Part shown: positions 1 to 55,594 of the stretch, in pieces | Layout of the letters: each line of letters begins with the position of its first letter | How positions within the stretch are numbered: the first letter of the stretch is position 1 | Assembly (NCBI GenBank): GCA_020627685.1 | Contig: JAHDGK010000014.1 | Location: 35,304-90,897, forward strand | Direction of reading: 5' to 3' | DNA from: Granulosicoccus sp. | Lineage (GTDB): Bacteria; Pseudomonadota; Gammaproteobacteria; Granulosicoccales; Granulosicoccaceae | Length of the DNA: 55,594 nt | Translations under genes and position numbers: made by a program | Notes under the pieces: model-generated | The model's input: only the letters and a program-made list of their open reading frames with translations | Told to the model about the DNA's origin: nothing | Databases searched by the model: none

Positions 1-459
1 GATGAGTGCTTGACTAAAGGCATGCTCAAGAGCCTGTATTACACGCTCAATGTCGTCACGCTTGACACGCTGACTCTCAAGGAACGTCAAGAAGACATTC
101 TTGAAATTTTCCAGACATACTTACTGCACTATTCAAAAACATTTAATGCAAGCCCTCCGGCAGTCACCTCAGAGGTCAGGGCCGCGTTAATGGCCAGGTC
201 TTGGGATGGAAATTTAAAAGAGCTGCAGGCATTCGCTCAGCGATTCACACTGGGGTTTACCTTAAGCGATGAAGAAGACGCGAAGCTCAGTCTGTCTCAG
301 CAGGTTCGATCTTACGAGCGATTGTTATTGGTCGAGGCATTGCAAATACACAACGGCTCTACGCAACTGGCAGCCGACGAGCTTCGAATTCCAGTCGCAA
401 CCTTGTATGACAAATTGAGAAAGCACGATCTGAAACCAAAGCAATATCGATCGTCATAG
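1..459 (+). CDS. Sigma-54-dependent response regulator, DctD-like (C-terminal part only)
   Basis: The frame is open to the left edge of the window, so the gene begins upstream; only about 152 codons are present. The visible part starts at the end of the AAA+ domain (the 'LYYTLNVVTL' stretch typical of NtrC-family activators, followed by 'KERQEDI') and ends with a Fis-type helix-turn-helix at roughly codons 100-145, where 'ATLYDKLRKHDL' closely resembles the DctD recognition helix. The family activates RNA polymerase sigma-54 after phosphorylation of an N-terminal receiver domain, which is outside the window. DctD itself controls C4-dicarboxylate transport; that target is inference. The stop codon lies 1 base from the convergent nagA stop, and no terminator separates them. 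Confidence 0.85.
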   Translation, partial: DECLTKGMLKSLYYTLNVVTLDTLTLKERQEDILEIFQTYLLHYSKTFNASPPAVTSEVRAALMARSWDGNLKELQAFAQRFTLGFTLSDEEDAKLSLSQQVRSYERLLLVEALQIHNGSTQLAADELRIPVATLYDKLRKHDLKPKQYRSS

Positions 460-460
460 C

Positions 461-1564
461 TCAGCGCCAGGCAAATCGTTCTCCGGATAGCCAAATAGCG
501 ACAGGTTCATCGTCCTCTATCTCCAGCCATTGTGCCTGCGCGCCTGGAGAGATTCTTCCCAGTGTCTCGTGCTGAATCCATTGAGCGGGAATTGCGCTTA
601 GCATGGCACCTATCGTGTGCCAGTCAACGTCCCATTCGCGCAACACGGAGATCACGCGACGTTGCGTCAAGCAGCTACCGGCAGTTGTGCCATCGGGTAG
701 CAGTACGTGGTCTCCTGATTTAGTCACACTCAGTGAACCCAGTGTGTATTTTCCATCGGGCATGCCTGACGCCGCTGTCCCATCGGTGACGCTATAAAGA
801 TTAGGTATGGCACGCTTTGCAACATCAAATGCTGCTCTGTCTACGTGCAGTCCATCGATAATAATTTCTGCGAAATCAGCATAGGCCAATGCTGCGGTGG
901 CGGCGCCACCTCCACGGTGAGCGATTCCGCTCATGGCGTTAAAGAGATGCGTTACGCCGCAACCTGCGGCCAGAGCTTCGCTTGCCTGATGCCAGGAACA
1001 TAAGGTGTGACCAATTTGTGCGCGTACATTGTATTTATGACATAGCGCTATGAGATCGTTGCGGGGATCGAGCTCCGGTGCAAACGTCACAACCTTCACA
1101 ATACCTACACGCAACCAGGCGTCCAATTGCTGTAAATCTATTTCCGTGGCGTGTGGCGGTTGTGCTCCCAGTTTGTCTGGATTAATAAAGGGACCTTCCA
1201 GATGAACACCGAGCAACGTAGCGGAATCTTCGTCGGGTGTTTGCATAACGCGCGCCGCGTTATTAATAAATTGGCTTGTTTCCTGGAACGGTGCGGTTAC
1301 CGAGGTTGCCAGCAGTGCACCTGCTCCGTGTAGGGCATGTGCCTTTAGCGTACCGCGAATGGCGGCTTCGCTATTCATGCAGTCGTGCCCGCCACCTCCG
1401 TGAACATGCAAATCAACCGGCGCTGGCAGGAATAGGGTGGACGAATGACTTTTCGAGCTGGGTACTAAGGAATGAACCGTATGGTCATGATGGCATACGG
1501 CATCAATAAAGCCTTCGGGGGTCCACCAAAGCCCTGTGGTTTGTTTGTTCGCAACAATGCTCAT
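461..1564 (-). CDS. nagA: N-acetylglucosamine-6-phosphate deacetylase
   Basis: This cytoplasmic amidohydrolase removes acetate from GlcNAc-6-phosphate to give glucosamine-6-phosphate, the step before NagB. The protein has 367 residues, close to the family norm. Visible motifs are 'DLHVHGGGG' near the N-terminus, the metal-binding glutamate in 'HLEGPF', histidines in 'IGHT' and 'THLFNAMS', and the catalytic aspartate in 'SVTDGTAASG'. It lies 6 bases downstream of the GntR regulator on the same strand, so the two form a nagR-nagA transcription unit that diverges from the transporter-nagB operon. Assignment is firm from motifs and context. Confidence 0.95.
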   Translation of the reverse strand: MSIVANKQTTGLWWTPEGFIDAVCHHDHTVHSLVPSSKSHSSTLFLPAPVDLHVHGGGGHDCMNSEAAIRGTLKAHALHGAGALLATSVTAPFQETSQFINNAARVMQTPDEDSATLLGVHLEGPFINPDKLGAQPPHATEIDLQQLDAWLRVGIVKVVTFAPELDPRNDLIALCHKYNVRAQIGHTLCSWHQASEALAAGCGVTHLFNAMSGIAHRGGGAATAALAYADFAEIIIDGLHVDRAAFDVAKRAIPNLYSVTDGTAASGMPDGKYTLGSLSVTKSGDHVLLPDGTTAGSCLTQRRVISVLREWDVDWHTIGAMLSAIPAQWIQHETLGRISPGAQAQWLEIEDDEPVAIWLSGERFAWR

Positions 1565-1570
1565 GGCAAG

Positions 1571-2272
1571 TTAGCGTTGGATCTCATGGGAGAATGTCCA
1601 TCGGTCAGGGCGGAACCAGCAGTGAGAGTATTCTACCGGGGTATTGTTAGCTGCATAGCCTGCCCGAATTACCAGCATCAGTGGTGTGTTTTCGTCGACA
1701 TCCAATCTATCCGATTGTGATTTATCAGCCAGAACTGGAAAGTACTGCTGCCGCACGCGCTGCGGCAAGGTGTTGTTCTTTTGCATAGCCCGGTAGAGGC
1801 TCCCATCCGGCCACGGCCAAGTCGGGGCTCTGGTGGCAAGCAAGGTTGCATGTTCGAGTAGGAGGGGTTCACCTTCCCCCGTACGGACTCTCCGGATGCG
1901 CAGAACATCACTGCCTTTAGGCACACAGAAATGCGCGCTTTCCTCACGATTACTTTTGCCCAGCTTGCGGCTAATGAGTATGGATCCCGGGGTCAGGCCT
2001 CTGGACATGCAGTCCTCGGAAAAGCTGGTAATGCTGTTAAGTGGTTGTTTGAGGTGCGACAGGGATTGAACGATGTAGCCTGAGCCTTGGCGTGCTTGCA
2101 ACAGTTGCTCGTCCACTAACTCTTTTAATGCACGGCGTATCGTTACCCGGGAGACCGAAAACTGTTCCATCAGGAGTCTTTCAGCGGGCAATGCCTGACC
2201 GGGACGATAGTCTCCGTCTGCAAAGCTTGCGCGCAAATTCTCCGCAATTTTCAAGTACATCGGGCCTGTCAT
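1571..2272 (-). CDS. GntR/HutC-family (UTRA) regulator of amino-sugar genes
   Basis: The protein has 233 residues: an N-terminal GntR winged helix (codons about 5-70, with 'PAERLLMEQFSVSRVTIRRA') and a C-terminal UTRA ligand-binding domain. NagR/DasR-type members bind GlcNAc-6-P or GlcN-6-P and release DNA. I chose the ATG at 2272 because an AAAGGA sits 8 bases upstream; an in-frame TTG at 2278 is less likely. The gene is cotranscribed with nagA and diverges from the sugar transporter, so it probably represses both units through the 2273-2440 gap. Ligand identity is inference from context. Confidence 0.88.
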   Translation of the reverse strand: MTGPMYLKIAENLRASFADGDYRPGQALPAERLLMEQFSVSRVTIRRALKELVDEQLLQARQGSGYIVQSLSHLKQPLNSITSFSEDCMSRGLTPGSILISRKLGKSNREESAHFCVPKGSDVLRIRRVRTGEGEPLLLEHATLLATRAPTWPWPDGSLYRAMQKNNTLPQRVRQQYFPVLADKSQSDRLDVDENTPLMLVIRAGYAANNTPVEYSHCWFRPDRWTFSHEIQR

Positions 2273-2440
2273 TATCAAATTCCTTTAAACCTAGGGGTGG
2301 AGCGTATAGGAAAATCTGATCGCCTACTTAAGAATTCAAAAAATACGATTTGAAATTTGTATCTAATTGGTATTGTATCTCGTTTGTACATCATATAGCA
2401 TCCAAGATTCAATACAGGCAAATGTGAAGGAGAGGTTCGG
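2273..2440. promoter_or_regulatory. Divergent nag control region
   Basis: This 168-base AT-rich gap separates the regulator-nagA unit from the transporter operon. It contains two direct copies of TTGTATCT at 2357-2364 and 2373-2380, 16 bases apart, which are candidate regulator contacts. A possible -35 is TTGAAA at 2350-2355. A good ribosome-binding site (AAGGAGAGG) precedes the substrate-binding protein. No clear palindrome of the HutC type was found, so operator placement is tentative. Confidence 0.4.
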
Positions 2441-3691
2441 ATGACGACACGTGTATTCAAAGCCGGTTTACTGGCAACCACGCTCTGTGTGAGTGGTATT
2501 GCGGCAGCAGATAAAGTGGTTATTTCCATTGAAAGTTGGCGGGCAGAAGATCAGGCCTTATGGGATGAACTCATTCTCCCGGTCTTTGAAGCTCAAAACC
2601 CCAACATAGATGTTCAGTTCAAGCCAACTACGGCCACGGAGTACAACGCTGCGTTGAATGCAAGGCTCGCTGGCGGTACAGCAGGTGACATTATTACTTG
2701 TCGTCCGTTTGACAACGCATTGGCTATGTACGATGCGGGCAATCTGGCGAACATCGCAGAGCTTGAAGGCTTATCAAATTTTTCAGACGTTGCGAAAGCG
2801 GCATGGTCTACTGATAACGGCGATGCAAAATTTTGTGTACCGATGGCGTCGGTTATTCACGGCTTCATGTACAACAAGGATGCGTTTGCAGAATTAAACC
2901 TGGAAGTACCCAAGACAGAAGCCGAGTTTTACGCGGTTCTCGACGCCATTAAAGACGACGGTACTTACATCCCTATGGCGATGGGCACCAAAGACCAATG
3001 GGAAGCGGCAACCATGGGATACACCAACGTCGGTCCTGCTTATTGGGGCGGTGAGGACGGTCGTTTGGGACTGATCTCTGGCGATGCCAAAATGACTGAC
3101 GATGGCTTTGTCGAAGGTTTCCGGCAAATGGCCAAATGGACTCCGTATCTAGGCAACGGTTTTCAGGCGCAAGGTTACACCGACAGCCAGAATCTCTTTA
3201 CATTGGGTAGAGCCGCTATTTATCCAACAGGATCATGGGAGATAACAGGCTTTCAACAGAATGCAGACTTCGAACTTGGTGCGTTTGCTCCTCCAAGTAA
3301 AGACGCTGATAGCAGCTGCTACATCAGCGATCACACGGATATCGGTATTGGCATGAATGCGAGCACAGAGAACAAAGATGAAGTAATGACTTTCCTTGCG
3401 TGGACAACCTCGGCTGAGTTTGCAGAGCTACTCACCAACGCTGCACCGGGTTTCTTCTCTTTGTCATCACATGATATTAACGTTGAAAACGCGTTGGCTA
3501 ATGAGTTTGTTGCCATGCGTGGACAATGTGAAGCGACCATCCGAGTTGCTCACCAAATTCTGTCTCGTGGTGAGCTGCCATTAGGTAATCAACTTTGGAC
3601 CTTAGCGGCCAATGTTATCAATGGCACTCAGACTCCAGAGGATGCGGCAGCTGAGGCTCAGGCGAACCTGGATGGCTGGTATAAGCCTTAA
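2441..3691 (+). CDS. Sugar ABC transporter substrate-binding protein (probably GlcNAc or chito-oligosaccharide)
   Basis: A 416-residue periplasmic binding protein of the family-1 (MalE/UgpB-like) type. A Sec signal peptide covers about residues 1-23 (ending 'SGIAAA'), and the mature part starts 'DKVVISIESW', typical of cluster B sugar binders. The gene begins an ABC operon that ends in nagB and faces nagA, which strongly implies an amino sugar or its oligomer as ligand. A GGAG-type ribosome-binding site sits just upstream. A hairpin follows the stop codon (see 3712-3741), a common way to keep binding-protein mRNA more abundant than the permease mRNA. The exact ligand cannot be read from the sequence. 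Confidence 0.88.
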   Translation: MTTRVFKAGLLATTLCVSGIAAADKVVISIESWRAEDQALWDELILPVFEAQNPNIDVQFKPTTATEYNAALNARLAGGTAGDIITCRPFDNALAMYDAGNLANIAELEGLSNFSDVAKAAWSTDNGDAKFCVPMASVIHGFMYNKDAFAELNLEVPKTEAEFYAVLDAIKDDGTYIPMAMGTKDQWEAATMGYTNVGPAYWGGEDGRLGLISGDAKMTDDGFVEGFRQMAKWTPYLGNGFQAQGYTDSQNLFTLGRAAIYPTGSWEITGFQQNADFELGAFAPPSKDADSSCYISDHTDIGIGMNASTENKDEVMTFLAWTTSAEFAELLTNAAPGFFSLSSHDINVENALANEFVAMRGQCEATIRVAHQILSRGELPLGNQLWTLAANVINGTQTPEDAAAEAQANLDGWYKP

Positions 3692-3711
3692 AGTCTATTC
3701 ACTTTTGAAAA

Positions 3712-3741
3712 CATACCGCGGCGCAGTGGCGTCGCGGTATG
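3712..3741 (+). terminator. Intercistronic hairpin after the binding-protein gene
   Basis: CATACCGCG at 3712-3720 pairs perfectly with CGCGGTATG at 3733-3741 around a 12-base loop that can partly pair itself. There is no T-run, so it is more likely a partial terminator or mRNA-stabilising stem than a full terminator. Its position between binding-protein and permease genes fits differential expression within the operon. Confidence 0.6.
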
Positions 3742-3780
3742 GCTAGTGTTAATAACAGCTAAATTCGAGACACTCTCATA

Positions 3781-4731
3781 GTGGCAAACACAGGTAGTGT
3801 AAGTAGCGAGCAAACACATCGTAGACCTGTGCGATGGTACATATTGGTATTCCTCGCACCGGCAACGTTAATTTATACGATATTTGCCATTTACCCCATC
3901 ATTGAATCCCTGCGGTTATCTCTCTATGAGGCCGGTGACGGGGGTGGCGTCTTCGTCGGACTCGCTAACTATGCTCGCCTGTTCGGTGAGCCTCTGTGGG
4001 CCGATCAATTCTGGAATGCATTTAAAAACAATATCGTGTTGTTTTTGATGCACATGCTTATTCAAAACCCTATTGCGCTGGCGCTGGCTGCTTTATTGAG
4101 TGTTCCTACACTCAAAGGGGCTGCAACCTACAGAACCATCTTCTTTTTACCTACCTTGTTGTCGGTTGTTGTTGTCGGCTTCATCTGGCAATTGATTCTA
4201 TCGCCGCTCTGGGGGGTATCTCCGGCGTTTATGAACTGGCTGGGAATTGGCAGTTTCTTTAAACCGTGGTTAGGTCTGGAAAGCTCAGCACTTATCACGG
4301 TCACTCTAATATCCATTTGGCAGTATGTGGGTATTCCGCTGATGCTTTTTTATGCGGCCTTACTGAATGTTCCAGAGGAGACGATAGAGGCGGCTCGGAT
4401 AGATGGCCTAAATGGATGGTGGATCTTTTGGAAGGTAAAGTTGCCGCTGATTCTCCCAACCTTAGGGTTGGTCGGAATACTTACCTATATTGGTAACTTT
4501 ACAGCAAGCTTCGATTTAATTTATACGTTGCAAGGGGGGCTGGCGGGTCCCGATTACTCTACCGATGTCATGGGGACATTCCTGTTTCGAACATTTTTCG
4601 GGTTTCAGGCACAGCTGGGTGATGTCTACATGGGGGCAACCGTAGCCTCAGCACTCTTTTTCATCATTCTGATAGGTGTTGGCTTATACCTTTTCGGTGT
4701 TCAACGACGATTACAGAGGTATGACAGCTAA
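3781..4731 (+). CDS. Sugar ABC transporter permease (MalF/UgpA type)
   Basis: A 316-residue inner-membrane protein with about six predicted membrane helices. It carries the EAA loop that docks the ATPase ('EAARIDGLNGWWIFWKVKLP', about codons 203-222). It starts with GTG after a weak ribosome-binding site. Its stop overlaps the start of the second permease by one base, indicating coupled translation. Length and topology match the MalF/UgpA/LacF group of carbohydrate permeases. With the neighbouring permease it would form the heterodimeric channel for the sugar delivered by the binding protein at 2441. Confidence 0.92.
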   Translation: MANTGSVSSEQTHRRPVRWYILVFLAPATLIYTIFAIYPIIESLRLSLYEAGDGGGVFVGLANYARLFGEPLWADQFWNAFKNNIVLFLMHMLIQNPIALALAALLSVPTLKGAATYRTIFFLPTLLSVVVVGFIWQLILSPLWGVSPAFMNWLGIGSFFKPWLGLESSALITVTLISIWQYVGIPLMLFYAALLNVPEETIEAARIDGLNGWWIFWKVKLPLILPTLGLVGILTYIGNFTASFDLIYTLQGGLAGPDYSTDVMGTFLFRTFFGFQAQLGDVYMGATVASALFFIILIGVGLYLFGVQRRLQRYDS

Positions 4732-5567
4732 TGCTTGTTAAGCAGCGTATCTCCAGTGTTGGTATCCATGCGGTACTCATCGCCTATTCAGTTTTAGCGC
4801 TGTTTCCGTTAGCGCTGATTGTGCTCAATAGCTTTAAGACGCGTAAAGCAATATTCCGTGACCCAACGGGTCTGCCGCTGGGCGAGAGTTTTTCAGCCAA
4901 GGGGTATGACAGCGTACTCAGTAATAGTGATTTCCCGCTGTATTTTGGTAACAGTCTGACGGTCACGGTGGTGTCGCTGGTGCTCATACTGCTGCTAGGC
5001 GCTATGGCCTCTCATGCGTTGTCTGAATATCGCTTCCCCGGTGATACTTTCTTAGGTTTGTACCTGGTGTTGGGAATCATGGTGCCCATCCGCTTAGGCA
5101 CAGTTGCATTACTAGAGCTAATCGTGAGCATGGGCTTGGCGAATACGCTCACCGCATTGATCTTGGTGTACACCGCTCAAGGCTTGCCCATAGCTATATT
5201 TATCTTTACAGAGTTTTTACGATCCGTATCTAAAGAGATAAAAGACAGCGCAAGAATCGATGGACTGTCCGAATACCGCATTTTCTTCGAGGTGGTTATT
5301 CCCTTGGTTCGTCCGGTAATCGCAACGGTTGCCGTGTTCTCCATGATTCCCATTTGGAACGACCTATGGTTTCCGCTAATACTTTCACCCGGCGAGGAAT
5401 CGAGAACAGTCACCTTGGGGGTTCAGCAGTTTATTGGTCAGTACACTGTCAATTGGGGGGCGGTGCTAGCGTCTCTATCAGTCGCTATCCTGCCGGTATT
5501 GGTTATGTACGTCATTTTTTCAAAACAACTCATACGCGGCATTACAGCCGGTGCCGTTAAGGGGTAG
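4731..5567 (+). CDS. Sugar ABC transporter permease (MalG/UgpE type)
   Basis: A 278-residue inner-membrane protein with about six membrane helices and an EAA-type loop near codons 178-195 ('DSARIDGLSEYRIFFEV'). It ends in 'LIRGITAGAVKG', the characteristic MalG-group C-terminus. It overlaps the preceding permease by one base and is followed 2 bases later by the ATPase gene, so the three are cotranslated. It is the second half of the permease heterodimer. Confidence 0.93.
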   Translation: MLVKQRISSVGIHAVLIAYSVLALFPLALIVLNSFKTRKAIFRDPTGLPLGESFSAKGYDSVLSNSDFPLYFGNSLTVTVVSLVLILLLGAMASHALSEYRFPGDTFLGLYLVLGIMVPIRLGTVALLELIVSMGLANTLTALILVYTAQGLPIAIFIFTEFLRSVSKEIKDSARIDGLSEYRIFFEVVIPLVRPVIATVAVFSMIPIWNDLWFPLILSPGEESRTVTLGVQQFIGQYTVNWGAVLASLSVAILPVLVMYVIFSKQLIRGITAGAVKG

Positions 5568-5569
5568 TC

Positions 5570-6616
5570 ATGGCAACGCTTGAACTGAAAGGGATCAAAA
5601 AGTCATTTGGCAGCACCGATGTCATACATGACATGAACCTTGACGTGAACGATGGGGAACTCATCGTTTTTGTTGGTCCCAGTGGCTGCGGAAAATCCAC
5701 GATGTTGCGCATGATCGCGGGTTTGGAGACACTGTCAGCCGGTCAAATATCTATAGGGGGTAAACGTGTCGACCATTTGCCACCTACCGATCGCGGTATT
5801 GCCATGGTGTTCCAATCCTACGCTTTATACCCTCACAAAGATGTTCGCGGGAACTTAGGCTTTGCTCTTAAGCATGCGAAAGTTCCACAAAAAGAGATCG
5901 ATGAAAGAGTTAATAAGGCATCTGAAATTCTGGGGCTTTCCGATTTAATGAAACGCAAACCGCGCGAACTTTCAGGAGGGCAGCGCCAGCGTGTGGCTAT
6001 TGGCCGTGCAATCGTCAGAGAGCCCGATGTGTTTTTATTTGATGAGCCCTTGTCAAACCTTGATGCTGCTTTGCGTGTCCACATGCGTGTTGAGTTGCTA
6101 AAGCTGCATCAGCGATTGCGCAATACCATGGTCTACGTCACGCACGATCAGGTTGAGGCAATGACATTGGCAGATCGCATTGTCGTTTTCCGTGAGGGCC
6201 GTGTTGAGCAAGTAGGAACTCCACTGGAGCTATACCGGCAGCCCATGAACACATTTGTAGCAGGCTTCATTGGGTCTCCTGCCATGAATTTCCTGATGGC
6301 TCGTGTTGAAGACGGGACCGTTAAGCTAGCCGATACGCCTGTGTGCAAAACATCGGCAAACAACGGGTCGGTAAAGCTCGGTATTCGCCCGGAACACTTA
6401 GCGTTAAGCGACGATGGGCCGTTTGACGGCAAGGTCAGCGTATTCGAACACTTGGGCGGAGAGTCTTTTCTCCATCTAACGCTTAACGATAATCAAACGA
6501 TGGTGGCGAAGCTGGACGGTGAAAGAAGCTTTGCCCCTGGCGACCAGTGTCGCCTGGGTGTTCGACAAGAATACTGTCATGTGTTTGATGAAAGCGAAAA
6601 CCGTGTAGTCGAGTGA
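5570..6616 (+). CDS. Sugar ABC transporter ATPase (UgpC/MsmK type)
   Basis: A 348-residue ATP-binding subunit. Walker A is 'GPSGCGKST' (about codons 37-45), the Q-loop region is '[11 protein letters not shown]', the ABC signature is 'LSGGQRQR', Walker B runs into '[13 protein letters not shown]', and the H-loop is 'VTHDQ'. The last 110 residues form a MalK-type TOBE/OB domain, with 'LGIRPEHL' at its start. Such ATPases can serve several sugar permeases, but here it sits directly downstream of its own permeases and 25 bases before nagB. Confidence 0.94.
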
Positions 6617-6641
6617 TCCTTGTCGTTGTCTTTACAAGCTT

Positions 6642-7418
6642 ATGGAAGTTATAACTCAAGCAACTGCTGAACAAGCGGTAAAGCTCGTCTCCTGTTTGAT
6701 AGAGGATCGTGTCAAGGTGAAGCCTGACGCAGTTCTGGGTTTAGCGACAGGTCGGACAATGGAACGGGTATACGCTCAACTGGCAATGAGTGCCGTGTCG
6801 TTCAAGGAATGCACCACCTTTAACCTTGACGAGTACATTGGGCTACCCAGTAATGATACACAGTCGTATCGTCACTATATGTGGGAGCATTTTTTCTCAA
6901 AGGTTGATATCGATATTCAGAACACGTTCGTGCCCGACGGGCAGGCAACGGACTTACAGCAAGCAGCGACTGATTTTGAAAATGCGATAGACACGGCAGG
7001 GGGCATAGATACCCAACTGCTGGGGATTGGTGTGGCGGGGCATATTGGGTTCAACGAGCCTCTATCGTCAATCATGTCGCGCACCCGAGACAAGTGTCTG
7101 ACCCCCAAGACTCGCGAACAGAATGCTGCAATGTTTGGTGGAGATGCGAACAAAGTGCCTAAGCGAGCGCTCACAATGGGTGTGGGTACCATACTTCAAG
7201 CGCGAGAGTTAATACTGCTAGCGACTGGGAGCGCTAAAGCCGATATCGTTGCACGAGCAGTGGAGGGGCCAATTACTTCAATGGTCAGTGCGTCGTCCAT
7301 CCAGCTACACCCCAACTGTAAAGTAATTGTTGATGAGGAAGCTGCCGGCTGTTTACAGGGGCGCGAATACTATGATTTCGTATTTGCTAATGAACCGGAA
7401 TGGGAGCGTTACCGATAG
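6642..7418 (+). CDS. nagB: Glucosamine-6-phosphate deaminase
   Basis: It converts glucosamine-6-phosphate to fructose-6-phosphate and ammonia, completing GlcNAc entry into glycolysis. The 258-residue protein has the phosphate-binding 'GLATGRT', 'FNLDEYIGL' with the catalytic aspartate equivalent to E. coli Asp72, and 'GHIGFNEP' with the His and Glu of the active site. The residue two before that His is Ala ('GVAGH'), where E. coli NagB has Asp141 and Bacillus NagB has Asn. No GlcNAc kinase is present in the window, although an ABC-imported sugar would need one. The stop is 8 bases from the convergent soxR stop. Confidence 0.92.
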   Translation: MEVITQATAEQAVKLVSCLIEDRVKVKPDAVLGLATGRTMERVYAQLAMSAVSFKECTTFNLDEYIGLPSNDTQSYRHYMWEHFFSKVDIDIQNTFVPDGQATDLQQAATDFENAIDTAGGIDTQLLGIGVAGHIGFNEPLSSIMSRTRDKCLTPKTREQNAAMFGGDANKVPKRALTMGVGTILQARELILLATGSAKADIVARAVEGPITSMVSASSIQLHPNCKVIVDEEAAGCLQGREYYDFVFANEPEWERYR

Positions 7419-7426
7419 GGCTGATG

Positions 7427-7912
7427 TTATTTTTTTATTGCTACCGTGTCGGGTGTATCACCGAGTAGATAGCGAGGACCCGTGCCCAAACGGGCAGCCT
7501 TATCCTCTGGATTGTAAAGATGACAACTCTTAAGAGAAAGACATCCGCATCCAATACAGGATGATAATTTTTCGCGTAGTTCACCAAGCCGTTCAATACG
7601 CTCATCGATATCTTTTCTAAAACCCTTGGCCAGGGAATCCCAGTCTTTTTTTGTCGGTGCACGATGAGCAGGCAAGGAATCTAACTGCCTGCGGATATCG
7701 TGTAGGGAAAAACCCAGTTGCTGAGAAATGACGACAAACGATAAGCGCCTGATAGCGTCACGTTTAAAACGTCTTTGTCCGCCTGCATTCCGCGTGGATT
7801 CTACCAAACCCTGCGTTTCATAAAATCGTAGCGCTGAAACACTCAATCCGGTTCTTTCAGCCAGCTTACCAATGCTTAGAAGTGCGGGGGATCGTTTGCC
7901 GGTTTTTTTCAT
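7427..7912 (-). CDS. soxR: Redox-sensitive transcriptional activator SoxR
   Basis: A 161-residue MerR-family regulator. The winged helix is at codons about 12-80 and a dimerisation helix follows. The [2Fe-2S] cluster cysteines lie in 'CIGCGCLSLKSC' at positions 119, 122, 124 and 130, the same numbering as E. coli SoxR. Oxidation of the cluster by redox-cycling compounds or superoxide turns on target promoters with long spacers. No soxS is nearby, as expected outside enterics. The gene diverges from a VOC-fold gene whose promoter carries a SoxR box. Confidence 0.96.
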   Translation of the reverse strand: MKKTGKRSPALLSIGKLAERTGLSVSALRFYETQGLVESTRNAGGQRRFKRDAIRRLSFVVISQQLGFSLHDIRRQLDSLPAHRAPTKKDWDSLAKGFRKDIDERIERLGELREKLSSCIGCGCLSLKSCHLYNPEDKAARLGTGPRYLLGDTPDTVAIKK

Positions 7913-7922
7913 AAATTAACCC

Positions 7923-7953
7923 TTGACCTCAATATTACTTGAGGTTTTATAGT
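7923..7953 (+). promoter_or_regulatory. SoxR box inside a 19-bp-spacer promoter
   Basis: A -35 element TTGACC (7923-7928) and a -10 element TATAGT (7948-7953) are separated by exactly 19 bases, the overlong spacing required by MerR-family activators. The spacer holds the palindrome ACCTCAA-N6-TTGAGGT (7926-7945), matching the known SoxR operator core CCTCAA-N6-TTGAGG. It reads toward the VOC gene at 7992, and its position 14 bases before the soxR start could also allow autoregulation. Confidence 0.88.
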
Positions 7954-7991
7954 GAGTCAACGTTAACACACAACGCTAAAAGGAGACGCAG

Positions 7992-8369
7992 ATGGCATCA
8001 CTAGAACACATTAATCTCACCGTAAGAGACCCTAAGAAAACCGCCAAGCTGTTGGTTGATTTGTTCGACTGGCAAATACGCTGGGAGGGTGAATCGATTC
8101 ACGACGGTTATACCCTACACGTGGGGGATCAAAACTCGTATTTAGCGATCTATGGCCGGAAAGAGAAATTCGACGGCGAGCTCAGAAGCTACGATTTAGT
8201 TGGAGGCCTGAATCATGTGGGGATCGTCGTAGATGATCTTGACGGGGTTGAAAAACGCGTAAAAGCCGCAGGCTTTTCACCTCACAGCCACGCGGACTAT
8301 GAACCCGGTCGTCGCTTCTATTTCAAAGATTCAGACGGATTGGAATTTGAGGTTATTAACTATTCCTAA
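7992..8369 (+). CDS. VOC (glyoxalase/bleomycin resistance/dioxygenase) fold protein, SoxR target
   Basis: A 125-residue single VOC domain: 'LEHINLTVRDPKKTAKLL' opens the first beta-alpha-beta module and 'GGLNHVGIVVDDLDGVEKR' the second, with the final 'FKDSDGLEFEVINY'. Metal-ligand candidates are His6, the His of 'NHVGIVV' and the terminal Glu. The fold covers glyoxalase I, thiol transferases, extradiol dioxygenases and drug-binding resistance proteins, so the substrate cannot be assigned. The SoxR-type promoter just upstream implies a role against redox-active compounds or the electrophiles they create. GGAG precedes the ATG. Confidence 0.85.
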   Translation: MASLEHINLTVRDPKKTAKLLVDLFDWQIRWEGESIHDGYTLHVGDQNSYLAIYGRKEKFDGELRSYDLVGGLNHVGIVVDDLDGVEKRVKAAGFSPHSHADYEPGRRFYFKDSDGLEFEVINYS

Positions 8370-8592
8370 TGTGAGTCACAATGGCTGAGAGCAATAAACC
8401 TTTATTAACGTATGGTTTCTGAGCGTTTCAGATAAAAGATTTGGGCGATTAAATTAATACGTAGTAAAAGTGGAATTAGATTGCTTTCTATAGGTCGTAA
8501 ATATCGTGTTTAAAAACAAATAAATACGACTTTATCGAGCATAGCTTAGGTCGATAAACTGGTGATAACTTATCAGGAGATCGTTTACTACC

Positions 8593-9792
8593 GTGCCCAA
8601 GAATGCTCTACAGCGTTTTATAAAACTTGAAGCTGCTGCCGGAATTTTACTCTTTCTCGCGGCAGCGGCTTCAATGATCGTCGCTAACTCTCCGCTGGCA
8701 GACTACATGTCGACTGCGTTAAATGCACGCGCTGCAGTCATTGTCGGGGCTTTGTCAATCGATAAATCTGTACTGTTGTGGATAAACGACGGGCTTATGG
8801 CTGTGTTCTTTCTACTGGTCGGCTTGGAATTAAAGCGTGAAGTATTAGAGGGCCAGCTATCGAATCGTAGCCAATTGGCTTTACCAGTGGTTGGGGCAAT
8901 TGGTGGATTCGCCATTCCAGCTCTTATTTTCGCACTCTTAAACTCTGGAGATGCCACCGTACTCAAAGGCTGGGCGATACCATCTGCAACCGATATCGCG
9001 TTTGCCTTGGGCGTTCTGTCTTTGTTCGGCTCGCGTATTCCGTTGTCGGTAAAAGTGTTTTTAGCTTCCCTCGCCATCATCGATGACCTTGCCGCCATCG
9101 TTGTTATCGCACTTTTTTATACCAGCGATTTGTCCGTCAACGCACTTGCCTTTGCAGCTATTGGCATCGTGGCACTGGTCACACTGAATATACTCAACGT
9201 GACGCGAATCGCGGCCTACATATTGGTTGGAGTGGTTATATGGATCGCCGTTCTCAAAAGCGGCGTGCATGCCACGCTCGCCGGGGTCATCGTTGCGTTG
9301 GCTATACCGTTAACGTCTAAACATTCTGTTTCGGGTGTACGGCCGGAACGTAAGGATTCTCCTTTGCGATCGTTAGAACATGCACTGCATCCTTGGGTTG
9401 GCTACGCCATCTTGCCCATCTTTGCGTTTGCCAATGCGGGAGTATCGTTACAAGGCCTAACTATGGAAATGCTACTCAACCCGCTCACTTTGGGTATAGC
9501 TCTGGGTCTGTTTCTAGGTAAACAGGTTGGCGTCTTCATTCCAATATGGCTAGGCATCAAGGCCAATTTGTTAAAGATGCCGGAAGGTGCCAACCTGCTG
9601 ATGATGTACGGTACTGCGTTAACAACAGGTATCGGATTCACCATGAGTTTTTTCATCGGCTCCTTGGCCTACGAAAACCTGGATCAGTCGTACGCCGATT
9701 CGATGAAGCTGGGCGTATTGGGCGGGTCTATGTTGTCCCTGGTGTTTGCCATCCTGGTGCTTTGGATTAGCACAAGGCGTCGTCCGGCTTAA
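8593..9792 (+). CDS. nhaA: Na+/H+ antiporter NhaA
   Basis: A 399-residue inner-membrane antiporter with about twelve membrane helices; the length matches the family. The ion-binding pair is Asp164-Asp165 in 'AIIDDLAAI', and the 'TDIAF' motif with Asp133 forms the unwound helix IV. It exports Na+ in exchange for protons, for pH and salt homeostasis. The start is GTG with AGGAG about 12 bases upstream. It appears monocistronic; a 7-bp inverted repeat (CGTCCGG/CCGGACG, 9781-9801) overlaps the stop codon and could serve as a weak terminator before the convergent regulator. Confidence 0.97.
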   Translation: MPKNALQRFIKLEAAAGILLFLAAAASMIVANSPLADYMSTALNARAAVIVGALSIDKSVLLWINDGLMAVFFLLVGLELKREVLEGQLSNRSQLALPVVGAIGGFAIPALIFALLNSGDATVLKGWAIPSATDIAFALGVLSLFGSRIPLSVKVFLASLAIIDDLAAIVVIALFYTSDLSVNALAFAAIGIVALVTLNILNVTRIAAYILVGVVIWIAVLKSGVHATLAGVIVALAIPLTSKHSVSGVRPERKDSPLRSLEHALHPWVGYAILPIFAFANAGVSLQGLTMEMLLNPLTLGIALGLFLGKQVGVFIPIWLGIKANLLKMPEGANLLMMYGTALTTGIGFTMSFFIGSLAYENLDQSYADSMKLGVLGGSMLSLVFAILVLWISTRRRPA

Positions 9793-9801
9793 AACCGGAC
9801 G
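9781..9801 (+). terminator. Possible weak terminator hairpin at the nhaA stop
   Basis: CGTCCGG (9781-9787) and CCGGACG (9795-9801) are perfect inverted repeats with a 7-base AT-rich loop that contains the nhaA stop codon. There is no T-tract on the plus strand, so efficiency is doubtful. Confidence 0.35.
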
Positions 9802-9831
9802 GTCTTCATCAAGGTATAACGCGCCAGGTTT

Positions 9832-10650
9832 TTATTGCAGGAATTTACGTTCAACAGCTGCACGGAAAGTGCGGCTGACGGGCACCGTTCTTCCGTCGTT
9901 GAGTATGAGTTTCATTGATTGGCCCTGGATGTCAGGCTTTTCGACGGCTGCGTAGGACACCCAGTGAGATCGGTGTATTTGCATTCCAAGCTCATCAGGC
10001 AGCTGTTTAACCACGTCAGAAAATCGATAGAGGATCATTCTGGACTCCTCGGTCGTTATTATTTGTACATAGTGTTCTTGCGCCTCGACACTGCAAAGGG
10101 TGCCAGTGACCGGCGGATCTAAGGAGTCAAAAAACGCGGTAGCGGCCTGCTGAATACCGGTCGCCTTGCTTGTGTCTGACACCTCTACTGTGCTGGTATC
10201 CGTCTCAAGAGCACTATTAGTTTCGCCAATACTCAGGAGTCTGGGCAGCACTAAGAGCACACATAAAACCGCGTGGTTGTCGGACAGGTAGATAAGTTCA
10301 AAGGCAAATGCTTCGGCAGTTGACAGTTCCGTATTGGTATCGCCGTTAAAGCCCAATTCCGGTAGGCCCATAACCAGATCAAAAGCGGTAACTGCCAGAG
10401 TAAACGGGACAAGACTAATGACGATTGACAACGCCAACAACGCCCAAAAAGGCAACACTTTGCTTAAGTATCGCTCTGCAGCAAGCAACACGGCTATAAA
10501 AATGCCGGCCTCGGCAACAACGCGACAAATCCAATATAGGTAGTTGGCTGCAAAACCGAACTGGTTGTCGCTGGTGAGTTGGTGCGAGGCAATGAGCATC
10601 GCCGCGAGAACGGCTGTAGCCAGCACCCAAATGTCGGCTGTTTTTCTCAA
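9832..10650 (-). CDS. Membrane-bound LytTR-family transcriptional regulator
   Basis: A 272-residue protein with about four membrane helices in the first 155 residues and a LytTR DNA-binding domain at about 180-272 ('CSVEAQEHYVQIIT', 'IHRSHWVSYAAVEK', 'LNDGRTVPVSRTF'). LytTR domains bind direct repeats in promoters. Here the sensor is the membrane part rather than a receiver domain, so this is not a classical two-component regulator and no histidine kinase is adjacent. It diverges from the secreted lectin-like gene at 10868, which could be its target; that is inference. Confidence 0.85.
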   Translation of the reverse strand: MRKTADIWVLATAVLAAMLIASHQLTSDNQFGFAANYLYWICRVVAEAGIFIAVLLAAERYLSKVLPFWALLALSIVISLVPFTLAVTAFDLVMGLPELGFNGDTNTELSTAEAFAFELIYLSDNHAVLCVLLVLPRLLSIGETNSALETDTSTVEVSDTSKATGIQQAATAFFDSLDPPVTGTLCSVEAQEHYVQIITTEESRMILYRFSDVVKQLPDELGMQIHRSHWVSYAAVEKPDIQGQSMKLILNDGRTVPVSRTFRAAVERKFLQ

Positions 10651-10867
10651 AATAGTGTTCTTATCGGATATCTATTCATGCGTCATGAATGAATGGCAGT
10701 ATGTAACGGCATGAAAAATATAGCAATTATTAAGTTGTTCATGAAGCGGCTTTATCACGAGTGGCATTGATGAATCCGCTTATGAAAGACTCCAAACCAC
10801 GCTCTGAGTTCCTCAATAATACGGATCCCACGCGCATGCAATTGCACAAATAAAGAGGAAAATCATA
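10651..10867. promoter_or_regulatory. Divergent LytTR/lectin control region with palindromes
   Basis: ATTCATG-CGT-CATGAAT, a perfect palindrome with 7-base arms, lies at 10674-10690, 24 bases upstream of the LytTR start. A related TTCATGAA is at 10738-10745, and another copy flanks the other end of the lectin-like gene (11518-11525). These are candidate operators. An AAAGAGGAAAA ribosome-binding region precedes 10868. Confidence 0.45.
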
Positions 10868-11512
10868 ATGAAATTACCCGTACTGGCCACCCTTGGCCTG
10901 ATTGCCGCCACTTCACTGATCCCCGTTCAGGCGCAAGACACATCCATGAGCTTCTTCATCACCAGCGTCGGGTCCGGCAAGGGCGGTGACCTTGGAGGAC
11001 TAGAAGGCGCAGATGCCCACTGCGCGACGTTGGCAGAGGCTGCCGGTGTGACGGGTAAAACCTGGCGCGCCTACCTAAGCACACAAGAAGAGGGTAAACG
11101 CGGAGTCTCTGCAAGGGACCGTATCGGTGAAGGTCCGTGGATGAACGCTAAAGGTGAATTGATTGCCGCAAACCTTGATCAGCTGCACGTGTCTCCAAAC
11201 ATCTTCAAAAGCACCGCACTGGATGAAAGCGGAAATCTGGTTAACGGCCGGGGCGATATGCCTAACAGGCACGATATCCTGACTGGCAGTATGTCTGACG
11301 GCACCGCATTTTTCCCGCGGGAGACAGAAGACAGAACCTGCAGTAACTGGACGAGTTCAGGTGAAGGGAGTGCATCGGTGGGTCATCACGATAGACACGG
11401 CGGTGGCAACATTTCCTGGAATGCAGCACACAATTCACGTGGCTGTTCGCAGGAAGATCTGACGAAAACCGGTGGCGCAGGCTTGTTCATGTGTTTTGCT
11501 ATAGGCGAATAG
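10868..11512 (+). CDS. Secreted lectin-like (endostatin/C-type lectin-related) protein
   Basis: A 214-residue protein with a Sec signal peptide (cleavage after about 'PVQAQ', residue 22). The mature part opens 'FFITSVGSGKGGDLGGLEG' with 'ADAHCATLAEAAG' and 'TWRAYLST', a signature found in bacterial periplasmic proteins often named lectins for a collagen XVIII/endostatin-like fold. Paired cysteines (in 'DAHC', 'DRTCSNW', 'SRGCSQ', 'MCFA') suggest disulfides in the periplasm. Function is unknown. It diverges from a LytTR regulator and has a good ribosome-binding site. Confidence 0.7.
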   Translation: MKLPVLATLGLIAATSLIPVQAQDTSMSFFITSVGSGKGGDLGGLEGADAHCATLAEAAGVTGKTWRAYLSTQEEGKRGVSARDRIGEGPWMNAKGELIAANLDQLHVSPNIFKSTALDESGNLVNGRGDMPNRHDILTGSMSDGTAFFPRETEDRTCSNWTSSGEGSASVGHHDRHGGGNISWNAAHNSRGCSQEDLTKTGGAGLFMCFAIGE

Positions 11513-11948
11513 CGTTATTCATGAAAGATCTCATTACATAGATTTTCGTGCAGGGTGCAGTCCGATTATGGGCTGCTTCTCCCATCAAGCAAACTCACTT
11601 CAAAAAAATTAAGCATTTTTAGTCAGCATAAGTACGATGAAACAAATGTATTAATGAACCCTTTTTCTGATATCGCACATTAAGTTCATTCGTACGTATC
11701 GTGATAAACATATAGTGCATAGTGCAATGCACTCATAACACTTTGCACGTTAGTTTGCCCTCATTTTGTGCGTCCCAATTGGCAAATTGCGACACTTGCT
11801 GATTGGCTATTGATTTCCCGGAACACTCATTGCTATGAGGCTGGTTCGGGTTTGAAGGCCGTGCGCGTCAGTTAGCCGCAGAGCAGTTCTCAATTGATGT
11901 CCCGACCGTTAGCAATTTTGAGAATTTATAACCTGTGGGCAGTGCCGT
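11513..11948. other. 436-base intergenic region before the giant gene
   Basis: A weak stem GCAGTCC-N6-GGGCTGC (11557-11576, one G-U pair) may terminate the lectin-like gene. At 11712-11725 a 7-base tandem ATAGTGC x2 runs into the perfect palindrome AGTGCA-A-TGCACT (11721-11733), a candidate operator for the giant gene. A 27-codon stretch at 11839-11922 resembles a helix-turn-helix fragment but has no start. No convincing -10/-35 pair or strong ribosome-binding site was seen before 11949. Confidence 0.45.
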
Positions 11949-14900
11949 ATGCAAAACCGTTTTTTCTTGGTCGCTATTTCTAGTTGTCTGCGCGTTTCCA
12001 TCAAGTCTAGGCTGAAAAGCGCTTCGAAGAAACGCATCCAACCTCGTGCTGGGTGCGCTCGAAAAAAGTCTGTCGGAATAGCTGTGGCGCTGACACTTTT
12101 TTTTAGTGCACAATGGGTTCATGCAAACGGTGAATTAACACTTGGTGAGTACGGTCAGGGCGTTTTCTCTGGTACAGCACCCTTCAATACGACTGGTACA
12201 TGTACAGCGGCTGGAGACGACTGTAGCGATACAGATGTCCGTGTCAGAACTGCAGATGATATGCAGTTTTCTTGGTCGATTGTCTCTCAAAACATACCCG
12301 TCGGTGCTCCTGACATGTATGCGGTTATCCTCGAACAAACAATCTTTCCGTCGACAGACGCGGATATCCAATTCTCTAAAATTCCTGTTGCCTGTTTAGC
12401 GCCACCGGCAGGGGCAGGCGGCACGAATCCGCTGTCAGAAATAATCGAGAATTCAGATGGCTCGATAACACTAATGTGTAACCTTGGCAGTATGAGTAAC
12501 GGTGATCAGAAATCGTTCTCTGTCGATGTGAAGCCACTAACAACGTCTGCTAATAACTCGTCGTTTACTACAACGCAAAAAGTCTATGCGCTGGATGCAA
12601 ACGGTGTGCAGATCGTTAGCGATGTTCCCTACGTTAACTCCAATACTTACAGTATTTCTGCCGCGCCTGCCTGGGATGTCTCAACGAAACTTCAACCCTT
12701 ATATCGATCTACTGTATCAACTCAGGATGTAGGTACTGGAAGAGGACCCGAACCGGGATTTTATATGTACACAGCGATCGGAATAGGTGCTGTGGAGCAA
12801 ACAGCTGGTAAGGGTATTAGCGCTCTTACAGACAGCGTTAATTTTGATTTCGACCTCAGCGCTGTTAAAAGCGACGGTGTTACAGCGTTTCCTATTGAAT
12901 ATAAAATCGCGCATTGCTTACCAAATACATCTGGTTGGTCCAAAGCAGTTCACGGTGCCAAAGTCGATCAATCTCATATCCACTATGACCGATCCGTAGT
13001 TGATTCAGGCAGTTGTACTCTAGCCGGAGATGGCGTTACTGGATATAACATCACGATAAGTAACATGGACAGCTTAGGCACGCGCTGGCCCACAAGCACC
13101 TACAACGGGACCGATCTAACAAACGGGCCTTACTATGCAGCGGCCTATCGATTGGCCATCTTTGTGCCGTTCTCTGAAGTCGAGCGGGAAGATACAACTC
13201 CATTGTCTGGACAAGTGTTTGTTGGTAACTGTTTGAGTAATTTTGATCCAATAGATACGAACGGGAATTCGAATTTTGGAGCTGGCTTTGAACCTGGATA
13301 TAACAACTCAGCGATGCCAGATGGGTCGGCGTCGAATAATTGCAATTCTGGTGTTGAGCTGAAGCTGACAGCCAGCAACAGCTATTACATGCACCAGTTC
13401 TCAACAGCTACGGATACTGGGGGGTATAGCTGGGGGCCTTTTATTGATTATTACGACAGAAATAACGGTTCAATCGAACCCAATTTGTCTTACGTACCTC
13501 GTACATATTTGCAGAACACCGGAAGCGTCTCGCTGACTAACGCGGAAATTTGCGTAAAGTTTGATAACACTGTTAGTAAAATAACGGATAGAGGTAACAC
13601 TGGTGCGAGCCCAGGTACATATGCTTACAACACCGGCGGAGTTGGGGCTACGGCTTCTGAGTGGAAAATCGAGTATGCGAGTGGCACCATATCCAATGAT
13701 AATCCGCTTGATGGTGATGGAGATGGTAACTTTGATTTCAATGAGGCTACTAGTAGATATGAAGGAAACTGGGATGAGCTGAAGGCTTTCGATTGTAGCG
13801 CGCCGGGTTTAGTCTGGGATACTGATCCAACCGTGGTAGGAATAGACAATGTTAACTTGGTCAGGCTCAGCCCTGTTGTAAATACAACCGTCTTAGAATC
13901 TGCTGAGGCTGTTTATTTATTTACGCCTTTTGAGGCACGAGATACTTTTAACGGTGGCCCTTACGATTCGCAGGAAATACCACTAGGAACAATTCTGCCT
14001 GCATTCTTTGATACAAAAACTGACGAAACGACTTCAGGCACGTGGCGACAGAGCACTTACAATCCAATAACCACTGGTGGGCGAGGCTACAATGGGGATC
14101 GAATGGCGTTGGTCCGTGTACGAACTGCCATTGTAAATTCAACTGAAGAACCACTCGCGGCTGCGGGTACCATAGAATCCACGCTCGCAGGAAATTCTAT
14201 CGTATGGCGTTTGCAGCCGTCTGTGCAAACGGAAGCTGTAGGCGGGAGTGCGGGTGTCAACGTTGAAGTGGTTGATGTGCTTCCGGTGGAGCTTTCATAT
14301 GACCATGCCTGCACGATAAATCTAGCAGGAGGTGTTACGCCAACCTCCGTACAGTTCAATACCCCCAGCACCGGAAAAACGACTCTGAAATGGTCTTTGG
14401 GAAATCCTCAAAGTGGAACTACACTTGATCCAATTTTGTTCTGTACGAATTCGGAAGCGACTTCTCCTGATGGCACCCAAGCGACAACACAAGCCTATGT
14501 ATCTTCTGACAATGGCCTGAATTCACGAACAATGTCGCAGTCTGTTGAGTTGGCCCAAGTCGGAAATATTCAAGCAACAGCGAATGTAGATGTTACCAGT
14601 GACTTAACTGATGATAGCCAAGTTCATTCACTCAGATGGTATAACTTTTCAAGGGGTGTAGTTGTTGAAACGCCCACTATGATAAACGTTTTACCCCATA
14701 TCAATGACGATAGCAGTCTATCAAGTAGAATTCCTGCATCGAATTTTAGCGGTACATTAGAATTAGTTGCGGCGCCTACTGTGACGTTTTCCGATGGCTC
14801 CGTACCCACAGGTAGTGACCCGTTTGCTGAAATTGGTACTGTTTTTTATACCAATGAGACGCATGCAACCATCAATGATAATCCGAAAAGCAATTCAAGT

Positions 14901-17900
14901 AATTGGTGTGAATATAATGGTAGTACTTTTGTCAATCCCTCTATTGCAGGACAGTCATGCCCAAGTGGATTTTCAGAAGTAACTGCAATAAAACATGAGT
15001 CTAATTATGATTTGGAAGTAGATGGCGACCCTCGACAAGGGTTTCTGATGACTTACACCCTTCAAGCCTCAGGCAACGTGGAGGCAGATCAATATACAAA
15101 TATGTTTGGTGTAAGCTCAGTTACGCTGCCGCAGGAACAGTATGTCAAATCTCAGCGTAGCGTTGTCTATATATCCTCACATTCAATTGGTGACTGGGTT
15201 TTCGTCGATTTAAATAACAACGGTGTCTACAATCCCGGGGTAGATCTACCTGCGCCAGATGGAATAACAATCGAACTTAGAGAGTTTGATACAGGAAGTT
15301 TAGTTGCGACAACGGTAACAGCTGGCGGTGCGTATTTATTTGATCAACAAGCTCCAGGTGATTATTTTATTAGAATACCGGTGACCTTGTTTGCTAATGG
15401 TGTTCTTGGCTCTTGGACAGCTGCTATTAACGGCCAAGCAGCTAATGATGACCTTAACCATCTAGAAGATCACAATGCCATAGTCACCGGAAGCACAACA
15501 ACAACTGGTGTTGAAACTGACAGGATTACCATTTCTGCGTCAGTAGGTGCTGCGGGTCAGGCTCCATCAGGTGATGAACCTACGGGTGATAACATCATTC
15601 CAATCGCTGATAACTCAACTAATGATGATTTTTCAAATTTGACGGTTGATTTGGGACTGGTAAGCGGTGATGCAGATAAAGACGGATTGTTAGATGTATA
15701 CGAGTATGGAGATGGCGGTATAAATTCATTACGGGATACTGATGGCGATTCTATTCCAGATTATCTCGATGAAGATTCAGATGGCGATGGTGTCCCGGAT
15801 TTTATCGAATTTGGTGGAAATCCAAATGCACTAGCAGACAACGACGGCGATTTAATTCCAAACATCTACGATACGGATTCTGACAATGACGGGTTGTCAG
15901 ATGGCGATGAGTCAGGATTTTTGGGCCTTGATAGTGATGGTGATGGTATTCCTAATGAGTATGATGTTGACTTCACCGGGGGGAGCGATGCTAACGGTAA
16001 TGGTCTTGACGACGTTATCGAAAGTCTGGAATTGCTAGATAGTGACAACGATGGAATTACTAATCTATTTGATTTAGATAGCGATAATGACGGATTAACA
16101 GATCTCCATGAAAATTTTGGGTCTGATGTTAACGGAGATGGCCGGGCCGATAATTTCACAGATTCAAACCAGGATGGTATGGATGACTCTCTTTCTGCCA
16201 GTTCAGAATTAGTAGATACAGATGGTGACGGTACACCAAATTTTATGGATGCCGACTCCGATAACGATGGGATTTACGATATTGTTGAAGCCGGTGGTAC
16301 TGATGCTAATCTTGATGGAATGGTCGATGGGTTAATTGATTCGAATCAAGATGGATTCGATGATACGTTGTTTGCCACATCGCTAGTTGACACCGATAGC
16401 GACGATGATTCGATTCCAGACAGAATAGACTTTGACTCTGATAACGACTCAATACCAGATGCTATAGAAGTTTCCTTCTCTGGGTATGGGGACACGGATA
16501 ACGATGGTATTAAAGATCATTTGGATACGGATTCCGACAATGACGGAATTCTCGATGCTATTGAAAGTGGGATTACAAATTCTGATTCCGATTCAGATGG
16601 GATAGTCAACTACTTTGACATCGATATTGCAGCTGCTGGCGCTCAAGATACAAACAGGGATGGAATCACTGATGGCGCGCAACTCGTAGACACAGATTTT
16701 GATGGAATTCCTAACTATATGGATGTGGATTCCGATGGTGATGGGTTATCAGATTTATATGAAGGGACGGGCAATATTGATGGTGATGCCGAAGCGAACT
16801 ATTTAGATAGTAGTGACATCGGCTCCTGGGATTTCGACGGTGATGGAATCAGTAACGGCGCTGAGAGTTGTACAGTCTCTGGGTATGATGTCATGGAGGT
16901 TACCACTGCCGGAGTTGAACCGTCAGCTACATTGGTTAACGGAGTTAATCAAGCCACACTAGATTTCCGGTTTGAAGGTGGGGAGACATTTCGCTCATCT
17001 ACCATAGGAACCGATCGTTTCTCTATGTCCGAGCTATTGGCGTATGTCGGTACTTATTCAGTAGTATCTTCACAGCCCATGTTTAGCGTTGACATACTGT
17101 TTGATAATTTTGTTCCCGGCACTGAGTTTGGGAATTTCATTCTCACTTTGGCCGACGGTTCGGTAGTGAGCAATGCAGATTTTACTATATATCCTGACGT
17201 GATAAGTGCCAGCGCTCAACTTGGCGATTTTTCTGCTTTAGGAAGTAGTACGACAGCCTCCATGGTGAAGGACAGTTCTACTGGGGTTCATCGATTCACT
17301 GGAAATTCACCTACGAATCAATTTGGTGGGCGTATCAAACTGTTGAACAGTCACGAATCATTTGATGGTGTTGGAATTAAGTCGATCACCTTTGAAAAAT
17401 TCTCTGGAACTACAGATAACTTCACCGGATCGATCAGTGTTGCGTCCAGGTTTTACCATGGGGTTGATACTGATTCTGACGGTCTCAACGATTGCATAGA
17501 TGTTGATTCTGATGCTGATCTAATACTAGATTCGGTAGAAGGAGCCGTAGACACAGATAACGATTCCACGCCTGACTTTCGCGATTCTGACTCGGATGGC
17601 GACAACATACCCGATTCCATTGAAGGCAGCATAGACACAGATAACGACGGACTAAGAAATTCTATCGATCTTGATTCGGATGGGGATACATTATCTGATT
17701 TTGTTGAGTCTGCTAACGATACTGATAATGACGGTACACCAAACTACAAGGATCTTGATTCTGATGACGATGGCATTAGCGATTCTATTGAGTTAACACA
17801 AGACCCAGATTCTGATTCAGTACCTGCGTATTTAGATTTGGATTCAGACGGCGACGGTATCATCGACCAACAAGAGTCCTCAATCGATAGTGATAATGAC

Positions 17901-20900
17901 GGAACAGCTGACTTTCTAGACTTAGATTCAGATGGAGATAACATTCCGGATTCGCAAGAAGGTACAGGGGATCTAGATGCAGATGGTATCGACGATTATC
18001 TCGATGATGATGTAGATGGCGATGGAATTAGCGATTCGTTAGAGGGAAGTTTAGACAGTGACAACGATGGAGTACCGAATTATCGTGATGGAGATTCTGA
18101 TGGAGACGGAATATCAGATTTATTGGAAAGCACTGTCGATAGCGACAATGATGGTATTCCCAATTACCTCGATACTGATAGCGACAATGATGGTATTAAC
18201 GATTTTGTAGAGAGCGCATCTGATACCGACTCCGATGGAGTTCCTAACTATCTCGATATAGATTCGGATGGCGATGGTATCAACGATGTCCTTGAAGGTT
18301 CTCTCGATTCCGATAACGACGGTATATTAAATTCATACGATATTGATTCAGATGGTGATGGAATCTCTGATCTTATTGAAGGAACGACTGACACCGACAA
18401 TGATTCAATACCAAACTACCTCGATACTGATAGTGACGCTGATGGTTTATTAGATTTAAATGAAGGCCGTGCTGATACAGATTTAGATGGTCAAGCGGAC
18501 TACCTTGATACTGATAGTGACAATGACGGCGTGTCTGATGAGTTAGAAGGTTCAACAGATACCGATTCAGACGGTATTGCCGATTATTTGGATACTGACG
18601 CAGATGGTGATGGGATCCCGGATATTGATGAGGGTGTTCTCGACACCGATAACGATGGTACACCGAACTATAAAGATACAGATAGCGATAATGACGGTCA
18701 CGGCGATGCGGCTGAAGGTGTCGTAGATTCCGATGATGACGGTATTGCTGATTACTTAGATACAGACAGTGATAACGATTCTATTCCAGACAGTCTTGAA
18801 TCTTCTAGTGATTCCGATAATGACGGTTTGGCGGATTACCTAGATACCGACAGTGACGAAGATGGTATTGGCGATTCAGTAGAGGGTACTGCGGATAGCG
18901 ACTCAGATGGAGTTGCAAACTATCTTGATCTTGATAGCGATGGTGACGGAATTCCTGATGCGGTGGAGGGTGCGGGTGACCTTGATGGTGATCAGATTGC
19001 TGACTATCTAGACTTAGACAGTGACAATGATGGTATTTCGGATAGTGTTGAAGGATCAGGAGATAGCGACGGTGATGGTATTGCCGACGCGATTGATGAA
19101 GACTCTAACGGAGACGGTATCCCTGATGTGGCGCTGGGCAATGATGATTTGGATAGCGACGGGATTCCAGACTATCTGGATGGTGACATTGATGGTGACG
19201 GAATTGCCAATGGCGCTGAAGGTACGGTTGTACCGGCTCAGGATGATGATGGTGATGGTATCCCGAACTATGCCGACACTGATAGTGACAATGACGGAAT
19301 CCTAGATAGCATTGAGGGTACGGCAGATGCTGATGGCGATGGTATCGCTGATGCTCACGATACTGACAGCGACAACGATGGAATTCCTGATGCAACAGAA
19401 GGCAGCTTCGATTCAGATGGCGATGGCATTCCAAACCATGTTGATACTGACAGTGACAATGATGGAATCCTAGATAGCACTGAATCCGTAGGCGACTCTG
19501 ATGCAGATGGTGTTGTTGATTACCTTGATGCCGACAGTGACAACGATGGAATTAATGATATCGACGAAGGATTTGTGGATACTGACGGTGATGGCCTGGC
19601 GGATTACATTGACAGTGACAGCGACAATGACGGTATTCCCGACGGGATAGAGGGTAGTGGAGACGCGGATGGCGATTCAATTCCTGACTACCTTGATTTA
19701 GATAGCGACAACGATGGTATTCCTGACGAAATAGAAGGAGCAGTTGACACTGACGGCGATGGCCTTGCAGATTCTGTGGATGCAGACTCAGACGGTGATG
19801 GGGTTTTAGATGAGTTTCTAAGCAGTGATGACCAAGACGGTGATGGTGTTGCAGATTACCTAGATAACGACGTTGATGGTGATGGCATATTCAATATCGA
19901 TGAGGGTTCCATAGCTCCACCAGAAGATTCAGACGGTGACGGAATTCCGAACTATTCAGATATGGACAGCGATAACGATGGCGTTCTCGATGCCGTTGAA
20001 GGTAACACTGATTCTGATAGTGATGGGGTGGCAGATTTCTTAGACTTGGACAGTGACGGTGATGGTATTTCAGATGAGCTTGAGACATCGGTTGATACCG
20101 ATGCTGACGGAATCTCTGACTATATTGATTCGGATTCTGATAATGATGGAATCTTGGACTCGCTCGAGGGCGCAATTGATACTGACAATGATGGCATCGC
20201 AGATTATCGTGATCTTGACAGTGATGATGACGGACTCGGTGACGCAGCGGAGGGGCTCGTAGACACAGATGGTGATGGAACAACGGACCGCTTAGATAGT
20301 GATAGCGACAACGATGGTATTCCTGATCTCCTTGAGGCCGCCGGTGATACTGATGGTGATGGGCTGCAGGATTATCTAGATACAGATAGTGATGATGATG
20401 GAATACCCGATAGCGTGGAAGGTCTGCTCGATACAGACGGTGACGGAGCTGCTGACTATCTCGATGGAGATAGTGATGGCGATGGAATCCAGGATTCGGT
20501 AGAGCAAGACATCGATTCAGATGGCGATCAAATACCGGACTATCTAGACACTGACAGTGATAATGATGGTATCCCTGATAATGAGGAGGGTGCTGGGGAC
20601 TCTGATGGTGACGGATTGTCAGATGCCATAGATACAGATTCTAATGGTGACGGTATTCCTGATGCCGCCTTAGGCACTGATGATCTCGATGGTGACGGCA
20701 TTCCAAACTATCTTGATGCTGACATTGATGGCGATGGATTGGCCAATGGTGCTGAGGGTTCAGTCGTCCCAGCGGAGGATAGTGATGGAGATGGTATTCC
20801 TAACTATGCGGACACTGACTCTGACAACGATGGAATTTCTGACGAGTTAGAACGGAATGGTGATGCCGATGGTGATGGCATTCCCGATTCGCAAGACACC

Positions 20901-23900
20901 GATAGCGATGGTGATGGAATAGCGGACGTTTTAGAAGGTGTGGTTGATTCAGATAATGACGGTATTCTTGATTACTTGGATATTGACAGTGATAACGACG
21001 GCATAAGTGATGGCGTTGAATCATCTGCTGACACAGACGGTGATGGCATTCCCAATTATATCGACTTAGACTCTGATAACGATGGAATATCAGACAGTTT
21101 TGAGGGGACCGCAGATACAGACGGTGATGGAGCTGTAAACTTTCTAGATATCGATAGTGATGGTGATGGTGTTGCAGACACTGTGGAAGGCGCAAGCGAT
21201 ACGGATGCTGACGGGATTCCAGACTTTATCGATTTAGATAATGACGGTGATGGTATACCGGACATCATAGAAGGCTCAGTTGATAGCGATGGAGATGGCA
21301 TCACTGATGCGAATGATCCTGATGCGAATGGGGACGGAATTCCAGATAGCGCCGTGGGCAGTGGGGATACTGATGGCGATGGGGTTCCCGATTATTTGGA
21401 TGGTGACATCGATGGCGATGGAATTCCAAACGGCAGTGAAGGTTTGCTGGACCCTGCTGCCGACAGCGATAATGACGGTATTCCTAATTATGCAGACACC
21501 GATAGCGACAACGATGGCATCTTAGATTCTATCGAAGGTACCGGCGATGCCGACGGTGATGGGTTACTAGACGCCTATGATTCAGATGCCGATAACGATG
21601 GTTTAGTCGATGGTTTGGAAGGCTCTAACGACACTGATGGCGATGGAATCCCTGATTATCTTGATGCCGATAGCGACGATGATGGAATTCCCGATAGCGT
21701 TGAAGGTGCTGTGGATTCGGATCAGGATGGCATAATGGATTCCAAAGATATCGATGGTAATAACGACGGTATTCCTGATGCCGAACTATCGTCGGCTGAT
21801 CTTGACGGTGATGGTGTGCTCGATTATCTAGATAACGACATCGACGGTGATGGCGTGTCCAATGTTAACGAAGCCCAACCAGATAGAACCACTGATAGTG
21901 ATTTTGACGGCTTACCGGATTTCTTGGATACCGATAGTGATAACGATGGTATTCCTGATTCGGAAGAATCTCGCGGTGATACTGATGGCGATGGAATTCC
22001 TGATTTTGCCGACACGGATGCGGATGGTGATGGGGTCTCCGATATCTACGAAGGATTTGGTGATACTGATTCTGATGGAGTGCCAGACTTCCTAGATCTC
22101 GATGCGGATGACGACGGAATACCGGATCAGACAGAAGGATTTGAAGATACTGATGAAGACGGAATTCTGGATATCAAGGATCTGGACTCTGATAATGATG
22201 GTATTCCAGACATTGTAGAGGCCGGAGGTGATGATGTAGATGGTAATGGTCGAGTAGACAACTACTCGGATACTAACAACGATGGTTACGATGACGCGAT
22301 GGCGGCGTTTCCGTTAATCATTATTGATACCGATGGAGACAGTTGGTCTGACTACAAAGACTTGGATTCAGATAATGACGGGATCCCTGATACGCGTGAA
22401 TCAACACTTGCATCGTTAGATAGCAATGGTGACGGTAAAGTCGACAGCGTAGTTAATGATATGTTGTCTGATGCCACGATTGATCAAGTGCTCGCAGGTT
22501 CGCTAGGGTCGCTGTTACTGAACGATTTCATTGATGTTGACGTTGATGGCTGGGCAGATAACATTCCAGCCAATATGATTATTGATACTGACGGTGACGG
22601 TATACCTAATCATCAAGATCTCGACAGTGATGGCGATGGAATTAATGACATTACTGAAGCTGGTGGGCAGGATGCAAATGGCGATGGGCAAGTGGATGGC
22701 TGGATAGATACCGATAGAGATGGCGTTCCAGATGACATTGATGCTGATCAACTGGGGTTAGCGGATAGCGACGGTGATGGGATAGCAGACTTTGCGGATG
22801 CAGACTTCCTAGGTGAGTCTGATACCGATGGTGACGGAATTGTCGATCGTTTTGACGTCGACCCTTATGATGAAGGCTTTGCGCGATCGTCTTCAGGAGA
22901 GCCGCTCCTGAGTAGTGCATTGCCTGATACTGATGGTGATGGTATTCCAGATGTGCAGCAACCGATAAATGAGCAAGGTTTTATTCGTACAGGTCTTGGA
23001 GGTGGCGGATCATTCGGACCTCTGAGTTTGATACTACTGATGCTGGTAGGACTAAACCAGCGATGTTGTAAACGAGTTCAACATTGGATTCATAGTCAAG
23101 GGGCTAAGCTTTTCGTAGTTGGTTTTGGAGCGTTCCTAAGTTCTGGATGTACAAGTTTGTACCACACGTCTGACACCGATGAGTTTCGGAATCAAACGGT
23201 CTCATCAGAATTACGGGTGGGCCGTCACGCTTACGTCGCTGCGGGAGTGGGCACCAGCCGTTTAGCGCCGGATACCAGTGAAGTCACGACGTTTTCATTA
23301 AATGACCGGGCAAATGCAGGTCAACAATTAGCTGTTGGTATCGATCTGAGCCGTCAGCTTTCCGTGGAGCTGCATTCCGCTGATTTAGGGAGCGCAGGGT
23401 TTTCTCCAACAGGACGGATAAATTACAGTATGCATGGAGCTAGTGCACTTTTTTATGCTGGGCGAAACCGTGATAACTTTAAGAGGCGAGGATTCACAGG
23501 CTTCGGTAGGGTCGGTTATGGAGTGATGGAAAATTCTGCCGAAGGTAGGTTGCCTTATGCTCGAGAGAATAACAATCATCTGTTAATCGGAGCAGGTCTG
23601 GAATATATGACGCAGGTAGGTGTCGGTTTCAGAGTGGAAGTTCTATCGTTTGAAGATGATGCACAGTACGGACAACTCGCGTTAGTCTATCGTTTGGGTA
23701 CAGCGAAAAAACAAAGAGGAGCTATTGCAGCAGTTGAGTCCACTCCCTCAGTTCAAGCCACACGTGACGAACCAAAACTTTATGCGGCGATGACGGTTCC
23801 GAAGGAAACAAGCCGTGTGTGCGAATTAGAAATGAATTTTGAAGATGTGCTGTTTGAATACAATTCTGCTGAAATCAAATCAGAAAATCTGAAGCTACTA

Positions 23901-24161
23901 TCCAAAGTAGCTCAGACAATGAATGAATGTAGCAATCTAAACCTCACACTCCTGGGGCACGCAGACTCCATAGGATCTGTTACATTTAATTCGATGCTGT
24001 CACAAAAAAGATCTGATGCAGTTCTACAGAGCCTACTCTTGCAGGGTATTGATGCAACCCGAATGTCTTCGCAGGTTTTTGGAGAATTGTCGCCGGTGGC
24101 TGAAAACTCGTCGGTAAACGGGCGGCAACTAAACCGACGTGTCCAATTACTGGTGAAATAG
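11949..24161 (+). CDS. Giant TSP3-repeat surface protein with internal sorting signals and C-terminal OmpA domain
   Basis: A 4070-residue product. Residues 1-38 are an unusually long basic N-terminal extension, and the signal-peptide core with cleavage near 59 ('WVHA') follows. About 60-1075 is a beta-rich ectodomain with DUF11-like parts. About 1078-1235 is an SdrD-B-like domain ('IGDWVFVDLNNNGVY'). About 1241-1637 is an irregular TSP3 block and 1639-1837 a non-repetitive domain. Residues 1840-3427 form 56 contiguous TSP3 units. Residues 3684-3702 are a GGGGS plus hydrophobic plus basic stretch like a GlyGly-CTERM tag. A second hydrophobic segment ends in a lipobox 'LSSGC' (Cys3734), then comes an OmpA-like beta-barrel (about 3745-3935) and an OmpA peptidoglycan-binding domain (about 3957-4070, 'NRRVQLL'). 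It probably forms a Ca2+-stiffened surface rod. The start lacks a clear ribosome-binding site. Confidence 0.88.
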   Translation: MQNRFFLVAISSCLRVSIKSRLKSASKKRIQPRAGCARKKSVGIAVALTLFFSAQWVHANGELTLGEYGQGVFSGTAPFNTTGTCTAAGDDCSDTDVRVRTADDMQFSWSIVSQNIPVGAPDMYAVILEQTIFPSTDADIQFSKIPVACLAPPAGAGGTNPLSEIIENSDGSITLMCNLGSMSNGDQKSFSVDVKPLTTSANNSSFTTTQKVYALDANGVQIVSDVPYVNSNTYSISAAPAWDVSTKLQPLYRSTVSTQDVGTGRGPEPGFYMYTAIGIGAVEQTAGKGISALTDSVNFDFDLSAVKSDGVTAFPIEYKIAHCLPNTSGWSKAVHGAKVDQSHIHYDRSVVDSGSCTLAGDGVTGYNITISNMDSLGTRWPTSTYNGTDLTNGPYYAAAYRLAIFVPFSEVEREDTTPLSGQVFVGNCLSNFDPIDTNGNSNFGAGFEPGYNNSAMPDGSASNNCNSGVELKLTASNSYYMHQFSTATDTGGYSWGPFIDYYDRNNGSIEPNLSYVPRTYLQNTGSVSLTNAEICVKFDNTVSKITDRGNTGASPGTYAYNTGGVGATASEWKIEYASGTISNDNPLDGDGDGNFDFNEATSRYEGNWDELKAFDCSAPGLVWDTDPTVVGIDNVNLVRLSPVVNTTVLESAEAVYLFTPFEARDTFNGGPYDSQEIPLGTILPAFFDTKTDETTSGTWRQSTYNPITTGGRGYNGDRMALVRVRTAIVNSTEEPLAAAGTIESTLAGNSIVWRLQPSVQTEAVGGSAGVNVEVVDVLPVELSYDHACTINLAGGVTPTSVQFNTPSTGKTTLKWSLGNPQSGTTLDPILFCTNSEATSPDGTQATTQAYVSSDNGLNSRTMSQSVELAQVGNIQATANVDVTSDLTDDSQVHSLRWYNFSRGVVVETPTMINVLPHINDDSSLSSRIPASNFSGTLELVAAPTVTFSDGSVPTGSDPFAEIGTVFYTNETHATINDNPKSNSSNWCEYNGSTFVNPSIAGQSCPSGFSEVTAIKHESNYDLEVDGDPRQGFLMTYTLQASGNVEADQYTNMFGVSSVTLPQEQYVKSQRSVVYISSHSIGDWVFVDLNNNGVYNPGVDLPAPDGITIELREFDTGSLVATTVTAGGAYLFDQQAPGDYFIRIPVTLFANGVLGSWTAAINGQAANDDLNHLEDHNAIVTGSTTTTGVETDRITISASVGAAGQAPSGDEPTGDNIIPIADNSTNDDFSNLTVDLGLVSGDADKDGLLDVYEYGDGGINSLRDTDGDSIPDYLDEDSDGDGVPDFIEFGGNPNALADNDGDLIPNIYDTDSDNDGLSDGDESGFLGLDSDGDGIPNEYDVDFTGGSDANGNGLDDVIESLELLDSDNDGITNLFDLDSDNDGLTDLHENFGSDVNGDGRADNFTDSNQDGMDDSLSASSELVDTDGDGTPNFMDADSDNDGIYDIVEAGGTDANLDGMVDGLIDSNQDGFDDTLFATSLVDTDSDDDSIPDRIDFDSDNDSIPDAIEVSFSGYGDTDNDGIKDHLDTDSDNDGILDAIESGITNSDSDSDGIVNYFDIDIAAAGAQDTNRDGITDGAQLVDTDFDGIPNYMDVDSDGDGLSDLYEGTGNIDGDAEANYLDSSDIGSWDFDGDGISNGAESCTVSGYDVMEVTTAGVEPSATLVNGVNQATLDFRFEGGETFRSSTIGTDRFSMSELLAYVGTYSVVSSQPMFSVDILFDNFVPGTEFGNFILTLADGSVVSNADFTIYPDVISASAQLGDFSALGSSTTASMVKDSSTGVHRFTGNSPTNQFGGRIKLLNSHESFDGVGIKSITFEKFSGTTDNFTGSISVASRFYHGVDTDSDGLNDCIDVDSDADLILDSVEGAVDTDNDSTPDFRDSDSDGDNIPDSIEGSIDTDNDGLRNSIDLDSDGDTLSDFVESANDTDNDGTPNYKDLDSDDDGISDSIELTQDPDSDSVPAYLDLDSDGDGIIDQQESSIDSDNDGTADFLDLDSDGDNIPDSQEGTGDLDADGIDDYLDDDVDGDGISDSLEGSLDSDNDGVPNYRDGDSDGDGISDLLESTVDSDNDGIPNYLDTDSDNDGINDFVESASDTDSDGVPNYLDIDSDGDGINDVLEGSLDSDNDGILNSYDIDSDGDGISDLIEGTTDTDNDSIPNYLDTDSDADGLLDLNEGRADTDLDGQADYLDTDSDNDGVSDELEGSTDTDSDGIADYLDTDADGDGIPDIDEGVLDTDNDGTPNYKDTDSDNDGHGDAAEGVVDSDDDGIADYLDTDSDNDSIPDSLESSSDSDNDGLADYLDTDSDEDGIGDSVEGTADSDSDGVANYLDLDSDGDGIPDAVEGAGDLDGDQIADYLDLDSDNDGISDSVEGSGDSDGDGIADAIDEDSNGDGIPDVALGNDDLDSDGIPDYLDGDIDGDGIANGAEGTVVPAQDDDGDGIPNYADTDSDNDGILDSIEGTADADGDGIADAHDTDSDNDGIPDATEGSFDSDGDGIPNHVDTDSDNDGILDSTESVGDSDADGVVDYLDADSDNDGINDIDEGFVDTDGDGLADYIDSDSDNDGIPDGIEGSGDADGDSIPDYLDLDSDNDGIPDEIEGAVDTDGDGLADSVDADSDGDGVLDEFLSSDDQDGDGVADYLDNDVDGDGIFNIDEGSIAPPEDSDGDGIPNYSDMDSDNDGVLDAVEGNTDSDSDGVADFLDLDSDGDGISDELETSVDTDADGISDYIDSDSDNDGILDSLEGAIDTDNDGIADYRDLDSDDDGLGDAAEGLVDTDGDGTTDRLDSDSDNDGIPDLLEAAGDTDGDGLQDYLDTDSDDDGIPDSVEGLLDTDGDGAADYLDGDSDGDGIQDSVEQDIDSDGDQIPDYLDTDSDNDGIPDNEEGAGDSDGDGLSDAIDTDSNGDGIPDAALGTDDLDGDGIPNYLDADIDGDGLANGAEGSVVPAEDSDGDGIPNYADTDSDNDGISDELERNGDADGDGIPDSQDTDSDGDGIADVLEGVVDSDNDGILDYLDIDSDNDGISDGVESSADTDGDGIPNYIDLDSDNDGISDSFEGTADTDGDGAVNFLDIDSDGDGVADTVEGASDTDADGIPDFIDLDNDGDGIPDIIEGSVDSDGDGITDANDPDANGDGIPDSAVGSGDTDGDGVPDYLDGDIDGDGIPNGSEGLLDPAADSDNDGIPNYADTDSDNDGILDSIEGTGDADGDGLLDAYDSDADNDGLVDGLEGSNDTDGDGIPDYLDADSDDDGIPDSVEGAVDSDQDGIMDSKDIDGNNDGIPDAELSSADLDGDGVLDYLDNDIDGDGVSNVNEAQPDRTTDSDFDGLPDFLDTDSDNDGIPDSEESRGDTDGDGIPDFADTDADGDGVSDIYEGFGDTDSDGVPDFLDLDADDDGIPDQTEGFEDTDEDGILDIKDLDSDNDGIPDIVEAGGDDVDGNGRVDNYSDTNNDGYDDAMAAFPLIIIDTDGDSWSDYKDLDSDNDGIPDTRESTLASLDSNGDGKVDSVVNDMLSDATIDQVLAGSLGSLLLNDFIDVDVDGWADNIPANMIIDTDGDGIPNHQDLDSDGDGINDITEAGGQDANGDGQVDGWIDTDRDGVPDDIDADQLGLADSDGDGIADFADADFLGESDTDGDGIVDRFDVDPYDEGFARSSSGEPLLSSALPDTDGDGIPDVQQPINEQGFIRTGLGGGGSFGPLSLILLMLVGLNQRCCKRVQHWIHSQGAKLFVVGFGAFLSSGCTSLYHTSDTDEFRNQTVSSELRVGRHAYVAAGVGTSRLAPDTSEVTTFSLNDRANAGQQLAVGIDLSRQLSVELHSADLGSAGFSPTGRINYSMHGASALFYAGRNRDNFKRRGFTGFGRVGYGVMENSAEGRLPYARENNNHLLIGAGLEYMTQVGVGFRVEVLSFEDDAQYGQLALVYRLGTAKKQRGAIAAVESTPSVQATRDEPKLYAAMTVPKETSRVCELEMNFEDVLFEYNSAEIKSENLKLLSKVAQTMNECSNLNLTLLGHADSIGSVTFNSMLSQKRSDAVLQSLLLQGIDATRMSSQVFGELSPVAENSSVNGRQLNRRVQLLVK
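15670..16860 (+). repeat. Irregular thrombospondin type 3 repeat block 1 (coding)
   Basis: Residues about 1241-1637 of the giant protein are Asp-rich Ca2+-binding repeats of variable spacing (DxDxDG cores, with extra 'DSNQDGxDD' and 'DANxDG' segments). Unlike the second block there is no fixed period. The block lies between the SdrD-B-like domain and a non-repetitive domain at 16864-17458. Confidence 0.85.
17466..22229 (+). repeat. Regular TSP3 array: 56 units of 28 (or 32) residues (coding)
   Basis: By direct reading there are 56 contiguous units starting at residue 1840: 51 of 28 residues (84 bp) and five of 32 residues (96 bp). The consensus is DxDxDGIxDYLDxDSDxDGIxDxxEGxx. The 32-residue units are numbers 21 (19146-19241), 29 (19830-19925), 39 (20682-20777), 47 (21366-21461) and 52 (21798-21893). 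Each has a Pro-containing 4-residue extension, 'VVPA' or similar, and each follows a unit that has lost the usual Glu-Gly and reads 'NGDGIPD' or similar. Synonymous codons vary widely between units. Confidence 0.93.
22998..23150 (+). other. Internal GlyGly-CTERM-like segment and lipobox inside the giant gene
   Basis: Codons 3684-3688 read GGGGS, followed by the hydrophobic run 'FGPLSLILLMLVGL' and basic 'NQRCCKR'. This is the layout of a GlyGly-CTERM tag cut by rhombosortase and normally found at a protein's extreme C-terminus. About 20 residues later a second hydrophobic stretch 'LFVVGFGAFLSSGC' has a lipobox with Cys3734 (23148-23150), the layout of a lipoprotein signal peptide. No stop codon separates them. 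Confidence 0.7.
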
Positions 24162-24198
24162 CGGCCGATTACATCTGCTGAAGATCCGGAGAAATTCT

Positions 24199-24218
24199 CA
24201 TACCGTACTAACGGTATG
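24199..24218 (+). promoter_or_regulatory. Hairpin that contains the start codon of the next gene
   Basis: CATACCGT (24199-24206) and ACGGTATG (24211-24218) form a perfect 8-bp stem with a 4-base loop ACTA, and the last three bases are the ATG of the following gene. The nearest GGAG (24188-24191) ends 24 bases before the ATG, too far for normal initiation, and no alternative in-frame start lies between them. Confidence 0.55.
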
Positions 24219-25364
24219 AGTCATCAAGCGCAAAGAATCACAGCGTCCTTACACTGCCTTCTTGCCGGGGACGCATTGTCGATGCCGGTCCATTGGTTTT
24301 ATAGAACATCGGATATTCTCAAATACTTCCCTCCCTACGGGATCGAGAGAATGGAACCTGCGCCAGACGATCACCCGAGTTCTATCATGTCATTGCACTC
24401 GACTGAGTCGGGCGGGCGGCGGTCAGCAAGAAAGTCGGTTAAACATCATGGTTCATTTCCTAATCGGCAGAATGAAGCGCTAAGTGGAGAGGTTGTTGGC
24501 GATATAATTCTGAAGGGTCGACGAGAGCTGTGGGGAGGAAACCGTACCCACTATCATCACAACATGCTGGCGGGAGACAATACGCTAAACGCCTATTGTG
24601 CCCGATTAATGATTCGTCATCTTAATGAAAACTGTGGTTACGATTCGTCTGTTTGGCTAAAGCAATATGTAGAATTCATGATGTCCGATCCTCCACAGCA
24701 TCCCGATACCTATGCTGAGTCTTATCATCGAGGATTCTTCTCAAATCTAAAAAAAGGCATGCCAATAACTCGTTGTGGTGCTGTTACTCACGACACTGCG
24801 TCCATGGGGGCTCTCGTGACCATTGCGCCGCTCGCATTTGCGCTATTTAAAGAGCATACACTTGAACAGGCGCAAGATATTTGTAGTGCTCATGTTGAAC
24901 TGACTCATCCAGATGATTTTTTGCAATGTGTGGTTCGGTCTTACGTCGAATTACTCTACACGCTTTTGAAAATATGCCCGAGGTCGGAAGATAATCCAAA
25001 TCAGAATTTCGTGACGGCGATAGAGCGCGCGACGGATGTGATTCCAGGGACAAAGCTCACTGAGTTACTTCAACGAGATCGTAGCGATGCGTCGGTTGTG
25101 GGTGGTTTGTATTCCACTGCCTGCTACATAACCGATTCATGGCCTTCGGTTTGTTATTTGGCGGCAAAGTATAATCAGGATGTAAACAAGGCCCTGTTGA
25201 TAAATACCAACTTGGGTGGTGAAAACGCACACAGAGGTTCTGTGCTGGGGTCAATCGTTGGATTAATGACCACTCAAGGTGGTGATATGTTGTACGAGCA
25301 ATTGCTACATAAAGAGTCTATCAGTGCGGAAATTCAACAGTTTGTTCAAACGTTTAGCCATTAA
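24216..25364 (+). CDS. ADP-ribosylglycohydrolase-family protein
   Basis: A 382-residue protein with the family opening 'LLAGDALSMPVHW' (about codons 16-28). Metal-site counterparts are 'AGDNTLNAY' and 'NLGGENAHRGSVLG' near the C-terminus. In canonical DraG/ARH enzymes the latter reads close to GGDTDT, so two metal-binding Asp/Thr positions are changed to Glu/Asn and the usual chemistry may be altered. DraG-type enzymes remove ADP-ribose from proteins or small molecules; the substrate is unknown here. The start codon is buried in a hairpin. The DCC-family gene follows after 20 bases. Confidence 0.82.
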   Translation: MSHQAQRITASLHCLLAGDALSMPVHWFYRTSDILKYFPPYGIERMEPAPDDHPSSIMSLHSTESGGRRSARKSVKHHGSFPNRQNEALSGEVVGDIILKGRRELWGGNRTHYHHNMLAGDNTLNAYCARLMIRHLNENCGYDSSVWLKQYVEFMMSDPPQHPDTYAESYHRGFFSNLKKGMPITRCGAVTHDTASMGALVTIAPLAFALFKEHTLEQAQDICSAHVELTHPDDFLQCVVRSYVELLYTLLKICPRSEDNPNQNFVTAIERATDVIPGTKLTELLQRDRSDASVVGGLYSTACYITDSWPSVCYLAAKYNQDVNKALLINTNLGGENAHRGSVLGSIVGLMTTQGGDMLYEQLLHKESISAEIQQFVQTFSH

Positions 25365-25384
25365 CAGTACATCTCAATCACATA

Positions 25385-25804
25385 ATGAACGATCAAGAAA
25401 CAAGTTCCGAAAAAACGATTATGTTTTTCGATGGCGGTTGTCCTTTGTGCTCGCGGGAAGTAGCGCATTACCAACGAATCGACATCCACAACAATGTGCT
25501 TTGGTTGGATATTCATAAGCAGCCGGAGGTGCTGGAAAAATATGGTCTGAACTACACAGCGGCCATGAAGCATTTGCATGTTAAAGATTCCGATGGGAAA
25601 ATGGTGACAGGCGCTTACGCGTTTCAGGCACTTTGGAAGGCACTGCCCAGATACCATGTATTGGCGCGAGTGGCGTCGTTTCCGGGCATCCTGACAGTTA
25701 TGGATAAAGCCTACGAGTGGTTTGCAGAGCGTCGTTTCGAAAAGCGAATGGCCTGCGCATCATCTGACGCGAACGTTAAACAGAATAGTTGCAACATCGA
25801 GTGA
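25385..25804 (+). CDS. DCC-family (DUF393) thiol-disulfide oxidoreductase-like protein
   Basis: A 139-residue small protein with the signature 'FFDGGCPLCSREV' at about codons 15-27, where a CxxC pair sits after Asp-Gly, as in the DCC family. The family is thioredoxin-like and rarely characterised; a redox role is inferred from the CxxC. There is no signal peptide, so it is cytoplasmic. It is the likely start of a small unit with the two genes downstream (13 bases to the next start). Confidence 0.85.
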   Translation: MNDQETSSEKTIMFFDGGCPLCSREVAHYQRIDIHNNVLWLDIHKQPEVLEKYGLNYTAAMKHLHVKDSDGKMVTGAYAFQALWKALPRYHVLARVASFPGILTVMDKAYEWFAERRFEKRMACASSDANVKQNSCNIE

Positions 25805-25817
25805 AGCTACAGCCAAT

Positions 25818-26156
25818 ATGAAGGAACGCTTATTTGTCTACGGTACACTCGCACCGGGTGAAGCGAACCATCATTGGATGGAGCCTTTGGCCGGCAGCTG
25901 GGAGGTTGCAACAGCGCCGGGCAGAGTAGAGCGGCAAACGACCGGAGTACACACCGGACTTCCCTGTTTCATTCCATCAGAAGTAGATACCGTCAGCGGC
26001 ATGATATTCACCTCAGAAGAGCTTTGGAAAATCTGGGATAAGCTCGATGAGTTCGAAGGGGTTGATTACGGGCGACAACTAATACCCGTGGTCACGGCTA
26101 GCGGCGCTAAAGTCGATGCTTTTGTTTACGTCGATTTGAAGTCATTAGCGCCATAG
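25818..26156 (+). CDS. Gamma-glutamylcyclotransferase-like protein (AIG2/GGCT family)
   Basis: A 112-residue protein whose start 'MKERLFVYGTLAPGEAN' carries the YGTL(x)PG substrate-binding loop of the AIG2/GGCT family; the catalytic Glu is probably in 'LDEFEGVDY'. I chose the ATG at 25818 over an upstream in-frame ATG at 25722 because the upstream part overlaps the DCC gene and the family starts at this motif. The family cyclises gamma-glutamyl compounds to 5-oxoproline; the true substrate is unknown. One base separates it from the next gene. Confidence 0.83.
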   Translation: MKERLFVYGTLAPGEANHHWMEPLAGSWEVATAPGRVERQTTGVHTGLPCFIPSEVDTVSGMIFTSEELWKIWDKLDEFEGVDYGRQLIPVVTASGAKVDAFVYVDLKSLAP

Positions 26157-26157
26157 C

Positions 26158-27186
26158 ATGAACAGATTTGATCGAGTGACTTCTCTGTTGCTCTTGTTGC
26201 AAACACGTTCGGTCCTAACGGCAGGTTTTCTTTCAGACCATTTTGGTGTCACCGAACGCACCATTTACCGTGACATCCGAACTTTAGAGAATGCCGGTGT
26301 CCCCATCGGTTCAGAACCTGGCGTGGGATACTATCTAGAGAAAGGCTATCGCTTACCGCCAGTCAGTTTTACACAAGACGAAGCTGCGTCGTTGTTGTTG
26401 GGTGAAAAGCTAGTTAGTAAAAGTCTGGATGAGGCGTCACTGAGTGATTTCAATCAAGCACTGAATAAAGTTCGGGCAGTGATGGACAGCGCAGATAGTG
26501 ATTACTTAAGTTCGCTTGATGCAGACCTGGCCGTGTATCCAACCGGCAGTCACTTTCCAATAGACAATACCGAGTCGCAAAGCCCGTACACTGATGTTCC
26601 AGCCAATGATCAGCTTGCCGGAAATAGCGATGTAAAGGGTGACCGTTGGTTGCGTGATTGTCGGAATGTGTTGGTTCGCAGGCAAGTGGTTGAACTTGAA
26701 TATAGAGCGCTAAGCAGTGATGAATTGTCTACTCGGGAAGTAGAACCTATCGGCTTGTTCTATTACAGTTGGCATTGGCATCTCATCGCCTGGTGCCGCC
26801 TGCGAGAAGCCTACAGAGACTTCAGGCTCGATCGCATTACACGGTTCTCCCCAAAGTCTGAACAAGTTGCTCGTCGGAGCAGGTTGACGCTGCAGCAGTA
26901 TCTGGATGAGCGACCGGGTAAGCTTGAGTTACAGGAGGTGGTGCTGGTGTTCGGTGCCGATGCCGCCCGTTTCGTCGCCGAGCAACGCTATATGTTTGGC
27001 TTTATTGACGAAGAAGCCGTGGAAGACGGTGTGAAAATGCGCTTCCTCACACCCGTGCCGGATTATATGGCTCGCTGGCTTTTGCAGTACGTTGACGATG
27101 TGGAAATCGTCGTTGGTGACTCAATAAAGGCGTCAATGGCTCGATTCTCTCAAAAACTTTTTACCCATTGGACAAAAGGCTCCTGA
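26158..27186 (+). CDS. YafY-type HTH and WYL-domain transcriptional regulator
   Basis: A 342-residue protein: N-terminal HTH_11/DeoR-like winged helix (about codons 1-60, 'FGVTERTIYRDIRTLENAGVP'), then a WYL domain (about 165-250; 'YYSWHWHLIAWCRLREAYRD' followed by 'FRLDRI') and a WCX C-terminal extension. WYL domains sense nucleic acids or small ligands. It follows the GGCT-like gene after one base, suggesting cotranscription with it and the DCC gene. The target is unknown. Confidence 0.9.
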   Translation: MNRFDRVTSLLLLLQTRSVLTAGFLSDHFGVTERTIYRDIRTLENAGVPIGSEPGVGYYLEKGYRLPPVSFTQDEAASLLLGEKLVSKSLDEASLSDFNQALNKVRAVMDSADSDYLSSLDADLAVYPTGSHFPIDNTESQSPYTDVPANDQLAGNSDVKGDRWLRDCRNVLVRRQVVELEYRALSSDELSTREVEPIGLFYYSWHWHLIAWCRLREAYRDFRLDRITRFSPKSEQVARRSRLTLQQYLDERPGKLELQEVVLVFGADAARFVAEQRYMFGFIDEEAVEDGVKMRFLTPVPDYMARWLLQYVDDVEIVVGDSIKASMARFSQKLFTHWTKGS

Positions 27187-27286
27187 CATAGGGTTGTCAG
27201 TCACCTCTGTCACAGTTCATCCATCGGTTTAGCACCGAACTGATTCCGGCCACAACAACGCCGGATTAACACACTGGAGAATTGTG

Positions 27287-27682
27287 ATGAATCGTACGCC
27301 TGTAAATCCTTGGACTTGGTCTCTTAATGTGGGTTACAACCAGGCAGAGCTGGTAGAGGGGCCTACCCGTCAACTTAGCTGTGCCGGTCAAACGTCAGTT
27401 GATGCGGACGGCAATCCGCAACATATAGATGATATGCGAGGTCAGATTGCTAAGGCCATTGATAATCTGGAGGCTGTTTTAAATGGAGCGGATATGGGGC
27501 TTGCCAATATCCATAAGTTAACCATCTATACAACCGATGTCGATGAAGCGCTAAAGCACTTTGACATTCTCGGCCAACGATTCGGGCAGGCAAATGCTGC
27601 TCCGCCCATGACATTGTTGGGCGTCACGCGTCTTGCCATGCCCCAATTGCTGTTTGAGATAGACGCTATGGCGCTTGCGTAA
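27287..27682 (+). CDS. RidA-family (reactive enamine/imine deaminase) protein
   Basis: A 131-residue RidA/YjgF fold protein. The conserved C-terminal part is 'TLLGVTRLAMPQLLFEIDA', whose Arg is the probable active-site arginine that binds the enamine carboxylate. GGAG at 27276-27279 is 7 bases before the ATG at 27287, so I prefer this start to the in-frame GTG at 27284. It stands 97 bases after the WYL regulator, so it may have its own promoter. It converges with galD 11 bases downstream. RidA proteins hydrolyse 2-aminoacrylate, but several subfamilies act on other imines. Confidence 0.85.
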   Translation: MNRTPVNPWTWSLNVGYNQAELVEGPTRQLSCAGQTSVDADGNPQHIDDMRGQIAKAIDNLEAVLNGADMGLANIHKLTIYTTDVDEALKHFDILGQRFGQANAAPPMTLLGVTRLAMPQLLFEIDAMALA

Positions 27683-27693
27683 ACAACAAGCGC

Positions 27694-28740
27694 TTAACTG
27701 AATACCGTTCCATCGAACAATTTGCGCGCGGTTCTGACAATGGCTGTGGGGCCTAATGTGCCATCGTCTTCGAGCCGCGCCTGTATCAGAGTGCTACCAA
27801 TAGGATGTTCAACGGACAATTGTTTGTTTGAACCTTCGGGAATTGAGGCCAATGCTGCCGCCGGCGACTCAGGGAGGAGGCAGGCGGTAGCAACACTGAC
27901 AGCACCAAGCACACCGATGCTCGCATGACAACGATGCGGTATAAACGTGCGTGTAGAGATAGCCCCGCCGTGTTTCGCTGTACTCACCATGGTCATCTTA
28001 GGTACGGTTTTCTCCGTCACGTCACCCAGGTTCATCAAAGGACCGCAGCGCAGTCGAATTTTTTCAAGCCGAGCTTTGAGTTCACTGTTGGTATCCAGCG
28101 CTTCGCGACTTTCTTCGCCCGTGATTCCCAGGTCGGCAGCCCTCAGCACAACTACCGGCATACCGTTGTCTATCATGGTCACATCGATGCCCTCGATGTT
28201 GTCTACTGCTTGCCCGGTGGGCAGTAAGGCGCCGCAGGTAGAGCCTGCCGTATCTTTAAACTCCAGTGGGATTGCCGCGGCCGTGCCGGGCACGCCATCA
28301 ATTGCAGCGTCACCGTTGTAGTTAGGCAGGCCATCGACAGTGGGTACCGTTGCAATGGCAACTTGTTGTGTGTTTTCCATAAAGATGGCAACGCTGGTAC
28401 TGTCACCGGTGGCGTTAACAAGCCCGCGTTCTATGGCAAACGGGCCAACGCCTGCCAGAATGTTTCCGCAGTTTTGACCATCCGATACAACGCTTTGATC
28501 GACAGCGACTTGTAAGAATAAGTAGTCAACGTCGATGCCTTCACGATCTGATTTCTTAATCACAGCAACCTTGGACGTTAACGGGTCGGCTCCGCCCATG
28601 CCGTCTATCTGACGTTCATCCGGCGAACCCATGATGCGAAGAAGAAAAGCGTCGCGATCAGCAGGGAGTTCATCAGCCAGAAAATACCCGCCTTTGGAGG
28701 TGCCTCCACGCATCCACATGCAGCGAACGGCGTCAGACAT
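27694..28740 (-). CDS. galD: 4-oxalomesaconate tautomerase (PrpF superfamily)
   Basis: A 348-residue diaminopimelate-epimerase-like fold protein of the PrpF group. The opening '[20 protein letters not shown]' is diagnostic, followed by '[15 protein letters not shown]'. In the gallate and protocatechuate meta pathways GalD converts the keto to the enol form of 4-oxalomesaconate, the substrate of GalB. The gene overlaps the upstream aldolase by 8 bases and is last in the ligA-galD operon. It could in principle be another aconitate-type isomerase, but the neighbours make GalD most likely. Confidence 0.9.
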
Positions 28741-29404
28741 ATTTCAGTCCTTTTTCGGCCAGCCGCTCACGCATCTTATACATATCAAGGCCGAGCTCAC
28801 CACCGGCAAGCCGCTGACGTTTCTCTTCTTCCAACGCGACTCGGGCTTCTGATTTGTCAGCTACCTCAGCAGCCTCTTCGCGGGCGACAACACAAACGCC
28901 ATCATCGTCAGCAACAATGATATCGCCGGCGTTCAAAGCTGCACCTGCACAGACAACGGGGACATTGACCGAACCCAATGTTTCCTTAACAGTACCTTGA
29001 GCACCGATAGCTTTTGACCAAACGGGAAACTGCATCTCTGTCAGGTCTTTTATATCGCGTACGCCGGCATCAATAATCAGCCCTAAGCATCCGCGTGCCT
29101 GAGCAGACGTTGCTAGCAAATCACCAAAGTAGCCGGCATCCGATGGCGATGTCGTCGCAAGTACTAATACATCACCGGGCTTAATTTGCTCGATGGCAAC
29201 GTGCACCATCCAGTTGTCGCAGGGCGGTGCAAGGATGGTCACAGCAGAACCTGCAATACAGGCACCTGAATAAATGGGGCGCATGTAGCTGGCTAATAAA
29301 CCTTTACGTCCCTGCGCTTCATGCACGGTAGCGACGCCACAGTTAGCCAAACGATCGATGACTGATTGATCAGCACGCTCAATGTTTTGAACGACAACGT
29401 TCAT
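28733..29404 (-). CDS. ligK: 4-carboxy-4-hydroxy-2-oxoadipate aldolase / oxaloacetate decarboxylase
   Basis: A 223-residue class II aldolase of the RraA-like fold, also called GalC. It cleaves CHA to pyruvate and oxaloacetate at the end of the pathway. The catalytic Arg-Asp pair is in '[11 protein letters not shown]', and '[22 protein letters not shown]' is characteristic of the family. The ATG at 29404 overlaps the TGA of galB by one base, so I prefer it to the GTG just before. It is part of the lig/gal operon. Confidence 0.93.
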
Positions 29405-30135
29405 CACAGTTCGTCCACGCAGCGAGGATAAACCGACTGAAAACCTTCTGCATACTTAGCCGGGCGTCCACCGGATTGCCCACCGGAATTTCGACGGAAA
29501 TGGTTGCCACGGTTTTCAGCAACGTTTGTGTAGAAATCCCATAAATGATGCTGTCCTTCCATACACTCTATAGCCGCGCGCTTTTGATCCCATACTTCGC
29601 TAATGTCTAAAAAGGTATCGGGCTTCCAGCCCATTTGCTCTGTCTGATGTGGCTCAAACAAATACAACTGCGGTGCGCCCAATACTTTTTCGCCAGGGTT
29701 ATGACCCCAGGCCTGAGCAATCATTCTCACTTCCATCGCCACCTGAGTGGTGTACATGTGGTCGGTATTGTACGGATCATAATGCGAGTGACTGAGCATG
29801 AAAGACGGCTGCACGGCTCTCACCAAATCGACCAGTTTAAATTTATCTTCTTTTTCTAAAACGAGCGGGTAGTCGCCGATATCAAAGAACTGAATATCAT
29901 GAACGTTCAATGCTTTTGCAGCATTTTCAGCTTCTTTTTTGCGAATGGATTTAACCTCGTCCAGGCTTTTACCTTCTTTCCAAAGCCGGGCACTTTCACC
30001 ACGCTCCCCGTAAGAAAGGCATGCCACCGTCACGTCAAATCCACGTTTCTGATGCAGGGCAATAGCGCCGCCACAGCGCCAAACAAAGTCTGCCGCATGT
30101 GCAGATATGACGAGGGCCGTTTTTTTATCAGACAT
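29404..30135 (-). CDS. galB: 4-oxalomesaconate hydratase, PIG-L/LmbE type
   Basis: A 243-residue protein of the PIG-L deacetylase fold with the metal motif '[18 protein letters not shown]', matching GalB of Pseudomonas putida rather than the amidohydrolase LigJ of Sphingobium. It hydrates 4-oxalomesaconate to CHA. Further metal-site residues are in '[14 protein letters not shown]'. It is 27 bases after ligC and overlaps ligK by one base. Confidence 0.92.
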
Positions 30136-30162
30136 CGTTAGTCTCCGGTGAGGTTGTTGGCG

Positions 30163-31119
30163 TTATACCTTTAGTACGCCCATCTGATCTTCCAATTCCT
30201 GCATGACTTTCATAACGGCTAAGCCTTGCGCAAAACTGGAGTTGGGTTCGCGTCCTTCTTTAATGGCAGAAACAAATTCGCGATCAATTAATTCTATGCC
30301 ATTGTTGGATACGGCGACCTGACTGAGATCAATCGCGTTTTCCCGTCCGTCATAGAGGTCGTCGTATCGGGCAATGTACGTTCCGCTATCTCCGATGTAT
30401 CGAAAGAAAGAACCTAGCGGACCATCATTGTTGAACGATAAAGACAAGGTACACAGTTTACCGCTAGGCGTTTTCAACCCGATGGTCATGTCCATCGCGA
30501 TACCAAGCTCTGGGTGGGCAGGGCCTTGAAGTCCCATAACCTGGCTGGGAATCTCACCGGTCTGATACATAAAAAGATCGAGTGTATGGCAGGCGTGATG
30601 CCACAACAAATGATCCGTCCAGCTGCGTGGTTCACCTTTGGCATTGGTATTCGTTCGGCGGAAAAAATATGTTTGCGCATCCATTTGCTGGATGTTGAAT
30701 TCACCCGCATCAATTTTTTGTTTAATCCATTGGTGTGACGGGTTGAAGCGTCTGACGTGACCCACCATGCCGATAACGCCAGTCTCTATTTGCACGGCAT
30801 TCATCTGCTCGGCATCGGCCAGGCTATCTGCCATTGGGATTTCAGAAAACGTATGTTTACCGGCCCTCATGGCTTGCACAGATTGAGCGCAGTGCAATTG
30901 TGTGGGTGTGGAGAGGATGACCGCATCAATGTCTTGATCTAGAAATGCATCGTAGTCAGAACACGCATTGGCAATTTTTCGCTCCGATGCCAGTGCTTCA
31001 ATTTTGTCTTTGTTGGGTCCGAATATTGACGTGACTTGAACATCATCAATATTGGCAAGTGCATCGAGATGTTTTAAGCCAAAAGCACCGTAAGCACCGG
31101 CGACGCCTATCTTAATCAT
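30163..31119 (-). CDS. ligC: 4-carboxy-2-hydroxymuconate-6-semialdehyde dehydrogenase
   Basis: A 318-residue Gfo/Idh/MocA-family oxidoreductase: N-terminal Rossmann fold with 'GVAGAYGAFGLKHLDAL', and the NADP-binding and catalytic region 'SEIPMADSLADAE'. It oxidises CHMS, the ring-cleavage product of LigAB, to 2-pyrone-4,6-dicarboxylate. It lies one base after ligB. Context makes LigC certain among the many MocA-family functions. Confidence 0.93.
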   Translation of the reverse strand: MIKIGVAGAYGAFGLKHLDALANIDDVQVTSIFGPNKDKIEALASERKIANACSDYDAFLDQDIDAVILSTPTQLHCAQSVQAMRAGKHTFSEIPMADSLADAEQMNAVQIETGVIGMVGHVRRFNPSHQWIKQKIDAGEFNIQQMDAQTYFFRRTNTNAKGEPRSWTDHLLWHHACHTLDLFMYQTGEIPSQVMGLQGPAHPELGIAMDMTIGLKTPSGKLCTLSLSFNNDGPLGSFFRYIGDSGTYIARYDDLYDGRENAIDLSQVAVSNNGIELIDREFVSAIKEGREPNSSFAQGLAVMKVMQELEDQMGVLKV

Positions 31120-31120
31120 G

Positions 31121-32355
<1,235 letters not shown>

Positions 32356-32399
32356 CGAATCAGACCTTTGGGAGGTGGCGATTTCGTTTAGGAAATACG

Positions 32400-32472
32400 T
32401 TTTGCATGCAAAAATGCAAAAATAGGCTTTGCATCCTTGCAATTTACCTTATTTACATGCAAAAGTGTCAAC
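32400..32472. promoter_or_regulatory. ligA/GntR divergent operator cluster (TTGCATGCAA motifs)
   Basis: The 117-base gap between ligA and its regulator holds the perfect palindrome TTTTGCATGCAAAA (32400-32413), the inverted repeat TGCAAA-N7-TTTGCA (32415-32433), TTGCA-N4-TGCAA (32429-32442), and a half-site ATGCAAAA (32457-32464). TTGACA reading toward ligA lies at 32466-32471 on the minus strand. FCD-GntR proteins commonly bind such palindromes, so this is the probable binding region for the regulator at 32473. Confidence 0.65.
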
Positions 32473-33168
32473 ATGACTGAGCTTCATTGGAAATCCGCGT
32501 TATATCAACTGCGCAGCCGGCTGGTGTCCGGCGAGCTTGTCGGTGGCACGAAACTCCGGGCTTCCCACTTGGCTAACGACATGGGAATCTCCCGCACACC
32601 GATTGGTGAAGCGCTTATCCAACTTGAGGGTGAAGGTTTACTCATTCGCGATAAATCTGGCTTTACAGTGCGAAGTTTTGAGTTGGAAGAGGTATTCGAT
32701 GCCATTGATCTTCGCGGCACGCTTGAAGGGGCAGCCCTGCAACGAGCTGCCGAACGCGGTGTCAGCAAAGCGGAGCTCGATGCCTTGTACACGTTGCTCG
32801 CAGAGCTCGATCGAGTGATAGAAAACGGGCAGGTCGATGAGTACGATCAGTTGAATTTAGATTTCCACCGGCAACTGACAGCGTTATCAAAAAGCACCAT
32901 TCTTATTGCTGAGGTAGAGCGCTCCTACCGCTTGCCGTTTGCCGGCCCGTCGGCGTTCCCAACAGCCAAAGGCGATGCGAAGCGATTTCGGGCGTCACTC
33001 ATGATTGGTCAGGAACATCATCATCAGATTGTCTCGGCGCTGGAACGTCGAGAAGGTGCCCGTGTATTTGCACTTATGGCCGAGCACGCCCGTTTAGCCC
33101 ATGGAAACGTGCACGCTGCTGTTCGTGCTAGAGGAGAAGCTCCTCAGCTTGCTCTGGTCAATCGGTAA
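32473..33168 (+). CDS. GntR-family (FCD) regulator of the protocatechuate genes
   Basis: A 231-residue protein: GntR winged helix (about codons 5-70, 'LANDMGISRTPIGEAL') and an all-helical FCD domain (about 78-215) whose Asp/His residues bind metal and carboxylate ligands. It is read from the ATG at 32473 ('MTELHWKSAL'); an earlier in-frame ATG at 32437 lies inside the operator repeats. It diverges from ligA and converges with ligI 3 bases away. A pathway intermediate such as protocatechuate or PDC is the likely inducer (inference). Confidence 0.88.
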   Translation: MTELHWKSALYQLRSRLVSGELVGGTKLRASHLANDMGISRTPIGEALIQLEGEGLLIRDKSGFTVRSFELEEVFDAIDLRGTLEGAALQRAAERGVSKAELDALYTLLAELDRVIENGQVDEYDQLNLDFHRQLTALSKSTILIAEVERSYRLPFAGPSAFPTAKGDAKRFRASLMIGQEHHHQIVSALERREGARVFALMAEHARLAHGNVHAAVRARGEAPQLALVNR

Positions 33169-33171
33169 GCA

Positions 33172-34053
33172 CTAAGACCAATAAAGCTTCATTGGGTTAT
33201 GGACAAGCAACTTCAGCCGTTTGTCTTCCGTGTCAGCGATTAGCGGCAGTAACTCCACCAGCTGTCCGTCGTCAGGTACATGAGACTTCATATTCGGGTG
33301 AGGCCAGTCTGTTCCCCATAAAACGCGATCAGGGTAGGCATCTACAAGGCGTTTCATAAAGGGAATTACGTCTGAATAGTTTTCGTGACTACCTCCCTGT
33401 TTGGTCAGTCGCTCCGGGCAGGATACTTTAGTCCAGAATTTTTCATCTTCCATCAGTGAGACGAACGCTTCAAAGTCCGGATGATCAACGCCCTTACTCA
33501 CATCCGGTCGAGCCATGTGATCGAACACCACGGTAACCGGCAGGTTCTGTAGAAACGGCACTTGCTCAGCAAAGTCTGCGGCCTCGATATACACGATGAT
33601 GTGCCAGCCCAGCGGGGCAATTTTTTCAATGATTTGTTCGTAGTGCTCGCGCGGCTTTGGATCAACCAAGCGGCGTACAAAGTTGAAACGCACACCGCGA
33701 ACACCGGCCTCGTGCATGAGCTGCAGCTCTTCTTCGCTGATGGTGTTGTCAACCACGGCAATGCCACGGGCCAAATCCCCGGCAGCTTTTAAACCATCAA
33801 TAAGGGCTTCGTTATACCGTCCGTGGCAAGACGCCTGAACAATGACGTTGCGGGAAAACCCGAGGTGATCTCGTAACGCAAACAAATCATCTTTGGAGCC
33901 CGTACACGGCGTGTACTTGCGCTCAGGTGCGTAAGGAAATTGTTCTTCCGGGCCGAAAATATGGCAATGCGCATCGACAGCACCTTCTGGTGGTTGGTAG
34001 CTAGGTTTGCGCGGATTTCTGTGCCAAACCTTCCAGTCAGGATCCATGGGCAT
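33172..34053 (-). CDS. ligI: 2-pyrone-4,6-dicarboxylate hydrolase
   Basis: A 293-residue amidohydrolase-family enzyme that hydrolyses PDC to 4-oxalomesaconate. Motifs are 'VDAHCHIFGP' near the N-terminus, 'IVYIEAADF', 'VVFDHMARPD' and the terminal 'RVLWGTDWPHPNM' with the catalytic Asp. It is not in the main ligA operon but lies opposite the regulator and 22 bases after the RraA-like gene, so it has a second promoter on the minus strand. Together with ligAB, ligC, galD, galB and ligK it completes the pathway. Confidence 0.94.
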   Translation of the reverse strand: MPMDPDWKVWHRNPRKPSYQPPEGAVDAHCHIFGPEEQFPYAPERKYTPCTGSKDDLFALRDHLGFSRNVIVQASCHGRYNEALIDGLKAAGDLARGIAVVDNTISEEELQLMHEAGVRGVRFNFVRRLVDPKPREHYEQIIEKIAPLGWHIIVYIEAADFAEQVPFLQNLPVTVVFDHMARPDVSKGVDHPDFEAFVSLMEDEKFWTKVSCPERLTKQGGSHENYSDVIPFMKRLVDAYPDRVLWGTDWPHPNMKSHVPDDGQLVELLPLIADTEDKRLKLLVHNPMKLYWS

Positions 34054-34075
34054 AGTGATCTCCTATTGGAATTGC

Positions 34076-34564
34076 TTAGTCTTGTGACGGTAAAGGCTCG
34101 GCAGTCACGATGACGCCGTCGGTATCTGTGTAGACATAGTCACCGGGTCGAAACTCAACACCGCCAAACGATAGCGTTTCATTGCGCGTGCCTTGTGTCA
34201 CTGGAATGTACTTTCTGGAGCAAGTACCCAAGGCGTAAAGCGCCACTGGAATATCCTTGATCTGGAAAGTATCGCGGATGTAGCCGTTGACGATGATGCC
34301 GGTGTAGCCGTTTTTCTGGGCGAACTTCATGAGATTTTCGCCGACGATCGCGTAATAGCTAGCGTCAGAATCCACCACGACCACCTTGCCTTGACCGTCC
34401 TCGTCCCGTAAGAGTGTGATCAAGTCTGAGTTGTTGCGATCCAGCTTGATGGTGACCACTTCACCCTGACACATCAGCGCGCCACCGTAGTTTGAAAATC
34501 CAGGGCCCAAAACAGCCACTTTCTCGGGATAGGTGTCGCAAAAATCTGCCGTAAAGTCGGCCAT
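34076..34564 (-). CDS. RraA-like / HMG-CHA aldolase-fold protein
   Basis: A 162-residue protein matching the length and order of RraA ('LCDIY...FSNFGG' counterpart 'FCDTYPEKVAVLGPGFSNYG', and C-terminal 'GGVEFRPGDYVYTDTDG'). E. coli RraA binds RNase E and lacks aldolase chemistry. Here the conserved loop reads 'GYIRDTFQI', keeping the Arg-Asp pair that class II CHA aldolases such as LigK use. It is upstream of and probably cotranscribed with ligI. It could be a true RraA or a second pathway aldolase/decarboxylase. Confidence 0.8.
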   Translation of the reverse strand: MADFTADFCDTYPEKVAVLGPGFSNYGGALMCQGEVVTIKLDRNNSDLITLLRDEDGQGKVVVVDSDASYYAIVGENLMKFAQKNGYTGIIVNGYIRDTFQIKDIPVALYALGTCSRKYIPVTQGTRNETLSFGGVEFRPGDYVYTDTDGVIVTAEPLPSQD

Positions 34565-34692
34565 GCTTTGTTCTCCGCTAAGGGCTCAAGGCCCCGATGA
34601 ATAGGGTTTAGAGCAAAAGATACTATCATCTCGACGCCTGTGCGCAGGGTGCTTTTGATAGAATGTCCGGCTGGATACAGAGCACGTGAAAC

Positions 34693-35106
34693 ATGAAAGT
34701 CGTAACGGGTGTAATTGGCAACGATATCCACGTTGTTGCCAACCGATTAATGGACCTCTCGCTAACAGCGCGGGGCTACGAGGTATTCAATCTGGGGGTG
34801 AATACCTACCTGGAAGAATTCTTCGATGCGGCGGTAGAAACAGGTGCTGAAATCTTGCTGATTTCTTCATTGAACGGCGAGGCTGAAGGCTGGGGTCGGG
34901 AAGTGAAGCTGTTAAAGGCGAAGTACAAAAGTCTGGATGGATTGACCATGATGATTGGTGGCAACTTAACCGTCGGAAGCGGTAATGCCGAAGACATCGT
35001 CACGCGATTTAAAAACTACGGCTTCGATTTGGTGTGCCATCAGGTCGATCTCAATACGGGATTGGACATGCTCGAGGAATACATGCAGGAACAAAAGCAC
35101 TCATGA
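34693..35106 (+). CDS. glmS: Glutamate mutase (methylaspartate mutase) S subunit, B12-binding
   Basis: A 137-residue B12-binding subunit also known as MutS or sigma. The cobalamin motif is 'DIHVVA' where the usual form is DxHxxG: the cobalt-ligating His is present but Gly is Ala. 'SSLNGEAEG' and 'MIGGNLTVG' are the other nucleotide-tail contacts. With the E subunit it interconverts glutamate and 3-methylaspartate by a radical carbon-skeleton rearrangement using adenosylcobalamin. It is first in a four-gene overlapping operon (4-base overlap with the next). No B12 riboswitch was seen upstream. Confidence 0.9.
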   Translation: MKVVTGVIGNDIHVVANRLMDLSLTARGYEVFNLGVNTYLEEFFDAAVETGAEILLISSLNGEAEGWGREVKLLKAKYKSLDGLTMMIGGNLTVGSGNAEDIVTRFKNYGFDLVCHQVDLNTGLDMLEEYMQEQKHS

Positions 35107-36467
35107 GCCAGTTACAGGAAGAGCGCGAGATCATCCTCGGCAACGAAAACGTAGATTCATTCGACTTCGACGAAGTGCGTGAATTTGTAAAGGGTGCAGA
35201 CGAGAAGCTATTCATATCGCATCACTTTGCTAACAAAAGCAAAATGCTGGTGCAGCCTCGTGGGGGTTTTCCAACGTATGAAAAGCAATTTGCCCTGTAC
35301 GAATTCTTCGTCGACGCCAATGTCGACGTATTACCGCTGACCATTGACTCCAACACGCGGCTAAACGATTACACCACCGCTAAAAAAATGCTGCGCTTAA
35401 GTGAAGCCAACGAAGTGGACATGCTCAACGGCTACCCCTTGGTCAATCACGGTTATCGCAGTACGCGCAAAATGATGACTCACTTCAACCACCCGGTGAG
35501 CTTGCGGCACGGAACCCCCGATGCGCGATTACTGATCGAGATTGCCATTGCCTCTGGCATCTTTGAGATTGAAGGCGGCCCCATCACGTACTTGCTGCCG
35601 TACTCCAAGAATTTCCCGCTCGACAAAGCATTTTTGTATTGGAAGTATGTCGAGCGTGTGTGCGCTGATTACTCAACGCTTAACAAACCGATTAATCGCG
35701 AATCATTTGGTCCTCTGACAGCCACGCTCGTGCCGCCATCTATCACCATCGTTATCCAGTTGCTGGAAATGCTGTTGTCGTTGGAAGAGGGCGTCAAGTC
35801 GTTCTCAGTGTCGTTCTCTCAGCAAGGCTCCATGATTCAGGACATTGTGACGGGTAAGGTGACACGCCAGCTGGCTGACTACTATGCGGCGCAAATCGGT
35901 TGTGAAGACGCCAGCATTCATTTGGTGTATCACCAGTGGATGGGAGCGTTCCCCATGAACCGTGACTCTGCCGACCAGTTAATCAATATGTCCACGGTCA
36001 TCGCCTCCATGGTCGGTGCTGACAAAATCATCACCAAAACTCGCGAAGAAGCAGTGGGTATTCCAACCAAAGAAGCTAATGCTCAAACCGTTGCGAATAC
36101 ACAGTACACATTGAATATCTTAGGTGGCCTGCCCGCTATAACCGATGAGCAGGAAGAAGAAATTCTAACGGCTGAAGTACATGCGATTATGGAAGCTGTG
36201 TTCAATGACCCGGCTGACACCCTATGGCGTAAAGTGTTTAACTCGATAAAGAACGGCATCATCGATGTGCCTTTCTCGCCGCATATCATCAATCACAATA
36301 AGATGATTACTATCCGTGATGCACAGAAGAACATTCGTATTATTGAGCGTGGAAGTGTGCCCATCCCAGACCGCTGCTATGAATACGAAAGGTCTTGCTG
36401 TGATTTAAACAAAGACACCACCAGTATTGTTAACGACATCATCCACGACATAGGAATAATGCAGTGA
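35103..36467 (+). CDS. glmE: Glutamate mutase (methylaspartate mutase) E (catalytic) subunit
   Basis: A 454-residue TIM-barrel subunit (MutE/epsilon). Substrate contacts known from the clostridial enzyme are all recognisable: Arg in 'QPRGGF', Arg in 'TRLNDY', Arg in 'SLRHGTPDAR', Glu in 'IEGGPITY' and Tyr in 'LPYSKN'. I chose the ATG at 35103 because it overlaps the glmS stop (ATGA) and an earlier in-frame start at 35034 would sit inside glmS. Its end overlaps glmL by 4 bases. Confidence 0.94.
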   Translation: MSQLQEEREIILGNENVDSFDFDEVREFVKGADEKLFISHHFANKSKMLVQPRGGFPTYEKQFALYEFFVDANVDVLPLTIDSNTRLNDYTTAKKMLRLSEANEVDMLNGYPLVNHGYRSTRKMMTHFNHPVSLRHGTPDARLLIEIAIASGIFEIEGGPITYLLPYSKNFPLDKAFLYWKYVERVCADYSTLNKPINRESFGPLTATLVPPSITIVIQLLEMLLSLEEGVKSFSVSFSQQGSMIQDIVTGKVTRQLADYYAAQIGCEDASIHLVYHQWMGAFPMNRDSADQLINMSTVIASMVGADKIITKTREEAVGIPTKEANAQTVANTQYTLNILGGLPAITDEQEEEILTAEVHAIMEAVFNDPADTLWRKVFNSIKNGIIDVPFSPHIINHNKMITIRDAQKNIRIIERGSVPIPDRCYEYERSCCDLNKDTTSIVNDIIHDIGIMQ

Positions 36468-37666
36468 GTACCAATAACAATAAACTGCTGGTTGATATTG
36501 GTAGCACCTATTTTAAGGTCAGCACAGCTGATTCTATCGAGCAGCATTTTCGGGATTTCAACAAACGAATCCTTGATGATCTGATGCACAAATGTGGTGA
36601 CATCGTTCAGAGTTATGAGCCCGAGAACGTTCATATTTGCTCGTCAGCCAACGGCGGCCTAAGCACGCTTATTATCGGCTTAACGCATTCCTACTCATTG
36701 AAATACGCGACCAACATTGCGTATAACTCTGGTATCAACGTTATCGACTCTATCGTCTTTCAGGATATAGAGGAATATTCCATCCCTAGCGACCTCATCG
36801 ATGTCGTCATTATCGTGGGTGGGATAGATTCAAACGGCGGTGTTTTTGATGAACGCTTAACCAGCTATCTGGACAAGCTGAACTATTCCAATGTGGTTTA
36901 TGTGGGCAACAAAAACGATGCTCAAGAGATAGCGAAAACAGTTGAGCGTTTAGAGATATTGCCCAATATTATCGATGACCGTCTGCACATCGTCGAAACG
37001 CACCTCAAAGACTACCTGACGAATTTGTACCAGCAAGATATTGAGGGTAAGGAAGATATCAAAGATCTGTATGAAGTGACGGGCAACCAGATTTACTCCA
37101 CACCGTTCGTGGTCAATAAATCATTGCCGCTGATACACACGTCTTTTTCGGTGACCGATCCTTTCATTTTGCTCGATATCGGAGGGGCAACAACCGATGT
37201 CCATTACTCTAAGGATCTGGTCAGCGATAACATCGTGACCGAGCAAGGACATGATCGTATTGTGTTTAAAAAGCTGGGTGTTTATAAATCCAGGCAGTCA
37301 CTGATTTTTACGGCCGAGAATAATGAGTATGCCTACGAGCTACTCATGCATCTCAAGGTGACAGAAAATATCTATAACGAACACAGTGAAAAAGCCACGA
37401 AGATACTCATGCAACTGGCGATCTTTTTGGTGCTCTGCAAGATGTCTCACTATCGCCCGGCTTATGTCACGCTCAAGTTACTGGCGATGAATAGCATCGT
37501 ATTCACAGGCGGTATTACAAAGGTTCTCAATACCGAAGACATCGAAGATGTTGTCGCGTTTTTCTACAGAAAAATTCTTAATTCTGATCACAAGCCTGTA
37601 ACCGTACTGGATAGCGACTACGATATCTGGACACTCGGTGCGACGGAGCATGCAGCATGTCAATAA
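36464..37666 (+). CDS. glmL: Glutamate mutase reactivase / MutL-GlmL family protein
   Basis: A 400-residue ASKHA-ATPase-fold protein. 'LLVDIGSTYFKVS' is the phosphate-1 motif and 'LLDIGGATTDVHY' the phosphate-2 motif, the usual GlmL/MutL pattern. GlmL repairs glutamate mutase after cobalamin inactivation by ATP-driven exchange of damaged cofactor. It begins with GTG overlapping the glmE stop by 4 bases and overlaps the ligase gene by 10 bases. Its presence suggests that the mutase works under conditions, perhaps oxic, where it is often damaged (inference). Confidence 0.9.
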   Translation: MSTNNNKLLVDIGSTYFKVSTADSIEQHFRDFNKRILDDLMHKCGDIVQSYEPENVHICSSANGGLSTLIIGLTHSYSLKYATNIAYNSGINVIDSIVFQDIEEYSIPSDLIDVVIIVGGIDSNGGVFDERLTSYLDKLNYSNVVYVGNKNDAQEIAKTVERLEILPNIIDDRLHIVETHLKDYLTNLYQQDIEGKEDIKDLYEVTGNQIYSTPFVVNKSLPLIHTSFSVTDPFILLDIGGATTDVHYSKDLVSDNIVTEQGHDRIVFKKLGVYKSRQSLIFTAENNEYAYELLMHLKVTENIYNEHSEKATKILMQLAIFLVLCKMSHYRPAYVTLKLLAMNSIVFTGGITKVLNTEDIEDVVAFFYRKILNSDHKPVTVLDSDYDIWTLGATEHAACQ

Positions 37667-39228
37667 ACTGTATTAGAAACTTGCTCGAAAACGCTGCGCA
37701 GTCGCATCCCGATAAAATTGCGTTAGTCCATGACGATCGAAAGCTGACATATTCGGAGCTTCTCTCGCGTGTCAATCAGGTTGCGTTGTATTTGCAAGAG
37801 CTCGATTTGCCTAAGGGCGCTCGGGTAGGGCTTTACGCCAAAAAGGATGTGTCACAGGTCATCGCCATATTGGCGATACTGTCAACCGATTACATACTAG
37901 TGCCGCTAACGCGCCTGCTAAAGCCTGAGCAAGTGCAGTACATCATCGATGATTGTGGCATTCAGTGTGTTATCACCGACAAGCTTAAGTTAGAGAGCAT
38001 TGAGGAAGTCCAGTTTTCCGGCCATATTGTGTCTATCGAAACGGCCGGTAAAGATATCCCTTCATTCGAAGAGATTTTTAAGTACTACAACAAGCCCTAT
38101 GAGTGCGATATCAACGGCCATGACAACGCTGTCATTACGTATTCATTTGGACTGACTGGTACGCCTAAGGGTATTGTTATCTCGCATCGAAATCTTATTG
38201 ATTCGGCGCGTGTGGTTTCTCAATACCTAGACCTGAATGAGAGCGATGTTATTTCCGGCTTGCTTATTTTCAATCTCGATTACGGCCTCAACCAAATTTT
38301 CTGCTCACTGTTAAATAAAGCAACCTTGGCATTGCATCGTTTTATCCTGCCAGGTGATTTCTTCAATCACCTCATGGATGACAAGGTCACGGTCTTACCG
38401 CTCATGCCCGTCAACATTTCCCAGATGTTCGATGAAGACCTATTTGCACTGCCCAGTGTCGATCTATTCGATAGCGTCAGAATCATTACCTCATCGGGTG
38501 GCAATGTCACTGAGCAGATGATCAATAAATGCGCTCAAACGTTCACTAATGCCCGTTTCTTCTCTATGCATGGATTAACCGAGGCGTTCCGGTCCACGTA
38601 TCTTGACCCGTCGCAAATCATGATTCGCCCGGACTCCATTGGTAAAGCTATCCCCGATGTAGAGCTTTACGTCATTAATGAAGATGGAAAAGAATGTAAG
38701 CCGCGGGAAGTCGGTGAGCTTATTCATCGAGGAGGCTACATTTACAGAGGTTTCTGGAATGCCCCTGAAGACACCGCTGAGCGTTTTAAGTCAGTTCAGA
38801 TATTGAAAGATGTCGTCGATTTAGAAGGTCAGCTTGCTGATGAAATTGTCGTGGCAACAGGTGACTATGTGTACAAAGATGAAGAGGGGTACTTCTACTT
38901 CGTCTATCGCCGCGACGACATGATTAAAACCAGTGGTTTTCGCGTGTCACCGTTTGAAGTGGAATCGGTTGTGGAGAAAAATCTACCGCAGATTCAGCAA
39001 TGCGCTGTTTTCGGTATGGATAACCCTCAGATAGAGGAAGAGATTGTCATGGTGTACTCAGCGCCTAGTGAAATCTCAGAAAAAGAAATTGCTTTTGAGT
39101 TAAAGAAGCATTTGGCGTCCTACATGGTGCCTAGTCGTATTGTGTATCGTAAGTCTTTGCCACTAGTGCAAAGCGATCGTAATCGTATCAATAAGGAAGA
39201 GTTGAAGCGGGAATTATCGGGTTCTTAA
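37657..39228 (+). CDS. AMP-forming acyl/aminoacyl adenylate ligase in the glutamate mutase operon
   Basis: A 523-residue ANL-superfamily enzyme. A3 is 'YSFGLTGTPKGI', A5 is 'MHGLTEAF', and A7-A8 is 'ATGDYVYKDEEG' with 'YRRDDMIKTSGFRVSP'. The middle part ('RSTYL', 'RPDSIGKAIPDVELYV') resembles the acyl-CoA ligases associated with exosortase-A systems, but no exosortase genes are present. At A10, where the catalytic Lys is expected (GKIDR), the sequence reads 'NRINKEEL', placing Arg at that position. It overlaps glmL by 10 bases, so it should belong to the mutase pathway; 3-methylaspartate is a possible substrate (inference). No carrier protein was found nearby. Confidence 0.85.
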   Translation: MSINCIRNLLENAAQSHPDKIALVHDDRKLTYSELLSRVNQVALYLQELDLPKGARVGLYAKKDVSQVIAILAILSTDYILVPLTRLLKPEQVQYIIDDCGIQCVITDKLKLESIEEVQFSGHIVSIETAGKDIPSFEEIFKYYNKPYECDINGHDNAVITYSFGLTGTPKGIVISHRNLIDSARVVSQYLDLNESDVISGLLIFNLDYGLNQIFCSLLNKATLALHRFILPGDFFNHLMDDKVTVLPLMPVNISQMFDEDLFALPSVDLFDSVRIITSSGGNVTEQMINKCAQTFTNARFFSMHGLTEAFRSTYLDPSQIMIRPDSIGKAIPDVELYVINEDGKECKPREVGELIHRGGYIYRGFWNAPEDTAERFKSVQILKDVVDLEGQLADEIVVATGDYVYKDEEGYFYFVYRRDDMIKTSGFRVSPFEVESVVEKNLPQIQQCAVFGMDNPQIEEEIVMVYSAPSEISEKEIAFELKKHLASYMVPSRIVYRKSLPLVQSDRNRINKEELKRELSGS

Positions 39229-39248
39229 AGCAGCCAAATTCATAATCA

Positions 39249-39287
39249 AGCACGATGTTCCCTTTATCGGGAACATCGTGCTCATTT
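39249..39287 (+). terminator. Strong intrinsic terminator after the glm operon
   Basis: AGCACGATGTTCCC (39249-39262) pairs perfectly with GGGAACATCGTGCT (39269-39282) around a 6-base loop TTTATC, followed by CATTTT. The 14-bp stem separates the glm operon from the convergent binding-protein gene and probably terminates both strands. Confidence 0.85.
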
Positions 39288-39309
39288 TAGAGAAGCGCTT
39301 TTAACGAGC

Positions 39310-40356
39310 TTATCTCGGAGGCAGTGGCATCCAGTCTGTCATTGCGACATCAGCGTGCTTGAACTGAGGCATTTTCTCTCCTAGATCTTCCATGTTTTTA
39401 ATATCCATCTCGTTGAGAAAATCCTGAGTTATCAATGTTGGTGGAACAACTACGTTCGCACCTGGATTCTCACCGGTGAGAAGTAGAGCTAGAGAACGTA
39501 CAGATACTTCACCCACAACAGCAGGGTTTGTCGCAACCGTTGCAACCCAGGCAGAACCTGGCTCACGCATAGCGGAGATATCTGCAGTTGAGACGTCAGC
39601 TGAATAAATATCAATATCGTCGGTTAGACCTGCCTCGTCTACAGCAATCTTTACACCTTTTGCAAATTCATCGTACGGCGCGAAAACAACGTTGATGGTT
39701 GGGTTCGCTTGCAATACCGATCGCGCCTGATTGGCTACAGAGTTGGCTATCGGGTTATCTAACGTGCCAAACATTGCCGCTTCTTTTATGCCAGGGTTGG
39801 CGGCTTTTGTTTCTTGCCAGGCAACATCGCGTCTATCCAATGGTGCGATGCCGGGAACATAGACATAACCTGCCGTGAAGCTATCGCCGTTGTCTGCTAC
39901 GGCTTGGTCAAGTGCCATTTTGCCTAATAGATAATCGGACTGTTCAATCTGTGGAATAGCGTCGTTTTCAACATTGACATCAAATGCAACGACTTTAATG
40001 CCAGCATCGACGGCCCGCTGCGCGGCGTCTTTCATTGACTCGGTTAAGCCATGCTGAATGATGATGCCGTCTACGCCGAGAGCGATTGCCTGATCAACCA
40101 TATCCGCCTGCAAAGCTGCATCCTGGCGACTATCAAAGATACGTAGATCGAGACCGATGGCGGCGGCTTGAGTTTCTACGCCAGAAAGATAGGATTGAAA
40201 GAAATCACCGGTGGACAGATATCGAACTAAAGCAATTTTTACATCACCAGCATTGTCCAGAGGTGCAGGCATATCGGCAGCTGATGCAGCTCCTGTTAGC
40301 CCAACGAAAAGTCCGGCCGTTATCGCTGAATACTTTATAAATGTGCGTCTAAACAT
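39310..40356 (-). CDS. Ribose-type ABC transporter substrate-binding protein with Tat-like signal
   Basis: A 348-residue periplasmic binding protein of the RbsB/LsrB type ('VDQAIALGVDGIIIQHG', 'VVAFDVNV', 'VFAPYDEFAKG'). The signal 'FRRTFIKYSAITAGLFVG' has a twin-arginine motif (RRTFIK), so folded export by Tat is likely. I chose the ATG at 40356 because AGAGGA lies just upstream; the frame could extend to a TTG at 40374, but that TTG overlaps the ribosome-binding site. It is last in the minus-strand order ATPase-permease-binding protein. Neighbouring mtnK-mtnA points to 5-methylthioribose as ligand (inference). Confidence 0.85.
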   Translation of the reverse strand: MFRRTFIKYSAITAGLFVGLTGAASAADMPAPLDNAGDVKIALVRYLSTGDFFQSYLSGVETQAAAIGLDLRIFDSRQDAALQADMVDQAIALGVDGIIIQHGLTESMKDAAQRAVDAGIKVVAFDVNVENDAIPQIEQSDYLLGKMALDQAVADNGDSFTAGYVYVPGIAPLDRRDVAWQETKAANPGIKEAAMFGTLDNPIANSVANQARSVLQANPTINVVFAPYDEFAKGVKIAVDEAGLTDDIDIYSADVSTADISAMREPGSAWVATVATNPAVVGEVSVRSLALLLTGENPGANVVVPPTLITQDFLNEMDIKNMEDLGEKMPQFKHADVAMTDWMPLPPR

Positions 40357-40370
40357 ACTTAATATCCTCT

Positions 40371-41399
40371 TCAAGTTTTGGTCTGAGATTTTCCACCAGC
40401 GCTTTGGCGGGCGCTGAGATAGAACGTAAAAACAAGGGCGGCAACCAGAATCGCTCCTTTGACAAAATCCTGTGTGTAATAGGGCGCGTTCATCATGGTG
40501 AGCCCTTGCAATAAGATCCCTACGAATAGAGCACCAATGGCAGTACCGAAAGCATTGGGTCGCGCAGCGCCCAACACAGCAAACCCAATCAGAGCGGCAG
40601 CTACGCTATCGAGTAATAAATTGTTGCCACTGGCGATATCTCCACGGCCTAGTCGGGCTGCCAGCAATATTCCACCAATGGAGGCGGTAACCCCGGAAAT
40701 CATGTAGGCCACGATTTTGTAGCGGTTGACATTTGCACCGACCAATGAGGCCGCTCGCTCATTTGAACCTATGGCGTACATCAGCCTGCCGTGCCGTGTA
40801 AAACCGAGAAACACCCAAATGGCAATGGCGATTAACAAAAAGATAACAACCGGTACTGGGACTAACTTTTCTAAAAAGAGATCGAAACGGTGCCGTCCCA
40901 ACCATAAGAAGGCTGCTGAAAAAGTTCCTTCGGCGTTACTGCCGTCCGGGAGTCGCATACCTGCAGATATTGAATTACCTTGAGTGGGTATGCGTTGCAG
41001 ACCAATGAGTAAAAACATCATTCCTAACGTGGCTAATAGGTCTGGCACCCGAAACTTCACAATAAGAAGCCCGTTTATTAATCCCACTAAGGCACCCATG
41101 CCAATACATAAAACGACGGCAGTAAACGCTGATAATTCCAATATCACCATGGCATAAGCGGAAAGCATTAATGCGGAAGTTGCCACCGAGCCGATAGACA
41201 AATCGAAACCATCAACCACCAAGGTGCATGTCACGCCTAATGCCAGGATGCCGGTGATAGCCACGGACTGGAGAATAAAGGCTGCCGATCTTGGTGATGC
41301 GAAGCCAGACGCGGCAACGCTGAAATACAAAATCAAAACGACTAAGAGTAAGAGAAAGCCATATCGAATGGCGAAATCGAGGAATCGATCGCTTTTCAT
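40371..41399 (-). CDS. Ribose-type ABC transporter permease
   Basis: A 342-residue inner-membrane permease of the RbsC family with about 8-10 hydrophobic helices; 'VDGFDLSIGSVATSA' and 'GANVNRYKIVAYMISG' are family landmarks. Its start overlaps the stop of the ATPase gene by 4 bases. It should form a homodimeric channel with the adjacent ATPase and binding protein. Confidence 0.92.
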   Translation of the reverse strand: MKSDRFLDFAIRYGFLLLLVVLILYFSVAASGFASPRSAAFILQSVAITGILALGVTCTLVVDGFDLSIGSVATSALMLSAYAMVILELSAFTAVVLCIGMGALVGLINGLLIVKFRVPDLLATLGMMFLLIGLQRIPTQGNSISAGMRLPDGSNAEGTFSAAFLWLGRHRFDLFLEKLVPVPVVIFLLIAIAIWVFLGFTRHGRLMYAIGSNERAASLVGANVNRYKIVAYMISGVTASIGGILLAARLGRGDIASGNNLLLDSVAAALIGFAVLGAARPNAFGTAIGALFVGILLQGLTMMNAPYYTQDFVKGAILVAALVFTFYLSARQSAGGKSQTKT

Positions 41400-42916
41400 A
41401 GTGCTGTTGAAGTAGTTTCAGTATTCACTGCACCAGATACCTGCGCAATTAATACGTTAAGATCAATATTGGTGTTGCGGTGCTCACCGACTATTTGACT
41501 TTCATGAAGCACGACAATTCTGTCGGCTATCTCTAAAGCCTCATCTATTTCAGCAACAAACACGATGGTCGCACGCCCCTTTGCCGATGCTCTAATGTGT
41601 CTGCCGATGTCACGACGAGCTCCAATGTCTACACCTTGAAAGGGTTCGTCGAGCAGTAGCAGTCTGCATGGCTTCAACAGCCACCGTCCGATCATGACTT
41701 TTTGCTGATTACCACCGGAAAGGGTATTGATTCCGTCTTTGGCAGACTGACAAACCACACCCATCTGATTAATCATGTTGTCAGCCGAGTGTTTTTGTCT
41801 GTTTCCGCTCAATAAACCTAGTCGAGTAAACGAGCGGAGAAAGGGCAGCGATATGTTATCGGTGATGTTGAAAGTAGGAATAACTGCATTCGTTCCTCGG
41901 TCTTTGGGCGACAGATGTACACCCCATTCAACAGCATCACCCGCAGATTCTGGGGCATAAGGTGCTCCATCAATGAGTAGGCTGCCGCCGTATGGTTTGC
42001 GTTGTCCGAACAGTATTTCTGCGAGCCTGCTTTTACCGCTGCCCAGTAAGCCTGATATGGCAATTACTTCCCCATCGCAGGCAGAGAGGTTTATAAGGGG
42101 GCTATCAGCCTCAAGTTGAAGGTTGCGAATTTCTAGTATGGGACTGCCGGATTCGACGGGCGTGATATCGATGTCGGTCATGGCGTGGCCCAGCATGGCA
42201 GTCACTGCGTTGTCGTACTCCAAGGGCTTATCGTTGAAGACCCCGGATATTGCACCATCGCGCATGCTGACGATGCGATCAGCCACTCGGCGTATATCTG
42301 ACATTCGGTGTGAGATGTAGAGAATGGCAACCCCTTTGTCGCGTAAGGTGTCGAGTAAGGCGAACAGCCTCTCTGCTTCTGTCGCTGACAGCGATGATGT
42401 GGGTTCATCCAGTATTAACACTTTTGGAGAACGAGCCATTGCGCGCGCTATTGCAATCATTTGACGATCAGCCACACCTAGGTGGGCGACTTTCGTTCGC
42501 ACGTCTGTTGTGATGCCCATGCTTTGCGCGATGGTCGTTGCTTCTTGTCGTAATTTTCGATCATGTACCCAGAGACCGGCATTAGGGCGGGTAAGGTGAT
42601 CCAGCATCAAATTCGTTGCAATGTCTAAGTCTGGGATGACTCCATCGTCGATTGACTGGTGAACTGTCACAATACCTGCTGAGATTGCACCTGCGGGGTC
42701 GACGGGTAAGTAAGGGTTTCCGTCTAATTCCATGTCGCCGGAATCAAGGCTGTGGTAGCCGCAGATGAGCTTTACCAGGGTAGATTTGCCAGCGCCGTTA
42801 GCACCCATGAGAACAACAATTTCACCTGCGAATAGATCAAGATCAATACCGCGCAGCACATCGTTGGTTCCGAAGGATTTACCGATACCTCTCAATTTGC
42901 AGACGTTCTTGCGCAT
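41396..42916 (-). CDS. Ribose-type ABC transporter ATPase (two fused ATP-binding domains)
   Basis: A 506-residue RbsA-type protein with tandem ABC domains. The first has Walker A 'GANGAGKST' and Walker B 'VLILDEPTSSLSATE'; the second has 'GLLGSGKSR', signature 'LSGGNQQKV' and 'LLLLDEPFQGVD'. The start is the ATG at 42916 ('MRKNVCKLRG'); the upstream in-frame TTG at 42979 gives a non-family extension. It shares a divergent promoter region with mtnK. Confidence 0.92.
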   Translation of the reverse strand: MRKNVCKLRGIGKSFGTNDVLRGIDLDLFAGEIVVLMGANGAGKSTLVKLICGYHSLDSGDMELDGNPYLPVDPAGAISAGIVTVHQSIDDGVIPDLDIATNLMLDHLTRPNAGLWVHDRKLRQEATTIAQSMGITTDVRTKVAHLGVADRQMIAIARAMARSPKVLILDEPTSSLSATEAERLFALLDTLRDKGVAILYISHRMSDIRRVADRIVSMRDGAISGVFNDKPLEYDNAVTAMLGHAMTDIDITPVESGSPILEIRNLQLEADSPLINLSACDGEVIAISGLLGSGKSRLAEILFGQRKPYGGSLLIDGAPYAPESAGDAVEWGVHLSPKDRGTNAVIPTFNITDNISLPFLRSFTRLGLLSGNRQKHSADNMINQMGVVCQSAKDGINTLSGGNQQKVMIGRWLLKPCRLLLLDEPFQGVDIGARRDIGRHIRASAKGRATIVFVAEIDEALEIADRIVVLHESQIVGEHRNTNIDLNVLIAQVSGAVNTETTSTAL

Positions 42917-43049
42917 GTTTACGGCTTCTGTCTCGCATGATTCTTCGGTTACTATTCTCCGAAAATGTACATTTGTCAAATCATTTGGCTATTGACTAAA
43001 TGCTCTGCAATCTGGATAGTCATGGGGAGTAGAAAGAGGCGATGTGTCC
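42917..43049. promoter_or_regulatory. Divergent control region of the methylthioribose module
   Basis: CATTTGTCAA (42970-42979) and TTGACTAAATG (42992-43002) form an inverted repeat with one extra base, a candidate SorC operator. The right arm doubles as a -35 TTGACT (42992-42997), with GATAGT (43015-43020) as -10 at 17-base spacing, reading toward mtnK. AGAGG (43035-43039) is the ribosome-binding site. No SAM riboswitch fold was recognised. Confidence 0.6.
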
Positions 43050-44303
43050 ATGACTGATGTGTACGAACCACTAACACCTGAATCTTTGCCCGCGCGCCTG
43101 AGTACGCTTGAATCGGTGTCAAGCCGCCTAGGCACCGACCACACGCAATGGTCAGTGAGTGAAATCGGAGACGGGAATCTAAACCTTGTCTTTATCGTGT
43201 CCGGTGGTAACGATAGTGTGATCGTTAAACAAGCTTTGCCTTACGTCAGACTCGTTGGGGATAGTTGGCCCTTGCCTCTGTATCGTGCGTTTTATGAAAA
43301 TTGCGCATTGACCCGACAAGCGTCTCGTACATCCAACGCTGTGCCAGACGTTTTCCATTTTGATGAACAGCAGGCCTTGATCGTGATGGAGCATTTAAGG
43401 CCGCACGTCATTTTGCGCAACAAGTTAATCAATGGCGAATATGTGTCAGGGCTTGGGCAATTTGTTGGCAAGTTTTGCGCGCAAACTGCCTTTCGCGGCT
43501 CAGAGCTATCCATGAGTAGTGCCGATAAAAAAGCCGATGTAGGTGTTTTTTCCGGAAACGTGGAAATACCCGCTATTACAGAGGCTCTGGTATTTACCGA
43601 TCCATACTTTGATGCTGAGATGAATAACCACAATCCTCTGCTGGATTCAGTTGTGTCATCACTACGATCGAACGTTGAACTCAAAAGCGTGGTCCAACGC
43701 ATGTTAATGAAGTTCGCCTCGAACACCGAGACCATGCTGCACGGCGATTTGCATTCAGGCTCCATTATGTCAACTGACACCGAGTCTAAAGTCATTGATC
43801 CCGAGTTTGCTCAGTATGGCCCAATGGGGTTCGATCTGGGCATGGTGACAGCCAATTTTCTCATGGCTTATTTCAGCCAACCTGCTCATCGCAGCTCAGA
43901 CCTAGATGATTACCAACAGTGGATCCTCGATGTTATCGGAGAAACCTTTAGCGCGTTTAGTACAGAATTCCAACGCCTATGGAAAAGCGAACGCACTGGG
44001 ATGTTGTACCCGACAGCGCTCTTCGAAGAACAAGGCCATGACTCATCTGGTGCATGCGATAGTTTGTTGGCAAGTATTCATACAGATGCCATGGCATTCT
44101 GCGGTATTGAAATGCATCGGCGTTGTTTATCACTTGCCCATAACGCAGATTTTGAAAACATCGAAGACCCAGGTGCAAGAGCGCCACTCGAGGCACGGAA
44201 TTTAAACATGGGCGCGCAGCTAATTCTTCAGGCTTCTGCGATATCAGATGCCTCGTTGCTGATTGGCATGGCAGAAGATTTCAACAAGAGGGATGTGTTG
44301 TGA
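43050..44303 (+). CDS. mtnK: 5-methylthioribose kinase
   Basis: A 417-residue kinase of the choline/aminoglycoside kinase fold. It phosphorylates 5-methylthioribose (MTR) at C1, the first step of methionine salvage from imported or recycled MTR. Signatures are '[12 protein letters not shown]' in the nucleotide loop, '[14 protein letters not shown]', '[11 protein letters not shown]' (catalytic Asp) and '[17 protein letters not shown]' (Mg binding). The ATG at 43050 is chosen; a GTG at 43044 is only 4 bases from the AGAGG. The stop overlaps the mtnA GTG. Confidence 0.94.
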
Positions 44304-45400
44304 AAATAGGGGACAAGCATTATCGATCTCTTTGGTGGGATCATTCTCAACAGGTTCTTCAAATTATCGATCAGCGTCGCCTGCCTTACGAGTTTCAGAT
44401 TCAAAATGTAGAATCGTTACAAGACTATTTGGACGCCATCTTCCAAATGCGTGTACGTGGTGCACCCTTAATAGGTGCGACGGCAGCCTACGGTATCGCT
44501 CATGCGATGTCACAAGACCCTTCGGACAACAATCTACAACGTGCATGGGATGCCTTGTACGCAACTAGGCCAACAGCTGTCAATCTGCGCTGGGCCCTGG
44601 ATCGTTGTCGACAAGTCATGGCAAATACACCGGAAGCGGAGAGGGCGGATGTGTCTTTAAATCTCGCCCATAACATTGCCGATGAGGATGTCGGTATAAA
44701 CAAAAGCATTGGTGAGCACGGACTGACATTAATACGCGACATTGCATCGCGAAAAAATGACGGCGAGCCCGTAAACGTTTTAACGCATTGCAACGCGGGT
44801 TGGTTAGCCACGGTTGACTGGGGTACAGCCACAAGCCCCATGTACCATGCACACGATGCGAATATTCCTGTGCACATCTGGGTTGATGAAACCAGGCCTC
44901 GTAATCAGGGAGCACTCACTGCATGGGAGCTAGGCAATCATGGTGTTCCACATACCTATATCACGGATAATGCCGGAGGCCATTTAATGCAACATGGTCA
45001 AGTCGATCTTGTGATTACCGGTACAGATCGTACGACAAGCCGCGGAGACGTGTGCAATAAGATTGGCACCTATCTGAAGGCACTTGCGGCATTCGATAAC
45101 AACGTACCGTTTTATGTTGCCTTGCCATCACCCACTATCGATTGGACGCTCAGCGATGGCGTGGCGGAAATCCCTATTGAAGAACGAGCTGAAAAAGAGA
45201 CCACGCATATTCAAGGTACCAATAGCTCAGGATCTGTCGATACCGTGCGCGTGACACCGGAATGCACGCCAGGTGGCAATCCGGCATTTGATGTGACTCC
45301 CAATCGATTAGTGACAGGATTAATCACCGAGCGTGGAATTTGCGAAGCGTCTGCAATAGGACTTGCTAAAATGTTCCCAGAGTTCGCCAAAGCAACATAA
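44300..45400 (+). CDS. mtnA: 5-methylthioribose-1-phosphate isomerase
   Basis: A 366-residue eIF2B-like isomerase that converts MTR-1-phosphate to methylthioribulose-1-phosphate. '[19 protein letters not shown]', '[11 protein letters not shown]' (catalytic Cys) and '[19 protein letters not shown]' (catalytic Asp region) match MtnA. The start is GTG, overlapping the mtnK stop by 4 bases. Later salvage genes (mtnB, mtnC, mtnD) are not in the window, so the pathway either finishes elsewhere or stops at another product. Confidence 0.95.
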
Positions 45401-45406
45401 CGATCA

Positions 45407-46405
45407 ATGAGTCCGACAACATTAACCAACGCAAAACCCGGAACCGATGTTGACGGACGATTATCCAGGCAAGATGATGCGATAGTGGAAGCCGCCTGGT
45501 GCTATTACCACGAAGGCTTAAATCAAAGTGAGATTGCAACCAAGCTGGGGGTAAGCCGCGCCTCGGTTGTAAATTACCTGGCTGAGTCCCGTAAGCGTGA
45601 TTACGTCCGCGTGACGCTCGACACCAATGTCTTTCTGCACAATCAATTAGCCGCAGAGTTACGAGATGCGTATCAGCTCACTCAAGTGCTCGTTACACCC
45701 AATGATGAAACGTCAGAGCAAAGATCGTTTGATAGAGTGGTAAGAGCGGCTTCCGATTGGTTACCTCAGTTGCTAGTCCCCGGAGATATGCTGGGAGTGG
45801 CCTGGGGTGAAACCATCTGCAGGCTTGCTGAGATAGCGCCGAAACTTTCACTCGATCAATTGGTGGTTGTGCAATTAGTGGGTTCCAGACCTTCGGCTCT
45901 TGGCTTTGCCGCTGAGAGTTGTTCGGCTACTTTGGCGCAACGTTTTGGCGCGCAATGTATCAACCTCCATGTGCCTCTGTTGCTTTCAAACCCTGAGCTT
46001 TGCAAACAGCTGATTGCAGAACCCGTCGTAGCCGAGCAATTAAAATATGTCGCGGATTGCTCCAAGGTGATCTTCGCACCGGGTACCTGCTTTGACGATA
46101 GCCATATTGTTCATACCGGCATCATCACCCGTAAAGAAATTGCAAAGTTTCGGCGTAAAGGTGCAGCTGGAGTGATTTGTGGCAGGCTCATTGATACTGA
46201 TGGAAATGCAATGCTGGTCTCTAACGAAGACAGGATGATTGGTGTGACACTTGAACAAATGCGCAAGAAGGAATTAGGCATGCTTGTCTGTGCCGAGCCA
46301 CAGAGGGTTGACGCCGCTAGAGCCGCCATCATGGGTGGTTACGTTACGCACTTTGCAACGTGTACGAAAACGGCTCGGTTGCTGTTAGAGAATGCGCCAA
46401 ACTAG
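45407..46405 (+). CDS. SorC/DeoR-family sugar-binding transcriptional regulator
   Basis: A 332-residue SorC-type protein: N-terminal helix-turn-helix ('EGLNQSEIATKLGVSRASVVNYL', about codons 35-58) and a sugar-phosphate-binding domain with 'GVAWGETI', 'AESCSATLA' and 'KGAAGVICGRLID'. Members bind phosphosugars. It follows mtnA by 6 bases and probably senses MTR-1-P or methylthioribulose-1-P to control mtnK-mtnA and the ABC importer. The stop is 15 bases from the convergent dehydrogenase. Confidence 0.9.
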   Translation: MSPTTLTNAKPGTDVDGRLSRQDDAIVEAAWCYYHEGLNQSEIATKLGVSRASVVNYLAESRKRDYVRVTLDTNVFLHNQLAAELRDAYQLTQVLVTPNDETSEQRSFDRVVRAASDWLPQLLVPGDMLGVAWGETICRLAEIAPKLSLDQLVVVQLVGSRPSALGFAAESCSATLAQRFGAQCINLHVPLLLSNPELCKQLIAEPVVAEQLKYVADCSKVIFAPGTCFDDSHIVHTGIITRKEIAKFRRKGAAGVICGRLIDTDGNAMLVSNEDRMIGVTLEQMRKKELGMLVCAEPQRVDAARAAIMGGYVTHFATCTKTARLLLENAPN

Positions 46406-46420
46406 CGTAAAAACTGCCGA

Positions 46421-47545
46421 CTAGTCATTTGGGTCCGGTGGTACCAGCACAAAATTCCCGAAGTGCTTTTTCTCCATAAACTCTTGTTGTGCTTCAGCGA
46501 TGTTCTCCAAAGGAAATGTTTTGGCAAGGAGCGGACGAATTTCACCGTTCTCAATATAGGACACCACATTGGGAAACACCGGTTCGTCCCAGGCGGTACT
46601 GCCGTACATCGTGATGTCCTTCAGGTACATATCCCGCAAATCAAGTGACACGACAGGCCCCGCAATCGCCCCCGATGATGCGTACCTACCGCCGCGTTTT
46701 AGTAGCTTAAGCATCGTGGGGAAATCGGGGCCGGCCACGTTGTCAACAACCACGTCCATGGAGTTCTCGCCAATAGTGTCTAGTAGCTGGGCCTCCCGGC
46801 TTATGACTGCATCAGCGCCCAAGGTTCTGACCAGTTCTATTTTGGACTCACTGCAAACGGCAGTCACATTTGCACCTCTGCGCTTGGCAAGCTGTACGGT
46901 TGCAGAGCCCACGCCGCCGGACGCTCCTGTGACTAACACATGATCTTTAGACTGAACGTTTGCCCTGTGAAGCATATTTTCAGCGGTGGCGTAGGCACAC
47001 GGAATGGTGGCCAGCTCTTCGTCTGTCCAATCGCAATCAACGGGAAACACTTCACTGGCGGGTACCTTTACATACTGGGCAAATGCACCGTCAAAATCTG
47101 ATGCCATCCAGATGTTGTTAAACGTGTCATAGCCGTCTGGTCGCATGCAGGCTCGCACCAATACACGCAAGTTCATTAGCTCGTCTGAAACCTGTGAACC
47201 TAAGCCGACAACCCGTCCACAGCAATCGGTGCCTTGGATAAAGGGAAAAGGAGTTGCCTCGCTCCAACCGCCATCTGCCTTTTGCTCAGCATTTGTCGAC
47301 TGTTCGCTGGCGGTGGAATCGGTACTGTCGGTGACACTCGACGAATACCATCCTAAGCGGGTATTGATTTCGGTGTTGTTAACACCGGCTGCCAAGACTT
47401 GCAGCAGTACTTCATCCGGGCCGGGGGCTGGGATGGGTACAGCCTTGTATTCCAATTTGTCGTATCCACCGTTGCCAGTGGTCACGACAGCCAACATGGT
47501 GGCCGTGTTGCCTGAAATATCAAATCGGTTTGATGCGGGTTTCAT
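46421..47545 (-). CDS. Medium-chain zinc-type alcohol dehydrogenase / quinone oxidoreductase family
   Basis: A 374-residue MDR-superfamily protein. The N-terminal GroES-like domain has 'LAAGVNNTEINTRLGWY' and the 'QGTDCCGRVVGLG' region; the Rossmann fold has 'VLVTGASGGVGSATVQLAKRRGA'. It probably binds NADP(H). Cys residues in 'GTDCCGRV' may bind zinc, but the class (alcohol dehydrogenase or quinone reductase) is uncertain. It overlaps the ThuA lipoprotein gene by 4 bases and is second in that unit. Confidence 0.85.
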   Translation of the reverse strand: MKPASNRFDISGNTATMLAVVTTGNGGYDKLEYKAVPIPAPGPDEVLLQVLAAGVNNTEINTRLGWYSSSVTDSTDSTASEQSTNAEQKADGGWSEATPFPFIQGTDCCGRVVGLGSQVSDELMNLRVLVRACMRPDGYDTFNNIWMASDFDGAFAQYVKVPASEVFPVDCDWTDEELATIPCAYATAENMLHRANVQSKDHVLVTGASGGVGSATVQLAKRRGANVTAVCSESKIELVRTLGADAVISREAQLLDTIGENSMDVVVDNVAGPDFPTMLKLLKRGGRYASSGAIAGPVVSLDLRDMYLKDITMYGSTAWDEPVFPNVVSYIENGEIRPLLAKTFPLENIAEAQQEFMEKKHFGNFVLVPPDPND

Positions 47546-48753
47546 TCAATGCCTGCTGCATAACGTAAACCACCCAACAAATGAGCCCGGAAGTCTGGCT
47601 CTGAGTAGCTTTCTTCGGTATGGCCGCCGCCTGTGTACCAGGATCGTCCGCCATCGTAGTCGTGATACCAAGCACTTGGGTGATCGTTGCCCATAGTGCC
47701 GCCGGAGTAGGTGTTTTCATCCAACGTAAGCAATACGTTCACTTCAGAGCGCGGGTTGGTCAAGTAATCGTACCATTCATCGGTACGTGTCCACATCGTG
47801 CCTAAATGAGCGGTAGAGACATGTTCGCCATCTTCCACTATTTGCGTGGCTATTTGTATCTCAGGATGGGTATCGAAATAAGCGCCTACAAGCCGTCCAT
47901 ACCAGGGCCATTCGTATTCAGTAAAGCTGGCTGCATGAATACCGGCATAGCCACCGCCGAGCTGTATATAGTTTTCAAAGGCTGCTTGCTCGCTTGCATT
48001 AAGTACATCACCGGACGTCATCACCCAGACCACTGCATCATAGTCCGCAAGGTTTTCACGGGTAAAGATGTCGGTAGAATCGTTTGCACGCTCGGTGCGT
48101 ATATTTGCAGCCGCTGCGATTTCCTCCAATGCGAGCAGAGCGGTTTCGGTGGAGTCGTGACGAAACGCCTGAGTTTCACTAAAGAGCAGCACCTTCGGGG
48201 AGTCTAAAGGATTAGTGCCTGTAAGCAGTTCATCAAGATTGCTGTCTCCGTCGTTATCGCTATCCCATCGTGCTGAGTCAAACTGATTGGCAGATACGGT
48301 CACGACTAAAGCATCGTTACTGCCCGTACTCAATGTTTGTTCGTGGCTTGCTAATGGAATCTCACCATTCTCATCTGAGAACGTAATGAGCAATTGATGG
48401 CTGGTGTTGGCGCGTAACTGCGTAGATGCTGACCATTGTTCATCGCCGACCCATGAAGCATTTAATTCCACATCACCCCAAAGGATTTGTACTTGAAGGG
48501 CATTGGATGAATATGCTGGTACGGTGATGTCAAAATTTACTGACGTAAAGGATTGAACATCCCCTGTGGTTGGATCGGTCGGATTAGTCGTTGTGCCATC
48601 GTCGACTGTTGCGGGTGGCTCACCGGAACTTTGGTCTTGTGGAGCGCTAGCTGTTGGCGCCGTGCTGGAGCCAGATGAGCAACCGGCGAGCAGTAGCAGG
48701 GTGAACACCATCACGAGTGCAAGCTGCACTGGTTTGTAGACGGGCGGGAGCAT
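47542..48753 (-). CDS. ThuA-domain lipoprotein
   Basis: A 403-residue protein. The lipobox 'LLLLAGC' places the acylated Cys at about position 25; a Ser/Thr/Pro-rich linker and a beta-rich domain follow. A single TSP3-like motif 'DSDNDGDSNLDELLTG' precedes a ThuA-like domain (about 180-400, 'VLLFSETQAFRHDSTETAL', 'GGGYAGIHAASFTEYEWPWYG', 'TWWYTGGGHTEE'-like C-terminus). ThuA domains occur in trehalose and other sugar-degradation proteins. I chose the ATG at 48753 because AAGGA precedes it. Export as a lipoprotein suggests a role on extracellular or periplasmic carbohydrate (inference). Confidence 0.85.
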   Translation of the reverse strand: MLPPVYKPVQLALVMVFTLLLLAGCSSGSSTAPTASAPQDQSSGEPPATVDDGTTTNPTDPTTGDVQSFTSVNFDITVPAYSSNALQVQILWGDVELNASWVGDEQWSASTQLRANTSHQLLITFSDENGEIPLASHEQTLSTGSNDALVVTVSANQFDSARWDSDNDGDSNLDELLTGTNPLDSPKVLLFSETQAFRHDSTETALLALEEIAAAANIRTERANDSTDIFTRENLADYDAVVWVMTSGDVLNASEQAAFENYIQLGGGYAGIHAASFTEYEWPWYGRLVGAYFDTHPEIQIATQIVEDGEHVSTAHLGTMWTRTDEWYDYLTNPRSEVNVLLTLDENTYSGGTMGNDHPSAWYHDYDGGRSWYTGGGHTEESYSEPDFRAHLLGGLRYAAGIE

Positions 48754-49155
48754 ACAGAATCCTTTTTGAAGGCTATTTGAATATCGCGTAAGCGCACAGT
48801 ATATGGGGTATCCCATCTTGAAATTGGCGAGCGATTAAACAATTGTGTCGGTACTAATACCTCGTCATGTGGCAGCCCACAAAGCCATCAATGTCTTCAT
48901 TTCAGGCTGTGCGACGGTTCAAATTATCTAACATAGCGAACCGGCGTTTGGACGGCCAAGAGGGCCATGAATGAGTGTTTCTTGTATGGATGAAAGTGGG
49001 GCCGGAATCTTGTCGCGATGACTCTGGATTTTGGCAATTTATAAGTGCGATAATGCCGCCCTTGCCCAGATCTCATACGTGTCGTAAGCGAGAAAGACGC
49101 GTTTTGGCCCATCTGATTAAATTACCGTCGTTTTTCTACGCATTGAGTCAATCCC
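48754..49155. other. 402-base divergent intergenic region (ThuA lipoprotein / amidinotransferase)
   Basis: The inverted repeat ATGGG-GTAT-CCCAT (48803-48816) lies 50 bases upstream of the ThuA start and is a candidate operator. No convincing promoter pair was found before the amidinotransferase, whose ribosome-binding site is weak. Short open frames here look like noise. Confidence 0.4.
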
Positions 49156-50286
49156 ATGAGTAAAACTGTTGTCAATTCCTGGAATGAATTTGACCCGTTG
49201 AAGCACGTCATTGTCGGTCGTGCTGACCATACCTGCATACCTCCCAGCGAGCCGGCTACAGAAGCCAAAGTCCCTGAAGATAGCGATATGCGTGGCATGT
49301 GGGGCCCGCGCCCTCTGGAGACCGTAGAAAAAGCCAATGCGCAGCTAGACCATCTCGCGGCCACGCTGGAAGAGCGAGGGGTCAAAGTCGATCGACCCAC
49401 GCCAATTCAGTGGAACCAGGCCGTCAATACTCCCGATTTTTCAACAGCCAGTCAGTTTGGCTGCATGCCACCACGTGATGTCCTGTTGACCATCGGAAGC
49501 GAGATTCTTTCAGCGCCCATGTCATTTCGGTGCCGATACTTCGAATATCTTGCCTACCACGACCTCATGCAGCGCTATTTCGATGAAGACCCGAACTTCC
49601 GCTGGGAACAAGCGCCGCGTCCACGCCTTGATGAACGCTCTTTCCAGGCTGGCTATTTCGACGAAATCACCATCGAAGAGCGCTTAAGCCGTACTGCTGC
49701 ACTGGACTTTGTAACTACAGAGCATGAGCCATTGTTTGACGCAGCTGACGTCTGCCGTTTAGGCAAAGACCTGTTTGTTCAGCATGGCCTAACAACCAAC
49801 CGCCGCGGCATGGAATGGCTACAACGTCATTTCCCGGATCATCGTGTTCACGCGGTCAACTTCCCTGGCGATCCGTACCCGATTCATATAGACGCGACCT
49901 TCGTCCCGTTACGTCCAGGTTTAATTATTAACAACCCGAATCGTCGGTTGCCAGAAGCGCAGCGTAAGATTTTTGAAGCGAATGATTGGGAAATTGTTGA
50001 TGCTGCGCCTCCTTCTCACAATCAGCCGCCACCGCTGTGCTATTCCAGCACTTGGTTGTCTATGAACTGCCTGATTCTGGATCATAAGACGGTTGTTGTA
50101 GAAGCGAGTGAGGTCTATCAACAAGATCAAATGGACAAACTGGGTATGAATGTCATCCCTGTACCTTTCCGTGATGCGTATCCGTTTGGTGGTGGTCTGC
50201 ACTGCGCAACCGGTGATGTCAATCGCGAAGGTAGCTGCGAAGACTATTTCCCAAATCAAGTGGGCGGCACGTTACTGCGAGGCTAA
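49156..50286 (+). CDS. Glycine/inosamine amidinotransferase-family enzyme
   Basis: A 376-residue pentein-superfamily protein close to AGAT and StrB1-type amidinotransferases. The catalytic triad is recognisable: Asp in 'FDAADVCRLG', His in 'YPIHIDATFVPLRPG' and Cys in 'GGGLHCATGDV'. It transfers an amidino group from arginine to an amine such as glycine; the acceptor cannot be read from the sequence. It is monocistronic and ends at a nested palindrome that probably terminates both strands. Confidence 0.9.
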   Translation: MSKTVVNSWNEFDPLKHVIVGRADHTCIPPSEPATEAKVPEDSDMRGMWGPRPLETVEKANAQLDHLAATLEERGVKVDRPTPIQWNQAVNTPDFSTASQFGCMPPRDVLLTIGSEILSAPMSFRCRYFEYLAYHDLMQRYFDEDPNFRWEQAPRPRLDERSFQAGYFDEITIEERLSRTAALDFVTTEHEPLFDAADVCRLGKDLFVQHGLTTNRRGMEWLQRHFPDHRVHAVNFPGDPYPIHIDATFVPLRPGLIINNPNRRLPEAQRKIFEANDWEIVDAAPPSHNQPPPLCYSSTWLSMNCLILDHKTVVVEASEVYQQDQMDKLGMNVIPVPFRDAYPFGGGLHCATGDVNREGSCEDYFPNQVGGTLLRG

Positions 50287-50298
50287 AGCCTGTAGGAA

Positions 50299-50346
50299 AA
50301 CTGATGTGGTCGAGGCAATCTAAGCCTCGGCCATTACTCATCAGTT
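50299..50346. terminator. Nested palindrome, probable bidirectional terminator
   Basis: Outer arms AACTGATG (50299-50306) and CATCAGTT (50339-50346) are perfect inverted repeats. They enclose a 9-bp stem GGTCGAGGC/GCCTCGGCC (50308-50316, 50324-50332, one T-G pair). It separates convergent genes and overlaps the end of the gene that stops at 50334; on the minus strand it is followed by TTTTCC. Confidence 0.65.
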
Positions 50347-51461
50347 AGTGATAGCTCCAGTACGATAGCCTCTGAACTGTTGAGCTGCGTGCCCATGGCA
50401 TGATCCAGTAGATCTCTGAAGTTATTGCCCGCAACATCCTCCAGATGTGAATCCACCCGAACCGTTATCCGCTCCTGATGCCAGCGATATTCTGGGGTGA
50501 AGATCCAAGTGTGTTCATCGTCTCTGATAGATATATCGCCGTTAACGGGCTGCCCATTCTCATCTAACACTGTGATGGCACTTTTAAGTAGCTCATAGTC
50601 AAATGGACGATCGAATACGAACACTAAAGGGTTGTTTGTGTTCTGTCCCGGTACTCGGGTTTCCCACGTTTTAGTATCGGGGAGGGTACGCAGGGCCTGG
50701 CTTGCGGTAAACGTTTTTCCAAAACCTCCAGTGAGTGGTTCGCCACGAGCGCTAGGCCAGCCATCGTTGATGAGTATAGTGTAGGTGTAGCTTTGTGCTA
50801 ACGCAGGCCCCATGGACAGGTTCTGAGCGACACCTCGTTTTATTCGTCCCGGGTCCATCAGCAGCGTGAGTCTTTTTCTGTCCTCGCTCCATAGTTCCTG
50901 TTTAAACGACATGAAGGCCGCATCATCCACTTGGCCTGCAGCATCTACCAGTTTGATATGCCGGGAAGACACGTGCGGTTGCATGGGTGTCGAGAAATAG
51001 ATATAGAAACGCAGGGTGTTTTCGGGAATGGCGCTGCCACTTGGGTAAATGCCAATGACTTTTGGCGCTGAAAAGGCTTCAACGTCGGGAATAAAAAATT
51101 CTGTAAGCTCCTGTATAACCTCGCCTTGGCTATTCGGGTAGTTTATTGAGATGGTGTAAATCTGAGCCTTCTCGAAAGCAAAGGCGGGTGTAAATGTCAG
51201 TTTGGTCTCGTGCGTATCATAACGACCGGCCATGGCAGTGCGCCCTTCACAGCAGTTGCTCGCGGGTCCTGTAAATAGTTTAAAGAGCTTTTCAGGGTGA
51301 CTGTTTGTTGGACGATTCTCAAACTCCAGTTCTACGTGGGGACGATCATTGTTCGGCAGCAGAAGCTGGTAGTCGCTGGCATATGCGGTGGATCCGAACA
51401 AAAAGAAAACGCAGCCAAAGAGTTGCAAAGCTAGGGGCACTGGCTGCGTTTTGCGCGACAT
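50334..51461 (-). CDS. Secreted protein with Ig-like (Big_5/SbsA-type) repeats
   Basis: A 375-residue protein with a signal peptide (about residues 1-29, ending 'STAYAS'). At least one segment, 'PKVIGIYPSGSAIPENTLRF' followed by 'IYFSTPMQ', matches the Big_5 bacterial Ig-like pattern, and a similar one starts at 'NNPLVFVFDRPFDYEL'. No enzymatic motif was seen. It follows the 411-residue protein by 9 bases, so the two are cotranscribed. Function unknown; probably an extracytoplasmic binding or structural protein. Confidence 0.65.
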   Translation of the reverse strand: MSRKTQPVPLALQLFGCVFFLFGSTAYASDYQLLLPNNDRPHVELEFENRPTNSHPEKLFKLFTGPASNCCEGRTAMAGRYDTHETKLTFTPAFAFEKAQIYTISINYPNSQGEVIQELTEFFIPDVEAFSAPKVIGIYPSGSAIPENTLRFYIYFSTPMQPHVSSRHIKLVDAAGQVDDAAFMSFKQELWSEDRKRLTLLMDPGRIKRGVAQNLSMGPALAQSYTYTILINDGWPSARGEPLTGGFGKTFTASQALRTLPDTKTWETRVPGQNTNNPLVFVFDRPFDYELLKSAITVLDENGQPVNGDISIRDDEHTWIFTPEYRWHQERITVRVDSHLEDVAGNNFRDLLDHAMGTQLNSSEAIVLELSLTDE

Positions 51462-51470
51462 GACGACGAC

Positions 51471-52706
51471 TTACTTTTTGTCTTCGTAGTACTGCGGGAA
51501 ATCATATTCAGCAACTAAGTTGTAGAATCTGTTTGGAAACATGCTCGGGTTGGAATCCATGTTCAGACTGCCGCTGTACATATCCCGGGTTAATGAGACA
51601 AACAAATTCTCGCCTAGCGCATCTATATGCAGGGACATGCCGTCGAACATTACGGTTTTACCTACCGGTCCAATGGGCATTTGTGGTGACATATCCATTT
51701 GGCCACCGCGAGGTAGATCCGCTTCCGTATACACCTTTGCGTTATTCATGCTATCGACCGGAATAACCTGTGGAGAGCGGCTGTTGTTTGTAATAAACAG
51801 CATTTCTTGCCCTTGCATAGAGTACGACACCATGTCTAGCGGTTGTCCGTTTCCATAATCCGAAATAGCGCGAGCGGTGATTTTCTCACCATCGACTATT
51901 TCGTCTAATGCTATTAACGCAATAGGGCTGCAAGTGTATGCTGCTATCAGCTGAGGCTTGCCGTCAATATCCTGGATCGACATTGCGCGAATGGGCGCGC
52001 GAGTTTCGTATTGATCATGAGATAGGTGATAGATCTCAACACTGGCAGCACTTTGCTCTCCGTTGAATGGGTAAGGTATACGTCGAAGAGAGGATAAAAA
52101 GTTATCGTAGGCTACACCTGATACAAATAGCTCGCCTTCGTAAAACTCCATATCCATAATGGCTAAAGAGCTAAGTTTTATGTTGCCTTTCGCAAGATCT
52201 CGCGGTAGCGGGGGATTCTTGCCCACGCCACGAGGTCTAAAAGTTGTGTCCTGATCTGGAAAGTTATTCAGACTTTGCTTTTGAAATGGCAGGCTACCCA
52301 GATCTGTCAGAGCGAGTTTCCCATCCTGTTGAATTTTTATGATTGCCGGGGCAGACTCAAAATTGCCAATACGGGTTACCGATATAAAAATTTCCCCTGA
52401 AATCGGGTGTGCCGCTAAATCATTGATGGCTACGGCACTTGGGGATACTCCCAATATGTCCGCTATTTTTACGTCTATGTCCGCAACATTGACCGGCATT
52501 ATGGATTCTGGGACATCGGCCGCTGTCATATCAAAGGCGTAGATAGCGCCGTTGTAGTTATCGCCCACGAATAAGGTTCCTGTGTCACTAAACTCCAGAG
52601 AACCGGCAAACTTCAAGTCGAGTTCAGCTGCATTTGCTAATGTTGCAGTCGCTAAACACGAAGATAACGTTAAGGGAAGTAGTACGACGTTTTTCAGATA
52701 TCGCAT
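51471..52706 (-). CDS. Secreted beta-propeller-like protein of unknown function
   Basis: A 411-residue protein with a signal peptide (about 1-27, 'ATATLANAAE'). Repeated blade-like patterns ('FSDTGTLFVGDNYNGAIYAF', 'LAAHPISGEIFISVTR', 'MEFYEGELFVSGVAYDNF') suggest a beta-propeller. I recognise no family. It has a good AGAGGA ribosome-binding site and is the first gene of a two-gene unit with the Ig-like protein. Confidence 0.65.
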   Translation of the reverse strand: MRYLKNVVLLPLTLSSCLATATLANAAELDLKFAGSLEFSDTGTLFVGDNYNGAIYAFDMTAADVPESIMPVNVADIDVKIADILGVSPSAVAINDLAAHPISGEIFISVTRIGNFESAPAIIKIQQDGKLALTDLGSLPFQKQSLNNFPDQDTTFRPRGVGKNPPLPRDLAKGNIKLSSLAIMDMEFYEGELFVSGVAYDNFLSSLRRIPYPFNGEQSAASVEIYHLSHDQYETRAPIRAMSIQDIDGKPQLIAAYTCSPIALIALDEIVDGEKITARAISDYGNGQPLDMVSYSMQGQEMLFITNNSRSPQVIPVDSMNNAKVYTEADLPRGGQMDMSPQMPIGPVGKTVMFDGMSLHIDALGENLFVSLTRDMYSGSLNMDSNPSMFPNRFYNLVAEYDFPQYYEDKK

Positions 52707-53019
52707 CTGTTGGTCCTCTAGCTTTTACTGGAAATGACAGCAAACAAACAGGGGGGAAACCCTTGTTGATATGCGAGAAAAGCCGAAACCGAGGGTGCTG
52801 AACCCCATGACTAATATGTCATTAACGCATAATTAACGACTGAGGCATGCCCTGGGTGATGGCCGCCTTCAGAGTATATGGAAGTGAAGTTGATAGACCT
52901 ATAGGGTTATTAGAATAGATTTTTCGGTAAACACGTGTAATTCAGGGAAACGCAATACCCCTGTTGGCAACGGCTACTCGTTCCAACTATTTTCATTCTG
53001 GTGGATTTCGTCGCAGAGT
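52707..53019. other. 313-base intergenic region
   Basis: It lies upstream of the beta-propeller-like gene. It contains two copies of ATTAACG (52821-52827 and 52832-52838, 11 bases apart, one helical turn) and a short palindrome CCTATAGG (52898-52905). No gene or terminator was recognised. Confidence 0.35.
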
Positions 53020-53373
53020 CTAGTCGTTCATCAACTGTGTAAATCCGCCATAGATCAAGCGACTGCCATCGAATGGCATGGGGTTTGTCTCGTTGTTTAG
53101 CCGTGGGTCACTCATAACCTTCTCCATGCCCGCATCTCTTACTGCTTTGGACGGCCAGCTAATCCAGGAAAATACAACGGTCTCATCCTCTTTACAATTG
53201 ACGGCGCGTGGAAAGGAGGTCACCTCACCATCGGGTATATCATCACCCCAGTACTCAGAAAGTCCTGTTGCCCCATACTCTTTAAAAACAATAGCTGCAA
53301 TTTTGGCGTGAGCTAAGTATTTCTCTTTGTTTGCCGTTGGAACTGCGGCTACGCAAGCATCGATATAATCCAC
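53020..53373 (-). CDS. DUF1428 family protein
   Basis: A 117-residue protein. The family pattern is clear: 'EYWGDDIPDGEVTSFPRAVN', 'KEDETVVFSWISWPSKAVRDAG' and the ending 'MPFDGSRLIYGGF'. I start it at a GTG (53373, 'VDYIDACVAAVP') with GGAG 9 bases upstream, because DUF1428 proteins are about 117 residues and begin here; the longer frame from 53409 adds 12 odd residues. Function is unknown; the fold is a ferredoxin-like dimer in related proteins. Confidence 0.85.
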   Translation of the reverse strand: MDYIDACVAAVPTANKEKYLAHAKIAAIVFKEYGATGLSEYWGDDIPDGEVTSFPRAVNCKEDETVVFSWISWPSKAVRDAGMEKVMSDPRLNNETNPMPFDGSRLIYGGFTQLMND

Positions 53374-53520
53374 TATTTGCCACTCCGGTTTCTGTTTTAT
53401 TACGTGCAAAATAGCCTTTACGAATTTGCTTGTAAAGCAGGGCGGCGCAGCGTTGCAAGGCCTATCAGTTTTTGCGTTTTGATACTATCTCTATGCAGAT
53501 CCGATATAAGTGGGTGTTGA

Positions 53521-54591
53521 ATGAAACGTAGGCAACTTTTAGCAGGGGGGGCAGCGTTGTGTGCTTCAACTGTTTTCGGTAGTACTTTACAGTACAACCG
53601 CGACACCAAATTGTATGTGCCTCCCGAGGAAAGCCCTCATGAAAGAACTTTCATGCAATGGCCGGTCAGCCGAAGGGTTTATCGAGACAAGGAATTTCAG
53701 GAAATAATTCAGCAAACCATCGCCGATATAGCCAATGCCGTTTCCGAATTTGAACCCCTTGTACTGTTGGCCGCTAAGGAACATCATCGTCAAATTCGCA
53801 GGATGGTGTCTAACGCAGTTGAGCTATGGGACATACCCACAGACGATTTATGGTGTCGCGATTCAGGTCCGTTGTTTGCCAAGGATACTAACGATAAGTT
53901 GGTTGTCAGCCATTTGCAATTTAATGGTTGGGGGGACAAACAGACTCACTTAAATGACGCAAAGATCGCAGAACGTATCGCTAAGCTGTTAGATATTCCT
54001 TTAGTGTTTAGCGGATTGGTGGGTGAGGCTGGAGGTGTCGACCATGATGGTCATGGTTTGCTTATGGCACATGAAAGTTCTTGGGTAAACGACAACCGCA
54101 ACCCGGGGCTTTCTCGTGCAGAGATAGAAAAACGATTGTTGTTGGCTTACGGTGCCCAAACCATGATTTGGTCGCCAGGGGTTTGGGATGAGGACATCAC
54201 TGACTATCACATTGATAGTTTGGCGCGATTTACCTCCGCTGGGCGTGTGCTAATTAATTTGCCTCAAACACCAGATATGCAAGATCCTTTTCATGTCGCA
54301 GCCCTTGAAACCTATGATGCACTATTAGCGGCGGATCTAGACGTTGAAGTTATATCGGAGCCTGAATACCGCCGGGTGGACGATATAGAATTTGTCGCAT
54401 CCTACGCGAACTACTATGCGTGTAATGGTGGAATCGTGGCCGCTCAATTTGGTGACGGTGATGCTGACGAGAGAGCACTAGACGCGCTCAAGCAGCATTA
54501 TCCGGATCGCGAGGTTGTGAGTCTCAACGTCGATGCGCTTGGCGAGGTGGGCGGCGGTATTCACTGTGCGACACAGCAGATGCCGGTTTAG
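53521..54591 (+). CDS. Agmatine deiminase-family enzyme with Tat-type signal
   Basis: A 356-residue peptidylarginine/agmatine deiminase-fold protein. Active-site counterparts are Asp in 'DDLWCRDSGPLF', 'EAGGVDHDGHG', His in 'DYHIDSLARF' and Cys in 'GGGIHCATQQMPV'. Agmatine deiminases convert agmatine to N-carbamoylputrescine. Unlike the usual cytoplasmic AguA, this one begins 'MKRRQLLAGGAAL', a twin-arginine-like signal, so it may act in the periplasm. It diverges from the DUF1428 gene and converges with the beta-helix gene without a clear terminator. Confidence 0.85.
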   Translation: MKRRQLLAGGAALCASTVFGSTLQYNRDTKLYVPPEESPHERTFMQWPVSRRVYRDKEFQEIIQQTIADIANAVSEFEPLVLLAAKEHHRQIRRMVSNAVELWDIPTDDLWCRDSGPLFAKDTNDKLVVSHLQFNGWGDKQTHLNDAKIAERIAKLLDIPLVFSGLVGEAGGVDHDGHGLLMAHESSWVNDNRNPGLSRAEIEKRLLLAYGAQTMIWSPGVWDEDITDYHIDSLARFTSAGRVLINLPQTPDMQDPFHVAALETYDALLAADLDVEVISEPEYRRVDDIEFVASYANYYACNGGIVAAQFGDGDADERALDALKQHYPDREVVSLNVDALGEVGGGIHCATQQMPV

Positions 54592-54643
54592 CGCGCTTGC
54601 AACTCTGAGCTGATGCTTTTTGTGCCCAAGTAAAACTTCCTGC

Positions 54644-55594
54644 TCAATCTGTATTATTACTATGCACGGTCGCGTTGTCTAAATAGGCAAGGCTACAACC
54701 GTTTTGGAGAACATCATTGTCTGTCACGACAAGCGTTGAGTTTACAGTGGCGGAAGGGTTTGCAAGGATGCCACATGCATCGTTGTCGACAACGTAGTTA
54801 CCTGCTACTCGAACATTGTTAAGTGTCATTGTCGGATCCCCCGGGCGGCCCAATTCTATGCCATGGACCCCATGTGAAGGGTTTCGACAATTTGCGCAGT
54901 GACCGCTTACAACACTGTTGTCGGTAAATTCCAGGTTGTTCGCTTCAGATATATAAACCTGTCCACCACCGTAGAACTTCCCGTTGCTGTCGAGGAATCT
55001 ACCGAAGATGTGGTTCTCACTAAAGTAATTGCCTGTAATGATATTCAGTTGATCACCACCTGCACCGTGAACAGCTATGGCGTTAGTGGCGTTTTCAGTA
55101 AATCTGGAATTAGAAATACGCAGCCCGGTAGATATGTTTGTTCTATCGTTCGGTTGCTTGTAGTGGCCTATAAACATGCCTAAAACATGTGAGTTATGAA
55201 TAGAGCTGTTGTTGAATGTGAATCCATAGGTCTTATAGATCCACATAGCATAGGACGCTGCATTCAAAACATGCACTTCTTCAAACGATACATTCGTGCT
55301 TGTCGTGACGTCCACCATCTTCTGACAAAGCAAAGGACACTTAACGCCATTGACATCGTCATCAAGCGACATGTTTGTAATGCTTATGTCTGATGAGTTC
55401 AATATGCGTAAGAGTGAGGACTCTTTTTGGCCCACCATACGTTTAACAGTAAAGCCGTTGCCATCGATGGTCACATTCGCCTTCTTGCTTACGGTGATGG
55501 CACAGGGCAGCGTATTACAAATTATGTCGTTGGTCAGATCAATATAAGGCGCATTGCTCGACAAGCACGTTGATATTTCACTCATGCTTGACGC
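54644..55594 (-). CDS. Right-handed beta-helix (pectate-lyase-like) protein, 5' end beyond the window
   Basis: The frame stays open past the right edge (codons upstream of the ATG at 55585 continue without a stop), so only the C-terminal 316 or so residues are present. Repeating rungs with 'NSSDISITNMSL', 'GLRISNSRFTENATNAIAVHG', 'NNLEFTDNSVVSGH' and 'TLVVTDNDVLQNGC' are typical of parallel beta-helix proteins (NosD/pectate-lyase-like). Substrate unknown; such proteins bind or cut polysaccharides. Cysteine pairs suggest an extracytoplasmic location. Confidence 0.8.
   Translation of the reverse strand, partial: ASSMSEISTCLSSNAPYIDLTNDIICNTLPCAITVSKKANVTIDGNGFTVKRMVGQKESSLLRILNSSDISITNMSLDDDVNGVKCPLLCQKMVDVTTSTNVSFEEVHVLNAASYAMWIYKTYGFTFNNSSIHNSHVLGMFIGHYKQPNDRTNISTGLRISNSRFTENATNAIAVHGAGGDQLNIITGNYFSENHIFGRFLDSNGKFYGGGQVYISEANNLEFTDNSVVSGHCANCRNPSHGVHGIELGRPGDPTMTLNNVRVAGNYVVDNDACGILANPSATVNSTLVVTDNDVLQNGCSLAYLDNATVHSNNTD

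Follow-up and report, generated by a model that had tools for sequence, protein, structure and literature searches.

A giant Granulosicoccus gene with an internal sorting tag and an internal lipoprotein signal: a probable fused two-gene surface module

The window analysed here, a stretch of 55,594 nucleotides from a Granulosicoccus sp. genome, carries a giant gene in which a sorting tag and a lipoprotein signal lie between a long rod and an OmpA-type protein, raising the question as to whether its product is a single tethered chain or is processed into two mature proteins. The first-pass annotation had read the junction as that of a processed polyprotein, a putative assignment that is supported by the sequence comparisons described here. 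We propose that the gene very probably encodes a secreted polyprotein, being the fused form of a surface module that comprises two genes, one for a sortable rod and one for an OmpA-barrel partner, and that its product would be processed into two chains.

The frame 11949-24161 is open throughout, with tag, lipobox, barrel and OmpA domain in one chain (Table 1). Reading of the translation by eye suggests a candidate signal peptidase I (SPase I) site after WVHA in the N-terminal export signal, and the N-terminal 1240 residues have zero matches to PHROGs. An SdrD B-like domain precedes the TSP3 rod, which is 28% aspartate and matches the TSP3 profile PF02412 with 59 bits (cut-off 25) and with 12 stretches within one 1200-residue piece; the DxDxDG repeats are predicted to bind Ca2+. 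The first hydrophobic segment of the junction is followed by 368 residues to the protein end, and the tag is therefore internal, not C-terminal. The GGGGS, the two hydrophobic runs and the basic part described previously at the junction are all present, but the basic RCCKR lies between the two hydrophobic segments at residues 3705-3709, past the interval of 3684-3702 to which it had been assigned. The second run, LFVVGFGAFLSSGC (residues 3721-3734), ends in a lipobox at Cys3734 (codon 23148-23150) just as annotated, in agreement with both translation and hydropathy. It has the basic n-region, hydrophobic h-region and lipobox Cys of a lipoprotein signal, as judged by pattern and hydropathy only, and this signal is internal in the giant protein and N-terminal in the split and orphan homologues.

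The presence of two hydrophobic spans at the junction is more than chance. A scan of all 4070 residues for 15-residue spans with a mean Kyte-Doolittle value of at least 1.6 finds four that do not overlap, two of them N-terminal and two at the junction, the second of these (residues 3721-3735) including LSSGC; when the threshold is lowered to 1.2 there are eight. A 19-residue span at 1.4 recovers only segment 1 and the N-terminal signal, and segment 2 drops out because it is short, as signal peptides are. The OmpA-like barrel and OmpA domain reported downstream in the same frame are borne out by the AlphaFold model of the C-terminal 318 residues (mean pLDDT 87.8, pTM 0.55), which has eight long strands in the barrel together with an OmpA domain, the architecture of an OmpA-type protein, and whose best Foldseek match is an E. 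coli OmpA model (E 7.9e-13); the barrel scores at best 18.6 bits against Pfam PF13505, below the cut-off of 28.7. Across the junction AlphaFold predicts a helix over segment 1 and has a confidence below 50 over segment 2, and we have therefore left this model out of the evidence for a hairpin. To our knowledge, a lipidated N-terminus directly ahead of an eight-stranded barrel (23109-23696) is an unusual build for an outer-membrane protein.

Table 1. Features of the giant gene, in window coordinates.
Feature	Coordinates	Strand	Content or basis
Whole ORF, 4070 aa plus stop	11949..24161	+	predicted exported TSP3 rod / internal sorting tag / internal lipoprotein signal / barrel-OmpA
N-terminal extended export signal (predicted)	11949..12128	+	hydropathy: hydrophobic spans aa 5-19, 41-55
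SdrD B-like domain, aa 1079-1179	15183..15485	+	PF17210, 38.6 bits vs cut-off 29.7
Rod of TSP3-like DxDxDG repeats, aa about 1241-3660	15669..22928	+	composition, PF02412
GGGGS of internal GlyGly-like sorting tag, aa 3684-3688	22998..23012	+	TIGR03501 11.8 bits, below cut-off 15.5
Hydrophobic segment 1, aa 3688-3702	23010..23054	+	predicted stop-transfer helix; hydropathy; AlphaFold helix, modest confidence
Basic loop, aa 3703-3720, 4 K/R, 0 D/E	23055..23108	+	predicted cytoplasmic
Hydrophobic segment 2 with lipobox LSSGC, predicted internal lipoprotein signal peptide	23109..23150	+	hydropathy; kept in kin
Eight-stranded beta-barrel, model residues 8-164	23226..23696	+	AlphaFold; Foldseek to OmpA barrels
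OmpA peptidoglycan-binding domain, aa 3968-4063	23850..24137	+	PF00691, 46.2 bits vs cut-off 27.2; Foldseek

We infer the following topology and processing. The N-terminal signal would send the TSP3 rod through Sec, segment 1 would halt transfer with the basic loop remaining cytoplasmic, and segment 2, acting as a second signal peptide, would restart export. Cleavage by signal peptidase II before Cys3734 would give the barrel-OmpA protein in lipidated form, destined for the outer membrane, and an intramembrane protease, most likely rhombosortase for the GGGGS tag, would cleave at segment 1, freeing and anchoring the rod, which the type II system could then move to the surface; the leftover would be a short membrane hairpin. 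The likely gain would be 1:1 synthesis of the rod and its partner.

The double junction recurs in many genomes. With the C-terminal part as query, matches were found in at least 53 of 57 genomes, its own included, and stretches fetched mainly for long frames provided 136 OmpA-type ORFs from 101 sources, including the window; because the loci were picked for long frames, the proportions given here are not prevalences. The barrel lies more than 150 residues into the frame in 54 ORFs (53 distinct genes, one having been fetched twice), and 49 of these have two hydrophobic segments ahead of it (47 in the window's family and two in genome G044 of another family), spread over 26 genomes with five in the window's own. 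Between the segments, every one of the 49 loops carries a net positive charge, with a median length of 12 residues and the shortest of 2. At the end of the second segment there is a lipobox in 26 ORFs and an SPase-I-type site in 23, according to a pattern scan corrected by eye: the uncorrected scan gave 27 lipoboxes, 19 A-x-A-type sites (a loose pattern) and three ORFs with neither, and the sites read by eye are SPase-I-type in L098, the lipobox VSSC in L067, and LHA, GQA and TQA in L046, L065 and L095 respectively. As to the five ORFs lacking a double junction, two entries are a single gene with an unrelated N-terminal extension, another has a different unrelated extension, one seemingly has only a non-coding frame upstream, and in one the junction reads N; by eye, no readable rod-barrel chain without the junction is present among these five.

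A search of 370 genomes of the class gave matches in 321 at E 1e-20, many of them through the OmpA domain alone, and 15 genomes of other families were picked from it. Eighteen of their 21 ORFs have the double junction; beyond these, L181 and L191 have a weaker segment 1 as read by eye and L192 (genome G206) has no tag, such that carriers of a fused junction outside the window's family number 14 genomes. Two of the 18 (L189 and L194) have the double junction and no DxDxD rod. The whole loop is about four arginines in several of these ORFs (e.g. L191, L195 and L196), from which we infer that the basic cluster of the tag must double as the n-region of the signal peptide that follows. A query with a five-row alignment identified homologues at 23 loci in named genomes, belonging to Granulosicoccus, other Granulosicoccaceae and one Chromatiales assembly. 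We also note that a 12049-residue frame (L103, contig C70 of genome G028) carries a barrel-OmpA part with a lipobox junction, and that tandem OmpA-type paralogues of about 370, 630 and 400 residues occur at L081, L090, L099, L102, L104, L105 and L122, several of them around a fused rod gene.

The tag of the giant gene was annotated as GlyGly-CTERM, and this assignment holds for the order of its motifs (Gly/Ser, hydrophobic, basic) but not for its score with TIGR03501, which is below the cut-off, as are those of the Gly-type tags of L044 and L050. Five of 14 other internal Gly-type tags do exceed it (L180, 23.5 bits; L177, 19.0; L185, 17.7; L178, 16.7; L191, 16.5), and the window's genome has nine GlyGly tags over the cut-off of this model, which is exceeded in one of 14 control genomes. 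The rhombosortase gene that the annotation had suggested looking for is present (TIGR03902, 148.7 bits, cut-off 84; over cut-off in none of the 14 control genomes), and the genome also encodes the protease MrtJ (110.7 bits, cut-off 75) and the type II secretion protein GspD (610 bits). The likeness to the GlyGly-CTERM/rhombosortase system, as presented in the available text of PMC3237569, PMC13393428 and PMC6219818, thus extends from the Gly/Ser motif, hydrophobic segment and basic cluster to the enzyme and type II system in the genome; the differences are that the tag of the giant gene is internal and below the model cut-off. Rhombosortase is over cut-off in 35 of the 36 genomes of the window's family, the exception being G021, which nonetheless has a Gly-type split tag (L139). 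It is also present in all 15 other-family genomes searched, 14 of which have a fused junction, against a background of 5/20 class genomes (G044 left out); the co-occurrence gives Fisher p values of 3e-5 (13/13 vs 5/20) and, counted by families, 9e-4 (7/7 families vs 5/20), kinship being handled by the family count only.

The annotated pairing of a GlyGly tag with a lipobox describes the window gene but not its relatives in general: most fused relatives have a Cys tag of the JDVT-CTERM type, for which the protease is MrtJ, and about half have an SPase-I-type site. The window tag itself has no Cys and no match to the JDVT-CTERM model NF033191, whereas most paralogues' tags carry the Cys motif. 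All six internal Cys tags examined in a first test pass NF033191 with 28.6-38.8 bits (cut-off 27), as do both internal Cys tags from other families (31.8 and 35.5 bits); among the paralogues in the window's genome L048 (31.6 bits) and L045 (30.4 bits) pass and L046 (23.5 bits) fails, and among split-form tags L135 (37.9 bits) passes and L137 (24.8 bits) misses. The scan of 57 genomes places the internal tags of L046, L073, L075, L078, L084 and L088 below the cut-off, and the model is over cut-off in none of the 14 control genomes. MrtJ is over cut-off in 32 of 36 family genomes, the four without it being 74-88% complete; it was not found in G016 and G020 (completeness 88 and 76%) despite their fused Cys tags. 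In the other families it is over cut-off in six of 15 genomes, including both with Cys tags. The genomes G102 and G217 belong to a single genus; MrtJ is present in G102 together with a Cys tag, and G217 has no MrtJ and a homologue with a Gly-type tag. The barrel-OmpA parts of these two are only 48% identical, and we therefore speak of homologues. JDVT-CTERM and MrtJ are described in PMC11980579, in its available text, as a conserved two-gene neighbourhood of MrtJ and a single target protein. The fused paralogues whose internal tags pass NF033191 resemble that system, with MrtJ in the genome, and differ from it in having several targets and an internal tag position; the window's own tag differs further in lacking the Cys.

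These data bear on whether both signals are used. It is unlikely that only one is, with signal peptidase II (or I) cutting segment 2 and segment 1 serving as a plain rod anchor, or with only the rod being sorted. Such an arrangement would fit the window tag's score below the GlyGly cut-off, and anchoring may not require the tag helix to be cut: in the working model given in the available text of PMC11980579, a small fraction of tagged proteins reaches the surface without myxosortase, the helix remaining uncleaved. Against it speak the scores of the internal tags, with eight of the Cys tags above the JDVT-CTERM cut-off and five of the Gly-type tags above that of GlyGly-CTERM, as well as the presence of the corresponding proteases.

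The anticipated homologues in which rod and OmpA lipoprotein are separate adjacent genes were found in 21 cases, read by eye, in which a rod or other surface ORF ends in a tag and is either overlapped by an OmpA ORF or followed by one no more than about 150 nt away; 12 genomes have both fused and split forms. One such case, L049, falls in a supported four-row clade (100/97) with the window gene, its paralogue L044 and the fused L050. The L049 rod ORF is closed by a single in-frame TAA after the tag, which is thus C-terminal, and the lipoprotein ATG is in frame 39 nt past the stop, with ASGC as the lipobox; no clear Shine-Dalgarno run is seen before this ATG. When 46 fused and 21 split members are placed on a careful tree, the two states change at least nine times (bootstrap range 9-9), and eight of these changes are forced by starred branches; L097 and L150 are two long branches that meet on this tree and their placement may be wrong. 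A quick tree of 131 rows also gives nine changes.

The lipobox Cys is kept in all 15 fused members of one supported 25-row clade, across 3.75 substitutions per site in summed branch length joining the fused members (the script counted 14, and L086, with ALSGC, was added by eye). In three close fused pairs the ratios of synonymous to amino-acid-changing codons are 5:3, 28:26 and 29:14 at the junction, and 95:16, 123:68 and 128:73 in the barrel-OmpA part. The junction is therefore constrained, but as a whole not clearly above its neighbours, and below barrel-OmpA in two of the three pairs. In one further comparison, the junctions of the fused genes L081 and L089 have three amino-acid differences in 84 codons and the genomes are assigned to different genera, reflecting either recent transfer or bin contamination.

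The fused and split forms and the constraint on the junction bear on a rival reading, a recent or accidental fusion kept as one tethered chain, whose hairpin would stay in the inner membrane while its rod and its OmpA domain act as a single protein. The single frame without a stop, the repeated joining or splitting of the genes, and a junction that in the three close pairs is not clearly more conserved than its neighbours are all compatible with it. Yet such a chain would tie an outer-membrane barrel to the inner membrane, long divergence has preserved both the tag and the signal-peptidase site, as with the lipobox Cys above, and at least nine interchanges of fused and split forms are hard to square with an obligate whole chain, which makes it distinctly improbable. 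A single chain conserved across the junction, which would have spoken against processing, is accordingly not what the homologues present: the state changes repeatedly and the tag and signal peptide are kept.

A second surface-protein family, which ends in tags of the EC-C ... LETGVHGSGVGS type that have no JDVT Cys, is represented by L109, L111, L112, L116, L118, L139, L140 and L147. These eight, the cases examined from the window's family, are all split, but L194 of G084 is fused and has an SPase-I-type signal.

It is very unlikely that the OmpA lipoprotein is made also, or instead, by a translation restart within the long frame. An in-frame ATG, GTG or TTG is present in 38 of the 49 loops (edges included), and the ATG in L044 would make a good lipoprotein start, but 11 of the 49 have no such codon. 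The window gene is one of the 11, with none in its basic loop (residues 3703-3720); its nearest candidates, TTG3694 and ATG3698, are inside segment 1, and no Shine-Dalgarno-like run is seen just upstream. An assembly artefact joining two genes is barely conceivable, for although most of the genomes are many-contig drafts and the named relatives are metagenome-assembled, the in-frame junction is common to separate genomes of many species and the single-contig genome G023 has three.

For the processed polyprotein that we favour, literature searches found two precedents, a bacterial protein noted for its similar build and an archaeal one that was tested. According to the available text of PMC11980579 (mBio 2025), Myxococcus xanthus MXAN_5598 has an internal MYXO-CTERM followed by a barrel and OmpA domain, an atypical configuration, internal tags being rare; the authors suggest a fusion of two genes and propose that the N-terminal part is processed. 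In the portion available of PMC4158809, a table of vesicle proteomics includes the protein under the description OmpA domain protein. It shares with the giant gene a large adhesin region, an internal sorting tag, and an outer-membrane barrel with OmpA domain, and differs in phylum and in its MYXO-CTERM tag, the giant gene and its relatives having GlyGly-like or JDVT tags. As far as that text goes, it is only on the giant-gene side that the joint has a recognisable second signal peptide, with either a lipobox or an SPase I site, that cases number in the dozens, and that sister genes are split. The Haloferax volcanii protein HVO_0405 is a strain-specific fusion of two genes whose central tag is cut in an archaeosortase-dependent manner, as seen by Western blot (PMC7157517, available text); among the texts consulted, it is the one protein for which the cutting of an internal tag is demonstrated. 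It is alike in having fused genes with an internal sorting tag, whereas it is archaeal with a PGF-type tag and a different enzyme, and no lipobox or barrel-OmpA partner is described in that text. The 21 split cases, in which the parts are separate genes, place the giant gene among fused modules of the MXAN_5598/HVO_0405 type. For tags that function within a protein, PMC11980579, in its available part, cites two papers.

The split form has a working analogue in TraA-TraB of Myxococcus, in which a MYXO-CTERM surface protein and its barrel-OmpA partner TraB, which has TSP3 repeats, are encoded by overlapping ORFs and form a 1:1 complex (PMC12045341 and PMC11980579, in the text available); on that text it is also the best analogue for a benefit of joint synthesis, although it comprises two genes. 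The match of the TraB profile to the window gene is confined to the OmpA domain (47 bits, cut-off 700).

Gene fusion with an internal sorting tag is thus already known. As far as the literature searches show, three aspects appear to be new: the use of GlyGly and JDVT tags, a recognisable second signal peptide, of one class or the other, at the joint, and the repeated fused/split interchange; the fused sorting-tag module is also unusually widespread here. Among the titles listed, no relevant literature on internal signals in bacteria was found, and the word 'internal' is absent from the available text of PMC3237569 and PMC13393428; Haft's 2024 JDVT-CTERM paper may discuss internal JDVT tags.

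Among the viruses of eukaryotes, polyproteins that are cleaved by signal peptidases are well known. We lean towards a general bacterial polyprotein strategy in which two exported proteins would be made per frame through a dual-signal hairpin, with the arginine cluster doubling as n-region, the tag swappable between the unrelated proteases rhombosortase (a rhomboid) and MrtJ (a CAAX-type glutamic protease), the second site swappable between signal peptidases I and II, and joined and separate genes interchanging freely. This family would offer a way to study how a second signal peptide functions immediately after a stop-transfer segment, and to ask if internal tags are acceptable to sorting proteases and if a surface rod and its outer-membrane anchor have to be synthesized 1:1. 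It is also a warning to annotators that one giant gene may correspond to two mature proteins.

Finally, the neighbouring genes include, directly downstream of the giant gene, an ADP-ribosylglycohydrolase gene (24216-25364; PF03747), and, just upstream, a gene for a small protein (10868-11512) with endostatin- and DUF1554-like matches below cut-off. The small protein, which might have a C-type-lectin-like fold, may be part of the surface module.
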